From: Slackia sp. ZJ119 | GTDB taxonomy: Bacteria > Actinomycetota > Coriobacteriia > Coriobacteriales > Eggerthellaceae | Length of the DNA: 64,000 bases | Reading direction: 5' to 3' | Assembly: GCF_011039175.1 (NCBI RefSeq) | Contig: NZ_JAAKEN010000017.1 | Span: forward strand, 1 to 64,000 | Shown here: piece by piece, positions 1-64,000 of the stretch | Layout of the letters: every line of letters begins with the position of its first letter | How positions within the stretch are numbered: the stretch's first letter is position 1 | Notes under the pieces: generated by a model | The model's database searches: none | Told to the model about the DNA's origin: nothing | What the model saw: only the letters and a program-made list of their open reading frames with translations | Program-made: the position numbers and the translations under genes

Positions 1-32
1 GTTTTGGTGGAAAGTGGAGTGATCTTGGACAT
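1..32 (-). CDS. start of an unidentified gene cut by the window edge
   Basis: Only the first ten codons are inside the window, reading MSKITPLSTK. The start is supported by an AAAGG ribosome-binding site seven bases upstream of the ATG at position 32. A possible promoter (TTCCAA, 16 bases, CACAAT) lies about 40-70 bases further upstream on the same strand. Nothing can be said about function. It could also be a chance ATG. Confidence 0.35.
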   Translation of the reverse strand, partial: MSKITPLSTK

Positions 33-115
33 AGATCGACCTTTCTCATTTCGGGTTCACAACATTGGACGCCGCCCATTGTGCCACAGATCGGCCCAGT
101 TGGAAAATCTTTTGT

Positions 116-140
116 GGGGACGAGTCCTTAAAACGTCCCC
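116..140. repeat. GGGGACG hairpin, REP-like
   Basis: Seven-base arms GGGGACG and CGTCCCC enclose an 11-base loop. The GGGGAC core recurs at 45722 and 45743. GGGGAC-type palindromes are common in REP families associated with tyrosine (Y1) transposases; membership here is inference. Confidence 0.45.
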
Positions 141-216
141 CATCAGGCGGTATCCGGCCCCCGATTGTGTTCGTTTGTTGGAGATGCGGGGCGCTCCGAG
201 TTCCGGAGCCGACAGA

Positions 217-294
217 CGGGGCTGACAGAGGGACGGAGTATTCGTCAGCTCGGCAAGCCGAGCTGACGAATACTCCGTCCCTCTGTCAGCCCCG
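217..294. repeat. perfect 38-bp inverted repeat with 2-nt spacer
   Basis: Positions 217-254 and 257-294 are exact reverse complements separated only by AA (255-256). The arms start CGGGGCTGACAGAGGGACGG and end at the spacer in CAGCTCGGC. A 78-nt near-perfect palindrome can extrude as a cruciform and would fold into a very stable RNA hairpin. It has no T-run and is much longer than an ordinary terminator. Confidence 0.9.
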
Positions 295-360
295 CGAGGA
301 CGCTCGTCCTTGCAGCAGGCGGTTCCGCCGCGGCGGCGTAGCCGAGGTCAAGCCAAAGGA

Positions 361-383
361 GGCCTGAGACCTTGGCTCAGGCC
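361..383. repeat. 8-bp stem hairpin downstream of the DHHW gene
   Basis: GGCCTGAG (361-368) pairs with CTCAGGCC (376-383) around a seven-base loop. It lies about 100 bases beyond the stop of the minus-strand DHHW/MBOAT operon. A termination role is possible, but no U-tract is seen. Confidence 0.4.
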
Positions 384-482
384 GACGACGCGTCGAGGCG
401 AAGCCGCCACGGCGGAAGCGCCGTCCCACGACCCCGGACGACGATTTCCGCAACCCCCTTCGCAACAACCCCAACCCGCCCG

Positions 483-1823
483 CTAAGCCTGCGCCGGATC
501 GGACGGAACAAGGAAATTCATGAGGTCTTCGTCCACCAAATCAGGCTTGCGCATCAGAAACACGACGTCGGAAACGTTTTCGTGTTCTGCCAAATAGGCG
601 TCGAGCGTCTGCTTGATCAGACGCGCGTCAAGCACGTAAACCTTTTTGTAGTGCGCCGCCAAGAACCGCTCCATGCAGTTGGAATACGAGTCGGCGACGA
701 TCACCAGTTCCTCGTCTGTCTTGCAGGCGTCGTTGTGGATTTCTATATGGGCGTAGTCGTTGTGGAAAAACTCGCTGTAGCGGTTGGAATACCTGTTGTC
801 GACCCAGGATATGCCCGAAAAGTCAGTCTCGACTAACTCGCTCGGCTCGACCTTTTTCCCTTTGATGTACACCGTGTACGCCGGAAAAGCATCGAACACA
901 AGCTCGGGGATGTCGTCGGAGTATGCTTCGTCAAGCCCGCGCCGGGCGTAGCTGCCGAAAAACGGCGGACCGCCGACGAAGGCGCTGCCGGTCGGGCGCA
1001 GCAGGTCGTCTCCCTTTCCGAGCGCCGTCGCAATGCGCTCGTACGCCTGGTATGCGCCGAGCACGTTCCAGTGGTGGTCGGTCTTGTACCAGCCCGCGAG
1101 AAAGTCGTCGTAGCTCACCTGCCCGTCTATCCACGCGTACCCGTCGGCGCGGGCGAGCATCGCGTCGGCGGTTTTGGCGTACGTCAGCGGATCGGACATC
1201 AGGCCTGCCGCGACCGCGCCGTCGACGTTTTGCGCATCCGGAGCGAGATAGACGAATGTCCGCAGGTCAGCGTGGCGTTTTGCGAAAGCCGACAGGGCGT
1301 CGGAAGCGTTCTCGGCCTCGCGCAGCAGCGCTTCTGTGGCCTGCTCCGGCAACTCGGTCAGCCGCTCTTGCGCCGGCACGACAAGGATGTCGGAATCGTA
1401 GAACGACGGGTGGCACGGCCACGAGAACAGCGCGTTGGACGCCTCGATGGCACCGCGCTGCCACGCCGCCGTCGCCATGAGCGCCGCTCCCTTCGCCGGA
1501 ATGCGCTTGCCCACCCCGTCTTCAAGCTTCGCTTGCAGCTTGCCCGACTGAAAGCCTTCCAAAGAAACGGTGCCGCCCATCTTGACCTTGTCCGACTCGC
1601 CGGCCAGATACGCCCCGTCGACCGCCGTGAGCCACGAGGGCAGCTGAACGTCTGTGGTGCGCAACGTCAGCGCCAGGGCTGCCGGGCCGCACAGCATCGC
1701 GCACAGGATGCAGGCGAACACGGCGTCGCGCACCCGATGGCGGGGCGCCGGCGACGGATGCGACGAATGCGCAGGCCGGGCCGAGCCGGCCTTGGACGAC
1801 GCGCGGTCAAGCGGCTTTTCCAC
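483..1823 (-). CDS. DHHW-family protein, partner of the MBOAT acyltransferase
   Basis: This is a 446-residue protein with a hydrophilic N-terminus of about 30 residues, then one hydrophobic segment (about 32-52) that anchors or exports it, then an extracytoplasmic domain. The family signature TDHHWNVLGAY lies near residue 247. A second conserved stretch, IVADSYSN, near residue 375 resembles the Ser-containing block of SGNH/AlgJ-like enzymes. DHHW proteins are regularly encoded next to MBOAT proteins and are thought to complete O-acetylation of secreted polysaccharides. Here the gene starts ten bases after the MBOAT stop, with a GTG preceded by AGGGGG, so the two are co-transcribed. The acceptor polymer is unknown. 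Confidence 0.85.
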   Translation of the reverse strand: MEKPLDRASSKAGSARPAHSSHPSPAPRHRVRDAVFACILCAMLCGPAALALTLRTTDVQLPSWLTAVDGAYLAGESDKVKMGGTVSLEGFQSGKLQAKLEDGVGKRIPAKGAALMATAAWQRGAIEASNALFSWPCHPSFYDSDILVVPAQERLTELPEQATEALLREAENASDALSAFAKRHADLRTFVYLAPDAQNVDGAVAAGLMSDPLTYAKTADAMLARADGYAWIDGQVSYDDFLAGWYKTDHHWNVLGAYQAYERIATALGKGDDLLRPTGSAFVGGPPFFGSYARRGLDEAYSDDIPELVFDAFPAYTVYIKGKKVEPSELVETDFSGISWVDNRYSNRYSEFFHNDYAHIEIHNDACKTDEELVIVADSYSNCMERFLAAHYKKVYVLDARLIKQTLDAYLAEHENVSDVVFLMRKPDLVDEDLMNFLVPSDPAQA

Positions 1824-1832
1824 AACGACCCC

Positions 1833-3392
1833 CTAGAACTGGAAATAGATGAACGGATTGTACGAGCTGGACGCCACCGACATGCACGACAGCACGAACA
1901 CGGCGAACAAGGCCACGTCGACGGCCGCGTTGACGGCAGACGCCACGCGAGCGCGGGCCGGCGTCGCGGCCGGGCGCGACAGCGTGACCTGGCACGGCGG
2001 CACGGCCTCGTTGCCCTTCTGGGGCGCCGCGACGATTTCCCGGTGCGGATCGCCTTCCGCCCACGCTTCCAGCTTCTTGCGCAGCCACGGCGCCCACGGC
2101 AGCGACCCTATGACCATGACGGGGATGAGGCTCACGTAGCTCCACGACTGCAGCTCCCACACCGTCGAGGCGCCCGAGAACCCGTACGCGCCGAACATCG
2201 CGCAGAACCACTCGAGCACGTTGTGCAGGCCCGTGACCGCGAACAGCAGCCACCCGAAGAAGAACAGCACGATGCACCACACGTGGGACACGAAGCGCGG
2301 CAGGCGCTTCAGCGCCCGCATGATGAAGAACTTTTCCAGCAAAATGAGGACGCCCCAGTACAGGCCCCACAAAAGGAAGTTCCACGCCGCGCCGTGCCAG
2401 ATGCCGGTCAAAGCCCACACGATCATGGTGTTGGCCACGAAGCGCGGCGTCTTCACGCGGTTGCCGCCAAGCGGGATGTAGACGTAGTCGCGGAAGAAGC
2501 CGCCCAGGCTCATGTGCCAGCGCCGCCAAAACTCGGTGGCCGAGGTGGACGTGTAGGGGTAGTTGAAGTTGCGCGGGTAGTCGAAGCCCATCATCTTGCC
2601 CAGGCCGATGGCCATATCGGAATACCCGGAAAAGTCGAAGTAGATCTGGAACGTGTACGCCGCCACGCCCGAAAAGCAGCCGACGAACCCGATGTCCGCC
2701 GCGCTGCGCGGCAGCAACGAGTCGGCCAACATGCCGGCCGTGTTGGCGAGCAGCACCTTTTTGCCCAGGCCGACGCAGAACAGCCGCAGGCCCTGCGCGA
2801 AGCCGGCAAGCGTGGCGCGGCGATGGTCGATCTCGTGCTCGATGTCGGCATAGCGCACGATGGGACCGGCCACCAGCTGGGGAAACATGGCGATGTACAT
2901 GCCCAGGTACAGCGGGTTTTTCTGCACCTTCACCTCGCCGCGGTACACGTCGACCACGTAGGTGATGGCCTGCAGCGTGAAAAACGAGATGCCGATGGGC
3001 AAGGCGAGCTGCAAGTCGGCGATGAACTGCTCGCCGAGCGCCGCATTGACGTTCCGCGCGAGAAAGCCCTCGTACTTGTAGAACCCGAGCACCAGCAGGT
3101 TCGCTGCCAGCGCCAGCGCCAGCAGCAGCTTGCGCGGCCACGGACGAGCGTCAGACTTCGAAGCGTGCGATCCGCCGCCCGCCCCGAACCGGTCCATCAT
3201 GAGGGCAAAAGCCCAGTTCGCAACGATGGAACCGACCATCAGCCACACATACACCGGCTCGCCCCACGCATAGAACAAAAGCGAGAACGCCAGCAGCACG
3301 ACGTTTTTGACCGACCGCCACGGCACGGCGAAGTAGACGGCCAAAAACAGCGGCAGAAACGCGAAGAGGAATATCGTGCTGGAGAAAACCAC
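1833..3392 (-). CDS. MBOAT-family membrane O-acyltransferase (AlgI/DltB-like)
   Basis: This is a 519-residue polytopic membrane protein. It begins with the typical hydrophobic VFSSTIFLFAFLPLFL, contains the family stretch YVYIPLGGNR, and carries the catalytic-His region WHGAAWNFLLWG near residue 330. MBOAT proteins of this type pass acyl groups, usually acetyl, across the membrane to a cell-surface polymer. The immediately following DHHW gene is its usual partner. The start is a GTG with AAGGAG seven bases upstream. Known AlgI relatives have a similar length. The substrate could be a capsule, teichoic-acid-like polymer or peptidoglycan; the sequence does not say which. Confidence 0.88.
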   Translation of the reverse strand: MVFSSTIFLFAFLPLFLAVYFAVPWRSVKNVVLLAFSLLFYAWGEPVYVWLMVGSIVANWAFALMMDRFGAGGGSHASKSDARPWPRKLLLALALAANLLVLGFYKYEGFLARNVNAALGEQFIADLQLALPIGISFFTLQAITYVVDVYRGEVKVQKNPLYLGMYIAMFPQLVAGPIVRYADIEHEIDHRRATLAGFAQGLRLFCVGLGKKVLLANTAGMLADSLLPRSAADIGFVGCFSGVAAYTFQIYFDFSGYSDMAIGLGKMMGFDYPRNFNYPYTSTSATEFWRRWHMSLGGFFRDYVYIPLGGNRVKTPRFVANTMIVWALTGIWHGAAWNFLLWGLYWGVLILLEKFFIMRALKRLPRFVSHVWCIVLFFFGWLLFAVTGLHNVLEWFCAMFGAYGFSGASTVWELQSWSYVSLIPVMVIGSLPWAPWLRKKLEAWAEGDPHREIVAAPQKGNEAVPPCQVTLSRPAATPARARVASAVNAAVDVALFAVFVLSCMSVASSSYNPFIYFQF

Positions 3393-3512
3393 CTGGGTGC
3401 TCCTTGGTTCGTACAGCCTTTCGAAACGGCACCGCGGGCTTCGCTGCGCTGCGGCAGCATGCCCGCAAAGACGCCAACGCGATATTGTACGGCAACAGGA
3501 CGCCGCAGCAAA

Positions 3513-3580
3513 GATTCAGCGGCGTGAAGTTCGAGCCGTTTTGCTTGAAGGGCGGGCCAGGGAAAGCCCAGGCGGCGGGC
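3513..3580. repeat. copy A of the rnr 3'-end repeat (left junction of the ATPase cassette)
   Basis: Positions 3539-3580 match 5195-5237 with one single-base length difference in an A-run. A weaker match extends to the GATTCA at 3513 and 5166. Read on the minus strand with the missing base restored, this copy encodes the last residues of RNase R followed by TGA (ending SSKTARTSRR). It is therefore a diverged duplicate of the rnr terminus, lying 1.65 kb from the functional one. Confidence 0.85.
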
Positions 3581-3668
3581 TCTTGAAGGAGCGCAGGCAA
3601 AGGTCCGCTCATCCACTCGCGCATGCAGCTGTTCACGCGGCTTGTGCCTGCGGCATCCTCGCCGCCTA

Positions 3669-5048
3669 TCAGCCCCAGTCGAAATCTTCCTCGTCAAGCA
3701 CCAGTCCGGACAAACCGTCGCCTTGCTCTTCTTCAAGGCAGAACGCCATATAAAGAGGCAGGTAATAGACCGGCTTGCCTTCGCGTTCGCCGCGAGACAC
3801 ATTGGCCTCGAAAAGCACATAGGCAAAGGGGATGTTGTAGTCGCAGGTGCCAAGCATGTTGTTAAGCGCAGTATGCAGCTTGTAGTCCTTGCCCGACTTC
3901 ACTTCAATCGGAACGACGAAGCCCTCATGGGTTTCTATAAGGAAGTCAACCTCCCCTTTGCGATTATTATTATAGTAATATAAGGGAAAAGAAGCGCAGG
4001 CAAGCGTTTCCGCGACGACGTTCTCGTAAATCGCTCCGAAGTTCCCATCGCCTTGGCCCAAAATGATGTTCCGTGAAGCGGCCAGAGGATACTGTGAAAG
4101 GAGTATGCCGCAATCGAGCGAGTACAGCTTGAATTTGGACATGTTCCTCGTTCGCATGAGCGGCGCTTTCGGCTCGGAGACCACATGCGCCTGCAAAGCC
4201 ACGCCGACCTTCACAAGCCAGTCGAATTCGTTTTCAACCTTGTCGAACGTCATGCCCGATCTGAGGGAATTGAGCACAAAACGCTTGTTCACTTTCGCAA
4301 GCTGGCTGGGAATGCCGTCGAAAATCGAGAGGATCTGCATTTTCTTCTCTTGCGAGTATTTGATTATGTCGTAGCGGTACTGTTCGACGATCTCGCTGTT
4401 TATTCGGCGTGGCTCGCCAAGGTCTTTGCGATGGTCCAAGAACGCTTGCACCGCCTCCGGCATGCCGCCTACCACGATGTATTGTCGAAAGATGCGAAGA
4501 AGCCGCTCATGGAGCGCATCTGCAAGGGGCTGCTTGTTTCTATAGCTTTCTTTGACCGTTTCAAGAACGGAATCAGGCACCCCCAAAGCCCAGCAGAACT
4601 CTTCAAAATCAAGAGGATGCATGCGCTCTATCCGGGCATAGCCTACAGGAAACGAAGCGACGCCTTCAAGCGCAGTCCCCAAAAGAGATCCCGAAAGGAC
4701 AAGGTCGAACCTTCCATCGTCAAGCAAGAACTTCGAGAGCGTAACCACATTGTGCCCAAGATGCTGCACCTCATCGAAAAAGACCAGCGTTCCCGGCTCT
4801 ATGCCATGCCCAACGATAAGCGACAAGCGGCTGACGAGTTCTTGAGAGCTTTTCGCATCGGCGAGAAACGTTCCGTTCTCCTCGTCTTCAAGAAAGTTCA
4901 CCTCGATGAATGTTCTGTAATGCTCTTGGGCGAACGCGCGAACAATGAAAGTCTTGCCTGTCTGACGCGCCCCCAGCAAAAGAAAAACCTTGCGAGAAGG
5001 GGCCGATTTCCAATTCTCAAGACGCTCGTACATTTTTCTTGCCAGCAT
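3669..5048 (-). CDS. AAA-family ATPase with C-terminal DUF4143 domain
   Basis: This 459-residue protein has Walker A GARQTGKT (26-33), Walker B LVFFDEVQ (88-95) and a C-terminal DUF4143 region with GEVDFLIET and PIEVKSGK (about 364-386), reminiscent of PD-(D/E)xK folds. This architecture is widespread in accessory regions of bacteria and archaea; no biochemical role is firmly established. The ATG is preceded by GGGAG. The gene is visibly AT-richer than its neighbours, with AT-only runs near 3965, and is flanked by two copies of the rnr 3' end (3513-3580, 5166-5237), both signs of horizontal acquisition. Three similar repeats lie in its upstream region. No integrase or partner gene accompanies it. 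Confidence 0.88.
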   Translation of the reverse strand: MLARKMYERLENWKSAPSRKVFLLLGARQTGKTFIVRAFAQEHYRTFIEVNFLEDEENGTFLADAKSSQELVSRLSLIVGHGIEPGTLVFFDEVQHLGHNVVTLSKFLLDDGRFDLVLSGSLLGTALEGVASFPVGYARIERMHPLDFEEFCWALGVPDSVLETVKESYRNKQPLADALHERLLRIFRQYIVVGGMPEAVQAFLDHRKDLGEPRRINSEIVEQYRYDIIKYSQEKKMQILSIFDGIPSQLAKVNKRFVLNSLRSGMTFDKVENEFDWLVKVGVALQAHVVSEPKAPLMRTRNMSKFKLYSLDCGILLSQYPLAASRNIILGQGDGNFGAIYENVVAETLACASFPLYYYNNNRKGEVDFLIETHEGFVVPIEVKSGKDYKLHTALNNMLGTCDYNIPFAYVLFEANVSRGEREGKPVYYLPLYMAFCLEEEQGDGLSGLVLDEEDFDWG

Positions 5049-5064
5049 GGTCTCTCCCAGAAAT

Positions 5065-5143
5065 CGATTAAAACAGAAAGAATTCTACCTGATTTACAAT
5101 TAGTACAGAAAGAAATGTGCCGCTTTTGGCAATTAGTACAGAA
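5065..5143 (-). promoter_or_regulatory. three iterons upstream of the ATPase gene
   Basis: Minus-strand motifs TTCTGTACTAATTG (5130-5143), TTCTGTACTAATTG (5097-5110) and TTCTGTTTTAATCG (5065-5078) are spaced 33 and 32 bases apart, about three helical turns. They occupy the 100 bases before the start codon, where the promoter must be. Regularly phased repeats suggest an operator. The protein that would bind is unknown. Confidence 0.55.
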
Positions 5144-5165
5144 CCGGCAGCACAATGCCGATGCA

Positions 5166-5237
5166 GATTCACCTGCGAGAATTCAATCGACCCTTTTTGC
5201 TTGAAGGGCGGGCCAGGGAAAAGCCCAGGCGGCGGGC
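5166..5237. repeat. copy B of the rnr 3'-end repeat (functional rnr terminus)
   Basis: This segment contains the last codons and the TGA of rnr and is repeated in diverged form at 3513-3580. The near-identical core is 5195-5237 (43 nt, starting TTTTGCTTGAAGGGCGGGCC). The arrangement resembles attachment sites made when an element integrates into the 3' end of a gene and restores its reading frame. Confidence 0.85.
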
Positions 5238-7379
5238 GGCGGGGTCGGCGGATTCGAGCACGACGGCGATGCGCTGGCCCAGGCGGTACGCCTTGCCGGT
5301 CGCTTCTCCGGTGAGCATGAGACTGCGCGGGTCGAAGGCGAAGCGTTCGCGGCCGAGCAGGCGCGTCGGCAAAAAGCCCTCGGCCGTGCAGTCGAGGCGC
5401 ACGAACAGGCCGCGCTCGGTCACGCCGGACACGATGGCGGAAAACGCCGAACCTACCGAATCGGCCAGCAGTTCGACCATCTTCGTTTCCTGGGACTGGC
5501 GGGCGGCCTCTTCGGCGCGGCGCTCGGTGCGCGAGCAGTGCGCCGCAAGCTCCGCCAGATCGCGCTGCTTCTTCTTCGCCCGCTTGCCCGTCGCCCGAAC
5601 GCCCGCGCCGCCGGCCTGCGCACGGAGCCGCTCTTTCAGCAGCCGATGCACCACAAGGTCGGGGTAGCGCCTGATCGGCGACGTGAAGTGGGTGTAGGCG
5701 GCGCTTGCCAGGCCAAAGTGGCCCTCGCAGGCGTCCCGATAGTCGGCCCGCTGCATGGCCCGCAGAAGCAGCATGTTCACAAGCTCCCCTTCGGGCCGGC
5801 CTTCCGCGGCGGCCAGCACCGCCTGCAGCGCGTACGGATTGCCGGCGGCAAAAGCGTCCTGGTCGATGTCCGCAAACCAGGAAAATTCCCCGAACACGCA
5901 GGCCAGATCCTGCAAACGCCCCGGATCGGGGGCGGCATGCACCCGGTAGACGCCCGCACCGCCGCCCTGCGCCAGACACGTCGCCACGGCCTCGTTCGCC
6001 GCGATCATCGCTTCTTCCACAAGCGACGTGGCATCGGTCTTTTCGCGCACTTCGATGGCGACCGGGCGCTTGCGCTCGTCCAAGCGCACCTTCGCTTCCG
6101 GAGTGTCGAACGGCACCCCGCCGAGGGCCTGCCGCCGCGCGATGCGTGCTTGCGCCAGCTCATGCAGCGCCGCCAGGCTCGCCCGCAGGCGGGCCTCGTC
6201 GGCAGGCGGCGCGACGGCTGCAAGCGGGCCTTCGCCGGCCGCCGCGTCCGCATCGCCCGCCGTCTCTTCGGCGTGAGCGCCGCCCCCGTCGCTCGCAAGC
6301 AGCTTCTGCGCCTGGTCGTAGGTCAGACGCGCCGCCGATCGAATGACCGCCGGATACGCCCGAAACGCCGCGCATTCCGCCGCGTCGTCCAAATACAGGT
6401 CCACGTGCAGCACCCGCCGGTCCTGCCCCGGCACGAGCGAGCACACCCCGTTGCTCAGGCGCTCCGGCAGCATCGGCAGCACCCGGTCGACAAGATACGT
6501 GCTGGTCCCCCGCTCTCGCGCGTCGCGGTCGAGTGCGCTGCCTTCCGGCACGTACGCCGACACGTCCGCGATGGACACGCCCAGCCGCCACCGGACCTCC
6601 CGCGCCGCTCGTTCGGGCCGCAGCAGCACCGCGCCGGCCAGGTCCCAGCCGCCGTCAGGACGCTCGTCGATCGACAGCGCGTCGTCGAAGTCCCGCGCGT
6701 CAGCAGGATCCACCGTGAAGACGAGCCGCTCCCGCAAATCGGCCGCGCCGCTCTCAAGCGCCTCTTCGATGCCCACGTCGACCGCTTCCGCCTCGGCCAG
6801 CGCCTCGGGCGAAAACGAGACCGGCAGCCCCTGGCGCACGATGATCGACTCGATGGCCAGCGTCTCTTCGTCGACGCCGCCCACCACCTCGGCAACCACG
6901 CCGGTGGCGGCGCTGCGGCGCGTGGGATACTCCAACATGGTCACGCGCACCAGGTCGCCGTCACGTGCGGGCACGCCTTCGCCCAGCCGGGTGAACACGT
7001 CGTAGGGAATGGACGGGTCGAGCGGCACCACGACGCCGAAGGGCTCGGCAACCTCGTAGCGCCCGACGAGGTCGGCATGCGCCCGCACGAGCACCCGCGC
7101 CACCTGCGCCACCGGGCGCTCGTCGGCGCGGCGCCCCTCGTGACGCAGGCGCGACGGGTTGCGCTTCTCGAATCGCACCGACAGCTCCACCTCGTCGCCG
7201 TCCATGGCCCCGTTCGCGGCCTTTGCCGGCACGTAGAACTCGCCTTCCGGGGTTTTCACGAAGCCGAACCCGCGCGGCGTCGCTTCGAACACGCCCCGGG
7301 GCCGCGCCGTGTTGCGCGAGCGCGTCGTCTGCTTTCCCCGGCCGTGTCCGCGGCCGCCGCCCCGCTTCTGTCGGCCCAC
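5169..7379 (-). CDS. rnr: ribonuclease R (RNB-domain 3'-5' exoribonuclease)
   Basis: This 736-residue enzyme degrades structured RNA 3'-5' in the cytoplasm. A basic Gly-rich N-terminus precedes a cold-shock/OB region (about 28-75). The RNB catalytic domain (about 215-565) has the metal-binding run DPADARDFDDALSID and the later TSPIRRYPDLVVHR. An S1 domain (about 640-725) ends the protein. An Ala/Asp/Gly/Pro-rich insertion at residues 363-395 is not part of the core fold. The GTG start lies one base after the ctpA stop, so translation is probably coupled. The final codons lie within a sequence repeated 1.65 kb downstream, suggesting that the 3' end served as an integration site. Confidence 0.93.
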   Translation of the reverse strand: MGRQKRGGGRGHGRGKQTTRSRNTARPRGVFEATPRGFGFVKTPEGEFYVPAKAANGAMDGDEVELSVRFEKRNPSRLRHEGRRADERPVAQVARVLVRAHADLVGRYEVAEPFGVVVPLDPSIPYDVFTRLGEGVPARDGDLVRVTMLEYPTRRSAATGVVAEVVGGVDEETLAIESIIVRQGLPVSFSPEALAEAEAVDVGIEEALESGAADLRERLVFTVDPADARDFDDALSIDERPDGGWDLAGAVLLRPERAAREVRWRLGVSIADVSAYVPEGSALDRDARERGTSTYLVDRVLPMLPERLSNGVCSLVPGQDRRVLHVDLYLDDAAECAAFRAYPAVIRSAARLTYDQAQKLLASDGGGAHAEETAGDADAAAGEGPLAAVAPPADEARLRASLAALHELAQARIARRQALGGVPFDTPEAKVRLDERKRPVAIEVREKTDATSLVEEAMIAANEAVATCLAQGGGAGVYRVHAAPDPGRLQDLACVFGEFSWFADIDQDAFAAGNPYALQAVLAAAEGRPEGELVNMLLLRAMQRADYRDACEGHFGLASAAYTHFTSPIRRYPDLVVHRLLKERLRAQAGGAGVRATGKRAKKKQRDLAELAAHCSRTERRAEEAARQSQETKMVELLADSVGSAFSAIVSGVTERGLFVRLDCTAEGFLPTRLLGRERFAFDPRSLMLTGEATGKAYRLGQRIAVVLESADPAARRLGFSLARPSSKKGRLNSRR

Positions 7380-7380
7380 G

Positions 7381-8670
7381 CTACTGCGCTTTCGCCAGGT
7401 CTTGCGCCGTTTCGATGGCGACCGCCTTTTGGTTGTCGGTCGATTCCGACAGGCTCACGTCGATGTCGGGATGCACGCCCACCTTGTCGATGTCGTGCCC
7501 CAGCGGCGTTTTGTAATACGCGGCGGTGTAGCGCAGCGCCCCGCCGAAGCTCAGGTCGTGCGTGACCTGCACCGACCCTTTGCCCAGCGTGCGCGTGCCC
7601 ACGAGCGTCGCCCGCTGGTTCTCCTTGAGCGCGGCGGCCAGCACTTCGGCAGACGCGGCCGTGTGGTCGTTCACGATGACGACGAGCGGCAGCGCCGTCG
7701 TCTCGGTGCCTGAGGCGTTGCGCGGCGTGTCGGCGGCCTCGCTCGTCTCGATGCGTGCGAGCGTGCCGCTTTTGATGAACAGGCTCGCAATGTCGAGCGA
7801 CTGGGTCAGAAAACCGCCGGGATTGTCGCGGATGTCCAACACGACGGCTGCGGCGCCCTGCTTCTTCAGGCTGTCGAGCGCCTCTCGCACGAGCTCCGCC
7901 GAATTCGACGTGATCTGCTTGACGGTGATGACGCCCACGTCGCCTTCCATCGACGAGCTGACGTTTTTCACCGTGGAATCGCCCACTTTGAGCGTGGTGA
8001 TGAACTGACGGCCGCCTTCGTCTTCCAGCGACATGGGCCGGCGCCACGTGATGACCACGTCTCCCCCGGCGCGGCTCTTCAGTTCGGCCGTGACCTCGGC
8101 CATCGTCCACGAGTCCTTCTTGTCGCCGTCGATGGCGACGATGACGTCGCCGCTTTGCACGCCGGCTTCCTGCGCGGGCGACCCTTCGAACACGTCCACC
8201 GCGTAGGTGTTGCCGTTGTATTCCGAAAACAGCACGCCCACGCCCGCGTACGTGCCGGCGTTCGACGCCTCCTGCACGAGCAGCGCGTATTCGTCGGGCG
8301 TGTAGTAGTGCATGTAGGGGTCGGCGGCGGCTTCGGCCAGCGCGTCGATCATGCCCTCGGTCGCTTCGTCGATCGAATAGCTTTCCAGGCTGTCGGCGGC
8401 CAGCACGTCTTCCACCTCGTTCACGCGCAGGCTCAGCGACGAATACGGGTCCTTGCCCTCCATCGTGGCGCCCGCTGCCGGGCCTTCCGCATGAAGGTCG
8501 GCAAAGCCCAGCCGCTCCAGCAGGCTTTCCTGCCCGCGCAGGAAAAAGCCCGCCACGAAGGCAAGCGCAACGAGCGCAAAGCCGACGAACAGGCGGGCGA
8601 GCCGTGAATTGCGAGACTGCGTCAAAGACGCAGTCATCGCAAGTTTCGTGTTTTTCGAATTGCGCGCCAT
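7381..8670 (-). CDS. ctpA: S41-family C-terminal processing peptidase
   Basis: This 429-residue membrane-anchored serine protease has a cytoplasmic N-terminus, one transmembrane segment (about 26-45), a PDZ domain (about 140-210, with GSPAQEAGVQSGDVIVAIDG) and an S41 catalytic domain. The catalytic pair is Ser340 in HTAASAEVL and Lys364 in TLGKGS, a spacing normal for the family. Such proteases act outside the membrane on proteins involved in wall growth and division. The gene follows ftsX by 13 bases and precedes rnr by one base, so it belongs to the ftsE-ftsX-ctpA-rnr run. A direct link to FtsEX or a wall hydrolase is inference from position. Confidence 0.9.
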   Translation of the reverse strand: MARNSKNTKLAMTASLTQSRNSRLARLFVGFALVALAFVAGFFLRGQESLLERLGFADLHAEGPAAGATMEGKDPYSSLSLRVNEVEDVLAADSLESYSIDEATEGMIDALAEAAADPYMHYYTPDEYALLVQEASNAGTYAGVGVLFSEYNGNTYAVDVFEGSPAQEAGVQSGDVIVAIDGDKKDSWTMAEVTAELKSRAGGDVVITWRRPMSLEDEGGRQFITTLKVGDSTVKNVSSSMEGDVGVITVKQITSNSAELVREALDSLKKQGAAAVVLDIRDNPGGFLTQSLDIASLFIKSGTLARIETSEAADTPRNASGTETTALPLVVIVNDHTAASAEVLAAALKENQRATLVGTRTLGKGSVQVTHDLSFGGALRYTAAYYKTPLGHDIDKVGVHPDIDVSLSESTDNQKAVAIETAQDLAKAQ

Positions 8671-8683
8671 AAGGCCCTGTTCG

Positions 8684-9592
8684 TTAGACCTTCAGGTAGC
8701 GGCGCATGGCCAAAGCCGAACCGATAAGGCCGATGACCAGGCCCGACCCCGTCAGGATGAGGTAGATGTACACGAACGTGGCCGCGCCGATGTTGAAGTT
8801 CAAGAACAGCAGCTGCTGCTGGAGCACCGGCAGCACGAACATGTGCAGCGCTTCGAGCACGCCGATGGCCAGCGCCGCGCCGATGAGCGCGTGCAGAGCG
8901 CCTTCCATCAAAAACGGCCCGCGGATGAAGTTGTTCGACGCGCCGACCAGGCGCATGATGGCGATTTCCTTGCGGCGGGCCAGAATGGCCAGGCGGATGG
9001 TGTTGTTGATGAACACCAGCGCGATGAAGATGAGCAGCGCGATGAGCGCAATGCCGATGTAGCGGATGTAGTTCACGAGCGTGAACAGGCGCTCGACCGT
9101 CTGCTGGCCGTACTTCAACGACTCGGGCGGGTTTTCCGGGTCGTCGCAGATCTTCTTGAACAGCTCGTTGCCGGCGATGTTGTTGGCAACGTCGGTCACG
9201 AGCTGCGGATCGGACAGCTCGATCTCAAACGACGCCGGCAGCGGGTTTTGCCCGTCCAGCGTGTCGATGATGTCGGAGTTCGACGTGGAGCGGAAGTTCT
9301 CGAGCGCCTGTTCCTTCGTCACGAACGTGACCGTCTTCACGTCGGGAATGCTTTCCAGGTACGACTGCAGCGACGCGACGTCTTCTTCGGCCGCGTCGTC
9401 GGAAATGAACGCCGTGATGGACACTTCGTTTTCCACGCCGGACATGACGTTGTCAACAATGATGCCGCCGATCAGGAAAATGCCGATGATCAGCAAAGAC
9501 AGGAAAATGGTGACGATGGAGCCAAGCGTGGTGGAAAGGTTGCGCGTGAACCCGCGCAGCGATTCGCGCAGAAAGTAGATGAAACTAGACAT
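8684..9592 (-). CDS. ftsX: cell-division ABC transporter permease FtsX
   Basis: This 302-residue protein has the FtsX layout: the first transmembrane helix near 20-45, an extracytoplasmic domain (about 50-165) that in other bacteria contacts a wall hydrolase, then three C-terminal helices. It does not transport a substrate; with FtsE it transmits ATP-driven conformational change to peptidoglycan hydrolases at the septum. The ATG overlaps the end of ftsE by eight bases. A PcsB/RipC-like NlpC/P60 protein (47241-48506) is the obvious candidate partner in this window, although it is not adjacent. Confidence 0.93.
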
Positions 9593-10427
9593 CGAAGCCG
9601 TACACCCCCCGGTCTTGGTCGCGCGTGAGAGAGCCGCGGTCGAGCGCGATGACGCGCCGGCGCATGTTGTCGACCATCTCGCGGTCGTGCGTGGCGACGA
9701 CGACGGTGGTGCCCGTGCGGTTGATGCGCTCGAGCAGGTCCATGATGCCGCGGGACGTCTGCGGGTCCAGGTTGCCCGTCGGCTCGTCGCAGATGAGCAG
9801 CGGCGGGCGGTTCACGATGGCGCGGGCGATGGACACGCGCTGCTGCTCGCCGCCAGAAAGCTGGTCGGGCCGCTTGTTCAGCTTGTCCTGCAGGCCGACC
9901 AGGCGCAACACCTCGGGAACCTGCGTGCGGATGACGTGGCGGCTCTTGCCGATGACCTCCAGCGCGAAGGCCACGTTCTCAAACACCGTCTTGTTCGGCA
10001 GCAGCTTGAAGTCCTGGAACACGCAGCCGATGTTGCGGCGCAGATACGGCACGCGCCAGTTGCGCATCGTGGACAGGTCCTCGTCGGCGACGTACAAATG
10101 CCCCGACGAGGGCTGGATTTCGCGGATGAGCATGCGGATGAACGTGGTCTTGCCCGAGCCCGAATGGCCCACCAAAAAGACGAACTCGCCCGCATAGATC
10201 TGCAACGAGATGTCGTTCAGCGCGGCCTTGTTCGGCTGGGCGGGATAGAACTTCGAAACGTGGTCGAACGTGATGACCGGCATGCCGATGTTTTGGGGTA
10301 TGTCGTCGACGTCAAGCGCCGGCAACGAGGCGGAAAGCTGCGACGCAGACTGAGCGGCGTCATTGCGCCCGTGAGCGCTATGGCGTCCTGGCCGCACTCC
10401 AGCCCCCTGGCTAAAGTCGTTTGTCAC
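9585..10427 (-). CDS. ftsE: cell-division ATP-binding protein FtsE
   Basis: This ABC ATPase has Walker A GHSGSGKT, signature LSGGEQQR, Walker [13 protein letters not shown] and the switch His in VATHD. The conserved family start is near [14 protein letters not shown], which would be an ATG at 10283. The longer GTG start at 10427 is chosen because it has GGAG seven bases upstream while 10283 has no clear ribosome-binding site. That adds a 48-residue polar extension of unknown purpose. FtsE energises FtsX on the cytoplasmic side of the divisome. It overlaps ftsX by eight bases. Confidence 0.9.
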
Positions 10428-10460
10428 AGAATGCTCCGTTCAAGTAGTGATTGCTGAGAC

Positions 10461-10475
10461 TGATAGATTCTAGCA
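10461..10475 (-). promoter_or_regulatory. extended -10 promoter candidate for ftsE
   Basis: On the minus strand TGCTAGAAT gives an extended -10 (hexamer 10467-10472), about 40 bases before the ftsE GTG. No good -35 is visible. It would let ftsEX-ctpA-rnr be transcribed apart from the upstream secA-prfB-tkt genes. Confidence 0.4.
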
Positions 10476-10484
10476 GAAGGGTTC

Positions 10485-11447
10485 TTACGCCATCGCTGAT
10501 TTCACAGCTTCGACAATCGCCCGAGCATCGAGCGAGAAGTACTCCAACAGCTCTTCATACTCGCCCGATTTGCCGAAGGCGTCGCGCATGCCGACGCGCG
10601 AAACCGGCACCGGGCAGCGCTCGGACAGAAGCTCGCACACCGCCGAGCCCAAGCCGCCGTAGATGCTGTGCTCTTCGACGGTCACGACGCGGCCGGTCTT
10701 TCGCGCGGAGGCGACCAGCGTCTCCCCGTCGAGCGGCTTGATGGAAAACACGTCGATGACCTCGGCAGAAACGCCTTCTTCAGCAAGCGCTTCCGCCGCT
10801 TTCAGGGCTTGCTCCACCTCGACGCCGCATGCGGCGATGGTCACGTCGTCGCCAGGGCGCAGCACGTAGGCGCGTCCCAGCTCCAGCTGCGTGCCGTCCG
10901 CATACACCGCCGGCACCGACGCGCGGCCCATGCGCACGTACACCGGCCCCGGCGTTTCGGCCGCAAGACGAATGGCGCTGGCCGCGGCGGCATAGTCCGC
11001 CGGCACGAGCACGCGCATTCCCGGCAGCCCGCGCATGAGCGAGACGTCTTCGAGCATCTGGTGACTGCCGCCGTCAGGCCCGACCGAAATGCCGGCATGG
11101 GTGGGAGCGATCTTCACATTCAGCTTGCTGTAGCACACCGTGTTGCGGATCTGGTCGTAGGACCGCCCGGTGCCGAACACCGCGAACGACCCGGTGAACG
11201 CCGTGTAGCCGGCAAGCGAAAGGCCTGCGGCCACGTCGACCATGTTCTGCTCGGCGATGCCGCAGTTGAACAGGCGGTCAGCGTGTCCCGCGTCGGCGAG
11301 CTTCTTGGTGGTGGTGGACCCAGTCAGGTCGGCGTCGACCGCCACGACGGGCGCCCCTTCTTCGGCAAGCTGGGCCAGCGTGGCGCCGAACGCGGCGCGG
11401 GTGGCACGCTTGACCTGGGCTTCGGTTTCGTTCGCAAGCTTAATCAC
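10485..11447 (-). CDS. transketolase, C-terminal subunit
   Basis: This 320-residue protein covers the pyrimidine-binding and C-terminal domains of transketolase, with the catalytic-Glu region RLFNCGIAEQNMVDVAAGLS typical of split enzymes. Together with the upstream N-terminal subunit it forms a two-gene transketolase, which moves two-carbon ketol units between sugar phosphates using thiamine diphosphate. The start is the GTG at 11447, which has AAGGAGG six bases upstream and overlaps the end of the N-terminal gene by eight bases; longer in-frame starts would overlap further without such a site. Confidence 0.92.
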   Translation of the reverse strand: MIKLANETEAQVKRATRAAFGATLAQLAEEGAPVVAVDADLTGSTTTKKLADAGHADRLFNCGIAEQNMVDVAAGLSLAGYTAFTGSFAVFGTGRSYDQIRNTVCYSKLNVKIAPTHAGISVGPDGGSHQMLEDVSLMRGLPGMRVLVPADYAAAASAIRLAAETPGPVYVRMGRASVPAVYADGTQLELGRAYVLRPGDDVTIAACGVEVEQALKAAEALAEEGVSAEVIDVFSIKPLDGETLVASARKTGRVVTVEEHSIYGGLGSAVCELLSERCPVPVSRVGMRDAFGKSGEYEELLEYFSLDARAIVEAVKSAMA

Positions 11448-12276
11448 CGCAAACCTCCTTGTACGCGCACGCAAGCTCTTCAAGGGCCTGGGCCGCCTGT
11501 TCGGCGTTCGGGGCCTTCCCGTGCCAGCCGGCGGCGTCTTCCATGAACGACACGCCCTTGCCTTTGACGGTCTTCGCCACGATGGCGACCGGCTTGCCGT
11601 TCTTCATCGCCTTGGCCTGGGCGAACGCCTGCACGAGCGCGTCCAGGTCGTGGCCGTCGACCTCGAGCACGTTCCAGTTGAACGCCGCCAGCTTGGCGGA
11701 CAGGTCGGAAATGTCGCACACGTCGCACACGTGCCCGTCGATCTGCAGATCGTTGCGGTCGATTATGGCGACCAGGTTGTCAAGCCCTTGGTGCGCGGCG
11801 AACATGAGCGCTTCCCACACCTGGCCTTCCTGGCATTCGCCGTCGCCGAGCAGCGCGAACACCGTAGAGGGGCGCTTTTGCAGGCGCAGGCCTGCCGCCA
11901 GGCCGCACGCGACGGAAAGCCCTTGTCCCAGCGAGCCGGTGGACACCTCCACGCCGGGCAGCAGGCTGGAGTCGGGATGGCCCTGCAGGCGCGTGCCCAG
12001 CTTGCGCAGGGTCTTCAGCTCGTCACGGTCGAGGTAGCCCGCTTGGGCGAGCACCGCGTAAAGCGCCGGCGCTGCATGGCCCTTGCAGAGGATGAAGCGG
12101 TCGCGGTCGGGGTCGTCGGGATTGCCCGAATCGTAGGACATCGACCCGCCGAAGTACAAAGCGGCGAGGATGTCCGCGCACGACAGCGAGCCGCCGGGGT
12201 GTCCGCTGCCTGCCTCGGCGATCATGGAAACGATGTCCATGCGCATCTCGGCTGCGCGGCGCGCAATTTCGGTCAT
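11440..12276 (-). CDS. transketolase, N-terminal subunit
   Basis: This 278-residue protein corresponds to the thiamine-diphosphate-binding half of transketolase. It contains AGSGHPGGSLSCADI near the N-terminus and the TPP-motif region GDGECQEGQVWEA. The start is the ATG at 12276, preceded by GGAAGG seven bases upstream; longer in-frame starts lack this spacing. It overlaps the C-terminal subunit by eight bases, ensuring matched synthesis. Split transketolases are common in anaerobic actinobacteria, Firmicutes and archaea. The enzyme supplies pentose phosphates in organisms with an incomplete oxidative branch. Confidence 0.92.
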   Translation of the reverse strand: MTEIARRAAEMRMDIVSMIAEAGSGHPGGSLSCADILAALYFGGSMSYDSGNPDDPDRDRFILCKGHAAPALYAVLAQAGYLDRDELKTLRKLGTRLQGHPDSSLLPGVEVSTGSLGQGLSVACGLAAGLRLQKRPSTVFALLGDGECQEGQVWEALMFAAHQGLDNLVAIIDRNDLQIDGHVCDVCDISDLSAKLAAFNWNVLEVDGHDLDALVQAFAQAKAMKNGKPVAIVAKTVKGKGVSFMEDAAGWHGKAPNAEQAAQALEELACAYKEVCGD

Positions 12277-12308
12277 GCCAGCTTCCTTCCTTTGTTCGTG
12301 TCGTTTCT

Positions 12309-13397
12309 CTATGAAGAAACCCGCCATCGGTGGTATCCGATGACGAACTCGTCAAGATCTCCGTCAAGCACGGCGTCGACGTTGCCCGTCTCCACCCCGC
12401 TGCGAAGGTCTTTGACCATTTGGTAAGGATACAGCACGTAGTTGCGAATCTGGCTGCCAAACGAATTGTCCATCCGCTCGCCACGCAATTCAGCCAGCTC
12501 TTCGGCGCGTTTCTGCTCTTCCAGCTCATAGAGCTTCGACTTCAGCACGCGCATGGCGGCCTCTTTGTTCTGCAGCTGCGACTTCTCGTTTTGGCACGTC
12601 ACCACGATGTTGGTGGGCAAATGGGTGATGCGCACGGCCGAGTCGGTCGTGTTGACGCACTGTCCGCCCGGGCCGCTGGAGCGGTACACGTCGATCCGCA
12701 GATCGGCAGGGTTCACGTCGATCTCGATGTCGTCGGGCAAGACCGGCAGCACTTCCACGCCGGCAAAGGTGGTGTGGCGGCGCTTCTTGTCGTCGGTGGG
12801 CGATATGCGCACAAGCCGGTGCACGCCGCTTTCGCTCTTCAGCATGCCGAAGGCGTTGCGGCCCTCCACCTGCAAAACGGCCTTGTCGAGCCCGATGCCT
12901 TCGCCGGGCACCACGTCGAGCACCTTGAGCTTCCAGCCCTTCGATTCCACGTAGCGCGTGTACATGCGGTAGAGCATCTCGGTCCAGTCCTGGGCTTCCA
13001 GGCCGCCGGACCCGGGGTTGATGGTCATGATGGCGTCGCCCGAGTCGAAGCGGTCGGAAAACCACGACGACACTTCCAGCTTGTCGAGGAAGGCGACCAG
13101 GGCAGCAAACGCGTCGTCGGCCTCGGCCGCGAAGTCCTCGTCTTCGGCGGCGAGCTCCATCGCGGCCGCGAAGTCCTCGAGCATGGCGCGGGCCTGGTCG
13201 TATTCGGCAACGGTGTCGCGCAGGACGCTCGCACGCTTCGAAACCGCCTGGGCGTGCGCCGGGTCGTCCCAAAAGTCCGGGCGAGCCACTTCCTCGTCAA
13301 GCGCAGCCAGCTCTTCGGCCACGTCGTCGATATGGAGAAAGTCATGCGCCGCACGAACGCGATCCGCTACCGCTTCGATGTCTTTGTGCTCTGCCAT
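12309..13397 (-). CDS. prfB: peptide chain release factor 2, with SPT instead of SPF
   Basis: This 362-residue class I release factor is assigned to RF2 by its overall sequence, for example NPGSGGLEAQDW and GVHRLVRISP followed by the KKRRHT block. The GGQ catalytic loop is in [16 protein letters not shown]. The codon-recognition tripeptide at residues 199-201 reads SPT, where RF2 normally has SPF; the Thr codon ACC (12795-12797) differs from both Phe codons at two positions. The gene is one uninterrupted frame, so the programmed +1 frameshift that controls prfB in many bacteria is absent. It lies 31 bases after secA in the same direction. Confidence 0.93.
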   Translation of the reverse strand: MAEHKDIEAVADRVRAAHDFLHIDDVAEELAALDEEVARPDFWDDPAHAQAVSKRASVLRDTVAEYDQARAMLEDFAAAMELAAEDEDFAAEADDAFAALVAFLDKLEVSSWFSDRFDSGDAIMTINPGSGGLEAQDWTEMLYRMYTRYVESKGWKLKVLDVVPGEGIGLDKAVLQVEGRNAFGMLKSESGVHRLVRISPTDDKKRRHTTFAGVEVLPVLPDDIEIDVNPADLRIDVYRSSGPGGQCVNTTDSAVRITHLPTNIVVTCQNEKSQLQNKEAAMRVLKSKLYELEEQKRAEELAELRGERMDNSFGSQIRNYVLYPYQMVKDLRSGVETGNVDAVLDGDLDEFVIGYHRWRVSS

Positions 13398-13428
13398 GCC
13401 TCACCCGCCTTGCCGTGATACGCGCACG

Positions 13429-16218
<2,790 letters not shown>

Positions 16219-16264
16219 AGAGACTACATCGTCCTTTCGCCCGCCAAGGGCGCGATCAGGGTAC

Positions 16265-16294
16265 ACAATATCGTAGCGTCCCACTCTAACACAA
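16265..16294 (-). promoter_or_regulatory. secA: candidate secA promoter
   Basis: TTGTGT (16289-16294, minus strand) and TATTGT (16265-16270) are separated by 18 bases. Transcription would begin near 16258, about 40 bases before the SecA ATG. Confidence 0.5.
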
Positions 16295-16432
16295 ACGTTT
16301 CTTACAGCGCCGGCTTCACCAGTTCAATCCCGAATCTTAACAGCATCTTCGCACGCCGAAGCCGCCCCGCGCCCGCGCAGAAGAGCGCCGCGCGTGCGCA
16401 CGGAGCGCCTGTGCGCACGCCCGCTTTCCGCG

Positions 16433-16532
16433 CCCGCGTCCCGTGCGCCCCGTGCGTTTCGCGTCCAGGTCGGTCGCCGGCATGAGCACCTGAGCCGTCC
16501 CGCGTCCCGTGCGCCCCGTGCGTTTCGCGTCC
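16433..16532. repeat. two exact 34-bp direct repeats, 66-bp period
   Basis: The sequence beginning CCCGCGTCCCGTGCGCCCCG occurs identically at 16433-16466 and 16499-16532. The 32 bases between are unrelated. It lies upstream of both divergent genes. The function is unknown; a tandem duplication or binding-site pair are possibilities. Confidence 0.85.
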
Positions 16533-16705
16533 GCGCCGCGCACAGGCGCCCTTCCCAGTTCGCAAAACCGGCCGTTTCGCAATGTCTTTTTCGATTTTGC
16601 AACCGTACCGTTACAAAAGGAACGTCGGTACGATTGTGCGCATCTGCGGCCACGGCTAGACTCCTTGTCGCACCATCCGACGTTTGACCAGATGAGAGGC
16701 TTGCT

Positions 16706-19297
16706 ATGCCTAATTTCCTCCTGAACGCGGCCTGCAAAGGCTCGCGTCCTCGCCGCGTTCCCGTCCTCGAGCGCTTCGTCAGCAGGCCGGCGCTGATCGC
16801 CCGGCTCATGCGCGAGCGCCACGTCGCGCGATTCATCGTCGCCCCGCCGGGCTTCGGGAAGACGTCGGTGGCGCTCGAATACGCCGAAACCGTCTTCCGC
16901 TTCGAATCGGTGTTCTGGATCGACGGGAGCAGCCCTTGCTTTCTGCGCGACCTCGACAAGGGAATCCTCGCCTCGACGCTGCTTTCCCGCAGCCGCGGCG
17001 AGCTGCTCATGATCGTCGACGACGTGCCGCTTCTCGACCTCGACCGCTCAGAGGCGCTTTCCCGCGAAATAGACGCCGTGCTCGACGGCGGCGGAGAGGC
17101 GCTTTTGACCTGCGTTCCGGCCCACGACGGCTTCGAGCGCCACCGCGACCGCATCCTGCTGCATTCCCGCGACCTGCTGCTCACCGACGGCGAATGCGAC
17201 GAGATGCGCACGCAGCAAGACCGCAAGCGCCGCCCCGCCAGCGAGATCGGCGAGACGAACCGCGTCGCCGCCGTCGCCTGGCACTCCCCCGCCGACCCCG
17301 AGCCCGAGCCGCACATGCTGGCGGACGCGCTGCGCGAAGACATGCCCGCCTCGGTCAAGGCCTGCCTGTTCGCCCTGCTCGCGCTCGTGGAGGGCAGTCT
17401 GGCCGACGTGCGGGCGGCCTTAGGATGCTCCGACGAGGACCTCGCCCACCTGGAGCTGTATTATTCTTATGCGGGAATAAATCGCCGCCTCGACGCGTTC
17501 AAAGCGCTCGACGTGGAGCCGACGGCCCTCGCTGCGGCGTTTTCCGCGCACCTGGCGAGCATCGCGCAGGCGACGCGCTTCGACGAGGCCGAGCTTTTGC
17601 GGCAGATCGCCGATTTGCTGCTGCAGCGCCGCAAGCCCGAACGCGCCTGCGGCCTGATGAGGACGCTGGCATCGAAGCGCCTGCGGGCGTCGTGGCTCCA
17701 CGAACGCGCCACGGCCCTCATGGACGCCGGCTGCCTGCAGGCCCCCAACGAGCTGTACGAGTCGCTGGGCAAAGAGGCGCTGCACATCGAGCCGGGCCTC
17801 GCCCTGTTCCAAGCGATCCGCCTGCTTCTGCTGGAAGACACCGCAGAGGCCCTGCCGCTCGCGCGGCGGGCCATGGGGCTGGGCGGCGCGAGCGTCACGA
17901 ACAAGGTCGTGGCTGCGCTGGTGGCGGCGCGGTGCCTGACGGGAAACGACCGAGACCAAGCGCTTGAGCAGGCCCGATCCCTCGTTCCTGATCACATGGA
18001 AACGCCCGGGCAGCCCTGCTGGCCCGAAAGCGAGCCGCTCAGCCAAGAATCGCTGCACGCCCTGGTGGCGCTCGTCGCCTCGCCCGAGGCGGACCAGGCC
18101 GCAAAGGCCCGGCTTTTGACCCAGCTGGCCGACGGGCAAGCGCCCCGCAGCATGGTCATGGCGGCGACGGCCGCCGTGCTGGGCGGCATGGACCCGGCGG
18201 CAAGGCTCGACGACAAGCAGGCGCTGCGTCGCATCGGGGCAGCCATCGGGGCGGGCGCGAACCTGCCGATCGAGCGCGACCCCACCCTGTTCGAAGGGCT
18301 GGCCGTCGGGGCTTACGACCGCATGAGCGCCGCCTGGGGCCTGACCGAGACGATCTGGGACGAAGCGTGGATCGACCAGGCGCACCTGCTGGAAGACTCC
18401 CTGTACGCCCAACGCGCCTCATGGAGCAACGCGCACCGCCGCTCGACGAAACGCCGCAGCGGAAAGGCGTCGAAGGCGGGCGGCTGGGACGCAGGGCGCC
18501 AAGGCGGCGCGACGGGGGCGCCGGGGGCCGTCGAAAAGCTGCGCGTCAAGCTGTTCGGCGGGCTTGAGGTGTACCGCGGCAGGAACCGCATCGATCCGAT
18601 GCTGTTCCGCCGCCGCAACGTGCGCGTGCTTTTGGCCCTGCTCGTGCTGAACCACGGCCGCGAGATTTCGCGCGACCGCCTCATACGCCAGATGTGGCCG
18701 AACTCCAACCCCGACTGCGGGCGGCGCAACTTCTATTCGGTGTGGTCGCTGCTCAAACAGGCGCTGTCGATCGAGCCGCACCGCTGCCCCTACCTCATAC
18801 GCCAGCAGCTGGGCGTGCGCCTGGACGCGACGCTGCTCGAAAGCGACGCCATGGAGCACGAACAGCTCTGCCAGCGGCTCTTGTTCGAAAGCCCCGACGC
18901 CGCCTGCTGGTCGGACCTGTACCAGCGCGTCGCCCTGTCGTTTTCGGAAGACCTGCTGCCCGGCGAAGGCCACAGCCCCGCGCTCAACGCGCTGCGCCGC
19001 GAATACCGCACGAAGCTGGCGGACGCGATGACCTCGGCGTCGATGCGGCTGCTCGAGGCGGGCCGCTGCCAAGAAGCGCTCTGGTTCGCCCGCGACGCGC
19101 ACCAGCGAGACGCGGCCCGCGAAGACATCTGCGGAGCGCTCATGCGCTGCCAGATAGCGGCCGGCCAGCGCACGGCCGCCATCGAAACCTACCACGACTG
19201 CCGGCGCCGCCTTGCCGACGAGCTGGGCATCGACCCTTCGATGGAGACGATGCAGCTGTACAACCAGGTCATCGAGGCGGAAGAGTCGTACCGGTAG
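16706..19297 (+). CDS. large STAND-type ATPase / BTAD transcriptional regulator
   Basis: This 863-residue protein has an N-terminal P-loop (VAPPGFGKTSV, about 45-55) and Walker B-like LLMIVDDVPLLD (about 94-105) as in MalT/LuxR-type STAND ATPases. A helical, Ala/Leu-rich middle (about 200-580) is suggestive of TPR-like repeats. An OmpR-type winged helix starts near residue 612 (LRVKLFGGLEVYRG). A C-terminal BTAD domain follows, ending with RRRLADELGIDPSMETMQLY. This order places DNA binding near the C-terminus, unlike streptomycete SARPs. AGAGG lies seven bases before the ATG. It is transcribed alone, convergent with prmC. The ligand and targets are unknown. Confidence 0.82.
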   Translation: MPNFLLNAACKGSRPRRVPVLERFVSRPALIARLMRERHVARFIVAPPGFGKTSVALEYAETVFRFESVFWIDGSSPCFLRDLDKGILASTLLSRSRGELLMIVDDVPLLDLDRSEALSREIDAVLDGGGEALLTCVPAHDGFERHRDRILLHSRDLLLTDGECDEMRTQQDRKRRPASEIGETNRVAAVAWHSPADPEPEPHMLADALREDMPASVKACLFALLALVEGSLADVRAALGCSDEDLAHLELYYSYAGINRRLDAFKALDVEPTALAAAFSAHLASIAQATRFDEAELLRQIADLLLQRRKPERACGLMRTLASKRLRASWLHERATALMDAGCLQAPNELYESLGKEALHIEPGLALFQAIRLLLLEDTAEALPLARRAMGLGGASVTNKVVAALVAARCLTGNDRDQALEQARSLVPDHMETPGQPCWPESEPLSQESLHALVALVASPEADQAAKARLLTQLADGQAPRSMVMAATAAVLGGMDPAARLDDKQALRRIGAAIGAGANLPIERDPTLFEGLAVGAYDRMSAAWGLTETIWDEAWIDQAHLLEDSLYAQRASWSNAHRRSTKRRSGKASKAGGWDAGRQGGATGAPGAVEKLRVKLFGGLEVYRGRNRIDPMLFRRRNVRVLLALLVLNHGREISRDRLIRQMWPNSNPDCGRRNFYSVWSLLKQALSIEPHRCPYLIRQQLGVRLDATLLESDAMEHEQLCQRLLFESPDAACWSDLYQRVALSFSEDLLPGEGHSPALNALRREYRTKLADAMTSASMRLLEAGRCQEALWFARDAHQRDAAREDICGALMRCQIAAGQRTAAIETYHDCRRRLADELGIDPSMETMQLYNQVIEAEESYR

Positions 19298-19324
19298 CGC
19301 GGCGGGCGGGCGGCGGTGCGCCCG

Positions 19325-20446
19325 TCAGCGTGCGTCGGCGCCCGCGGCCGGGGCGGCGGGGCGGCGGCCGGTGAGCACGCGGGGGCGGCCCGCCAGGTCG
19401 CACGTGATGCGGACGTCGGAAAAGCCCAGGTCGCACGCGATGTTTGCGGCGGCGTCGAGGCAGGTTTCGTGCAGCTCGAGCGCAAAGCCCGCGCCGGGGC
19501 GCAGCGCTCGGGCCGCCCACGGCAGAATACGCCGGACGAAGTCGTTGCCGTCGGCGCCGCCGTCGAGCGCAAGCGCCGGCTCGAAGTCGCGCACCTCAGG
19601 CGCAAGGCCCGCCACCACGGCGGTCGGCACGTAGGGCGGGTTGGACACCACCAGGTCGAACGTGCCCATAAGCCGGTCGGGGATCTTCTCGCCCAGATCG
19701 CAGCAGAGCACGCCCACGCGCCCTTCCAGCCCCAGCGCCGCCACGTTCTCCTGGGCAAGCGACACCGCCGCCGGCGAAAGGTCGGTCGCGACGACGCTCG
19801 CCTTGGGGTGCTCGAACGCAAGCGAGCAGGCGATGCAGCCCGACCCCGTGCACAAGTCGGCCACGCGAAGCGGCGGCGCGGACGAAGCGGCGTTGGCATC
19901 CGCGTCAGCGTCGGCAACGCCTGCGGCTCCGGCGTCGACGGCGGCCGCGGCGGGCGTCCCTGCGTCCAAGGCGGCCGGCGCTTCGCCTGCGCGGGCAGGC
20001 GCGTCGTCGCCCAGATCGCGCGAGGGCAGCGCCTCTTCGGCCGGCCTTGCCTCTTCGGCCGCCTCTTGCGGCTCCGGATCGACCCAGCGCGGACGCTCGG
20101 GGACGGGCAAAAGCGCCAACGCCTCGCTCACGAGCACTTCGGTCTCCGGCCGCGGAATGAGCACGCCGGGGCGCACCTTCACCGTGATGTGCCGAAAGCC
20201 CACCTCGCCGGTGATGTATTGCAACGGCTCGCCCGCGCCGCGGCGCTGCACGAAGTCGCGCAGCCGGTCGCGCTCGTCGCCGGTCAGCGGACGGTCGAAG
20301 CTCACGTACAGCTGGATGCGCGACAGCTCGCACGCTTCCGAAAGCAGCCATTCCGCCGACAAGCGCGGGTTTTCGTCGCCTTTGCGCTCAAGGTAGCCGA
20401 CCGTCCAGTCAAGCGCCGCCTTGACGGTCCACACATCTGCGCTCAC
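19325..20446 (-). CDS. prmC: release-factor glutamine methyltransferase PrmC
   Basis: This 373-residue enzyme methylates the Gln of the GGQ motif of RF1 and RF2 using S-adenosylmethionine. The N-terminal helical domain ends with the conserved IPRPETEVLV (about 97-106). The SAM-binding domain has VADLCTGSGCIA (about 195-206) and the catalytic NPPY (269-272). Between them lies a 78-residue Ala/Glu/Asp/Pro-rich insertion (about 115-192) not found in typical PrmC, which makes the protein almost 100 residues longer than usual. It begins with GTG and follows prfA by about 70 bases, the common prfA-prmC order. Confidence 0.92.
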   Translation of the reverse strand: MSADVWTVKAALDWTVGYLERKGDENPRLSAEWLLSEACELSRIQLYVSFDRPLTGDERDRLRDFVQRRGAGEPLQYITGEVGFRHITVKVRPGVLIPRPETEVLVSEALALLPVPERPRWVDPEPQEAAEEARPAEEALPSRDLGDDAPARAGEAPAALDAGTPAAAAVDAGAAGVADADADANAASSAPPLRVADLCTGSGCIACSLAFEHPKASVVATDLSPAAVSLAQENVAALGLEGRVGVLCCDLGEKIPDRLMGTFDLVVSNPPYVPTAVVAGLAPEVRDFEPALALDGGADGNDFVRRILPWAARALRPGAGFALELHETCLDAAANIACDLGFSDVRITCDLAGRPRVLTGRRPAAPAAGADAR

Positions 20447-20515
20447 GAGCGGTTTTCCTCTTCAAAGTCAACGGGATAAGAACCGATTTTCAGCGCGGGC
20501 TTGTCGAGCGACACG

Positions 20516-21598
20516 CTACACCGCCGCTTCGAGCTTTTGGGCGCGGTCGGCCGCCTGCAAGGCGGTGATCAGCTCGGACAGCCCCGCGCCGCCGGCGCCG
20601 AGCAGCACGCCGTTGTACGTGCCGTTGTAGCCGATGCGGTGGTCGGTCACGCGGTCCTGCGGGCCGTTGTAGGTGCGGATCTTCTCGGCGCGGTCGCCGC
20701 TGCCGATCTGGGCCAAGCGCTCGGCGCCTTCGGCGGCCTGCTGCTCGGCGAGCATCTTCTCGTACAGGCGGGCGCGCAGAACCGCCATGGCCGCGATCTT
20801 GTTCTGCAGCTGGGACTTCTGGTCTTGGGACTGGACCACCAGCCCCGTGGGCAGATGCGTGATGCGCACGGCCGAGTCAGTGGTGTTGACGCACTGGCCG
20901 CCCGGGCCGCCGGCGCGGTACACGTCGATGCGCAGGTCGCTCTCGTTGATCTCCACTTCCACCTCGTCGGCCTCCGGCAGCACCGCGACGGTGGCCGTGG
21001 ACGTGTGGATGCGGCCCTGGCTTTCGGTCTTCGGGACGCGCTGCACGCGATGGACGCCCGACTCGAACTTCATGACCGAATAGACGCTGTCGCCTTTCAC
21101 CTTGAACTGGATTTCCTTGTAGCCGCCGGCTTCCGAAGGCGACACGTCCATGGTTTCGAGCTTCCAACCCTGGTCGCTTGCGAACCGCTCGTACATGCGG
21201 TAGAGGTCGCCCGCGAAAATGGCCGCCTCGTCGCCGCCGGCCGCCGCGCGGATCTCCACGATGATGTCCTTCTCGTCGGCCGGGTCGGCCGGGATGAGCA
21301 TGAACTTGATGTCTTCTTCCAGGCCGGGAAGGCGCTCTTCGATGCCGGCGATCTCTTCCTGGGCGAACTCCTTCATGTCGGGGTCGGACAGCATTTCCTT
21401 TGCCGCCACCAGGTCGTCTGCCGCCTGGACGTATTCCTGAGCCTTGTGCACGAGCGGGCCTTGGTTGGCGTATTCCTTCGCCAGCCGGTTGTATTCTTTT
21501 TGGTTGGCAAGCACGTCCGGATCGCCCATCTTGGCTTGCAGCTCTTCGTAGGCCTCGATGATTTTCACCAGTTTGTCGCGCATGTCCATATCTGCCAT
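20516..21598 (-). CDS. prfA: peptide chain release factor 1
   Basis: This 360-residue class I release factor recognises UAA and UAG. The recognition tripeptide is PKT in [14 protein letters not shown], fitting the PxT of RF1, and the GGQ loop is [16 protein letters not shown]. The start is placed at the ATG at 21598; the in-frame ATG six codons upstream overlaps the GGAGG that serves this start. prmC follows and modifies its GGQ glutamine. A good promoter lies about 90 bases upstream. Confidence 0.95.
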
Positions 21599-21685
21599 AG
21601 TCGCCTTGTCCTCCATCGCCGCCGACGCGGCCGCGTTCGTCTCGGCGCCTGCGAGGCGCCGTCAGTAGCATGTTGAAACTGATTC

Positions 21686-21714
21686 ATGATAGCAGAGATG
21701 GAAGCGGTGTCCAA
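21686..21714 (-). promoter_or_regulatory. prfA: prfA promoter
   Basis: On the minus strand TTGGAC (21709-21714) and TATCAT (21686-21691) are 17 bases apart, and TGC precedes the -10 to make it an extended -10. The predicted transcript start is near 21679, leaving an 80-base leader. Confidence 0.6.
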
Positions 21715-21791
21715 CAGCCGTTCAGGGCAGCCCGCACAACCGACACGCCCGCCGCGCCTGAGCAAAGCTGATGGAATTGATCAGCGTTTCC

Positions 21792-22754
21792 CTACAGCGT
21801 CAAGAACTCCGCCGCCGATTCGGCCGCGACCGACCCGTCGGCCACCGCCGTGGTGATCTGCCGCAGCGCCTTCGTGCGCACGTCTCCGGCGGCGAACACG
21901 CCCGCGGCGCTCGTCTTGCCGGTTTCGTCGGCCTTCACGTATCCGCCCTCCAGCTCGAGCGCACCCTGCAAAAACTCGACGTTGGGCTCGTTGCCGACGG
22001 CCACGAACACGCCTTCGCACGGCAGCTTTTGCGTCGAATGTTCCGCCGTGTTCTCCACCTCGATCCCCGCCAGCTTCCCGCTGTCAGCAAACAAGCGCCT
22101 GACCTGGGTGTTCCAAAGTATCTCGACGTTGTCTATCCCTTCGAGGCGCTTGTTGTAGACCGCCGTGGCGCGAAGGCGGTCGCGCCGGTGGACGAGGTAG
22201 ACCTTCTCGCACAAACGGGCCAAAAAGATGGCGTCGGCCACCGCCGTGTTGCCGCCGCCCACCACGGCGACCGTCTTGCCGCGGAAGAAGTTGCCGTCGC
22301 AGGTGGCGCAGTACGACACGCCCTTGCCGGCCAGCTCGTCTTCAAGCGGAACGCCCAGCTTGCGGGGCCGCGCCCCGGTCGCAACGATGATGCAAGACGC
22401 CTCGTAGCTGCCGAACGCCGTGTCGATCCTCTTCGGCGTCGACGTGACGTCGACGGCCACCACCTCTTCGTTTATGGTCTTCGCGCCGAAGTTGTCGGCC
22501 TGCTGCTTCATGGCGAAGGCCAGGTCGAAGCCGGACGTGCCGTCGGGAAAACCGGGGTAGTTCTCCACGTGCTCGGTCGTTGCCAACTGCCCGCCCGGCG
22601 CGATGCGCTCGAACATGACGGCGTCGAAGCCCGCACGCTCCACGTACAAAGCCGCCGTCATGCCGGCAGGGCCGGCCCCGATGACGGCCACGTCGATGAC
22701 GTCGGTGCAGGCCTTGGACGCCTGCGATTCGGGAATATGGTTTTTGCTTTCCAT
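21792..22754 (-). CDS. trxB: thioredoxin-disulfide reductase
   Basis: This 320-residue flavoprotein reduces thioredoxin with NADPH. It shows the FAD-binding GAGPAGMTAAL near residue 26, the redox-active CATC, the NADPH-binding VVGGGNTAVADA, and the second FAD motif GVFAAGDVRTK. The N-terminus has a 17-residue polar lead before the first beta strand. It lies 113 bases downstream of trxA in the same direction, so the pair forms a thioredoxin system. Confidence 0.95.
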   Translation of the reverse strand: MESKNHIPESQASKACTDVIDVAVIGAGPAGMTAALYVERAGFDAVMFERIAPGGQLATTEHVENYPGFPDGTSGFDLAFAMKQQADNFGAKTINEEVVAVDVTSTPKRIDTAFGSYEASCIIVATGARPRKLGVPLEDELAGKGVSYCATCDGNFFRGKTVAVVGGGNTAVADAIFLARLCEKVYLVHRRDRLRATAVYNKRLEGIDNVEILWNTQVRRLFADSGKLAGIEVENTAEHSTQKLPCEGVFVAVGNEPNVEFLQGALELEGGYVKADETGKTSAAGVFAAGDVRTKALRQITTAVADGSVAAESAAEFLTL

Positions 22755-22867
22755 GAAAGCCGCCTTTCTGAACAGCCTCTTCGCCAGCCAAAAAGGCCGC
22801 CGATGACGTTCGACGGCCTGAGGGAAACACCGGGTCGCCGCTCGGGCGCACGACCGCGCCGGGGAAG

Positions 22868-23176
22868 CTAGCCCAGCAGGGAAAGCAGGGCCTGCTTGAA
22901 CTGCACGCCGACCACCTGCCTGGCGGGCTGGCCGTCCTCGAACACGACGAGGGTCGGAACGCTCATGACGCCGTAGCGCACGGCGATGTCCTGGCTTTGG
23001 TCGATGTCGACCTTGTACACCTTCGCACGGCCTTCGACCTCGGCCGCAACCTCTTCAAGCGTCGGGGCGATCATCTTGCACGGGCCGCACCACGTGGCGA
23101 AGAAATCGACCAGGACCGGCTGGTCGCTGTCAAGGACCTTGGACTGGAAATCAGCAGACGAAACGATCTCGCTCAT
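22868..23176 (-). CDS. trxA: thioredoxin
   Basis: This 102-residue thioredoxin has the active site WCGPCK and the cis-Pro region VMSVPTLVVF. The ATG at 23176 is chosen because AAGGAGG lies six bases upstream; a longer in-frame start lacks this. It would supply reducing power for ribonucleotide reductase and disulfide repair, recharged by the adjacent TrxB. Confidence 0.95.
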   Translation of the reverse strand: MSEIVSSADFQSKVLDSDQPVLVDFFATWCGPCKMIAPTLEEVAAEVEGRAKVYKVDIDQSQDIAVRYGVMSVPTLVVFEDGQPARQVVGVQFKQALLSLLG

Positions 23177-23272
23177 GAATGCCTCCTTCAGGCTGGGTTG
23201 TCCGGTTTGCACGCTGCACGGCTGGTCCGATTCGGCGGCGTTCCCTGTGCAGCGCGGTTACCATTGTAAAGG

Positions 23273-23278
23273 CTCGCA
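23273..23278 (-). promoter_or_regulatory. trxA: candidate trxA -10 element
   Basis: TACAAT on the minus strand, about 95 bases before the trxA start, has a weak TTCGCC-like -35 about 17 bases upstream. It is the best promoter-like sequence in the 237-base gap between trxA and the channel gene. Confidence 0.35.
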
Positions 23279-23413
23279 GGGCTTGGCGAAACGTGCGATC
23301 CATTCGTTACCGAACAGGAAGGCCCCGATTCGCCGTTCGACACCTTGCCGCCGCGCGACGCGCAGGCGAAAGCCGGCGGCATGCCGCGCGTGCAAGCGCC
23401 CTGCCGGCCGCCC

Positions 23414-24442
23414 TCACGTCGGCGGGGCGTCCGCCTCGTGCGCGTCCGCCACTGCGCCCGGCCGCCCCTCGGCCCCGGCCTCGTCGGACGGCCGCTGCGC
23501 TTCGACCCGCTTCGAGTCCCGCTCTCGCACTTCGGCCTGCTCGGCCTGTTCTGCCTGCCGGCGCTCTTCGCGGCGGCCCGGCCCGTCTTCGTGCAGCAAA
23601 CGCTCGATGCGGCGCTCGCTGGTGTTTTGGAACTCCGCCACGAAACCCGCCGACAGGATGCCGCCGGGAATGGCCACGATGCCCACCGACAGCACCATGA
23701 TGACCGACCCGAGCAAGCGCCCGAGATCCGTGATGGGCGCGATGTCGCCGAAACCGGTGCCCGTGACGGTGGTCACGCTCCAATAGACGCCGGTCAGCAG
23801 GCTGTCGAACACGTCGGGCTGGACGTCGTGCTCCACTTCGTACATGAGCACGCTCGTCACGGCGACGAGCAGCAGCAGCACCATGACGGACGCAACGATC
23901 TCGTGGCGGCGCTTGGAAACGACGCAGGCGATGGTCTCCAGGCCGCGCATGTAGCGCGACACCTTCACAAGCCGCACAAGGCGCACCAGGTCGACGGAGC
24001 GCTTGAGCGCGTCGGTGAGCGGCACGAACCACGAGACGATGTTGGGCAGAAAGGCCAAAAGGTCGATGACGCCCATGAGCGACAAGGCGTAGCGAAGACG
24101 CGCCCGGCCAGGGCTCAAAGAACCGTACAGGAGGTCCGCCGTCCACAGGCGGGCGAGGTATTCCGCGAAGAAGCAGACGGTGGACACGCGGTAGAACCAC
24201 ATGACCAGGCTGGCCGCGAAGGGGTTGGCGCCGTCGTCGATCCACACGAGCACGACGGCGGCGTTCGCCACGATGAGCACGAACAGCCCGACGCCGACCG
24301 CGCGGGCAAGCGGGCAGGCGCGGCGCATGTCCTCGAGCGCGTAGAACGTCTGCCGTTTGAAGGCCGAGGCCTCTTTCAGCCGACGGAGGCGCGAAGGCTC
24401 CTGGCCTTTTTCGTCGAACTCGTCTGTCTGGCTCGCGCCCAC
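23414..24442 (-). CDS. voltage-gated-type cation channel with unusual filter
   Basis: This 342-residue six-helix channel-like protein is related to voltage-gated potassium channels. S1 is near 48-69, and an S4-like Arg/Lys ladder DLVRLVRLVKVSRYMR is at 151-166. The pore helix and filter follow (YWSVTTVTGTGFGDIAP, 220-236), and S6 is near 240-268. The filter reads GTGFG (228-232) where canonical channels have TVGYG. A charged, Glu/Arg/Gln-rich cytoplasmic tail of about 70 residues may be a coiled coil. The start is GTG with GGGAG upstream. It is divergent from a Kef-type antiporter gene. Confidence 0.82.
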   Translation of the reverse strand: MGASQTDEFDEKGQEPSRLRRLKEASAFKRQTFYALEDMRRACPLARAVGVGLFVLIVANAAVVLVWIDDGANPFAASLVMWFYRVSTVCFFAEYLARLWTADLLYGSLSPGRARLRYALSLMGVIDLLAFLPNIVSWFVPLTDALKRSVDLVRLVRLVKVSRYMRGLETIACVVSKRRHEIVASVMVLLLLVAVTSVLMYEVEHDVQPDVFDSLLTGVYWSVTTVTGTGFGDIAPITDLGRLLGSVIMVLSVGIVAIPGGILSAGFVAEFQNTSERRIERLLHEDGPGRREERRQAEQAEQAEVRERDSKRVEAQRPSDEAGAEGRPGAVADAHEADAPPT

Positions 24443-24504
24443 CTCGTCTCCCTGCCTTTCAGTCGACCGCTTTCATCGGCGTTTCCCAAGCCGCCTGCAC
24501 GGCG

Positions 24505-24531
24505 TTGCAAGAGCAGATTACATGGTATCAT
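24505..24531 (+). promoter_or_regulatory. candidate promoter of the antiporter gene
   Basis: TTGCAA (24505-24510) and TATCAT (24526-24531) are 15 bases apart, with TGG directly before the -10 giving an extended element. The leader before the ATG at 24612 would be about 75 bases. Confidence 0.5.
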
Positions 24532-24611
24532 GCCATCATCATCGGAGCGGCGAAACGGGGTCAGAGACGCCCCGAGACGCCGCCGCTTCGCCGTGAGAAA
24601 GCACAACGACC

Positions 24612-26147
24612 ATGACCGTAGACTTCATTTCGCTCGCCGTCATCACGCTGGCGGCGTTCCTCTGCCCGCTGTTCGCCGCCGCCATCCCCGGAAAGCCCAT
24701 CTCGGAAACGGTGTTTTTGCTGATCGTCGGCATGGTGTGCGGCCCGCACGTGCTGGGGCTGGTGAGCCTGAGCGACGCGGTGGATTTGCTGTCGGAGCTG
24801 GGGCTGGCGTTCCTGTTTTTGCTGGCAGGCTACGAGATCGACCCGAAAAGCGTCATCGGACCTGACGGGAAGCGCGGACTTGCCACGTGGTGCGTCAGCA
24901 TCGTCGCCGCGTTCGGCGCCGTGTCGCTGTGGCCGGCGTTTTCGGTGAACAGCATCGACGGCATCGCCGTCGCCATCGCGCTGACGACCACGGCCATCGG
25001 CACGCTGCTGCCCATTTTGGAAGAGCGCGAGATTCTGCCGACGCGCATCGGGCAAGAGGTGGTGTCCTACGGCACGTGGGGCGAGCTGGCGCCGGTGCTG
25101 GCCATGACGCTTCTGCTGTCGACCCGCGCGGAATGGCGGACGATCCTCGTGCTCGTGGTGTTTCTGGCGCTGGCCGTGCTGGTCGCCGTCGTGCCGAAGC
25201 GGGCCCGCGACGCCGGCGGGCGGGTCTTTCGCTTCGTGCAGAACAACGCCGAGACCAACTCGCAGATGCTCGTGCGCACCGTGACCATGCTGCTCGTCGG
25301 GCTGACCGCCCTCGCCGAGATCTTCGACCTGGACATCGTCTTGGGCGCTTTCGCCGCCGGCTTCATCCTGCGCTACGTCATCCCGGAAGGCAGCGAGGCC
25401 ATGGAAGGCAAGCTGCGGGCCATCGGATACGGGTTCTTCATCCCGCTGTTCTTCATCGTGTCCGGCGCGAAGATCGACGTGACGGCCATTGCGGCGAACC
25501 CGGTGCTGCTCGTCGTGTTCATCGCGTTGCTGCTCGTGGTGCGGGCGCTGCCCATCTACCTGTCGCTGACCACGAGCGCCACCACCCGCGACCTGGGCTT
25601 CAACGAGAAGCTGACCATCGCGCTGTACTGCACCACGGCGCTGCCGCTCATCGTGGCGGTGACGACCGTGGCCGTGAACGCCGGGGCGATGACGCAGGCC
25701 ACCTCGTCGGTGCTGGTGGCGGCCGGAGGCATCACCGTGCTGCTCATGCCGCTGCTGGCGTCGCTGACCGTCCGCGCGGCGAACGCCGACCTGACCGGGG
25801 CCGCACGAGAAATCAAGGAAGACCCGCACCGGACGGCCCAGATCTTGCGGCAGCACCGCAAGCTTGAGCTGCAGCGCCACCAGGCCGCCAAGCGGGCGAA
25901 AGCCGAAGGCAGGGCGCACGGCGCCGTGCTGGGTCTGACGGAAGAAGAAATGTTGATGCTGGAAGTCAACGAAAGCGGAGAGCGAACCGAGCGAGAAGAG
26001 CACGGCGCCCGGCCGGTGCGGCACCGGGGCAAGGCAAGGGCGCACGAGGCGAGCGGAGCCGCCAAAGAGGCAGACGGCCCAACGGCGGCCGACGAGCCGG
26101 ACGAGGCCTCCGCAAGCAGCGACGCGAAACCGCCTAAGACGTCCTGA
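24612..26147 (+). CDS. Kef/CPA2-type monovalent cation:proton antiporter
   Basis: This 511-residue protein has about a dozen hydrophobic segments over residues 1-400, ending in a hydrophilic, Ala/Glu-rich tail of about 100 residues. LSELGLAFLFLLAGYEID (about 60-77) and the IVLGAFAAGFIL region match Na+/H+ exchanger (CPA2) membrane domains. Such proteins exchange Na+ or K+ for protons. There is no recognisable C-terminal RCK/TrkA-N domain, unlike Escherichia coli KefB/C. A cation-channel gene is transcribed divergently, so the pair may balance monovalent cations. The ion specificity cannot be read from the sequence. Confidence 0.85.
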   Translation: MTVDFISLAVITLAAFLCPLFAAAIPGKPISETVFLLIVGMVCGPHVLGLVSLSDAVDLLSELGLAFLFLLAGYEIDPKSVIGPDGKRGLATWCVSIVAAFGAVSLWPAFSVNSIDGIAVAIALTTTAIGTLLPILEEREILPTRIGQEVVSYGTWGELAPVLAMTLLLSTRAEWRTILVLVVFLALAVLVAVVPKRARDAGGRVFRFVQNNAETNSQMLVRTVTMLLVGLTALAEIFDLDIVLGAFAAGFILRYVIPEGSEAMEGKLRAIGYGFFIPLFFIVSGAKIDVTAIAANPVLLVVFIALLLVVRALPIYLSLTTSATTRDLGFNEKLTIALYCTTALPLIVAVTTVAVNAGAMTQATSSVLVAAGGITVLLMPLLASLTVRAANADLTGAAREIKEDPHRTAQILRQHRKLELQRHQAAKRAKAEGRAHGAVLGLTEEEMLMLEVNESGERTEREEHGARPVRHRGKARAHEASGAAKEADGPTAADEPDEASASSDAKPPKTS

Positions 26148-26240
26148 TCCGCCTGTCCGCTTCCCCCGAACGCGCGGCAGGAGCGGCAGGAGCCGCAAAG
26201 GACGCGAGGGGTGCCGGGGGCCGCGAGGGCCGGGGGCCGG

Positions 26241-27761
26241 TCAGCCTTCTTTCCGGCCTGCCGCCGCGCCGACCCCTTCCTCTTCCGGGAAGAACACGTC
26301 CAGGCGGGCGCCTTCGTCCTGCTTGCCCGCAAGCGTGCCGACGACCATGAGCACGCCGGCCACCGCGACGCCGATGACGATCTGGTGCAGATCGGCCACC
26401 TTGAAGCCTGCGGCCATGCACGCGCAGTACGCCGCCACGCCGCCGACCATCGACCAAAGGGCGCCGGTCTTGTTCGCACGCTTCCAAAACAGACCGCACG
26501 CCAGCACGAACAGAAACGCCGTCTCAAGCCCGCCGAACGCGAACATGTTGATCTTCCAGATGACGTCGGGCGGCACGACGGCCAGCACGAACACGAGCAC
26601 GCCGATGCCGAGCGTGAACGCCTGGCTCGAAAGCGCCACGGAACGCTCGCGCGGGCGTTTGCCCCGCTTTGCGCACCACGCCAGGCCCATGTCGTTGACG
26701 ATGGCCGACGCCGACGAAATGAGCAGCGAAGACACCGTGGAAATGGACGCCGCAATGGGGCCGACGATGGCGATGCCCGCCACAAACGGCGGCAGCGTCG
26801 ACACGATGGCCTGCGGAATGATGTTGTCCACGCTGCCGCCGTAGGCCGCCAGATCTTCCAGCAGCACGCCGGCCGACAGCACGCCGAGCGAGGTGACGCC
26901 GATCATCATGGCGCCGATGATGACGGTGCCCCAGATCATCGCCTCGTGCAGCGACCGGGTGTCCTTGTACCCCATCGTGCGCACGACCGATTGCGGCAGC
27001 ACGAACGTGAACACGCCCACGAGCAGCCACTGCGTGAAGTAGAGCGACGGCGGCATGGCCCCGCCCGAAAACGGCTCGAGCATCGCCGGGTTGTTCGTCT
27101 TGATGGTCGCCATGATGTTTTCGAACCCGCCGCCGGCGCCAAGAATGCCCGCGCCGAGCACCACCATGCCCACCAGCATCGCAATGCCGCAAAGCGCATC
27201 GGTGACCGCCACGCCGCGAAAGCCGCCGATGGTGGTGAACAGCACCACCGCCGCGCCGAACAGGGCCAGCCCCACCAGATACGAGTAGCCGGTCACGTAT
27301 TCGAACAGCTTCGCCCCGCCCACGAACTGGGCGATCATCGTGGCGACGAAGAACACAACGATGACCAATGCGCTTATATTCGCCAGCGCGTCGGAGCCAT
27401 AGCGGGCGCGAACCACGTCGACCACCGTAACGGCGTCGAGCTTGCGGGAGACGAGCGCCATCTTCTTTCCCATGATGCCGTAAAGCAGAATGAGGGCCGT
27501 GACCTGCACGACCGCCATGTACACCCAGCCAAAGCCGATGGACCACGCCTGGCCCGGACCGCCGACGAACGTGCTGACCGATCCGTACGTGGCAACGGTC
27601 GTCATGGCCAGCACGAACCCGCCAAGCGAGCGGTTGCCGATGAAGTAGCCCTTCACGAAGCTTTGTTCCTCGCGGGCGGTGCGGCGGCGCACGACGACCG
27701 AAACGCCGAGCGCGGCCAACAAGAACGCGACGAGCGGCACCAGGCCGGCAACGTTATTCAT
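26241..27761 (-). CDS. sodium:solute symporter, PanF-like
   Basis: This 506-residue SSS-family transporter has roughly 13 transmembrane segments and family stretches such as GFGWVYMAVVQ and a TIGGFRGVAVTDALCG segment. The small YhdT-family gene immediately upstream overlaps it by eight bases. In enterobacteria yhdT precedes panF, which takes up pantothenate with sodium. That pairing favours a pantothenate or related carboxylate substrate, but SSS specificity is not reliable from sequence alone. The C-terminal tail is short and acidic. Confidence 0.85.
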   Translation of the reverse strand: MNNVAGLVPLVAFLLAALGVSVVVRRRTAREEQSFVKGYFIGNRSLGGFVLAMTTVATYGSVSTFVGGPGQAWSIGFGWVYMAVVQVTALILLYGIMGKKMALVSRKLDAVTVVDVVRARYGSDALANISALVIVVFFVATMIAQFVGGAKLFEYVTGYSYLVGLALFGAAVVLFTTIGGFRGVAVTDALCGIAMLVGMVVLGAGILGAGGGFENIMATIKTNNPAMLEPFSGGAMPPSLYFTQWLLVGVFTFVLPQSVVRTMGYKDTRSLHEAMIWGTVIIGAMMIGVTSLGVLSAGVLLEDLAAYGGSVDNIIPQAIVSTLPPFVAGIAIVGPIAASISTVSSLLISSASAIVNDMGLAWCAKRGKRPRERSVALSSQAFTLGIGVLVFVLAVVPPDVIWKINMFAFGGLETAFLFVLACGLFWKRANKTGALWSMVGGVAAYCACMAAGFKVADLHQIVIGVAVAGVLMVVGTLAGKQDEGARLDVFFPEEEGVGAAAGRKEG

Positions 27762-28038
27762 GGTCGGCCCCCTCTTCGTCGTCCAGGCTGAAGTTCACGA
27801 ACACCTTGTTCGCCAGCACAACGGCCAGCACGATGGCCGCGATCCATGGGCCGAACGTCCCGCCGACGACCCAGATCGGAAGCCCGGCCACCGACACATC
27901 GACCGACGCCAGCCCGATGCCGCCGACAAGCCACACGGCAACGATGACGCCCAGCGCCACGACCGACGCGACCGCCTCGCGGTTCGCCTCGCGCATTTTC
28001 TCCCGATACGTTCTCGGCACGCTTCGCCGCTGTCCCAT
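27754..28038 (-). CDS. YhdT-family (DUF997) small membrane protein
   Basis: This is a 94-residue protein with two hydrophobic segments (about 23-46 and 55-78), a basic N-terminus and an acidic end (SLDDEEGADHE). It matches the DUF997/YhdT type that regularly precedes PanF-like symporters and may assist the transporter. The ATG is preceded by GGGAGG. The gene overlaps the symporter gene by eight bases, so the two are translationally coupled. Confidence 0.8.
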   Translation of the reverse strand: MGQRRSVPRTYREKMREANREAVASVVALGVIVAVWLVGGIGLASVDVSVAGLPIWVVGGTFGPWIAAIVLAVVLANKVFVNFSLDDEEGADHE

Positions 28039-28227
28039 AACGACACCTCCCGTTGTCGATGATTGCGAGGAATTCTAGCAGCCGCCGCGGCGCAACAGGC
28101 GCGAAAGCAGCCAGGCGGCACGCTCCCCACACGTAAAAGGCCTGGTACGGCAAGTGCCTTCGAAACGCACGAGACGCCGCAGCAAGACGCCCTCCCCCCG
28201 CGCCCCCCGCGCCGCCTCCCAAAAGAA

Positions 28228-28252
28228 GAAGGCCCGCACGCGGCGGGCCTTC
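28228..28252 (-). terminator. rho-independent terminator of thrS
   Basis: GAAGGCCCGC (28228-28237) and GCGGGCCTTC (28243-28252) form a 10-bp stem with a five-base loop. On the minus strand it is followed by TTCTTTT. It lies about 40 bases beyond the thrS stop codon. Confidence 0.8.
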
Positions 28253-28292
28253 GGAAACGCAGCTTTCTGGGAAGCGGAACGCTCAGGGTGCG

Positions 28293-30212
28293 CTACAGCG
28301 CCGCCTCGCGCACGGTTTCGAGCAGCTTGTCGACCGGCCACGCGCCCAGGTCGCCCTCGTGGCGCTCGCGCACGCTGACGGTCCCTTCTTCGACCTCCTT
28401 GTCGCCGATGACCACCATGTAGGGCACCTTCTCGGCCTGGGCCTTCGCGATCTTCACGCGCATCGGCTCGTTCTGGTCGTACAGCTCCGCCCGGCCGCCG
28501 GCGTCCTTGATGAGTTTCACCAGGTCAGAGGCGGCGTCGATGTGACGGTCGGCAATGGGCAGCACGATGACCTGCACCGGGGCCAGCCACAGGGGCAGCG
28601 ATCCGGCGTAATGTTCCAAAAGGATGCCCAAGAAGCGCTCGATGGACCCGAAGATGGCGCGGTGCAGCATCCACGGGCGCTCTTCGGTGTTGTCTTCCGT
28701 GCGGTAGGTCAAGCCGAAGCGCTCAGGCATGTTGAAGTCGACCTGCACCGTCGAGCACTGCCACGTGCGGCCGATGGCGTCTTTCACCTTGATGTCGATC
28801 TTCGGGCCGTAGAACGCGCCGTCGCCTTCGTTGATCTCGTAGGTCAGATTATGGCGCTCGCACGCCTCCTTGAGCGAGTTGGTGGCGTGGTCCCACATCT
28901 CGTCGGTGCCGATGGACTTTTCAGGCCGCGTGGAGATTTCGGCCTCGTATTCGAAGCCGAACGTGGTCATGATGTGGTCGACCAAGTCCAAAATGGCGAC
29001 AACCTCGTCAACGACCTGGTCTTTCGTGCAGAAAACGTGCGCGTCGTCCTGCGTGAAGCCGCGGGCGCGCATAAGGCCGTGCACCGCGCCCGACATTTCG
29101 TGGCGATACACCGTGCCGAATTCGAAGTAGCGCAGCGGCAGGTCGCGATAGGAATGCAGCTCGTTTTTGTACAGCATGACGTGCCCGGGGCAGTTCATGG
29201 GCTTGACGCCGTATTCGGTCATGCGCGGGTTCTCGTCGTCGCCCTCGTTGATCTCGAAGAAGTACATGTTGTCGTGGTAGAAGCCGTAGTGGCCAGACGT
29301 CTTCCACACGTCGGCGTTGTAGACGTGCGGCGTGATGACCTCTTCATAGCCGCGGTCGTACAAATCGCGCCGCAGCCATTCCTGCATGGTGCGGATGATG
29401 CGGGCGCCCTTGGGAAGGTAGAGCGGCAGTCCCACGCCGGCCATGGGATCCATCATGTAGATGCCCAGCTCGCGGCCGAGCTTGCGGTGGTCGCGCTTTT
29501 CGGCTTCCTCCAGGTTGTGCAAGTGCTCGTCCAGCTCCTTTTGTTTGAAGAAGGCCGTGCCGTAGATGCGCGTGAGCATGTCGCGCTCGGCGTCGCCTTT
29601 CCAATAGGCGCCGGCCACCTTCGTCAGCTTGAACGCCGGGATGGCGCCGGTCGAAGGCACGTGCGGGCCGCGGCACAGATCCGTGAACGAGCCGCAGGCA
29701 TAGGTGGTGATGGTTTCACCCTCGGGCAGCTCGTTGACAAGCTCCACCTTGAAGGGCTGGTCAGCGAAGAGTTTGAGCGCTTCGTCCTTCGTCACGACGG
29801 TGCGCACGAACGGCTCGTCGGCCTTCGCGAGCTCGGCCATGCGTGCCTCGATGCGCTCGAAGTCGGCCGGAGAGACGCTCGCGCCTTCAGGCAGCTCGAT
29901 GTCGTAGTAGAAGCCGTTTTCCACGGCCGGGCCCACGCCGAACTTCACGTCGCCGTACAGGTCGGTGAGCGCGGCGGCCATGAGATGCGCCGTGGAGTGG
30001 CGCAGCAGGTCGAGCGCACCAGGGCTTTTCGCCGTCACGATGGCAACCGCATCGCCGTCGGCCACGGGCGCGGACAGGTCGACCGGCACGCCGTTGACGA
30101 TGCCGCCGAGCGCCGCCTTCGCAAGGCCCGCGCCGATGGCGGCCGCCACGTCGGCGACCGTCGCGTTTTCAGCGACCTCTTTCTTCGAGCCGTCAGGCAA
30201 AACTACGTTCAT
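28293..30212 (-). CDS. thrS: threonyl-tRNA synthetase
   Basis: This 639-residue class II synthetase has an N-terminal TGS domain (from MNVVLPDGSKKEV), then the editing domain with HSTAHLMAAAL and the CGSF motif (YACGSFTDLC), the catalytic core with motif 2 (RYFEFGTVYRHE) and a C-terminal anticodon-binding domain. The start is the ATG at 30212 with AAAGGA eight bases upstream rather than a longer in-frame one. It is followed by a strong terminator, so it ends its transcription unit. Confidence 0.96.
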   Translation of the reverse strand: MNVVLPDGSKKEVAENATVADVAAAIGAGLAKAALGGIVNGVPVDLSAPVADGDAVAIVTAKSPGALDLLRHSTAHLMAAALTDLYGDVKFGVGPAVENGFYYDIELPEGASVSPADFERIEARMAELAKADEPFVRTVVTKDEALKLFADQPFKVELVNELPEGETITTYACGSFTDLCRGPHVPSTGAIPAFKLTKVAGAYWKGDAERDMLTRIYGTAFFKQKELDEHLHNLEEAEKRDHRKLGRELGIYMMDPMAGVGLPLYLPKGARIIRTMQEWLRRDLYDRGYEEVITPHVYNADVWKTSGHYGFYHDNMYFFEINEGDDENPRMTEYGVKPMNCPGHVMLYKNELHSYRDLPLRYFEFGTVYRHEMSGAVHGLMRARGFTQDDAHVFCTKDQVVDEVVAILDLVDHIMTTFGFEYEAEISTRPEKSIGTDEMWDHATNSLKEACERHNLTYEINEGDGAFYGPKIDIKVKDAIGRTWQCSTVQVDFNMPERFGLTYRTEDNTEERPWMLHRAIFGSIERFLGILLEHYAGSLPLWLAPVQVIVLPIADRHIDAASDLVKLIKDAGGRAELYDQNEPMRVKIAKAQAEKVPYMVVIGDKEVEEGTVSVRERHEGDLGAWPVDKLLETVREAAL

Positions 30213-30336
30213 GGATACATCCTTTCTTGCGCCGGGTGCGCACAAAGCACCTGCACGACCAGGGAATCAGGCGCTTGCACGCCCGGTTGCTGAGAGACTG
30301 AAGCTATAGCGTTGAAAGAAGGGCCCGACGCAGGGC

Positions 30337-30849
30337 CTAGCGAGTTCGCTGCGCAGGCGCACCCTGCTGCGGGCGGGCCGGACGACCCTGGGCCGCCGTT
30401 CCGCGACGGCCGCGCGAGGCGACGGAAACCGGCGTGGCGCAATACGGGCACACCGTCCAGGCGGGCTCGAGCGCATGGTTGCACACCGGGCAGAGGTTTT
30501 TGAGGCGCTGGTGGCAGCTGGGGCACAGCACATAGTCGGATTCCACGGGATAGCCGCAGTTGGCGCATTCGCCGTATTGCATGAGCTGGCGCTGCTTGAG
30601 GGCGATCTCAAGCTCCTGCTCGTCGCGGTCGATCTGCAGCAGCGGCGGACGCAGCAGGCAGTACGCCACCACGCCGACGAACGGCACCAGCGCCACGATG
30701 GCCCACACGTACCAGTACGATCCGCGCAGGTAGGCGTCGCGAACGACCCACACGATGGACAGAATGTAGAGCACGACCAGTAAAACCACGACAACGGTCA
30801 AGGCCGCCTGCAACTCAGGCGTCCAAAGCTGATTTAGCAGTTCGCTCAT
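30337..30849 (-). CDS. membrane protein with C-terminal double zinc ribbon
   Basis: This 170-residue protein has two N-terminal transmembrane segments (about 14-36 and 45-66), then a short coiled region and two CxxC pairs forming zinc ribbons (CANCGYP with CPSCH, then CPVCNH with CPYC, about 94-138). The tail is Arg/Gln/Ala-rich and probably disordered. The membrane half resembles the N-terminal region of phospholipase-D-like proteins (PLDc_N), which has no catalytic function alone. AGAGG lies six bases upstream of the ATG. Its function is unknown. Confidence 0.75.
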   Translation of the reverse strand: MSELLNQLWTPELQAALTVVVVLLVVLYILSIVWVVRDAYLRGSYWYVWAIVALVPFVGVVAYCLLRPPLLQIDRDEQELEIALKQRQLMQYGECANCGYPVESDYVLCPSCHQRLKNLCPVCNHALEPAWTVCPYCATPVSVASRGRRGTAAQGRPARPQQGAPAQRTR

Positions 30850-30922
30850 AAGGACCTCTCACATCGGTTCGGCTTTTGCGCAAAGGCCGCCTGCCGGCGG
30901 ACCTCGACGCACCCGACTAGCC

Positions 30923-30928
30923 ATTATA
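30923..30928 (-). promoter_or_regulatory. consensus -10 upstream of the zinc-ribbon gene
   Basis: A perfect TATAAT on the minus strand lies about 75 bases before the start codon at 30849. The -35 region is weak (a TTGATT is 19 bases away). Confidence 0.45.
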
Positions 30929-31008
30929 ACAAACCGGCTTCAAGCGCAATCAACTGCACCCATATTCCGCAACTGGCGCAGGCCGGCGGCGAAAGGCGGA
31001 AAACCAGA

Positions 31009-31037
31009 CGGGGCAGCGTCCCGAAGGCGCTGCCCCG
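31009..31037 (-). terminator. probable terminator of the rplU-rsfS operon
   Basis: CGGGGCAGCG (31009-31018) and CGCTGCCCCG (31028-31037) form a 10-bp perfect stem with a nine-base loop containing TTCGG on the minus strand. The minus-strand transcript continues with TCTGGTTTTCC, a modest U-tract. It lies about 200 bases after the rsfS stop. Confidence 0.55.
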
Positions 31038-31105
31038 CTTTCTCGATGCAGCGAAGCGGCCCGAGAGGCGCTTGCGACTGCGTTCGTGCTTCTGATTGCA
31101 CATCG

Positions 31106-31187
31106 TTCGTACGTATACTGTGCAAGCTTACACACTATTCGTACGAAAAACGTGTAAAGATTCACGCTTTTCGTACGAAAAACGTGT
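31106..31187. repeat. three palindrome-containing repeats with exact 32-bp spacing
   Basis: TTCGTACG starts at 31106, 31138 and 31170. The second and third copies share the 18 bases TTCGTACGAAAAACGTGT. The core TTCGTACGAA is a perfect palindrome, as expected for a dimeric DNA-binding protein, and 32 bp equals three helical turns. The repeats sit downstream of rsfS and upstream of the zinc-ribbon gene. Confidence 0.75.
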
Positions 31188-31243
31188 TTTCCGAGGCGGC
31201 GGACAACGGCGGCGGATGTCGAACAGCCGGCACGCCCGCCCGG

Positions 31244-31681
31244 CTAGCCGCGAGCGGCCTTGAGCAGCTTGGCGATGCGGTCGGAGTATTCCAGGTTCTC
31301 AAACCCCTCTTCAGCGGCAAGGTCGATGAGCGGGGCGTCGTTCCAAAGCGCCTCCAGGCGGTAGTACTCGCGCGTTTCGGGCTGGAAAACGTGCACGACG
31401 ATGCTGCCGTAGTCGAGCAGCGACCAGCTGCCGTCCTGCGTGCCTTCGCGGTGCAGCGGCTTGATGCCGCACGTCACGCGCAGCTGCTCTTCCACCTCGT
31501 CGACGATGGCCTCCACCTGGCGGTTGTTCGCGGCGGTGGCGATGACGAAGTAGTCCGTCACGCCGATGAGCTCGCGCACCTCCTGCACCATGATGTCGGA
31601 GGCCTTCTTCTCGTCGGCGGCGCGGGCGGCGGTGATGGCGCAGGTGCGCGAATCGGCGACGGTCGTTGCGGTCTTGGTCAT
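31244..31681 (-). CDS. rsfS: ribosomal silencing factor RsfS
   Basis: This 145-residue protein of the RsfS/Iojap family binds L14 and blocks joining of ribosomal subunits when nutrients are short. It contains the conserved DIMVQEVRELIGVTDYFVIAT and SWSLLDYGSIVVHVF blocks. AAAGGA lies eight bases before the ATG. It is the last gene of the rplU-rpmA-obg-proBA-nadD-yqeK-rsfS series, an arrangement widespread in Gram-positives. Confidence 0.93.
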   Translation of the reverse strand: MTKTATTVADSRTCAITAARAADEKKASDIMVQEVRELIGVTDYFVIATAANNRQVEAIVDEVEEQLRVTCGIKPLHREGTQDGSWSLLDYGSIVVHVFQPETREYYRLEALWNDAPLIDLAAEEGFENLEYSDRIAKLLKAARG

Positions 31682-31768
31682 GAAAAAATCCTTTCAGTCG
31701 AGAGGTTCGATGCAACTTACATTTGCAGGTTGGCGGAAAGCGGCGCGGACAGGCGACGCGAGGCGGCG

Positions 31769-32440
31769 TCAGCGCCGCTTCGCGACTTGCGAGGGCTCCC
31801 CTTCGCGTTCGCGCTTGCGCTCCACGTAATGGTTCCACACGTCCACGGTGTCAGGGTGCAGGCACTTGCCCGCAGCCACGAGGTTTTCCAGCGAATGCTG
31901 GAACGCGAGCAGAAACAGGTCTTCCAGCCCCACGCGCCCCACGGCCCGGCGCAGCTCGTCGACGCCGTCGTAGCTGCGGTTGGGCTCTATCACGTCGGCG
32001 ACGTAGACGATCAGGTCCAAGTCGCTCATGTCGACCGAAGCGGCCGTGTGCTTCTCGATGGCCGACAACGCCTCGGGCGGAATCTGTGGAAACTCGCGTG
32101 CCAGCGCACGGGCGGCCGTCGGGCCGTGCAGCAGCTGCGGCATGGCCTGAAGCACCAGGTCGGGCACGTCTGCGCCCACATCGTGCGCACGGTCGCGGAC
32201 GGCCTGGTCGTCCAAGCCCTTGTCCCAGTCGTGCAGAAGCCCCGCCAGCCGCGCCGTTGCGACGTCGGCGCCATAGGTTTTCGCCATGGCCTCGGCCGTC
32301 TGCGACACCCCGAGCGAATGGCGGAAGCGCTTGGGCTTCAGGCGCCGCTCAAGATCGGCCTTGCGGGCCTCGAAAAACGCGTCGGAAAGAGCGTCGCCGG
32401 TTGCAGACGCGCCTTCTTCGGGTCGAAGCGAATGCGTCAA
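31769..32440 (-). CDS. yqeK: YqeK-family HD-domain Ap4A hydrolase
   Basis: This 223-residue HD-domain protein has HSLGVSQTAEAMA and LAGLLHDWDKGL supplying the metal-binding His and His-Asp, and HGPTAARALAREF further on. YqeK proteins hydrolyse diadenosine tetraphosphate symmetrically. The start is a TTG at 32440 that overlaps the nadD stop by four bases, with AAAGG eight bases upstream, so translation is coupled. The gene order nadD-yqeK-rsfS is conserved in Gram-positive bacteria. Confidence 0.88.
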   Translation of the reverse strand: MTHSLRPEEGASATGDALSDAFFEARKADLERRLKPKRFRHSLGVSQTAEAMAKTYGADVATARLAGLLHDWDKGLDDQAVRDRAHDVGADVPDLVLQAMPQLLHGPTAARALAREFPQIPPEALSAIEKHTAASVDMSDLDLIVYVADVIEPNRSYDGVDELRRAVGRVGLEDLFLLAFQHSLENLVAAGKCLHPDTVDVWNHYVERKREREGEPSQVAKRR

Positions 32441-33156
32441 GAGTCCCCCTTTCGGTACAGTTTATGCTCAAGGACGTAGTCGCGCACCGCCTCGGGCACC
32501 AGATAGCGGATGGACTGGCCGCACGACGCGCGTCGGCGCACCTCGGTCGACGAGATGTCGAGGGCCGCAGGCGCGACCGGGCGGATCCGAAAGCCCGCCT
32601 GGGCGAGCCTGTCGGCGTCGGCAGCGGCCAGGGAGCTTCCCGGACGGCTCATCACGATGAACTCGGCCAGGTCGACCAGCGCGTCGGCCTCCTTCCATTC
32701 CGGCAGCGCAAGCGCCGCGTCGGCGCCGACGATGAACGCCAGCTCAACGTTTTCGGGGTAATGCGCACGCAGCTGGCGCAGCGTGTCGACCGTGAACGTG
32801 ATGCCGGGCCGGGCGGCCTCCAACGCGCTCACGTCGAACGCCGGGTTTTCCGCCACGGCGAGCCGGCACATGGCCAAGCGGTGCGCCGCGTTCGTGACGG
32901 CCAGGTCGCGCTTGAACGAAGGCGTGCCGGCCACCAAAAACAGCACGGCGTCGAGCGCACAGGCGTCGCGCACCTGCTCGGCGCAGCACAGATGCCCCAA
33001 ATGAACGGGGTCGAACGTGCCCCCCATCAGCCCTAGGCGCACCGGCGCACCGTCGAAGCCGAGGCGGTCGAAGCGCTCGGATGCGACCGGGCCGGAAAAG
33101 CCGGGCGCGGCAGGCGCGACGGGCGCACGGGATGCAGCGTCGTCGATCACGCCCAC
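32437..33156 (-). CDS. nadD: nicotinate-mononucleotide adenylyltransferase
   Basis: This 239-residue enzyme makes deamido-NAD from nicotinate mononucleotide and ATP. The nucleotidyltransferase motif GGTFDPVHLGH begins at residue 45, and the C-terminal ISSTEVRRR motif is present. The GTG start at 33156, two bases after proA and preceded by AAGGG, gives an N-terminal extension of about 38 residues. A shorter version from GTG 33042 would match the usual family start but has no ribosome-binding site. Confidence 0.9.
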   Translation of the reverse strand: MGVIDDAASRAPVAPAAPGFSGPVASERFDRLGFDGAPVRLGLMGGTFDPVHLGHLCCAEQVRDACALDAVLFLVAGTPSFKRDLAVTNAAHRLAMCRLAVAENPAFDVSALEAARPGITFTVDTLRQLRAHYPENVELAFIVGADAALALPEWKEADALVDLAEFIVMSRPGSSLAAADADRLAQAGFRIRPVAPAALDISSTEVRRRASCGQSIRYLVPEAVRDYVLEHKLYRKGDS

Positions 33157-33158
33157 GG

Positions 33159-34460
33159 TCAGGCCCTTGTCTGGCCGCAGCCGCGCAACACATATTTATA
33201 GGACGTCAGCGCCTCGAGCGCGAACGGCCCGCGGGCGTGCAGCTTCTGGGTGGAAATGCCGATCTCCGCGCCCAAGCCGAACTGGCCGCCGTCGGTGAAG
33301 GCGGTCGAGGCGTTCGCGTACACCGCCGCCGCGTCGACCTGCGCCAGGAAGTCTTCGATGGCGCGGGCGCCGGCCGCGTCGTTCGGATCGGCCACGATGG
33401 CTTCGGAGTGCTTCGTGCCGTAGCGGTTCACGTGCGCGATGGCCTCGGCCGGGCCGCCGACGCACTTCACGGCGATCTCCGGCGCCAGGTATTCGGTCGC
33501 CCAGTCGTCCTCGGAGGCTTGTGCCAGCAGCGATTCGTCGACCCCGGCCGCACGGGCCAGGTCAAGCGCCTGCGCATCGCCATGGACGACCACGCCTCTT
33601 TCCGCCAAGGCCGCCAGCATGCCGGGCAGCACGCGCGAGGCCGCCGCAGCGTCCACGAGCAGCGATTCGGCCGCGTTGCACACGCCGTAGCGGCGGCACT
33701 TCGCGTTCATCACGATGTCGTGCGCCATGGCGGCGTCTGCGCTTTCGTGCACGTACACGTGGCAGTTGCCGGTGCCCGTTTCGATGACCGGAACCTTCGC
33801 GCATTCGACGCAGTGCTGGATAAGCCCTGCTCCCCCGCGCGGAATGAGCACGTCGACGATGCCGCGCAGCCCCATGAGCGCGTCGGTTGCGCTGCGGTCG
33901 GTCGTCGTGATGGCGCAAACGGCGTGCTTGGGCATGCCCGCCGAAAAGGCCGCCTGGGCCAAAACGTCGGACACGACCTCGTTTGACCGGGCCGCCAGGC
34001 TGCCCCCGCGCAGCACCACCGCGTTGCCGGACTTGATGCAGATGCCGGCGGCGTCGGCCGTCACGTTCGGACGCGCCTCGTACACCATGGCGACCACGCC
34101 GAGCGGCACGCTGACGCGCTCAAGCTCGATGCCGTTGTACAGCGTCGACTCCATCGTCACGCGCCCGAGCGGATCGGGCAGCGCCATCAGGTCTTCCAGC
34201 GCCGCCGCCATGGCCTCGATGCGGCCCTCGTCAAGCGCCAACCGGTCGATGAGCGACTCTTTCGTGCCCTTCTCGCGGGCCGCCGCCACGTCTTCGGCGT
34301 TCGCCGCCACGATCTTGGGCGTGTTCGCCCGCAGCGCGTCCGCCATGGCCTGCAAGGCCCCGTTGCGGGCCTGCTCGGTCGTCTGGCCGAGCGCCACGCT
34401 TGCCTCCTTCGCCAAAAGCGCCAGGTCGCGCACGTTTTCTGCAATGGTTTTCTCGCCCAT
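33159..34460 (-). CDS. proA: gamma-glutamyl phosphate reductase
   Basis: This 433-residue NADPH-dependent reductase of the aldehyde dehydrogenase superfamily catalyses the second step of proline synthesis. It contains VYEARPNVTADAAGICIKSG and the catalytic-Cys neighbourhood VMNAKCRRYGVCNAAES. The ATG follows AAAGGA. It lies 21 bases after proB, which makes its substrate. Confidence 0.95.
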   Translation of the reverse strand: MGEKTIAENVRDLALLAKEASVALGQTTEQARNGALQAMADALRANTPKIVAANAEDVAAAREKGTKESLIDRLALDEGRIEAMAAALEDLMALPDPLGRVTMESTLYNGIELERVSVPLGVVAMVYEARPNVTADAAGICIKSGNAVVLRGGSLAARSNEVVSDVLAQAAFSAGMPKHAVCAITTTDRSATDALMGLRGIVDVLIPRGGAGLIQHCVECAKVPVIETGTGNCHVYVHESADAAMAHDIVMNAKCRRYGVCNAAESLLVDAAAASRVLPGMLAALAERGVVVHGDAQALDLARAAGVDESLLAQASEDDWATEYLAPEIAVKCVGGPAEAIAHVNRYGTKHSEAIVADPNDAAGARAIEDFLAQVDAAAVYANASTAFTDGGQFGLGAEIGISTQKLHARGPFALEALTSYKYVLRGCGQTRA

Positions 34461-34481
34461 GGGCGTCCTTTCGTCCGACTT

Positions 34482-35618
34482 CTACTCGAATACGACCAGC
34501 TCGTCGCGATGCACGAGCGAACGGTCGGCCAAATGAGACAACAGGTGGTTGGCGCGAAGATAGTCGCGCGTGCGGCCGAGCCCCAGCTCGATCTCGTCGC
34601 TGCCCGCACGCACGCGGCCGCGGGCGAACACGTGCCCCGTCGCGTCTTTGATGTCGACGATGTCGCCTTCCTCGAAGCGCCCCTCGACCTCGCTCACGCC
34701 CACGGTCAAAAGCGAGCTGCCGCGCTCCACGAGCGCCCGGCGGGCGCCCGCGTCCACCACAAGCGAGCCGCGCGTCGCGTCTCCCAGCGCCAGCCACAGC
34801 TTCTTCGGCGACACGTCGTGCGGAGAGCGCCGCGGGCTGAACAGCGTTCCCACGTCGCGCCCGCGCACCGCGTCCACAATGACGTTCGGCCGCCGCCCCT
34901 GGCAGATGGCCATGGGTATGCCGGCCACCATGAGCACCTGGGCCGCCTTGATCTTCGTGACCATGCCGCCCGACCCGACCGCCGATCCCACGCCGCCGGC
35001 CATGGCGATGACCTCCGGCCCGATGACCTCCACCTTCGACAGCAGCTTGGCGTCGGCGTGCGTGGCGGGGTTGGCGTCGTAGAGGCCGTCGATGTCCGAC
35101 AGGATGACCACCAGCCCCGCGCCCACGAGCACCGCCGCAAGCGCCGCCAGCGTGTCGTTGTCGCCAAAGCGGATCTGTTCGACCGACACCGTGTCGTTTT
35201 CGTTCACGATGGGCACGACGCCCAAGTCGACCAAGCGGTGCAGCGTGTCCCGCGCGTGCAGATACGCCGTGCGATCGGCCGTGTCGCGCCTGGTCAGAAG
35301 TACGGTCGACGTCAACATGCCGCGGCGAGCGAACGCTTCGGCGTATGCGGTGGAAAGGGCGCTTTGGCCGACCGAGGCCGCCGCCTGAAGGCTGGGCATG
35401 TCGGTGGGGCGCTTGTGGATGCCAAGCGCTTCCAAGCCGCACGCGATGGCGGCCGACGTGACGATGATGGGGCTGAACCCCAGCGCGCGCACATTGGCCA
35501 TCTGGTCGGCCAGCGCGTCGAGAAAGGCGTAGTCGATAGAGCTTTCCGACGTGGTGAGCGTCGACGAGCCGATCTTCACCACGACGATGTCGGAAGCATG
35601 CGTTGCGTGCGTTTCCAC
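34482..35618 (-). CDS. proB: glutamate 5-kinase with PUA domain
   Basis: This 378-residue enzyme phosphorylates glutamate in the first, feedback-controlled step of proline synthesis. The amino-acid kinase domain (about 1-260) shows VVKIGSSTLT and NENDTVSVEQIRFGDND. A C-terminal PUA domain (about 280-360) is present, as in the long form of ProB. It starts with GTG behind an AAGGA and lies 12 bases after obg. Confidence 0.95.
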   Translation of the reverse strand: METHATHASDIVVVKIGSSTLTTSESSIDYAFLDALADQMANVRALGFSPIIVTSAAIACGLEALGIHKRPTDMPSLQAAASVGQSALSTAYAEAFARRGMLTSTVLLTRRDTADRTAYLHARDTLHRLVDLGVVPIVNENDTVSVEQIRFGDNDTLAALAAVLVGAGLVVILSDIDGLYDANPATHADAKLLSKVEVIGPEVIAMAGGVGSAVGSGGMVTKIKAAQVLMVAGIPMAICQGRRPNVIVDAVRGRDVGTLFSPRRSPHDVSPKKLWLALGDATRGSLVVDAGARRALVERGSSLLTVGVSEVEGRFEEGDIVDIKDATGHVFARGRVRAGSDEIELGLGRTRDYLRANHLLSHLADRSLVHRDELVVFE

Positions 35619-35630
35619 GGCTTTCCTTCC

Positions 35631-37531
<1,901 letters not shown>

Positions 37532-37549
37532 GATTCGGCCCCTCTCCTG

Positions 37550-37921
37550 TTACTCGGCGTCCTGGGACGCTTCGGCTTCCTTCTTCGCCTTCGGCTGGGC
37601 CTTCGGGGCCACATCGGTGCCGACGGACTCGATGCGCAGACGCGTCAGGTGCTGGCGATGGCCGCGCTTGCGCTGGTAGTTCTTGCGCTTCTGGAACTTG
37701 AAGATGATAACCTTGTCGGCGCGGAACTGCTCGATGACGGTGGCCTTCACCGGCGTCTTGGCAGCCTCGGCCGGATCGGCGACGACCTTGTCGCCGTCGA
37801 CGACGCAGATGGCTTCGAGATCGACCTCGCCGCCGACCTCGACGTCAAGCTTCTCGACGTTGATCTTGTCGCCGGGGGCAACCTTGTACTGCTTGCCACC
37901 GGTTTTCACGATTGCATACAT
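37550..37921 (-). CDS. rplU: 50S ribosomal protein L21
   Basis: This 123-residue protein begins MYAIVKTGGKQYKVAPGD and has the conserved KRKNYQRKRGHRQHLTRLRI block near residue 80. The final roughly 20 residues are Ala/Lys/Glu-rich and extend beyond a typical L21. The ATG at 37921 has GGAG seven bases upstream; in-frame starts further upstream lie inside the leader. It is the first gene of the long ribosome-assembly and biosynthesis operon. Confidence 0.97.
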   Translation of the reverse strand: MYAIVKTGGKQYKVAPGDKINVEKLDVEVGGEVDLEAICVVDGDKVVADPAEAAKTPVKATVIEQFRADKVIIFKFQKRKNYQRKRGHRQHLTRLRIESVGTDVAPKAQPKAKKEAEASQDAE

Positions 37922-38066
37922 GCGCTTCTCCTTGAAAAGTGACTTGAGCGATAACTTGCAAACGGCGCCGTAGCGACCGGCTGCACGGTGCAGCCTTTCC
38001 GCACGGCGACGCGTATCATCGCACTCTTCCATGCGCCCCTTTGGGCACAATGTTCGCATAATACCA
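37922..38066 (-). promoter_or_regulatory. rplU: rplU promoter and long 5' leader
   Basis: An extended -10, TGGTATTAT (hexamer 38058-38063, minus strand), predicts a start near 38051, leaving a leader of about 130 bases. The leader contains self-complementary segments. In other bacteria L21 leaders bind L21 for feedback control; that role here is inference. Confidence 0.45.
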
Positions 38067-38104
38067 CACGAACCCGCCCTGGGCCCAAAACTCCTTATGG
38101 AGGT

Positions 38105-40738
38105 TTAGTGTGCGTCCGCCCACGTCGGACCGACCCCCACGTCCACCTCCAGCGTCACGTCGCAGTTTGCCACCGACATCATCACTTCGCGCACCATGGC
38201 GCTCAAGCGCTCGACTTCCTCGGCCGGGCAGCTGAAGTCCAGCTCGTCGTGCACCTGCAGCATGAGCTTCGCCTGGAAGCCCTCGTCCATCAGGCGCTGC
38301 TGCACCTCGCGCATGGCCTTTTTGATGATGTCCGCCGCGCTGCCCTGCATGGGGTGGTTCATGGCCGTGCGCTCGCCAAAGCCGCGCTGGTTGGCGTTGC
38401 GCGACTTCAGCTCGGGAATGTGGCGCTTGCGGCCGAACATCGTCTCGGCAAAGCCGCGCTGGCGGGCGTGCTCGACCGTGTCGTCAAGGAACGACCGCAC
38501 GCCGGGATAGGCCTCGAAGTAGCGCTCGATCATCTCCTTCGCTTCTTGGAAGGGAATGCCCAGGCTCTGCGACAGCCCGAAGGCCTGCTGCCCGTAGACG
38601 ATGCCGAAGTTGACGGCCTTCGCGCGGGATCGCATCTCGGGCGTGACGCCTTCAAGCGGGATGCCGAAGACGTGTGAGGCCGTGGCGGCGTGGAAGTCGG
38701 CACCGGAATTGAAGGCTTCGAGCAGCTTCTCGTCTTGCGACAAGTGGGCCAAAAGGCGCAGCTCGATCTGGGAATAGTCGGCCGAAACAAACTTGTCGCC
38801 GTCGCGCAGGGGCACGAAGCAGTCGCGGATCTGGCGGCCGAAGTCGGTGCGGACCGGGATGTTTTGCAGGTTGGGGTCCGACGAGGACAAGCGTCCGGTG
38901 GAGGTGACCGTCTCGTGGAACGTGGTGTGCAGCCGACCGTCGCCGGCGGACGCGGCGATCTTCGGCAGCGTGTCGATGTAGGTCTTCTTGATCTTCGACA
39001 GCTCGCGGTAGCGGATGACCAGGCCGGGAATCTCGTGGTCTTTCGCCAGCTCGGTCAGCACCGTCGCGTCGGTGGAGTATCCGCGCTGGTTCTTCTTCAG
39101 CGGCGGCAGGCCCAGCTTGTCGAACAGGATGGCGGCCAGCTGCTTGGGCGAGTCGATGTTGAACGTCTCGCCGGCCAGCGCGTAGATCTGCTCGGCCAGC
39201 CCCTCGATCTCGCCCGACGCGTAGTCGTCGAGGGTGCGCATGCGCTGCGAGTCGATAGCCGCGCCGGTGCGCTCCATGATGGCGAGCACCGCCACCAGCG
39301 GCAGGTCGATGTCGAAGTAGGCCGCGTCGCTGCCGTCGTCGGCGAGCGCACGCGTGAGCGGCTCCACGAGCGCGAAGGCGGCCGCCGCCTGCTGGACGAG
39401 CGCACCGGTGGGGTCTTCCACCTCGGGCAGCACGCCGCCCAGGTGCTTCTCGGCCAGCTTGGCCAGCGTGTATTCGCTCACCGACGAATTCAGCGCGTAG
39501 GCGGCAAGCCCCAGGTCGAAAGCGTCCATGGCCATGAGCTCGGCGTCGCTGACCACGGCGGGCTTCGACGTGTCGGCCGGATAGGCCGCATGCACGAGCT
39601 CCTTCACGTCAAGCGCCGCGAAGGGGGCCGTGCGCACGAGCAGCGAAAGCACCCGCAGCGCCTCGTCGCCTTCGAAGAGCCCGACGCCTTGGCTCGTGCC
39701 CACCGCGCACACCTGCGTCTCGAACAGCTCGCCGGGGCTTCGCACCCCCAGCGCCGCCGACACCCGCTCGCCGCGGGCGAGCGCCGCATCCAGAAGCTCG
39801 CTCGCCTGGGCGCCCTCGCACACCGGCGCATCGACGAGCGCCGCTTCCTTTTCCGGCGGCACCTCTTCGCCCGCCAGCTTCAGCACGCGGGCAAGCTGAG
39901 CGTTGAACTGCACTTTCTCAAACGCTTCCTTCACGCGCTCGGGATCGAACGCGGGGAAGGCCGCCCCTTCCAGGTCGAGCGGGAAGTCCAGGTCGCGCAC
40001 GATGGTGGCCACCTGGCGGCTGCCGAACGCCGCGTCGCGGTTTTCCTCGATGCGCTCCTTTTGCTTGCCCTTGAGCTCGTCGGTGTGCGCGTAGAGCCCC
40101 TCCAGGCTGCCGTACTGCCGCAGCAGCTTCGCCGCGGTCTTCTCCCCCACGCCGGGCACGCCGGGAATGTTGTCCGACGAGTCGCCTTTGAGCCCCAGGA
40201 AGTCGGGCACCTGCGCCGGCGTCACCCCATAGCGGGCCAGCACCTCATCGGGCCCGTAGATGGCGACGTCGGTGATGCCGCGCTTCGTCGCCACGATGCG
40301 CGTAAGGTCGCTGGCCAGCTGAAACGCGTCGCGGTCGCCCGTCACGAGCAGCGTTTCGTAGCCCAGCTCCTCGTCGCGGGCCGCGATGGTGCCCAAAATG
40401 TCGTCGCCTTCCCAGCCGTCGATGCGCACCACCGGCACGTTCATCGATTCCAGCAGGTCCTCGATGATGGGGAACTGCACGCGCAGGTCGGGGTCCATCG
40501 GCGGACGCTGGGCCTTGTAGCCTTCGATGGCCGTCTTGCGAAACTCTGGGATGCCAGCGTCGAACGCGCACACGACGGCGTCGGGATGCGCAAGGTCGAC
40601 GAACTTCAGAAACATCGCCATGAAGCCGAACACCGCGTTGGTCGGCGTGCCGTCCGCGGTGTTCATGGGACTGTCCACCGCGTGGAACGCGCGGTGCATG
40701 AGGGAGTTGCCGTCGATGACGGCGATCTTTTTAGCCAT
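38105..40738 (-). CDS. polA: DNA polymerase I
   Basis: This 877-residue protein has an N-terminal 5'-3' exonuclease (about 1-290, with GLKGDSSDNIPGVPGVGEKTA), a central 3'-5' exonuclease-like region that looks degenerate because no clear DEDD metal ligands are visible, and a C-terminal family A polymerase (VSADYSQIELRLLAHLS, RSRAKAVNFGIVYGQ, LQVHDELDF). It fills gaps and removes primers. The start is the ATG at 40738, six bases after AAAGG; a TTG two codons upstream overlaps that spacing. Confidence 0.95.
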   Translation of the reverse strand: MAKKIAVIDGNSLMHRAFHAVDSPMNTADGTPTNAVFGFMAMFLKFVDLAHPDAVVCAFDAGIPEFRKTAIEGYKAQRPPMDPDLRVQFPIIEDLLESMNVPVVRIDGWEGDDILGTIAARDEELGYETLLVTGDRDAFQLASDLTRIVATKRGITDVAIYGPDEVLARYGVTPAQVPDFLGLKGDSSDNIPGVPGVGEKTAAKLLRQYGSLEGLYAHTDELKGKQKERIEENRDAAFGSRQVATIVRDLDFPLDLEGAAFPAFDPERVKEAFEKVQFNAQLARVLKLAGEEVPPEKEAALVDAPVCEGAQASELLDAALARGERVSAALGVRSPGELFETQVCAVGTSQGVGLFEGDEALRVLSLLVRTAPFAALDVKELVHAAYPADTSKPAVVSDAELMAMDAFDLGLAAYALNSSVSEYTLAKLAEKHLGGVLPEVEDPTGALVQQAAAAFALVEPLTRALADDGSDAAYFDIDLPLVAVLAIMERTGAAIDSQRMRTLDDYASGEIEGLAEQIYALAGETFNIDSPKQLAAILFDKLGLPPLKKNQRGYSTDATVLTELAKDHEIPGLVIRYRELSKIKKTYIDTLPKIAASAGDGRLHTTFHETVTSTGRLSSSDPNLQNIPVRTDFGRQIRDCFVPLRDGDKFVSADYSQIELRLLAHLSQDEKLLEAFNSGADFHAATASHVFGIPLEGVTPEMRSRAKAVNFGIVYGQQAFGLSQSLGIPFQEAKEMIERYFEAYPGVRSFLDDTVEHARQRGFAETMFGRKRHIPELKSRNANQRGFGERTAMNHPMQGSAADIIKKAMREVQQRLMDEGFQAKLMLQVHDELDFSCPAEEVERLSAMVREVMMSVANCDVTLEVDVGVGPTWADAH

Positions 40739-40780
40739 GTTCAACCTTTCCCAAAAAACATTGGCTCTGACAGCTTTCGA

Positions 40781-40786
40781 GTATAG
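40781..40786 (-). promoter_or_regulatory. polA: candidate polA -10 element
   Basis: TATACT on the minus strand lies about 45 bases before the polA start, within the 94-base gap after queF's divergently unrelated end. No convincing -35 is present. Confidence 0.35.
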
Positions 40787-40832
40787 CGCAGACGCAAGAC
40801 GCGAAAGTTGACAGAGCGGAAGCGGCCCTGCC

Positions 40833-41399
40833 TCAGCGGTTGTCCACGTTTTCCGGATAGAGGTCGTGTTGGCTCAAGCGCTGCCAGGCCACCTCTTCCC
40901 AGCGCGTGTGCGGCCGCCCATAGTTGCAGTACGGATCGATGGAGATGCCCCCGCGCGGCGTGAACTTGCCCCACACCTCGATGTACTTCGGGTCCATGAG
41001 CGCGACGAGGTCGTTCATGATGACGTTCATGCAGTCCTCGTGGAAGTCGCCGTGGTTGCGAAACGAGAACAGGTACAGCTTCAGGCTCTTCGATTCCACC
41101 ATGCGCACGTCGGGCACGTAGCTGATGTAGACGGTGGCGAAGTCGGGCTGGCCGGTGATGGGGCACAGCGACGTGAACTCGGGGCAGTTGAACTTCACGA
41201 AGTAGTCGCGGTCCTGGTGCTTGTTGACGAACGTTTCCAGCACGGACGGATCGTAGTCGCTCGGATACTCGGTCGCCTTCGCGCCGAGCAGCGACAGGTC
41301 GGACAAATCGGCAACGCCGCGCCCCGATTGCGCGGGCATGGCGGCCTCGCGGGCCCTGCGGGCGGCGAAGGCCGAGCTGAGAGAGTCGGACGTGGACAT
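40833..41399 (-). CDS. queF: NADPH-dependent 7-cyano-7-deazaguanine reductase
   Basis: This 188-residue QueF reduces preQ0 to preQ1, the last step before insertion into tRNA. The catalytic Cys is in [14 protein letters not shown], and the [20 protein letters not shown] block is the family signature. It is closest to the short, single-domain type. It ends the queD-queE-queC-queF series, 36 bases after queC. Confidence 0.95.
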
Positions 41400-41435
41400 G
41401 AGGCGGGTCCTTTCGGAAAGCTAAGTATGATGGTA

Positions 41436-42140
41436 TTAGTCAGCGTTTGCCTGGACGAGCAGCGGATCTTGGGCGCCGCAGGCCGCAAAGGCCGCTTGGC
41501 GGTCCCGGCAGGTGGCGCACGCGCCGCACGGCTCGTCGCCGCCTTCGTAACACGACCAGGTCAGCTCGTAGGGCACGCCCAGATCCAGGCCCGCCCGCAC
41601 GATGGCCGCCTTGTTCATCTGCACGAACGGCGCTTCGATGCGCAGTTCGCCCGCCGTGCCCTCGCGCACCGCCGCGTCCATGGCGCGCACGAACGCCAGC
41701 GAGCAGTCCGGGTAAGCCGCGCCCGCCGCGTCGTCGGCGTGCGCCCCGTAGCAGAGCACCGAGCAGCCAAGGGACAGCGCCATGGACGCCGCCGACGCCA
41801 AAAACAGCCCGTTGCGAAACGGCACGTACGTGCTGACCGGGCCTTCCCCGTTTTCGGCCTGCTGGTCGGCGTAGCTTTCGTGGGGCACGTCGGCGTCGGC
41901 GTGCACCAGCAGCGAACAGGCGCTGTCCGCGAACACGGCGCCCAGATCGAGCGTGCGAAGCGGCACGCCGTAAAACGCGCACACCGCCTCGGCGCTGCGC
42001 AGCTCGCGCACATGCTTCTGCCCGTAGGCCACCGACAGCGCAAAGACGTTTTCCGCGCCGCGCCGCCCGACCGCCCGGGCCAGAAGCGTGGTGGAATCCA
42101 CGCCGCCCGAGCAAAGGACAAGGGCCTTCTCGTCCGTCAT
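41436..42140 (-). CDS. queC: 7-cyano-7-deazaguanine (preQ0) synthase
   Basis: This 234-residue ATP-dependent enzyme converts 7-carboxy-7-deazaguanine to preQ0. It has the PP-loop VLCSGGVDSTTLLA and a zinc-binding cluster CYEGGDEPCGACATCRDR. Its ATG directly abuts the queE stop (TAGATG), with GGGGG as ribosome-binding site inside queE. The next gene, queF, uses its product. Confidence 0.96.
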   Translation of the reverse strand: MTDEKALVLCSGGVDSTTLLARAVGRRGAENVFALSVAYGQKHVRELRSAEAVCAFYGVPLRTLDLGAVFADSACSLLVHADADVPHESYADQQAENGEGPVSTYVPFRNGLFLASAASMALSLGCSVLCYGAHADDAAGAAYPDCSLAFVRAMDAAVREGTAGELRIEAPFVQMNKAAIVRAGLDLGVPYELTWSCYEGGDEPCGACATCRDRQAAFAACGAQDPLLVQANAD

Positions 42141-42968
42141 CTAAACCCCCTTTTCCTGGCCAGGCCAGAGAATCTTGTGCAGCTGCACCTGCAGCGTGAC
42201 GCCGTCCAAGCGACCGTCCACGACGAACCGCGCGATGTCGGCCGGGTCGACGGCGCCGAACACCGGGCTGAAGTACACGTTGCAGCGGCTCGTCAGGTCG
42301 AAGGCGCGGACTGCCTCGGCCGCCCGTCGCAGGTCGGCCTCGTCGCCGATGACGAACTTCACCGTGTCGTCGACGCCGAGCAAGGCGATGTTGCCGCGCA
42401 CCATGTGCCGCTCCATGCCGCTTGACGGCAGCTTCCAGTCCATCGTCAGCCCCACGCGCACGCCCTCCGGCCGCCGCGCAAGATCGGCGCGAAGCCGGAC
42501 GATGGGCCCGACGTCAACCGCCCCGTTCGTCTCTATCTCCACGAAGCGCACCCGCGACAGGCCGGCCAGGCGCTCGACAAGCGGCGCCAAGGCAGGCTGC
42601 AGCATCGGCTCGCCGCCGGTGAGCGTGACGAGCTCGGCCTCTTGCGCCGCCACGAACGACGCCAGGCCGTCGATCGATTCCCATGCGACCGGGCACGCCG
42701 GATCGCACGCCCAGCGCGTGTCGCAATACGAGCACGCCAGGTTGCACCCGCGAAACCGGACGAACGCGGCCCGCTTGCCGGCGCGGGGGCCTTCGCCGTT
42801 CAGGCTCACGAACCGCTCGGCCACCGGCAGCAGGCCGTCTGAGGCGCAGGCGGCCTCGGACGGCGCTTCCGCAGCCGAGCCTCCCGCCGCTTCCGCCGGT
42901 CCCGCTTCCGCCGCAGCGGCTTGCGCCTCAGCCACGGCGGTACACCGCGCAGTTGTTCGGCGTTTCAT
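42141..42968 (-). CDS. queE: 7-carboxy-7-deazaguanine synthase
   Basis: This 275-residue radical-SAM enzyme has the iron-sulfur motif CNLACSYC in VRFRGCNLACSYCDTRW. It rearranges the QueD product to 7-carboxy-7-deazaguanine. The ATG at 42968 lies 41 bases inside queD with AGGTGG upstream, giving an Ala/Glu-rich N-terminal extension of about 45 residues before the conserved LNGEGP. A GTG at 42935 would shorten it but lacks a ribosome-binding site. Confidence 0.93.
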   Translation of the reverse strand: MKRRTTARCTAVAEAQAAAAEAGPAEAAGGSAAEAPSEAACASDGLLPVAERFVSLNGEGPRAGKRAAFVRFRGCNLACSYCDTRWACDPACPVAWESIDGLASFVAAQEAELVTLTGGEPMLQPALAPLVERLAGLSRVRFVEIETNGAVDVGPIVRLRADLARRPEGVRVGLTMDWKLPSSGMERHMVRGNIALLGVDDTVKFVIGDEADLRRAAEAVRAFDLTSRCNVYFSPVFGAVDPADIARFVVDGRLDGVTLQVQLHKILWPGQEKGV

Positions 42969-43350
42969 ACACGTCCACCTGCGACATCGGCAGGCCGCGG
43001 TCGCTCAGGCGGTCGAAGAAGTACCGCGCCAGGTTTTCGGCCGTCGTGCGAAACGGCATCGTCGACAGCGTGAAGCCCTCCGTCTCCAAGCAGTCAAGCG
43101 TCTGCGGCGCCAGCGACCCCTCTTCCACGATGAACGTGTGGTCGAGCTCTTCGGTCAGCTCGCGCAAGGCGCTTTTGAACTCGCCGAAGTCGATGACCAT
43201 GTCTTTGTAGTGGCCCTCCTTCTGCAGCTCGTCGACGCCAAGATAGGCCACGACGCGCCAGCGATGGCCGTGCAGGTTCTCGCACTTGCCGTGATAGCCG
43301 GTCAGAAAGTGGGCCGCGTCAAAGGTGCTTTCGGTTCTCAATCCGTACAT
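42928..43350 (-). CDS. queD: 6-carboxytetrahydropterin synthase
   Basis: This 140-residue member of the QueD/PTPS family has zinc-ligand His residues in FDAAHFLTGYHGKCENLHGHRW. It converts dihydroneopterin triphosphate to 6-carboxytetrahydropterin, the first pathway-specific step to queuosine. It is the first gene of the queDECF operon. No GTP cyclohydrolase gene lies nearby, so the substrate must come from elsewhere in the genome. Confidence 0.94.
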   Translation of the reverse strand: MYGLRTESTFDAAHFLTGYHGKCENLHGHRWRVVAYLGVDELQKEGHYKDMVIDFGEFKSALRELTEELDHTFIVEEGSLAPQTLDCLETEGFTLSTMPFRTTAENLARYFFDRLSDRGLPMSQVDVYETPNNCAVYRRG

Positions 43351-43390
43351 AGTTGCCTTTCAGTCGGCTTGTTCGCGTTTCTGACCAGCC

Positions 43391-43396
43391 AGTATA
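43391..43396 (-). promoter_or_regulatory. candidate -10 element of the queDECF operon
   Basis: TATACT on the minus strand lies about 45 bases before queD. The roughly 35-base leader is too short for most riboswitches, and no preQ1 aptamer could be recognised in it. Confidence 0.35.
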
Positions 43397-43470
43397 GCGA
43401 AAGCCTTCCGAGCCTTGGCCTCCATTCACCCAATCGGCAGAGAGAGGGGGATGCGGGCGGAGCCGTCCGC

Positions 43471-44004
43471 TCAGCCGTGCGCCGCGGGCCGTTCGACCAG
43501 CACGCCGCCGTCGAGCGCCTCGATGCGTGCGCCGACGATGCGGCCTTCCCGAACTTCCAGCTTCGCCACGCTGCGCGGAAAGCCGCCGCGCGGAAGGCTG
43601 ACCGAGCCCGGGCAGACCACAAGCTGCGCCGGACGCGCCGCCGGGCCCCATTCGAGCCGCGGCACGTGGGTGTGCCCGTGCACGCACACCTGCGGGATGG
43701 GGTCCCCCGCCGCACACCCCGCGCACCCGTTGAACCCGATCTGCACGTCGCGCGGATAGTGGGCCACCAGAAAGCGGACGCCGTCTATGACCGGGCGGGC
43801 AAAGCGGGCGACCGCATCGCCGTATTCGTCGAAGTCGTTGTTGCCGAGCACCGCATAGGTGGGAGCCAGCGCCTCGAGCTGGGCCAGAATGCCCGGGCCG
43901 CAGATGTCGCCCGCATGGATGATCGCGTCGCAATCGGCCAGCGCGACATACGCCTCGCTCGGCAGCCTTCCGTGCGTGTCCGACAAAACCCCCACAAGCG
44001 CCAT
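43471..44004 (-). CDS. YfcE/MJ0936-type calcineurin-like phosphoesterase
   Basis: This 177-residue metallophosphoesterase has the order of metal motifs SDTHG, HAGD, GNND and HGHTH. YfcE-type enzymes hydrolyse phosphodiesters or other small phosphates with Mn2+; the cellular substrate is uncertain. The start is the ATG at 44004 with GGAGG seven bases upstream. It is monocistronic, with a possible TATCAT -10 at 44032-44037. Confidence 0.87.
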   Translation of the reverse strand: MALVGVLSDTHGRLPSEAYVALADCDAIIHAGDICGPGILAQLEALAPTYAVLGNNDFDEYGDAVARFARPVIDGVRFLVAHYPRDVQIGFNGCAGCAAGDPIPQVCVHGHTHVPRLEWGPAARPAQLVVCPGSVSLPRGGFPRSVAKLEVREGRIVGARIEALDGGVLVERPAAHG

Positions 44005-44227
44005 GGCCGGCCTCCTTTCGTGTGCTCGCCCATGATAGCGCAGCGTCCGCCGGCAGGCCAGCAGCGGGACGCCGCGCCCCAAGTTCCACATCGCCGCGCT
44101 CGCCGCCGCGCCGCGCTCGCAGCCGCGCCGACTGCCGCGCCGCAAGTCCTGCGCTGCACCGCCCTGGGTCCTGCGCCGCCGCAAGCTTGCGCCGCCGTGG
44201 TGCCGCCGCGCCGCTCAAGCAACAAAA
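44005..44227. other. GC-rich spacer between phosphoesterase and nrfA
   Basis: About 220 bases without a supported gene. The left end holds TATCAT (44032-44037, minus strand), a possible -10 for the phosphoesterase gene. The middle (44090-44215) is low-complexity GCC/GCG sequence. The right end leads into the nrfA terminator. Confidence 0.5.
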
Positions 44228-44259
44228 AAGCCGCTCCCCCGGCACAGGGGAAGCGGCTT
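44228..44259 (-). terminator. rho-independent terminator of nrfA
   Basis: AAGCCGCT plus CCCC pairs with GGGG plus AGCGGCTT, with one bulged base. The minus-strand transcript continues with TTTTTTG. It lies about 30 bases after the nrfA stop. Confidence 0.8.
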
Positions 44260-44290
44260 GGAGGGGCTGGGGTTCAGGTCCCGCGCGGCG

Positions 44291-45574
44291 CTATGCCAGC
44301 AGCGCGAAGCCTTCCTCGAGCTTCTGCTCGCACTTGTCGAGGTTTTCCTGGGCGAGGCTCGGGTTGTGAGCGCCCTCGGAGTTCTCGACCATCACGTAGT
44401 CCCAGTAGAACTGCGCGGCGCGATGGACGTCCTGGGCCTTGGCCAGCGTGTCGGCGTCAAGCGAGTCCTTCTTGGCGGTCAGATCGTTGATGTACTTCTC
44501 GATCTGGGCGGCAAGCTCGTGCTCGCGGGTGACGGTCTGCTCTTGCCAGTCGGCGATCTGCTTGGCAAGGTCGGCATGGCACGGAGCGCACTTTTCGGAG
44601 ATGGCGGGGTCTTCGGTCGGGTTGACCAGCTTGTGGCTGGCGAACTCGGCGCCGTCGTCACCGGTGGCAGGAGCCATGTGGCAGTCGGCGCAGTCGTAGC
44701 CCTGGTTCGCCATGTTCGAAGGCGACGCGCCGTAGATGGTCTCGTATTCGGGGTGCTGGGCCTTGAGCATCTTGGCACCGGTGTCCGGGTGCTCCCAGTC
44801 GGCAAAGCCCATCTCGTCGTAATACGCAAGCATCTCTTCGGCGCCCATGGCCTTGTGGCCCTCATAGGGGTTGGTGGTGTATTTCGTGTCCGGGTTGAAG
44901 TAGTACTCGTTGTGGCACTGGCCGCAGGTCTGGGCTTCGACGGCCGTGTCCGCCGCTTCGCTGCCGAGCGCACGCTGGAAGTGCTTTTGGGTCACGACGA
45001 CCTTGGACGGATCGTTCTCGTGGCAGTTGTAGCAGCTGACGGGCTCGGTGAAGTCGCCGATGAGGTCGGCGAACGGCTGGGCGTAGACGTCCTCGCCTTC
45101 CGCGTTCACCTTGGCCGTGAACTGCGGCGTCTTGCAGGTGATGCAGTTCGCGAGCGTCTTTTCGTTCACGCGCGGCGTCTCGTTGATGGACGTGAGCGTG
45201 TAGGAGTGGCTGCAGGCCTCGTCATAGCCCTTCGCGAAGCCGTAGCCCTTGTACATGGTGTTCAGCTCGGGGTATTCCTCGAGGTAGTTCATCTTGCCTT
45301 CGGGCGAGTTCTCTTCGTTTTCCATATAGGTGGCGTACTGGTTGGGGTAGGCGTCCTTCCACATGGCGGCGGTCACGACGCCGAACTCGTCGGGCTCGGG
45401 CGTCTCGACGGCGGCGGGCGTCGTCTCGGGCTTTTCGGCCGAGGCCTCTTGCGTCGCAGGCGCAGGCTCGGGCTCTTTTTCAGCCGGAGCCGCACATGCG
45501 GCAAGGCCGGCGACGAGCACCAGCGCACATGCCGTAGCGGCGATGACCTTCTTCTTGCCTGTCGATTTCTTCAT
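44291..45574 (-). CDS. nrfA: lipoprotein pentahaem cytochrome c nitrite reductase (NrfA)
   Basis: This 427-residue precursor reduces nitrite to ammonium. The start is the ATG at 45574, giving a basic N-terminus, a hydrophobic segment and a lipobox (GLAAC, Cys27), so the enzyme is probably lipid-anchored outside the membrane. An Ala/Glu/Pro-rich linker follows. Five haem sites are visible: CITCK (144-148, the CxxCK of the active-site haem), CYNCH (181-185), CGQCH (217-221), CADCH (295-299) and CAPCH (329-333). HNEYYF and KAQHPEYE carry the expected active-site Tyr and His. No nrfH quinol-oxidising partner gene is adjacent. Confidence 0.95.
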   Translation of the reverse strand: MKKSTGKKKVIAATACALVLVAGLAACAAPAEKEPEPAPATQEASAEKPETTPAAVETPEPDEFGVVTAAMWKDAYPNQYATYMENEENSPEGKMNYLEEYPELNTMYKGYGFAKGYDEACSHSYTLTSINETPRVNEKTLANCITCKTPQFTAKVNAEGEDVYAQPFADLIGDFTEPVSCYNCHENDPSKVVVTQKHFQRALGSEAADTAVEAQTCGQCHNEYYFNPDTKYTTNPYEGHKAMGAEEMLAYYDEMGFADWEHPDTGAKMLKAQHPEYETIYGASPSNMANQGYDCADCHMAPATGDDGAEFASHKLVNPTEDPAISEKCAPCHADLAKQIADWQEQTVTREHELAAQIEKYINDLTAKKDSLDADTLAKAQDVHRAAQFYWDYVMVENSEGAHNPSLAQENLDKCEQKLEEGFALLA

Positions 45575-45662
45575 GGTTCCCACCCTTTCTTTCCCTTTTC
45601 CGAACGTCGTCTTCCAAAGGATCGCCCAGACCGCCTTTTTGACAGTGCGGGCTTTTACATCT

Positions 45663-45691
45663 TTCAACATAGTAAGCAATGGACGTATCAT
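45663..45691 (+). promoter_or_regulatory. candidate promoter of the MocR regulator gene
   Basis: TTCAAC (45663-45668) and TATCAT (45686-45691) are 17 bases apart on the plus strand. The leader of about 120 bases contains the GGGGAC repeats. The site also overlaps the upstream region of the divergent nrfA, where a regulator could act on both genes. Confidence 0.4.
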
Positions 45692-45721
45692 GAAGGAAGG
45701 GACGCTTTTGTGAAATCAGAA

Positions 45722-45748
45722 GGGGACAGTTCTAAGATTGATGGGGAC
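45722..45748. repeat. paired GGGGAC repeats between nrfA and the MocR gene
   Basis: GGGGACAGTTC (45722) and GGGGACGGTTT (45743) are direct repeats 21 bases apart, sharing the GGGGAC core found at the left end of the window. They are likely remnants of a REP-like element. Confidence 0.45.
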
Positions 45749-45819
45749 GGTTTCATAAAGGGATCACAGAAGTAGCATTTGTCGGACACGCTCGCAGGAG
45801 CGCTTTTGGAGGGAGCGAC

Positions 45820-47226
45820 ATGCATCTGGACAAGGAAAGCGCGACGCCGCTGTACCTGCAAATGTATACGCGCATCCGCAACGACATCGAACAGGGAACC
45901 TATCCGTGCGGGGCCAAGCTGCCCTCCATCCGGTCGATGGCCGAGAACCTGCAGTGCTCGCGCAACACGGTGGAGGCGGCCTACACGCACCTGGTGAAGG
46001 AAGGGTTCGTCGCCAGCCGGCCCGGGTCGGGATATGTGGTGCAAGACGTCGGCATGCTCGAGATGGGAGCGCAGCGCACAGAAGAGCCGCTCATCGGGGC
46101 GACGACGGCCGGCGCACGCTACGACTTCACGTACGGCAACCTGGAAGCCGGCACGTTTCCGGCGCTTTCGTGGCGCATGATCGCCGACGAAGTGCTGATG
46201 GGCGTTGAAAGCAGCGCCTGCGACACCTACACCGACCCGCTCGGCGAAAGGGACCTGCGCACCGAGATAGCCTGGCGGCTGGCCACCCAGCGCGACGTCA
46301 ACTGCACCCCCGACGAAGTGGTCGTCCAAAGCGGCACGCAGTCAAGCGTGCAGAACCTGCTGTGCCTGTTCGACTGCGCGAAAGACGTGGTGGCCATGGA
46401 AGAGCCCGGCTACGACGGCGTGCGCACGGTGTTCGAGCGCAGCGGGTTTCGCGTGGCGCCGTGCCGGGTCGTGCCGGGTCTGGCGGACTCGGCCGGGCGC
46501 GACCTGTTCTTCGAAGACCTTGAGCGGCACCGGCCGCGGCTTGTCTACGTGACGCCGTCGAGCCAGTTCCCCACCTGCGCCGTCATGCCGGCCGTCATGC
46601 GAGAGCGGCTGATCGCCTGGGCCGACGAGACGGACGCCTACATCCTGGAAGACGACTACTGCCGCGACTTCCGCTACCGCGAGCGGCCCATCCCGCCGTT
46701 GCAGTCGTTCGACCGCAACAACCGCGTCATCTACATGGGCACGTTTTCCAAGTCGCTGTCGCCCGCGCTTCGGATGAACTACCTGGTTCTGCCGCCAGAG
46801 TTGATGAAGCGCTGGCGCAAGGCGTTTTCAGGGGCCTACCCCACCGTGCCGTGGCTGTCGCAAGAAGTGCTGACCCGCTTCATGACCAGCGACCAGTGGG
46901 ACCGCCACGTGCGTCGCATGCAGGTGCGCAACCGCCGCAAATTCGAGACGCTCATCCGTGCGATCGACCGGCATCTGGGCAAACGCGTCGAGGTGCTCGA
47001 AAACGGCACGGGGCTGCACCTGCTCGTGGCCGTGAACGACGGGCGCGACGAAGACGAGCTGATACAGGCCGCGGCGAAGCGCGACGTGGCGGTGTACGGC
47101 ACGAAGAAGTACTGGATGGACCCCGCCAAAAGCCGCCGCGGCTGCATCCTCATCGGGTTTTCCGCCATCGCCGAAAAAGACATCGAGCCGGGCATCAGGG
47201 AACTGGCCCGCGCATGGTTCGAATGA
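45820..47226 (+). CDS. MocR/GntR-family PLP-dependent transcriptional regulator
   Basis: This 468-residue protein has an N-terminal GntR winged helix (about 1-75, with GAKLPSIRSMAENLQCSRNT) and a C-terminal fold-type I aminotransferase-like domain. The PLP-binding Lys is in GTFSKSLSPALRMNY, with LEDDYCRDFRY before it. MocR proteins often control vitamin B6, GABA or other amino-compound genes, but no such gene is adjacent. GGAGGGA lies before the ATG. It is divergent from nrfA and convergent with an NlpC/P60 gene. Confidence 0.9.
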   Translation: MHLDKESATPLYLQMYTRIRNDIEQGTYPCGAKLPSIRSMAENLQCSRNTVEAAYTHLVKEGFVASRPGSGYVVQDVGMLEMGAQRTEEPLIGATTAGARYDFTYGNLEAGTFPALSWRMIADEVLMGVESSACDTYTDPLGERDLRTEIAWRLATQRDVNCTPDEVVVQSGTQSSVQNLLCLFDCAKDVVAMEEPGYDGVRTVFERSGFRVAPCRVVPGLADSAGRDLFFEDLERHRPRLVYVTPSSQFPTCAVMPAVMRERLIAWADETDAYILEDDYCRDFRYRERPIPPLQSFDRNNRVIYMGTFSKSLSPALRMNYLVLPPELMKRWRKAFSGAYPTVPWLSQEVLTRFMTSDQWDRHVRRMQVRNRRKFETLIRAIDRHLGKRVEVLENGTGLHLLVAVNDGRDEDELIQAAAKRDVAVYGTKKYWMDPAKSRRGCILIGFSAIAEKDIEPGIRELARAWFE

Positions 47227-47240
47227 GGCGCACGGCAGCC

Positions 47241-48506
47241 TTATTTGAAGCGCAGGCAGTGCGTGAAGCCGGCCCACGACAAGGGGTCGGTGTCGCGCAC
47301 GTAGGCGCCGAACGTGGGCGCGTGGACGTAGCGCGTGCCGCCGTTCGTGATCGCAATGCCCACGTGTCCGTTGTAGCCGTCGCCATACCCGATCCACAGC
47401 ACGTCGCCGGGGCGGGCCTCCGACACTTCCAAGCGGGCCGCAGCGGCGTGGTAGAGCGCTTCGGTCTGATGCGGCAGCGACATGCCGATCTGCAGGTAGG
47501 CCCAGCGCACCAGTCCCGAGCAGTCGAACTCGTCAGGCCCTTCGGCGCCCCAGACGTACGGGCAGCCGATGCGGGACAGCGCGTAATCCACCACCGTGCC
47601 GTGCGACGGGATGGACCGGGTGGCCCGCGACGTGTAGGAATACATCTTGCGGGACGATTCGTAGTTCACCTTCGCACGCTTTGACTGGGCTTCCTCCACC
47701 AGCTTTTCCACTTCCACGTCCATGTCGGCCAGCAGAAGCTCGAGCTCTTCGATGGAGCTTTGCGTGCTTTCCCTGATGGAATCGGCTTCGGCCATGTAGG
47801 CCGCCGCCCGCAGCTCGTCGGCCTGAAGCTGGCTTTCCAACGCTTCCACCTGGGCTTTCAGGTCCTTCGTCTGGGCGATGCGCTTGCTGTCCTCTTCGTT
47901 GAGCACCGACAGCAAACTCCAGTTCAGGGCGAATTCCTCGAACGTGGTGGCGCCGAGCACCAGATCCCACGTGGACGACTGGCCGTCGCGGTACATCGTG
48001 CGGGCGCGTTCGGCGAGAATGGCCTGCTGTTCGGCGATGTCTTCGTCGGCATGGGCGATGGCCGTCTGCGCCTCTTCGATGGAATTGACGCACTCGTCGT
48101 GCTCGTCAAGGGCTTTGTAATAGTTCGAGGCCGCCACGTCCAGCTCGTCTTGCAGCGCCACGATCTGTTCGCTGATGCTGCGGGCTTCCTCGATGGCTTC
48201 CTCGGCCGCCTCTTCGGCCTCCTTGGCGGCGCGTTCCTCTTCCTCGCGCTGAAGGCGCTCCTGCTCCTCTTCGAGACGGCGCTTTTCTTCTTCTTCCAGG
48301 CGGGCGGCCTCTTCGTCGGCCAGACGCTTGGCCTCTTCGGCCGCCTCTTTGCGGGCGACCTCTTCTTCTTCCTGCTTTTTAAGGGCGTTGTAGTCGATGT
48401 CTTCGTCGGCCCAGGCGTGGGCCGATCCCAAAAGCGTCGAAGCCCCGATGACGAGAGCTCCGGCGAGAAACGTGCGGCGATTGATGAGCTGGTGCGGTTG
48501 AGTCAT
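47241..48506 (-). CDS. secreted coiled-coil NlpC/P60 peptidoglycan hydrolase
   Basis: This 421-residue protein has a twin-arginine-like signal (NRRTFLAGALVIGAS, cleavage probably after AHA or AWA near 32). A long Glu/Ala/Arg-rich coiled coil follows (about 40-290), with GQSSTWDLVLGATTFEEF in it as in PcsB/CwlO/RipC-type proteins. The C-terminal NlpC/P60 domain (about 300-421) has catalytic Cys in EFDCSGLVRWAY and His residues in NGHVGIAI and VHAP. Such hydrolases cut stem-peptide bonds and in several Gram-positives are activated by FtsEX through the coiled coil. It ends 14 bases from the convergent regulator gene. Confidence 0.92.
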   Translation of the reverse strand: MTQPHQLINRRTFLAGALVIGASTLLGSAHAWADEDIDYNALKKQEEEEVARKEAAEEAKRLADEEAARLEEEEKRRLEEEQERLQREEEERAAKEAEEAAEEAIEEARSISEQIVALQDELDVAASNYYKALDEHDECVNSIEEAQTAIAHADEDIAEQQAILAERARTMYRDGQSSTWDLVLGATTFEEFALNWSLLSVLNEEDSKRIAQTKDLKAQVEALESQLQADELRAAAYMAEADSIRESTQSSIEELELLLADMDVEVEKLVEEAQSKRAKVNYESSRKMYSYTSRATRSIPSHGTVVDYALSRIGCPYVWGAEGPDEFDCSGLVRWAYLQIGMSLPHQTEALYHAAAARLEVSEARPGDVLWIGYGDGYNGHVGIAITNGGTRYVHAPTFGAYVRDTDPLSWAGFTHCLRFK

Positions 48507-48807
48507 GTATCACTTCCGGTCGCTGCTTAAAGGTCAAAACATGAGTAAAATCATAATCTATGAGGCATAATCATCACATGACGGTTAAGCGACAAAAACC
48601 TTACTATAGGGACGGCGGCAGGTTCAAGTGGCTCCATGCATCGAACGCATCTTGTCCATCAACGTAAGGTTGCAGCCCGCGAACGGCAGGTTGCAGGCGG
48701 GCGCGTAGCGGTCCGCCCCTGTCCGGCGGGCGACAGTCGCAGTCCTGCGGCGGTCGCGGGAAGGCGAAGGCCGGCCCCATCCGACGCGCGGCCCGCTCCC
48801 GTCCCCG
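48507..48807. other. 301-bp intergenic region between the NlpC/P60 gene and the TrpR-like gene
   Basis: The first 100 bases are unusually AT-rich with TATGAT (48550-48555, minus strand) as the best -10 candidate for the NlpC/P60 gene; no clear -35 is seen. The remaining 200 bases are GC-rich with a short direct repeat AGGTTGCAG near 48665 and 48690. No gene is supported. Confidence 0.5.
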
Positions 48808-49119
48808 CTACGCGCGGCCCGCTTCCCTGCCTGCGTCCTCTTCCAGCACTTTGAGCGCAGCGCCGTAGCCGCCCTGGCCGTAGGCAAGGCACTTCGACAC
48901 CCGCGCGATGGTGGTGGCGGAAGCGCCGGTGGCCGCTTCGATGGCCGCATAGGACAGCCCGTCGGAAAGCATGCGGGCCACGGCGAGCCGCATCGACGTG
49001 TCTTTGATCTCGCGGATGGTGAACAAGTCCTCGAGCAGGGCGAACACCGTGTCTTCGTCGTCAAGACGCGCCAACACGCGCAACAGGTCGTCCACTTCGG
49101 GCGTGCGCAAGCCTTCCAT
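48808..49119 (-). CDS. YerC/YecD-type TrpR-fold DNA-binding protein
   Basis: This is a 103-residue helical protein whose central helix-turn-helix reads LSYAAIEAATGASATTIARVSKCL, followed by AYGQGGYG, as in the YerC/YecD branch of the TrpR superfamily. The ATG at 49119 overlaps the cimA stop by one base (TGATG) with AGGAGGT eight bases upstream; a longer in-frame start inside cimA lacks this. YerC-type regulators are poorly characterised. Co-expression with cimA and ilvE suggests a link to amino-acid supply. Confidence 0.85.
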   Translation of the reverse strand: MEGLRTPEVDDLLRVLARLDDEDTVFALLEDLFTIREIKDTSMRLAVARMLSDGLSYAAIEAATGASATTIARVSKCLAYGQGGYGAALKVLEEDAGREAGRA

Positions 49120-50702
49120 CAGCGCACCTCCTGGCGAAGCAGGCCGAACTCGATGGAATCGACGAGCGCGTTCCACGACGCCTCGATGACGTTCTCGGAC
49201 ACGCCGACGGTGCCCCAGCTGGCCTCGCCGTCGGTGGTCGTCACGACGACGCGGGTGATGGCGCCGGTGCCCACGCTTTCGTCGAGCAGGCGCACCTTGT
49301 AGTCGACCAGCTCCATGTCGGCCACCGCCGGATACGATTCGGTGATGGCCATGCGCAGCGCCGTGTCGAGGGCGCCGACCGGGCCCACGCCCTCGCCGGT
49401 GGCCACGAAGCGGCGCCGCCCCACGTGCACCTTCACGGTCGCCTCGCTTTCGGCGTCCTTCGCGAGCGCCCCGTCGTCTTCGCGGTCGTCCACGATGACG
49501 CGGAAGCTCTCGAGCGTGAAATGGGGCTTCAGTGATCCCAAATGTCGCTGCAGCAGCAGGGCAAGCGAGCCGTCGGCCGTTTCATACGAATACCCCGCCG
49601 CCTCCCGGCGCTTTATGTCGTCAAGGATGACCTGCACTTTTTCCGGGCAGTCCCGCAGGTCGAACCCGAGGCCTTTCGCCTTTGCCACCAGCGACGCCTT
49701 GCCCGCAAGCTCGCTGACCAGCATGCGCTGGGAGTTGCCGACGCTTTCGGGCGACGCGTGCTCGTAAGCCTCCGGAAAACGCGCGATGGCGCTCGCGTGC
49801 AGGCCGCCCTTGTGCGCGAAGGCGGCCGTGCCGGTGTAGGGGTGGTGCGCCGGCACCGACACGTTGCAGCATTCGGCCACGAAGTGCGACACCGCCGTAA
49901 GGTCGCGCAGGTTGTCCGGCCCGACGCACGCCGCGCCCATCTTCAGCTCCAGATCGGCGATGGTCGTCAGCAGATCGGTGTTGCCCACGCGCTCGCCGAT
50001 GCCGTTCACGGTACCTTGGACCTGCCGCGCCCCGGCCCGCACGGCTTCAAGCGTGTTGGCCACCGCGCAGCCCGAGTCGTTGTGGCAGTGGATGCCGATC
50101 GTTTGGCCCGGCAGCGCTTCGACGACCGCCCGCGTCGCCTCGAACACGTCATGCGGCAGCGCCCCGCCGTTCGTTTCGCACAGGTCGATGGAATCGGCGC
50201 CGGCGTCGCTTGCCGCCCGCACGCACGCGAGCGCATACGCCGGGTTGGCCGCATAGCCGTCGAAGAAGTGCTCGGCGTCGAACACGACGGTGCGGCCCGC
50301 CTCTTTCAGGAAGGCCACCGAGTCGGCGATCATGCGCAGGTTTTCGTCAAGCGTCGTTTGCAGGGCGCGGGTGACCTGCTCGTCCCACGTCTTTCCGACG
50401 ATGGTCGCAACGGGGGCGCCGCACGCGACGAGGTCGCGCAGCCCCTGGTCCTCGCATGCCGCCACGCCCTTTTTGCACGTCGACCCGAACGCCGCGATGC
50501 GTGCGTGCGCAAGCGGCATCGCCTGCACGCGCTGGAAAAACGCGATGTCTTTGGGATTGGAGGCCGGAAAGCCGCCTTCGACCACATCGATGCCGAACGC
50601 GTCGAGCCGCTCGACGATGCGCAGCTTGTCTTCCAATGAAAGCGTGATGCCTTCGCACTGCTCGCCGTCGCGAAGCGTGCAGTCATAGGTTTGCACTCTC
50701 AC
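49119..50702 (-). CDS. cimA: citramalate synthase
   Basis: This 527-residue enzyme condenses pyruvate and acetyl-CoA to citramalate, starting isoleucine synthesis without threonine. The HMGL-like catalytic domain begins YDCTLRDGEQCEGITLS and carries the metal-binding IHCHNDSGCAVAN region. A LeuA-type C-terminal regulatory domain (about 375-527) should mediate feedback inhibition. The length and the DCTLRDGEQ opening match the long CimA type rather than isopropylmalate synthase. It follows ilvE by 89 bases and overlaps the TrpR-like gene. Confidence 0.9.
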   Translation of the reverse strand: MRVQTYDCTLRDGEQCEGITLSLEDKLRIVERLDAFGIDVVEGGFPASNPKDIAFFQRVQAMPLAHARIAAFGSTCKKGVAACEDQGLRDLVACGAPVATIVGKTWDEQVTRALQTTLDENLRMIADSVAFLKEAGRTVVFDAEHFFDGYAANPAYALACVRAASDAGADSIDLCETNGGALPHDVFEATRAVVEALPGQTIGIHCHNDSGCAVANTLEAVRAGARQVQGTVNGIGERVGNTDLLTTIADLELKMGAACVGPDNLRDLTAVSHFVAECCNVSVPAHHPYTGTAAFAHKGGLHASAIARFPEAYEHASPESVGNSQRMLVSELAGKASLVAKAKGLGFDLRDCPEKVQVILDDIKRREAAGYSYETADGSLALLLQRHLGSLKPHFTLESFRVIVDDREDDGALAKDAESEATVKVHVGRRRFVATGEGVGPVGALDTALRMAITESYPAVADMELVDYKVRLLDESVGTGAITRVVVTTTDGEASWGTVGVSENVIEASWNALVDSIEFGLLRQEVR

Positions 50703-50791
50703 AAAAACCTCCCTCTGACCAGCGCGTATTCAAAAGCGCCCCACAGAAGGCACTGCAGGGCGCATACAATCGAACCTGATGGGAACAACGG

Positions 50792-51721
50792 CTACTTCAC
50801 CGTGACGGGCGTCAGCCACTCGGCATATTCCTCGACTTTGCCGTACACCACGTCGAAGAAGCGGTCCTGCAGGGCGCGGGTGACCGGGCCCGGCTTGCCG
50901 ATGGCGCGGCCGTCGACCGAGCCGATGGGGGTCAGCTCGGCGGCGGACCCGGTCATGAACACCTCGTCGGCGATGTAGAGGTCGCTGCGCGTGAGCGACT
51001 CTTCGAGCGCGGGAATCTCCAGGTCGTCGGCCAGGCACAGCACCGAGTCGCGCGTGATGCCCTCAAGCAGGCCGTCGGAGGTGGGAGGCGTGGACAGCAC
51101 GCCGTCGCGCACGACGAAGAGGTTCTCGCCCGTGCCTTCGCACACAAGGCCCGCCTCGTTGAGCATGATGGCCTCCGCGTAGCCGTGCTCCTTGGCTTCC
51201 AGCTTCGCCAGAATGGAATTCATGTAGGACGCCGTGGACTTCACCGCCGGCGGAATGGCGTTGATGGAGCGCTGGCGCCACGACGACACGCCCACCGACA
51301 CGCCGTTTTCAAGCGCGTCTTCGCCCAGGTAGCTGTCCCACGGCCACGCCGCGATGACCACCTCGACCTTCGCGCCCGTCGGGTCGACGCCCATGACGCC
51401 GTAGCCGCGATAGACGATGGGGCGGATGTAGCAGGCCGGCAGGTTGTTCGCCTCAATGAGCTCGACCGTCGCGTCGCACAGCTCGTCGACGGTGTAGGGC
51501 AGGTCGATGCAGGCGATCTTCGCGCTGCGGTGCAGGCGCTCCATGTGGTCGCGCAGGCGGAAGACGTTGCTTGTGCCCTCGGGGCTTTTGTAGCAGCGGA
51601 TGCCCTCGAACACGCCCGATCCGTAATGCAGAGAATGCGACAGCACGTGGGTGGTCGCGTCCGCCCACGGCACCAGCTCTCCGTTTTTCCAGATGTAGTC
51701 CACTTCGATGATGTCCGCCAT
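50792..51721 (-). CDS. ilvE: branched-chain amino-acid aminotransferase
   Basis: This 309-residue fold-type IV PLP enzyme has the catalytic Lys in STASYMNSILAKLEAKEHG and LNEAGLVCEGTGENLFVV as in IlvE. It performs the last step of isoleucine, valine and leucine synthesis. The ATG at 51721 has AAGGA seven bases upstream. It is the first gene of ilvE-cimA-yerC. A possible -10 TACAAT is at 51794-51799. Confidence 0.93.
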   Translation of the reverse strand: MADIIEVDYIWKNGELVPWADATTHVLSHSLHYGSGVFEGIRCYKSPEGTSNVFRLRDHMERLHRSAKIACIDLPYTVDELCDATVELIEANNLPACYIRPIVYRGYGVMGVDPTGAKVEVVIAAWPWDSYLGEDALENGVSVGVSSWRQRSINAIPPAVKSTASYMNSILAKLEAKEHGYAEAIMLNEAGLVCEGTGENLFVVRDGVLSTPPTSDGLLEGITRDSVLCLADDLEIPALEESLTRSDLYIADEVFMTGSAAELTPIGSVDGRAIGKPGPVTRALQDRFFDVVYGKVEEYAEWLTPVTVK

Positions 51722-52045
51722 AGCGTTTCCTTCTTCCCGCAAAGCGCGTCTTCGATGTCGCGCCGCTTCTCGTGCTTGCATACACAAATGACCATTGTAG
51801 CGCCGGCGAGGCCGGGCAGAACGCGAATTCCCGCCCGCGGCGCCATAATTAACAGAAGATGTAACAATGCTCGGCCAGGCGGCGGCGCGGGGCGGCAAGC
51901 GGGGCGGCGCGGCACGTCAAACGCGGCAGCAAGCGGGACAAGGCGGCGGCGCGGGGCGGCGGCGAAAGCGCGGGGACAGGGCCGGCGGCGCCTCAGGCGG
52001 GCCAGGGGGCCGCGCTCCGTCCGCAGCGCGGGCGCGGGGGCGTCC
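51722..52045. other. 324-bp gap between ilvE and the response-regulator gene
   Basis: The left third is AT-richer and contains TACAAT (51794-51799, minus strand), the likely ilvE -10, and a TGTTA pair 12 bases apart near 51852-51868. The rest (51870-52040) is low-complexity GCGGC/GGGGC sequence that probably has no coding role. No terminator with a T-run was recognised after the regulator gene. Confidence 0.5.
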
Positions 52046-52717
52046 TCACGCCGACCACAGATACCCAACGCCGCGCACCGTTTCCAGGTGCTGCGCCAGG
52101 TCAGGCCCGAGCTTTGCCCGCACGCGGCGCACGTGCACGTCGACCGTGCGACTGCCTCCGTAGTAGTCGAAGCCCCACACCCGGCGCAGCAGCGCGTCGC
52201 GCGAATAGGTGCGCCCGGGATGCGTCACCAGAAACGACAGCAGCGCGTATTCCAAATAGGTGAGGTCGAGCGGCTTTCCCGCGACGGTGACCTGGTACGT
52301 CGCCAGGTTGATGACCATGTCGTCGACGGTGATGAAATCCGCCGTCGTGCCTTCCGTTCCCGGCCACAACAGCTGCCGGATGCGGGCGGCGCATTCCTCG
52401 CTCGACGCGCCGTGGACGACAAAGTCGCTTTTCACCTGCACCGGAAGGCGCAGCTCGCCCAAGCTCGATTCGTCCACGACCGCCAGAAGCGACGCCACGT
52501 GGTCTTCCAGCAGCAACGTCTCCACCGACGCAAGGGTGGCCAGCACGTCGCCGCGGGCCTCGTACACGACCAGGTCGCACGTCGGGTGCTTGCGCAAAAG
52601 GCTCGGGAACGCCGCCGACGAGCCCGCGGCCACGTCCACGTCGAGCGTCTGCAGCACCGACTGGAACTTGTGGGCGTTGTCCAGGCTGTCCGCCACAAAG
52701 ATGACTGATTTGCGCAT
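52046..52717 (-). CDS. atypical OmpR-family response regulator beside glnA (GlnR-like)
   Basis: This 223-residue protein has a degenerate receiver domain (about 1-115) and an OmpR-type winged helix (about 128-223, with LDLTYLEYALLSFLVTHPGR and SRTVDVHVRRVRAKLG). The phosphoacceptor position reads Glu53 in DLVVYEARG instead of Asp, and the usual Lys near receiver strand 5 is not evident, so control by a histidine kinase is unlikely. No kinase gene is adjacent. The ATG is two bases after the glnA stop, with GGGGGTG upstream. Position and features recall actinobacterial GlnR, the nitrogen regulator; this is inference. Confidence 0.85.
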   Translation of the reverse strand: MRKSVIFVADSLDNAHKFQSVLQTLDVDVAAGSSAAFPSLLRKHPTCDLVVYEARGDVLATLASVETLLLEDHVASLLAVVDESSLGELRLPVQVKSDFVVHGASSEECAARIRQLLWPGTEGTTADFITVDDMVINLATYQVTVAGKPLDLTYLEYALLSFLVTHPGRTYSRDALLRRVWGFDYYGGSRTVDVHVRRVRAKLGPDLAQHLETVRGVGYLWSA

Positions 52718-52719
52718 GG

Positions 52720-54063
52720 TTACAGCACCCCCAGGTATCGGTCGCGCTCCCACTGGGAAACCACCGACTGGTAGTCGTTCCATTCGTCCCGCTTCGCCTG
52801 CACCAAATACGAGAAGATGTGGTCTCCCAGCACGTCGCGCATGAACTCGGACGCCGCGAACCGCTCGACCGCTTCGCCGAGGTTGTCCGGCAGCGGCGCG
52901 AACCCGCGCTCCTTCAGCTCTTGGCGCGACAGCTTGAACAGGTCGGTTGCCTCGGTGGGATCCGGCAGCGCCATGCCTTCCTCGATGCCGCGCAACCCCG
53001 CCGCCAGCATGACCGCGAACGCCAGATACGGGTTCGCGCTCGGATCGGGGCTGCGAAGCTCCAAGCGGCACGCGCCCTCGTTTCCCGGACGATACCCCGG
53101 CACGCGCACAAGCGTCGTGCGGTTCGAACGTCCCCACGACAGATAGATGGGCGCTTCCCCGCCCGACACGAGCCGTTTGTATGAATTCACCGTCGGGTTT
53201 GTGACCAGGCAAAACTCTGACGCATAGCGCAAAAGCCCCGCCGCGAAGCTCTTCGCCGTGTCCGACAGGCCGTACCCGAGGGAATCGGCGCTGTCGAAAA
53301 AGGCGTTGTCGCCGTCAAGCGTCTGCAGGCTCATGTGCACGTGCATGCCGCTGCCCGGCTCGCCCGCCATGGGCTTGGGCATGAACGACGCGTACACGCC
53401 GTGCTTCATCGCGATTTCCTTCACGACGAGCTTGTAGGTCATCACCGCGTCGGCCATGGACAGCGCGTCGGTGTAGCGCAGGTCGATCTCATGCTGCGAC
53501 GGGCCGTTCTCGTGGTGGGAGTATTCCACGGGAATGCCCATCTTCTCCAGCGTGAGCACCGTGTCGCGCCGCAGGTCGGACGCATAGTCCAAGCTGGTCA
53601 GATCGAAGTAGCCCCCGTGGTCGAGCACCTCGGTGCCGTCGGAATCTTTGAAGTAGTAGTACTCCAGCTCGGGCCCGACGTTGTAGATGAAGCCGGCCTG
53701 CTTCGCCCGCAGCACCCAGCGCTTGAGCACTTCGCGCGGGTCGCCTTCGAAAGGCTCGCCGTCGGGCGTGCGGATGCTGCAGAACATGCGTGCCACGGCG
53801 TTGGACTGGGGCCGCCACGGCAGCACCTGGAAGGTGGAGGCGTCGGGGAAGGCGAGCACGTCGGCTTCCTGCATCTGCGAGAAGCCCTCGATGCAGCTGC
53901 CGTCGAAGCCCATGCCCTCGGCAAACGCGCCTTCCAGCTCGCTGGGGCTGACGGCGAACGACTTCATGTGCCCAAGCACGTCGCTGAACCAAAACCGCAC
54001 GAAATGGACGTCGCGGCTTTCGATGGTTTTCAAAACGAAGTCTTGCTCGGGGTTGGAAGCCAT
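52720..54063 (-). CDS. glnA: glutamine synthetase, GSI type
   Basis: This 447-residue type I glutamine synthetase makes glutamine from glutamate, ammonium and ATP. The metal- and substrate-binding blocks GFDGSCIEGF, VGPELEYYYF, GEPGSGMHVHMSL and NSYKRLVSGGEAP are present. The C-terminal region where GSI-beta enzymes carry the adenylylated Tyr reads instead like the alpha type, and the protein is 20-30 residues shorter, so adenylylation is unlikely. AAGGAG lies eight bases before the ATG. It is co-transcribed with the atypical response regulator. Confidence 0.95.
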   Translation of the reverse strand: MASNPEQDFVLKTIESRDVHFVRFWFSDVLGHMKSFAVSPSELEGAFAEGMGFDGSCIEGFSQMQEADVLAFPDASTFQVLPWRPQSNAVARMFCSIRTPDGEPFEGDPREVLKRWVLRAKQAGFIYNVGPELEYYYFKDSDGTEVLDHGGYFDLTSLDYASDLRRDTVLTLEKMGIPVEYSHHENGPSQHEIDLRYTDALSMADAVMTYKLVVKEIAMKHGVYASFMPKPMAGEPGSGMHVHMSLQTLDGDNAFFDSADSLGYGLSDTAKSFAAGLLRYASEFCLVTNPTVNSYKRLVSGGEAPIYLSWGRSNRTTLVRVPGYRPGNEGACRLELRSPDPSANPYLAFAVMLAAGLRGIEEGMALPDPTEATDLFKLSRQELKERGFAPLPDNLGEAVERFAASEFMRDVLGDHIFSYLVQAKRDEWNDYQSVVSQWERDRYLGVL

Positions 54064-54133
54064 AGAAGAGCTCCTTTGCTCGCGTTGCTCGACGGCGCTT
54101 TGCCGCGCTCGTCTTCCAGGTCATGCGCAAGCC

Positions 54134-54164
54134 ATTATAGCCCTTCGCGTTTCGCGCATGTTTC
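54134..54164 (-). promoter_or_regulatory. glnA: glnA promoter with two GAAAC half-sites
   Basis: A perfect TATAAT (54134-54139, minus strand) lies about 75 bases before glnA. Instead of a good -35 there are two GAAAC sequences (54160-54164 and 54149-54153) exactly 11 bases apart. GlnR of actinomycetes binds half-sites of the type GTnAC or GaAAC with six-base spacers, that is an 11-base period. Confidence 0.6.
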
Positions 54165-54222
54165 AAGCCGGGAGACGATTCCCTCCCGCCCGTCCGAGCC
54201 CGACCGGCCCGGCGCACGTCTT

Positions 54223-54486
54223 TCAGTCGAGCTCGCGATAGTCGGCGGCCGCGTCTTCGGCGTCGTCATAGGCGTGTTCCGACGCGTCCTGCGCCGACGC
54301 GCGAGCCTGCGCCGCAAGCGCCTCAAGCTCGGTGGCCTCGGCCTTCGAATAGACCACCACCGGCACGAGCCGAATCGTGCCGTCCTCGATGTAGACGTCG
54401 AACATGTCGCCGCATTCCAGCCCAAGCTCCCTCACGAGAGGCCTCGGAATGGTCACCTGGAAACGGTCTTTCAACTCTGACAGCAT
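54223..54486 (-). CDS. AbrB/MazE-like DNA-binding protein
   Basis: This 87-residue protein has an N-terminal SpoVT/AbrB swapped-hairpin domain (about 1-48: LKDRFQVTIPRPLVRELGL). An acidic, Ala-rich C-terminal helix with many Glu and Asp follows. Such proteins are antitoxins or transition-state regulators. No toxin gene is adjacent: glnA lies on one side and a divergent glycosyltransferase on the other. GGGGAG precedes the ATG at 54486, and TGCTATCAT (hexamer 54523-54528) provides an extended -10. Confidence 0.82.
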   Translation of the reverse strand: MLSELKDRFQVTIPRPLVRELGLECGDMFDVYIEDGTIRLVPVVVYSKAEATELEALAAQARASAQDASEHAYDDAEDAAADYRELD

Positions 54487-54522
54487 GGCTGCTCCCCTCG
54501 ACGTGTTTTTGGAACGCCGGAT

Positions 54523-54531
54523 ATGATAGCA
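54523..54531 (-). promoter_or_regulatory. extended -10 promoter of the AbrB-like gene
   Basis: TGCTATCAT on the minus strand would start transcription near 54516, 30 bases before the ATG. The -35 hexamer is not recognisable. Confidence 0.5.
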
Positions 54532-54671
54532 GATCGTCACCCTGCCCGCTCGCTTTTGCGGGCCCGCAGCCCTTCGTCGACGATCACCTTGATGACGGCC
54601 TGCCGATTGATCGACAGGCGCCGGGCCGGACGTAGCTTCTTCGCGAATGTTTCGGGGGCGCGGGCGGCACC

Positions 54672-54680
54672 TGGTATACT
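54672..54680 (+). promoter_or_regulatory. extended -10 directly before the GT4 start codon
   Basis: TGGTATACT ends at 54680 and the ATG is at 54689, so the transcript should begin within one or two bases of the start codon. No ribosome-binding site fits. The messenger is probably leaderless. Confidence 0.5.
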
Positions 54681-54688
54681 GGATTGTT

Positions 54689-56005
54689 ATGGAAAACACA
54701 ACGACACCCCACCCCGCAAAGCGCCTGGCCGTCGTCACGATGGGCGTGAAGCTCGGCGACGAGACGCGCGGCTACACGCGGTTTCGCAAGCTGTCCGAAA
54801 TGCTGGTGGAAGCCGGCTTCGAAGTCGACCTGATCACGTCGTCGTTCCAGCACTGGGACAAGGCGCCGCGCGACACGAGCGACCCGGCATACCGGCGCCA
54901 CCCGTTCAACGTCGTGTTCGTCGACGAGCCGGGCTACCGCAAAAACCTCGACCTCGCGCGCATCCTGAGCCACAGGAAGGCGGCGCGAAACCTCGCGTCG
55001 CACCTGCGGGAAAACGCCGGCGCCTATGCGGCCGTCTACGCCGAGATCCCGCCGAACGACGTGGCCCGCGCGGCGGCAGAATTCGCCGCTGAACAGGGCA
55101 TTCCCTTCGTGGTCGACGTCAACGACCTGTGGCCGGAGGCCATGCGCATGGTCGTGGACGTGCCGGTGCTGAGCGACGCGGCCTTCTATCCGTTCTCCCG
55201 CGACGCGCGACGCGTCTACCGATCGTGCGCCGCGTGCGTCGGCACGAGCGACGAATACGCCGCGCGGCCCTTGCGCGACCGCGCAAATCCCTGCGAGACG
55301 CTGACCGTTTACGTGGGCAACGACCTGGCCGCCTTCGACGCGGGCGTCGCCGCGCATCGAAGCGAGATCGAAAAGCCGCAAGACGAGTTCTGGGCCGTCT
55401 ACGCCGGCATGCTCGGCGCAAGCTACGACCTGGCCACGCTCGTGCAGGCCGCCGCGCTCGTGGACGAGCGCCAAGGCGAGGCGGCAGACGCGCCCCGGCT
55501 GCGCGTGAAGATCCTCGGCGACGGGCCGGACCGCGCCTCGCTCGAAGCGCTGGCGGCGCAGCTTCGCGCACCGGTCGACTTCGTCGGGTACGCGCCTTAC
55601 GAAACGATGGCGGCGTGGCTCGCGGCGTCGGACGTGACGGTGAACTCGCTCGTGGCCGCCGCGCCGCAGAGCATCGTCACGAAGATCGGCGACTACCTGG
55701 CCAGCGGGCGCCCGATGATCAACACCGGGTCGAGCCCGGAATTTCGCGCGAAGGTGGAACGGTCCGGTTTCGGCGTGAACGTGGAAGCCGAAGACGCCGC
55801 CGTGCTGGCCGGCGCCTTGGAGGCGCTGCGCGACGACCCGTCCGCCTGCGCCGCGATGGGCCGGGCCGGACGCGCCGTCGCCGAGCGCGAGTTCGACCAG
55901 GCCGTGTCGTATCGGGCCATCGTCGATCTGCTCGCGCGTCTCGTCGGCGAGGCCCCGAAGCGGCCCGCCACGCCCGCAGACGCGCCCCGCGACGTCCCGT
56001 CTTAG
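54689..56005 (+). CDS. GT4-type glycosyltransferase
   Basis: This 438-residue protein has two Rossmann-like halves: an N-terminal acceptor half (VTMGVKLGDETRGYTRFRKL onward) and a C-terminal nucleotide-sugar half with AVYAGMLGASYDL, VKILGDGPDR and a terminal region TKIGDYLASGRPMINTGSSPE holding the position of the catalytic Glu. Such retaining enzymes build cell-surface glycans. The ATG at 54689 is preferred; the in-frame ATG 14 codons earlier lies upstream of the promoter. It starts a plus-strand cluster with an aminotransferase and a phosphoglycosyl transferase. Confidence 0.87.
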   Translation: MENTTTPHPAKRLAVVTMGVKLGDETRGYTRFRKLSEMLVEAGFEVDLITSSFQHWDKAPRDTSDPAYRRHPFNVVFVDEPGYRKNLDLARILSHRKAARNLASHLRENAGAYAAVYAEIPPNDVARAAAEFAAEQGIPFVVDVNDLWPEAMRMVVDVPVLSDAAFYPFSRDARRVYRSCAACVGTSDEYAARPLRDRANPCETLTVYVGNDLAAFDAGVAAHRSEIEKPQDEFWAVYAGMLGASYDLATLVQAAALVDERQGEAADAPRLRVKILGDGPDRASLEALAAQLRAPVDFVGYAPYETMAAWLAASDVTVNSLVAAAPQSIVTKIGDYLASGRPMINTGSSPEFRAKVERSGFGVNVEAEDAAVLAGALEALRDDPSACAAMGRAGRAVAEREFDQAVSYRAIVDLLARLVGEAPKRPATPADAPRDVPS

Positions 56006-56107
56006 CCGGCGCGGCCGCTGCAGCGCGAACGCCAGCGCCGCACGCCTGCCGCCGCCCGCCTTGTTCCCACGCCGTTTTGACCGACCCCCGCAAAGGAGCC
56101 CGCGCCC

Positions 56108-57385
56108 ATGCAACGCACCGTCCCGTTCTCTCCGCCCGACATCTCCCAAGCCGAAATCGACGAGGTCGTCGACACGCTGAAAAGCGGCTGGATCACCACC
56201 GGGCCGAAGACGAAGGAGCTGGAACGGCGTCTGGCCGCCTTCACCGGCGCCGGCGGCGTGGCGTGCGTGTCGTCTGCCACCGCGGCGCTCGAGTGCATCC
56301 TGCACCTTCTGGGCGTGCGCGAAGGCGACGAGGTCGTCGTGCCGGCCTACACCTACACCGCCACGTGCTCGCCGGTGTGCCACGTGGGCGCGACCCCCGT
56401 CATGTGCGACTCGCAAGACGGCGCCTACGACCTGGACCTCAACGCGGTCGCAGCGGCCGTCACGCCGCGCACGAAGGCCATCGTCGCCGTCGACCTGGGC
56501 GGGCGCATGGCCGACTGCCGCAGCCTGCTCGACATCGCCGAAGCAACGCGACCGCAGTTTCGGGCCGCGTCCGACGTGCAAGAGGCGCTTGGCCGCATCG
56601 CCGTCATCGCCGACGCGGCCCATGCGCTCGGCGCCGTCGACCGCGGCGTGCGGGCCGGCAGCGCCGCCGACTTCAGCAGCTTCTCGTTCCATGCGGTGAA
56701 AAACTTCACGACGGCCGAAGGCGGGGCGCTGGCGTGGCGGGCGGGCCTGTTCGACGACGACGCCCTCTATCGCCAGGCCATGCTGCTGTCGCTGCACGGA
56801 CAGACGAAAGACGCGCTCGCGAAGGCCAAGGGCGGATCGTGGGAATACGACGTCGTCTTCCCTGGCTGGAAGTGCAACATGACCGACATCCAGGCCGCGC
56901 TCGGACTGGCCCAGCTCAAGCGCTACCCGAGCCTTCTCGCCCGCCGCCGCGCCATGGTCGCCCGCTACGAAGCGAACCTGGCGCACCTGCCGATCAGCTG
57001 GCTGCGCCACTACGAAGGCGCCGACGGCGCGAGCGCCGCGCTGGCCGCCGACGGACCGGCCCGGCTTGCAGACGACGGCTTCTCGTCAAGCGGGCACCTC
57101 ATGATGGTGTCGCTCGACGGACGCTCTGCCGCCTTCCGCAACGCCCTCATCGAAGAGCTGGCCGCATCCGGCGTGGCCGCCAACGTCCACTACAAGCCGC
57201 TGCCGCTGCTTTCCGCCTATCGCGACCTGGGGTTCGACCCGCGCGACTTCCCCCATGCCACGGCCCTGTTCGAACGCGAGGTGACGCTGCCGCTCCACAC
57301 GCTGCTTGCCGACGACGACATCGACTACGTGTGCGACGCCTTCGCCGCCGCCTATGCCGCCCTTGATGGCCGAGGCCTGCGCTGA
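56108..57385 (+). CDS. DegT/DnrJ/EryC1-family sugar aminotransferase
   Basis: This 425-residue PLP enzyme opens with VPFSPPDISQAEIDEVVDTL and GWITTGPKT, typical of sugar-nucleotide C4 or C3 aminotransferases. The PLP Lys is in SFHAVKNFTTAEGG. It probably makes an amino sugar for the sugar transferase encoded next, whose start overlaps its stop by one base (TGATG). This order recalls the PglE-PglC arrangement of bacillosamine pathways, but no dehydratase or acetyltransferase gene is nearby. Confidence 0.88.
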   Translation: MQRTVPFSPPDISQAEIDEVVDTLKSGWITTGPKTKELERRLAAFTGAGGVACVSSATAALECILHLLGVREGDEVVVPAYTYTATCSPVCHVGATPVMCDSQDGAYDLDLNAVAAAVTPRTKAIVAVDLGGRMADCRSLLDIAEATRPQFRAASDVQEALGRIAVIADAAHALGAVDRGVRAGSAADFSSFSFHAVKNFTTAEGGALAWRAGLFDDDALYRQAMLLSLHGQTKDALAKAKGGSWEYDVVFPGWKCNMTDIQAALGLAQLKRYPSLLARRRAMVARYEANLAHLPISWLRHYEGADGASAALAADGPARLADDGFSSSGHLMMVSLDGRSAAFRNALIEELAASGVAANVHYKPLPLLSAYRDLGFDPRDFPHATALFEREVTLPLHTLLADDDIDYVCDAFAAAYAALDGRGLR

Positions 57386-57990
57386 TGCTGTACGCCAAGG
57401 TCGGCAAACGCGCCTGCGACATCGCCGTGTCGCTTGTGGCCCTGCCCATCGTCGGGCTGGCCGTCGCGTGCCTGGCCCCCCTCATCCGCTGCGAGGACAA
57501 AGGGCCCGTCTTCTACAACGCGCCGCGCGTCGGGCAGGACGGCAAGCCGTTCGTCATGTACAAGCTGCGGTCCATGCGCGTCAACGCCCCCGACCTGGTC
57601 ATGGAGGACGGATCGACCTACAACGGCGCCGACGACCCGCGCATGACGCGCGTCGGGGCCTTCATGCGCAAGACGAGCCTCGACGAGCTGCCGCAGTTTC
57701 TGAACGTGTTGAAAGGCGACATGTCGGTCATCGGGCCCCGCCCCGACCTTCAGCGCGAAACCGAGCTCTACGAGGGCGACGAGGGCCGCAAGCTGGAAGT
57801 GCGCCCCGGCATCACGGGATACGCCGCCGTGTACGGCCGCAACTCGCTGCCGTGGAAAAAGCGGCTGGCCTTAGACGTGTACTACGTGGACCACGTGTCG
57901 TTTTGGCTCGACGTGAAGATCTTCTTCAAGACGTTTTCGACCGTCATCGGCCAAGAAGGCGTCTATGTCGACGAGGGCGACACAAAATAG
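57385..57990 (+). CDS. monotopic phosphoglycosyl transferase (PglC/WcaJ C-terminal type)
   Basis: This 201-residue enzyme has a single N-terminal membrane segment (about 9-32) and the conserved catalytic region [10 protein letters not shown], with [20 protein letters not shown] and GPRPDL later. It transfers a sugar phosphate from a UDP-sugar to polyprenyl phosphate, starting assembly of a glycan on the membrane. Its short, PglC-like size and the preceding aminotransferase gene suggest an amino sugar. It is the last plus-strand gene, convergent with the YfhO gene. Confidence 0.9.
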
Positions 57991-58102
57991 TGCACATGCA
58001 CAAAAACCGCCTGCGCATGCTTGGAAGGCGCTGGCCGAAGGCCGTCTTGGGCCGAATAAGCGGGCCGGCACCCGGCGGCTTCAGGTCTCGTTCGCCCCGC
58101 CG

Positions 58103-60961
58103 TCAGTGCGCACGCTCGGGCATGCGGGCGTGCTTGCCGCGAACCGCACGCCCCGCGCCTGCGCCGCCGCCTTGCGACGCGCACAGACGGCGGCGGATCG
58201 CCAACCCCAGCAGAACCGCCGCTGCAACGCCCGTCGTCGCGCAGCCGAAGGCCAACCCGGGCGGCGCGTAGGAAAGCTCGACGGTCGAGCGCCCCGGCGG
58301 CACGTCCACGCCCAGGAAGGCGGATTCCGCCAGCGGCACGACCTGCGCCGAAGCCCCGTTCACGCGAGCGCTCCATCCATCGTCGTAGGGAATCGTGAAC
58401 ATGACGAGCTCGCCGCCTGCGCCGGCGTCGACCGTTGCGCGGACGCGGGTGCCCTCATGAAGCTCCACCGCGGCCTGCCCCGCCCGCAGCTCTTCTATGA
58501 CCTGTTGAAACGCTTCCATGTCAAGCGCGTAGAACACGCAGCTCGTGTCGTTTTTCGGGGCGGCGTCCACGTTATGGCCATCGTCCAAGACGACCTCGTA
58601 CGGCGGCAGGCTCTCGTCGGCCACATCGCCGAGCGTCACCTGGTACGTGACGGCGTCGTCGGAAAGCGGCCCGAGCGGCGTCACCGCCTGCTGGAAGCGG
58701 TAGGCCTGCTTCATCGCCGCGCCGCCCTCGACCGCCACGAAGCACGGCTGTTTGTCGGTTCCCACCACCGCGTAGTAGCCGATGGCGCCGGCAGGCACGT
58801 CCACCTCGTAGCGCACCGGGCCGCCTTGCGCCCGCCCGTCGTGCGCCACGCGAGCCCGAGCCGGGACAAAGACCGCCACGTCTCGGCCGAGCAACGCGCT
58901 GGCCAGGGCGTTTTGCCGCTCGAAGACGTTTTGCGGCGTGTCGAGCGCAAACGAGCGCATCTCGTCGGACGCCGCATACCCCAAAGGCAGCGCCCAGGGG
59001 TTGCAATACAGCCGGCTGCCTTCGATGGCGGGCACGTCCGACACCGGATCGAGGCCCGGCGCGACAAGCGGCGTGTCGACGTACTTCACGTCCAGCAGCG
59101 AATCCATGAACAGCTGCGGGGCGGCGTAGCGCGTCGAAATGTAGCCTTCCGCGCTGTAGCCGATACCGTTCAAGAACCTGATAGCGTATCCGTTGTGAGC
59201 CGAGCTGTACGACGAGATCTCGTCGTAGCCCGAGGCCATGCCCTCGTTCAGGGCCGCCTGCAGGATGCGCGTGTAGGTCTTCGCGAAGCGGAAGTCGGAC
59301 GGGTCGTAGGCTTGAAGCGCCGCCGCCTGAGAGCGCGACTCGGCCGCATAGGCGTCGTGGGGGCCCTGCTGGTAGGCGCCGTAGATCTGCCCCCACGCGA
59401 GGTTCGCGTTCGCCCCCGCCTCAAGCAGCACCGACGCCAGAAGCGCGGCGCATGCGACGCGGCGAACAGCCGGCCGCGCCGCGGGGTTGCCGTGCACAAG
59501 TCCGAAGAAGACCCCGCACGCGGCCAAGACGAGCACCGACGCGGCCACGCACCACAAGCTGGCGACCAGGCCCGCCAGCGCGGCCGCCGCCAGGCCCGCC
59601 GCAGGCAGGGCCACCGACAGCGCGACCGACGTGCGTCCAAAGCGGCCGCCTGCGGTGCGGTCGACGACGCAGGCGCTCGCCCACAACAGCAGCACGCCGA
59701 AAAACTGCGCGTTGCGGCAGTAGAAGCCCCTCGGCGCGCGCAAGCCGCACCAAAAATGGTACAGCGGCTTTATCCACACCGAGGCGAACAGAAACACGAC
59801 GCCGACGCAGACGGCGGCCTTGAGCGCCCAAGGCACGCGGCGCGACGTCAGGAACAGAAGAAACCCGACGACGAGCAGCGTGCCGGAGAACAGCTGGGGC
59901 GTCGCTTCGAGCACAAAGCCGCCGCTTGCCAGCCCGCGCACGCAGTCCGAAAGCGGATAGGCGTTGCGGGCGTAGGCGTCGTAGAGGCGCTCCAGCAGCC
60001 CGGCGGGCGCGTCTGCGTCCGGGGCAGCAGGCGCGTCCGGGGCGGCGGGCGCAGCAGCGGCGGGCACGTCGGCGTCCGAGGGAGCGGCCTCGCCGGCTTC
60101 GGCAACGGCCGCGACGGGCTCCAGCGTGCCAGGCGCCTGAGGCGTCACGTCTTCGCTCACGTCCCCGACGAGCGAAAACACCGTCGGCAGAAAGATCCAC
60201 CCCGCCAACGCCAGCGCTCCGACGAGCGCGGCCGCCCCGGTGGCCAGCGCCTTCGCGAACCGCCGCGCATCGAAGGCAGGCTCGTCCAGACGCGCACAGA
60301 CGCATTCCAGCAGCGCATAGAGCACCGTGAACGCCACCAGCATGTAGGCGCTGTACCAGTTCGCTGCGACGGCGGCCGCGACCGACCCCAGCAGCAGGCC
60401 CCACTTCCCCTCGCGCACGCACCGCCACGCTCCCAGCATCGCGAGCGGCAGAAACACCAGACCGTCAAGCCACATGGGGTTGCGCAGGTTCGTGACCGAC
60501 CACAGCGAAAGCGTGTAGCACAAAGCGAGCGGCAGCCCCAGCGCACGCACGCCCGGAAAACGGCGGTGCAAGTAGAACATCATCGCAACTTGCATCGCGC
60601 CGAGGCGCAGGGCGCAGGCGACGAACGCGAACAGCGTGTAGGAGTCGCCGAACAGCGGCAGCAGCAGGTTGAACGGGCTTGACAGGTAGTAGCTGAACAG
60701 GCCCCAGGCGTTCGAGCCGAGCGCCTGGGAGGTGGTGTAGGCAAGCGCTTCCTCGCCGCCCAGAACGCGCTGGTACCAGCTGTAGAAGTCGACGTATTGG
60801 TACTGCAGGTCGTCAGCGAGAAACGACGCCGGGCCGAAGGGGTAGACGCCGCGTGCGGCGGCAAGCGCACACAGCGCCAGGATCGGCAGGACAAAGCCTG
60901 CGGCCCAATACGCGACGGAGGCGGCGCGAAGGTGGCGCTTGGAAACCGCAGCGTCAGTCAT
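58103..60961 (-). CDS. YfhO-family membrane protein (GT-C-like)
   Basis: This 952-residue polytopic protein begins with about a dozen membrane helices and ends in a large extracytoplasmic domain plus a final helix and Arg-rich tail. The early loop FLADDLQYQYVDFYSWY resembles the acidic loop of GT-C glycosyltransferases. YfhO of Bacillus glycosylates lipoteichoic acid using sugar linked to polyprenyl phosphate. The gene immediately upstream is a polyprenyl-type GT2, overlapping by eight bases (ATGACTGA), which fits donor supply. An Ala/Pro/Asp-rich segment (about 270-322) interrupts the membrane region. Confidence 0.85.
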   Translation of the reverse strand: MTDAAVSKRHLRAASVAYWAAGFVLPILALCALAAARGVYPFGPASFLADDLQYQYVDFYSWYQRVLGGEEALAYTTSQALGSNAWGLFSYYLSSPFNLLLPLFGDSYTLFAFVACALRLGAMQVAMMFYLHRRFPGVRALGLPLALCYTLSLWSVTNLRNPMWLDGLVFLPLAMLGAWRCVREGKWGLLLGSVAAAVAANWYSAYMLVAFTVLYALLECVCARLDEPAFDARRFAKALATGAAALVGALALAGWIFLPTVFSLVGDVSEDVTPQAPGTLEPVAAVAEAGEAAPSDADVPAAAAPAAPDAPAAPDADAPAGLLERLYDAYARNAYPLSDCVRGLASGGFVLEATPQLFSGTLLVVGFLLFLTSRRVPWALKAAVCVGVVFLFASVWIKPLYHFWCGLRAPRGFYCRNAQFFGVLLLWASACVVDRTAGGRFGRTSVALSVALPAAGLAAAALAGLVASLWCVAASVLVLAACGVFFGLVHGNPAARPAVRRVACAALLASVLLEAGANANLAWGQIYGAYQQGPHDAYAAESRSQAAALQAYDPSDFRFAKTYTRILQAALNEGMASGYDEISSYSSAHNGYAIRFLNGIGYSAEGYISTRYAAPQLFMDSLLDVKYVDTPLVAPGLDPVSDVPAIEGSRLYCNPWALPLGYAASDEMRSFALDTPQNVFERQNALASALLGRDVAVFVPARARVAHDGRAQGGPVRYEVDVPAGAIGYYAVVGTDKQPCFVAVEGGAAMKQAYRFQQAVTPLGPLSDDAVTYQVTLGDVADESLPPYEVVLDDGHNVDAAPKNDTSCVFYALDMEAFQQVIEELRAGQAAVELHEGTRVRATVDAGAGGELVMFTIPYDDGWSARVNGASAQVVPLAESAFLGVDVPPGRSTVELSYAPPGLAFGCATTGVAAAVLLGLAIRRRLCASQGGGAGAGRAVRGKHARMPERAH

Positions 60962-61907
60962 CGCTTCGCCTGCGCACGAGATAGAGCGGGCGGCGCTTCG
61001 TTTCCAGATACGCCTTCGCAAGGTACTGGCCGATGATGCCGAGGCACAGCAGGTTCAAGCCGCCCATGAACAGCACGATGCACGCAAGCGAGGGCCACCC
61101 GGCCACCGGGTCGCCGAACAAAAGCGCCCGCACGACGATGATGACGACGAACACGAACGCGAGCAGGCACGACAGCAGCCCGGCCAAAGACGCGACCGAA
61201 AGCGGCGCCGTGGAAAACCCCACGATGCCGTCGAGCGAATAGCGGAACAGCGAAAAGAAGTTCCACTTGGTCTCGCCCGCCGCCCGCTGCACGTTTTCGT
61301 ACGGCAGCCACTTCGTCTTGAAGCCGACCCAGCCGTAGATGCCCTTCGAAAAGCGGTTGTACTCTTTAAGGGACAGTATGGCGTCGACCACCCGGCGCGT
61401 CATGAGCCGGTAGTCGCGTGCGCCGTCGACCACGTCGACGTCGGAGATGCGGTTGATGATGCGATAGAACTGCCGGGCGCAAAACGACCTGACGGGCGGC
61501 TCGCCTTCGCGGCTGACGCGACGCGTGGCCACGCTGTCGAAGCCCTCGTCGACCAGCGCGGCGTACATGGCGGGCAGCAGGCTCGGCGGGTCTTGCAAAT
61601 CGGCGTCCATCGTGCAGACGTAGTCGCCGCGTGCTTCCTCGAACCCGGCGAAAATGGCCGCCTCCTTGCCGAAGTTGCGCGAAAAGCTCAGCCAGCGCAC
61701 CGCCAGCAGAGAAGGGTCGGGGCTTTCCAGCGCCTCTATGACGCCGAGGGTGCCGTCAGTGGACCCGTCGTCGACGAACACGGCTTCGAAGCGGACGTCC
61801 CCGTCGCGGCTGCGCATGTCTTTCGCGACCGCGCACAGCTCGGCGAAGAAGAGCGGCAGGCTCTCTTCTTCGTTGCGGCAGGGCACGACGACGGAAATGA
61901 GCGGCAC
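60954..61907 (-). CDS. GT2 polyprenyl-phosphate glycosyltransferase (GtrB/YkcC-like)
   Basis: This 317-residue protein has a GT2 catalytic domain (VDDGSTDGTLG, CTMDADLQDPP, and GARDYRLMTRR) and two C-terminal transmembrane segments (about 228-255 and 265-290). Enzymes of this type load glucose or a related sugar onto polyprenyl phosphate for transfer by a GT-C enzyme. The GTG at 61907 has AAAGG eight bases upstream; longer starts extend into non-family sequence. YfhO follows with an eight-base overlap. Confidence 0.92.
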   Translation of the reverse strand: MPLISVVVPCRNEEESLPLFFAELCAVAKDMRSRDGDVRFEAVFVDDGSTDGTLGVIEALESPDPSLLAVRWLSFSRNFGKEAAIFAGFEEARGDYVCTMDADLQDPPSLLPAMYAALVDEGFDSVATRRVSREGEPPVRSFCARQFYRIINRISDVDVVDGARDYRLMTRRVVDAILSLKEYNRFSKGIYGWVGFKTKWLPYENVQRAAGETKWNFFSLFRYSLDGIVGFSTAPLSVASLAGLLSCLLAFVFVVIIVVRALLFGDPVAGWPSLACIVLFMGGLNLLCLGIIGQYLAKAYLETKRRPLYLVRRRSDD

Positions 61908-61971
61908 AGGGCGAACCTTTCTACGAGAAAGCGCACAAGGAGGCGCGAAAAAGCTGCAAAACACTTATATT

Positions 61972-61980
61972 AGTATAGCA
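61972..61980 (-). promoter_or_regulatory. extended -10 promoter of the GT2-YfhO operon
   Basis: TGCTATACT on the minus strand (hexamer 61972-61977) would start transcription near 61965, leaving about 58 bases before the GTG. The -35 region is weak. Confidence 0.45.
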
Positions 61981-62065
61981 GAGGCAGGCCAAGGGCCGCC
62001 GAAGACGCGCGACGGCCGTGCGCCCGCCTCTCCCAAGCAGGATCGCGCCCCCAAGGGCCGCCTCG

Positions 62066-63871
62066 TCACTCGGCCGCGTCGTCGCCTTTCGCGAGCAGGC
62101 CGGCGGCCGTCTCGCGCAGGCGGTCCGCTGCGGCCTGGACCGCCTCGGTGTCGTCGCCCTGGGCCGCCGCGGCCGCTTCGCGCTGCTTTTTCGTGAAGCC
62201 GGCCGGACGCTTGTTCAGCAGGCGCCGCAGCTCGGACGCGTCGGCTTGCACCGCCTTCTTCTCAGCCTTCTCAAGCTCTTTGCCGTGCGCGGCCAGCGCG
62301 GCGTCCACCTGGGCGAGCAGCCGCTGCGCCTCGTCGTGCACGGAAAGCGACGCGCGGCGCTGCTCGTCCTGGGCGGCGTAGGCGGCCGCGTCGGCGATGG
62401 CCTGCTCGATTTCCGCGTCGGACATGCGGTCGGAGTCGTCAATCACGATGGACTGCTCTTTGCCCGTGTCCAAGTCCTTCGCCGACACCGTGAGAATGCC
62501 GTTCGCGTCGATGTCGAACGTCACCTCGATCTGCGGCACGCCCGCCGCCGCCCGCTTGATGCCCTTCAGGCGAAACGTCCCGATGGCCTTGTTGTCCGCC
62601 GCCATGGGACGCTCGCCTTGCAGCACCTTCACTTCCACGCTCGTCTGGAAGGGAGACGCCGTGGTGAACACCTGGGAATAATGCACCGGCAGCGTCGTGT
62701 TGCGCTCGACAAGGCGCGTCGCCACCCCGCCGACCGTTTCGATGGAAAGCGACAGCGGCGTGACGTCGAGCAGAAGCAGGCTGTCGGCCCGCACGAGCCC
62801 CGTGCACGCGCCCGCGAGCGTGGAGGCCTGCACGGCGGCGCCGGCGGCCACGCATTCGTCGGGATTGATGGAAGCCGACGGCGTCTTGCCGGTCAGGCGC
62901 TGCACGTGGTCCTGCACGGCGGGAATGCGCGTGGACCCGCCGACGAGCAGCACGCATCCCAGCTCGCTTGCCGCGATGCCCGCGTCGTTCAAGGCGGTGA
63001 CGACCGGCGTCGTGGTGCGTTCGACCAAATCACGCGTCAGGTTGTCGAACTCCGTGCGGGTGACGACCGTTTCGAAGTGGATGGGGCCGGCCGGCCCTTG
63101 GGCCAAAAACGGCAAGTTAACCGTGGTTGACTCCAGCGAGGAGAGGTCCTTTTTCGCCTGTTCGGCCGCTTCCTTCACGCGCTGGTGCGCCGCGCGGTCG
63201 GCCGCAAGGTCGATGCCGTGCGCCGCCTGGAAGTCACGCGTCAGCTTCTCGGACAGACGCTCGTCGAAGTCGTCGCCGCCCAGGTGGTTGTCGCCGGACG
63301 TGGCAAGCACTTCGATGACGTCGTCGCCGATCTCGATGATGGACACGTCGAACGTGCCGCCGCCCAGGTCGTACACCATGACCTTCTGCGGCACGCCGTT
63401 GTCAAGCCCGTAGGCGAGCGCCGCGGCCGTGGGCTCGTTGATGATGCGCAGCACGTTGAGCCCCGCGATGCGGCCGGCGTCTTTGGTGGCCTGGCGCTGC
63501 GAGTCGTCGAAGTAGGCCGGCACCGTGATGACGGCGTCTTCGACCGGCTGCCCCAGGTAGGCCTCCGCATCGGTCTTCAGCTTGCGCAAAATCATGGCGG
63601 AAAGCTCTTGGGGCGAATAGGCCTTGCCGTCGACGGCCTTGCTCCAGCGCGTGCCCATGTGCCGCTTCACCGAAGCGATGGTGCGGTCGGGGTTCATGGC
63701 CGCCTGGCGCACCGCCACCGTGCCGACCAAGCGTTCGCCGTCTTTCGTGAACGCGACGACCGAAGGGGTGGTGCGGCCGCCTTCTGCGTTCACGATGACT
63801 TCGGGCCGGCCTCCTTCCACGGTATAGGCGCAGCTGTTCGTCGTTCCCAAGTCGATGCCGATCGATGCCAT
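62066..63871 (-). CDS. dnaK: Hsp70 chaperone DnaK or close paralogue
   Basis: This 601-residue Hsp70 has an ATPase domain ([37 protein letters not shown]), the linker [15 protein letters not shown], a substrate-binding beta domain ([29 protein letters not shown]) and a shortened C-terminal lid. It ends [10 protein letters not shown] rather than with a long Gly-rich tail. The ATG at 63871 has AAAGGA seven bases upstream. No grpE, dnaJ or hspR follows, and no CIRCE element is seen in the 129 bases upstream. It may be the main DnaK or a second Hsp70. Confidence 0.88.
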
Positions 63872-64000
63872 TTTTCGTCCTTTCAACGGGCCGGATCACA
63901 AAAGGTCGGAATTGTCGGAGCGGAAGGGGCCGCACAGGCCCCGCGTTTCAGCTTAGAGGCAAAAGCCCACGGGGCCGCAAAGGCTCGGCCCGCAGCACCA

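Follow-up and report, generated by a model that had tools for sequence, protein, structure and literature searches.

In Slackia sp. ZJ119, a single ATPase gene lies between two copies of the 3' end of rnr. The displaced copy carries the native tail, the copy in use carries a foreign, homologous tail, and a genome of the same genus has the site free of any insert. With a probability of about 0.55, we read this locus as a single-gene accessory islet that was acquired by one-sided homologous recombination (homology-facilitated illegitimate recombination, or 3' displacement) and has the ATPase as its cargo. This type of event is already known; the part worth following is an array of direct repeats upstream of the ATPase gene.

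The two rnr 3' ends and the insert-free congener

The window, i.e., the whole stretch of DNA that was analysed, comprises 64,000 nt (contig NZ_JAAKEN010000017.1, positions 1 to 64,000). The features of the locus are listed in Table 1. The ATPase was the only gene found inside the insert in the list of open reading frames and by Pfam, no integrase being present, and the GC content between the repeat copies is 52-55%, compared to 62-72% in the surrounding DNA. This confirmed the lone, AT-richer AAA/DUF4143 gene that had first been noted; both Pfam models (AAA_14 and DUF4143) matched above their cut-offs.

Table 1. Features of the rnr-ATPase-MBOAT locus in the window
Feature	Position	Strand	Evidence or remark
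rnr (RNase R-like, 736 aa)	5169..7379	-	ORF; Pfam RNB, CSD2, OB_RNB, S1
Proximal (right) copy of the repeated rnr core, 43 nt	5195..5237	-	
Replacement rnr tail, with the TGA and the next 24 nt	5145..5194	-	Diverged from the native tail, homologous to it
Direct repeats upstream of the ATPase gene, period 32-33 bp	5065..5143	-	5130-5143 and 5097-5110 exact; 5065-5078 degenerate
AAA_14-DUF4143 ATPase with probable PD-(D/E)XK-like C-terminal part, 459 aa	3669..5048	-	PADLOC candidate PDC-S01
Spacer from ATPase stop to distal core, 88 nt	3581..3668	-	No relative found among the loci compared
Distal (displaced, left) copy of the rnr core, 42 nt	3539..3580	-	One base deleted
Displaced native rnr tail	3490..3538	-	Old TGA at 3516-3518; collinear with the congener
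MBOAT O-acyltransferase gene	1833..3392	-	Native downstream neighbour of rnr

Alignment of the copies confirmed that there are two rnr 3' ends whose cores, 42 and 43 nt long, differ by one base in length. The single difference is an A missing from a stretch of four (98% identity; E 1.5e-13), and genome-wide the core occurs at these two sites only. The similarity between the copies extends beyond the core at both sites, over 93 and 91 nt at 81% identity, the tails outside the core being about 70% alike over 50 nt. This likeness is above chance, since it was reached in 0/2000 shuffles and in 8e-4 of random windows from the 64-kb window. As had been claimed, the diverged outer parts still encode RNase R-like tails that run into a TGA, with SSKKGRLNSRR before the stop on the right and, in the rnr frame past the indel, SSKTARTSRR on the left. 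The C terminus of the rnr product as read is ...LARPSSKKGRLNSRR followed by the stop, its final codons coming from the replacement tail. On the ATPase side, the rnr-like similarity ends one base short of the first repeat upstream of the ATPase gene. In five other elements, the corresponding region beyond the core showed weak similarity at most (p 0.03-0.76), indicating that the rnr homology arrived with the insert of the window.

The rnr-MBOAT interval was then compared with that of the congener (G002; the genome of the window is G000), whose rnr product is 94% identical. There, one rnr 3' end is joined straight to the MBOAT gene and the ATPase is absent, which is the empty site that had been predicted for a relative. 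The two genomes are collinear, with an identity of about 95% towards rnr and about 80% towards MBOAT. The rnr tail of the congener reads SSKKGKTVRALRR before the stop, and this tail with the DNA after the stop scored 52 against the distal (left) copy and 23 against the proximal (right) one. The left copy is thus the displaced native end, and the tail of the right copy arrived with the insert, in agreement with the proposal that an insertion at the 3' end of rnr had brought a replacement terminus. A precise deletion in the congener by recombination between the repeats would look just like a site that was never inserted.

A donor-like parallel and the proposed origin

The same anatomy was observed at the 3' end of a band-7-like gene (the names band-7, trxB and ABC-F are presumptive, assigned by eye from the sequences). 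For this gene a donor-state locus, with host gene and cargo adjacent and without flanking repeat, is present in G006 (L232): the band-7-like gene ends in the tail VPDAPGGEGASAK and is followed by upstream repeats and an ATPase gene. In G097, the site is empty and the tail reads VEGGAEKAARDGHQA before the stop. In G099 (L218), a genome from the genus of G097, the gene body is G097-like up to the core; past the core, the tail, the repeats and the ATPase are G006-like (about 91%), and after the ATPase the displaced core, tail and flank are again G097-like (468/511). This trio of donor-like, empty and hybrid loci gives the pattern of homologous recombination on one side and homology-free joining on the other. 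Foreign homologous material on the anchored side, together with a displaced native remnant, is present in both the window and L218, and the hybrid anatomy of L218 recurs in the window, the donor of which was not seen. The history of L218 is not simple: the stretch from the ATPase to the displaced gene end also contains part of a second DUF4143-like gene, a C-terminal fragment at 4293-4689.

For the window, we infer the donor, since no donor genome with rnr followed by the window's ATPase was found, as well as the sequence of the steps and the way in which the ends were joined. The donor DNA would have consisted of an rnr 3' end, then the repeats, then the ATPase gene. A crossover with the resident rnr would have taken place inside the conserved 42-nt core, so that rnr acquired the last codons of the donor. 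The other end, shortly past the ATPase stop, would have been joined within the resident rnr 3' end by a homology-free join about 42 nt upstream of the crossover, by which the core was duplicated and the old tail pushed downstream. Besides the unseen donor, the additional gene fragment in L218 and the possible loss from the congener, one finding speaks against this origin. Over the loci with flanking repeats, the distal copy starts a median of 88 nt past the cargo stop (KS against uniform, 1e-7), and this end (the right one, read along the cargo) is therefore tighter than random joining predicts.

Displacement of a 3' end is known from Vibrio type VI secretion loci (PMC5361080). In the T6SS effector/immunity arrays and Rhs loci described there, as in the window, one-sided homology at a gene lets material be added while the old 3' part is displaced; in the window, however, the gene brought in lies downstream of its host gene and is unrelated to it, and the host gene exchanged no more than its last codons. 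Gain of accessory genes by such insertion is an ordinary route in bacteria, and the flanks described here provide a clear and checkable case of single accessory genes settling at the 3' ends of housekeeping genes.

If a 1.66-kb circle with an rnr 3' end of its own had integrated, by a site-specific or a Campbell-type event, it would equally have left a core repeat at both ends, a replacement tail and a clean empty site, and the drive could have come from a recombinase in trans or from host recombination between short repeats. Like the insert, elements of the tyrosine-integrase type that restore gene 3' ends are bounded on both sides by the core and supply a replacement terminus. In contrast to such elements, the insert has no integrase, a single gene as cargo and no core in common with other elements, the flanking repeats being different at every site and 25 to about 300 bp long. 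An integrase-driven element should recur at the same target with the same core, and no other rnr insert was found in relatives. A circle would further need a second copy from which to form, and the donor-like locus in G006 has none. A precedent exists in the H47 genomic island of E. coli, a small unit that lacks a recombinase and was demonstrated to excise between short direct repeats (PMC5426353). On balance we regard the circle as unlikely. One-sided recombination requires neither a present nor a decayed integrase.

Less probable still is a target-site duplication made by an unknown insertion process, with the proximal tail diverging later. Three of the DUF4143 loci (L081, L102 and L141) do resemble plain duplications of gene ends. 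Against this, identity in the window drops from 98% in the core to about 70% in the tail, where the proximal copy, the coding one, is unlike the native sequence.

Flanking repeats at DUF4143 and other accessory genes

Flanking direct repeats were counted at a score of at least 40, and single-gene accessory genes of the same bacterial family (Fic and Abi_2) served as controls. Repeats flanked 29 of 172 DUF4143 genes but only 6 of 388 ordinary open reading frames from the same loci (p ~6e-11). A self-mobile DUF4143 element was at first favoured because this rate was 11 times that around neighbouring open reading frames. The candidate was dropped once the control genes gave an equal rate: 19/94 Fic and Abi_2 genes had flanking repeats (p 4e-10 against ordinary open reading frames), i.e., 20% compared to 17% for DUF4143 (p 0.51). 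Flanking duplication thus marks single accessory genes generally and not the mobility of DUF4143 genes, and the footprint, which had been expected to be informative about DUF4143, is that of the acquisition of single accessory genes. As a caution, flanking repeats are no sign of self-mobility, since an accessory-gene control cancelled a signal of p ~6e-11.

A general mark of this kind agrees with findings in E. coli, S. aureus and S. pyogenes, where direct repeats flank 10-18% of the variable segments and empty alleles are also frequent (PMC2884548). The repeats of those segments are mostly shorter than 30 bp, whereas those found here reach about 300 bp and are often gene 3' ends or terminators. 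Among the Fic and Abi_2 loci, a gene 3' end is duplicated with its stop or a terminator in L336, L347, L401 and L416. In these four and in L362, the second copy begins 0-10 nt past the cargo stop. Neighbouring genes showed no orientation bias. Intergenic repeat families were considered as a general cause of flanking repeats; they explain those of L070, L079, L080, L084, L199 and L215, which were left out of the anatomy statistics. Separately, the window and the G000 loci L080, L084 and L086 contain a dispersed, hairpin-rich intergenic repeat family (GAAGCCGCCACGGCG...) with many copies in the genome.

The idea of a mobile ATPase that targets rnr found no support at other loci. No DUF4143 gene was found within 1.5 kb of other rnr loci (40 relatives, 35 of them matching), so that the proposed search for inserts at rnr 3' ends yielded no second case, and the closest relatives of the window ATPase (64-70% identical) sit at other genes. 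DUF4143 genes were observed at trxB 3' ends in three Bifidobacterium species, the sites in B. ramosum and B. panos being empty, at the 3' end of an ABC-F gene in Bacteroidales and at the band-7-like gene in G099 and G006. Carriage by phages or plasmids was rejected, as DUF4143 genes are rare there (60 of 72,556 plasmid records and 12 unannotated phage records). A clean empty site was also sought among plasmids, and none was found.

We also weighed whether the ATPase-nuclease could move its own gene, as a single-gene transposon whose insertion produces long target duplications and whose ends are the upstream repeats. Such a transposon would suit a compact unit made of repeats and one gene, the conserved nuclease residues, several clean empty sites and the patchy distribution in the genus, where G000 has 15 DUF4143 genes and G002 has 3, with a clear ortholog for only one. 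This reading is very unlikely, given that the flanking repeats are no commoner than at Fic and Abi_2 genes, the length of the duplication varies, the upstream repeats stand at one end only and DUF4143 genes are rare in plasmids and phages. A tandem duplication that arose locally at the rnr end, named beforehand as a possible refutation, and was followed by capture of the ATPase gene, or else an assembly error, is scarcely credible, because the right tail is foreign and neither duplicates the native tail nor matches it by chance, the empty site is collinear and unrelated genomes show the same anatomy.

The cargo ATPase and its upstream repeats

The ATPase matched the PADLOC model PDC-S01 over its full length (E 4.9e-171). 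In an alignment of 48 relatives, G31K32, D92E93, E342, E366, E382 and K384 are invariant and D368 is conserved in at least 90%; this set corresponds to Walker A, Walker B and the E/D...ExK residues of a PD-(D/E)XK nuclease. An alignment-based structure model (pLDDT 91) had its best matches in archaeal MNS/STAND-type ATPases, over residues 1-321 (2qen, Z 17.0, rmsd 4.4, 267 aligned; 2fna, Z 16.2). Judging from the predicted fold and the conserved residues, we regard the protein as a probable STAND-like ATPase that carries a PD-(D/E)XK nuclease part; the assignment of the C-terminal part draws on these residues and on the published description (PMC12988326). PDC-S01 is reported to be the fourth most common defence across prokaryotes, and experimental validation is pending for most PDCs (PMC12988326).

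In the window, two exact direct repeats (CAATTAGTACAGAA) and a degenerate third precede the gene (Table 1). Counting repeats with a 32- or 33-bp spacing in the 160 nt before the start codon, we found them at 118 of 184 AAA_14-DUF4143 genes, compared to 4/351 distant ordinary open reading frames (2e-64) and to none of the 94 Fic and Abi_2 genes (1e-30). The arrays occur in Actinomycetota, Bacteroidota, Bacillota and archaea, contain 2-7 copies and end a median of 34 nt ahead of the start codon. They are a trait of the subfamilies of the window ATPase and its nearest paralogues and not of DUF4143 genes as a whole. The cargo of the window is a member of PDC-S01 by sequence, whereas 32-33 bp upstream repeats are absent from the descriptions of PDC-S01 that we found, and a literature search found no published description of them.

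The similarity of the repeat motifs tracks that of the proteins, rising from 0.53 at low identity to 0.92 above 80% (observed rho 0.17; permutation maximum 0.10), and five arrays in G000 are mutually as different as unrelated arrays. The simplest reading of these data would be that each protein binds its own array. We tentatively propose, at somewhat less than even odds, that the repeats are candidate cognate sites of each gene's own ATPase-nuclease. If true, a very common candidate defence gene would be marked by private iterons of its own, which could serve self-control or the discrimination of self from non-self. The array is the more useful by-product of this analysis, as PDC-S01 has no validated mechanism, and with gene-specific sites adjoining the gene its DNA specificity becomes directly testable.

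Two further observations concern the same genus. In G002, two upstream repeats persist at about 2077-2106 of L296 where the ATPase of the corresponding G000 locus (L086, 3727-5469) is absent, like a solo remnant. In L083 (G000:C7:1-12500), three different DUF4143 genes adjoin one another.
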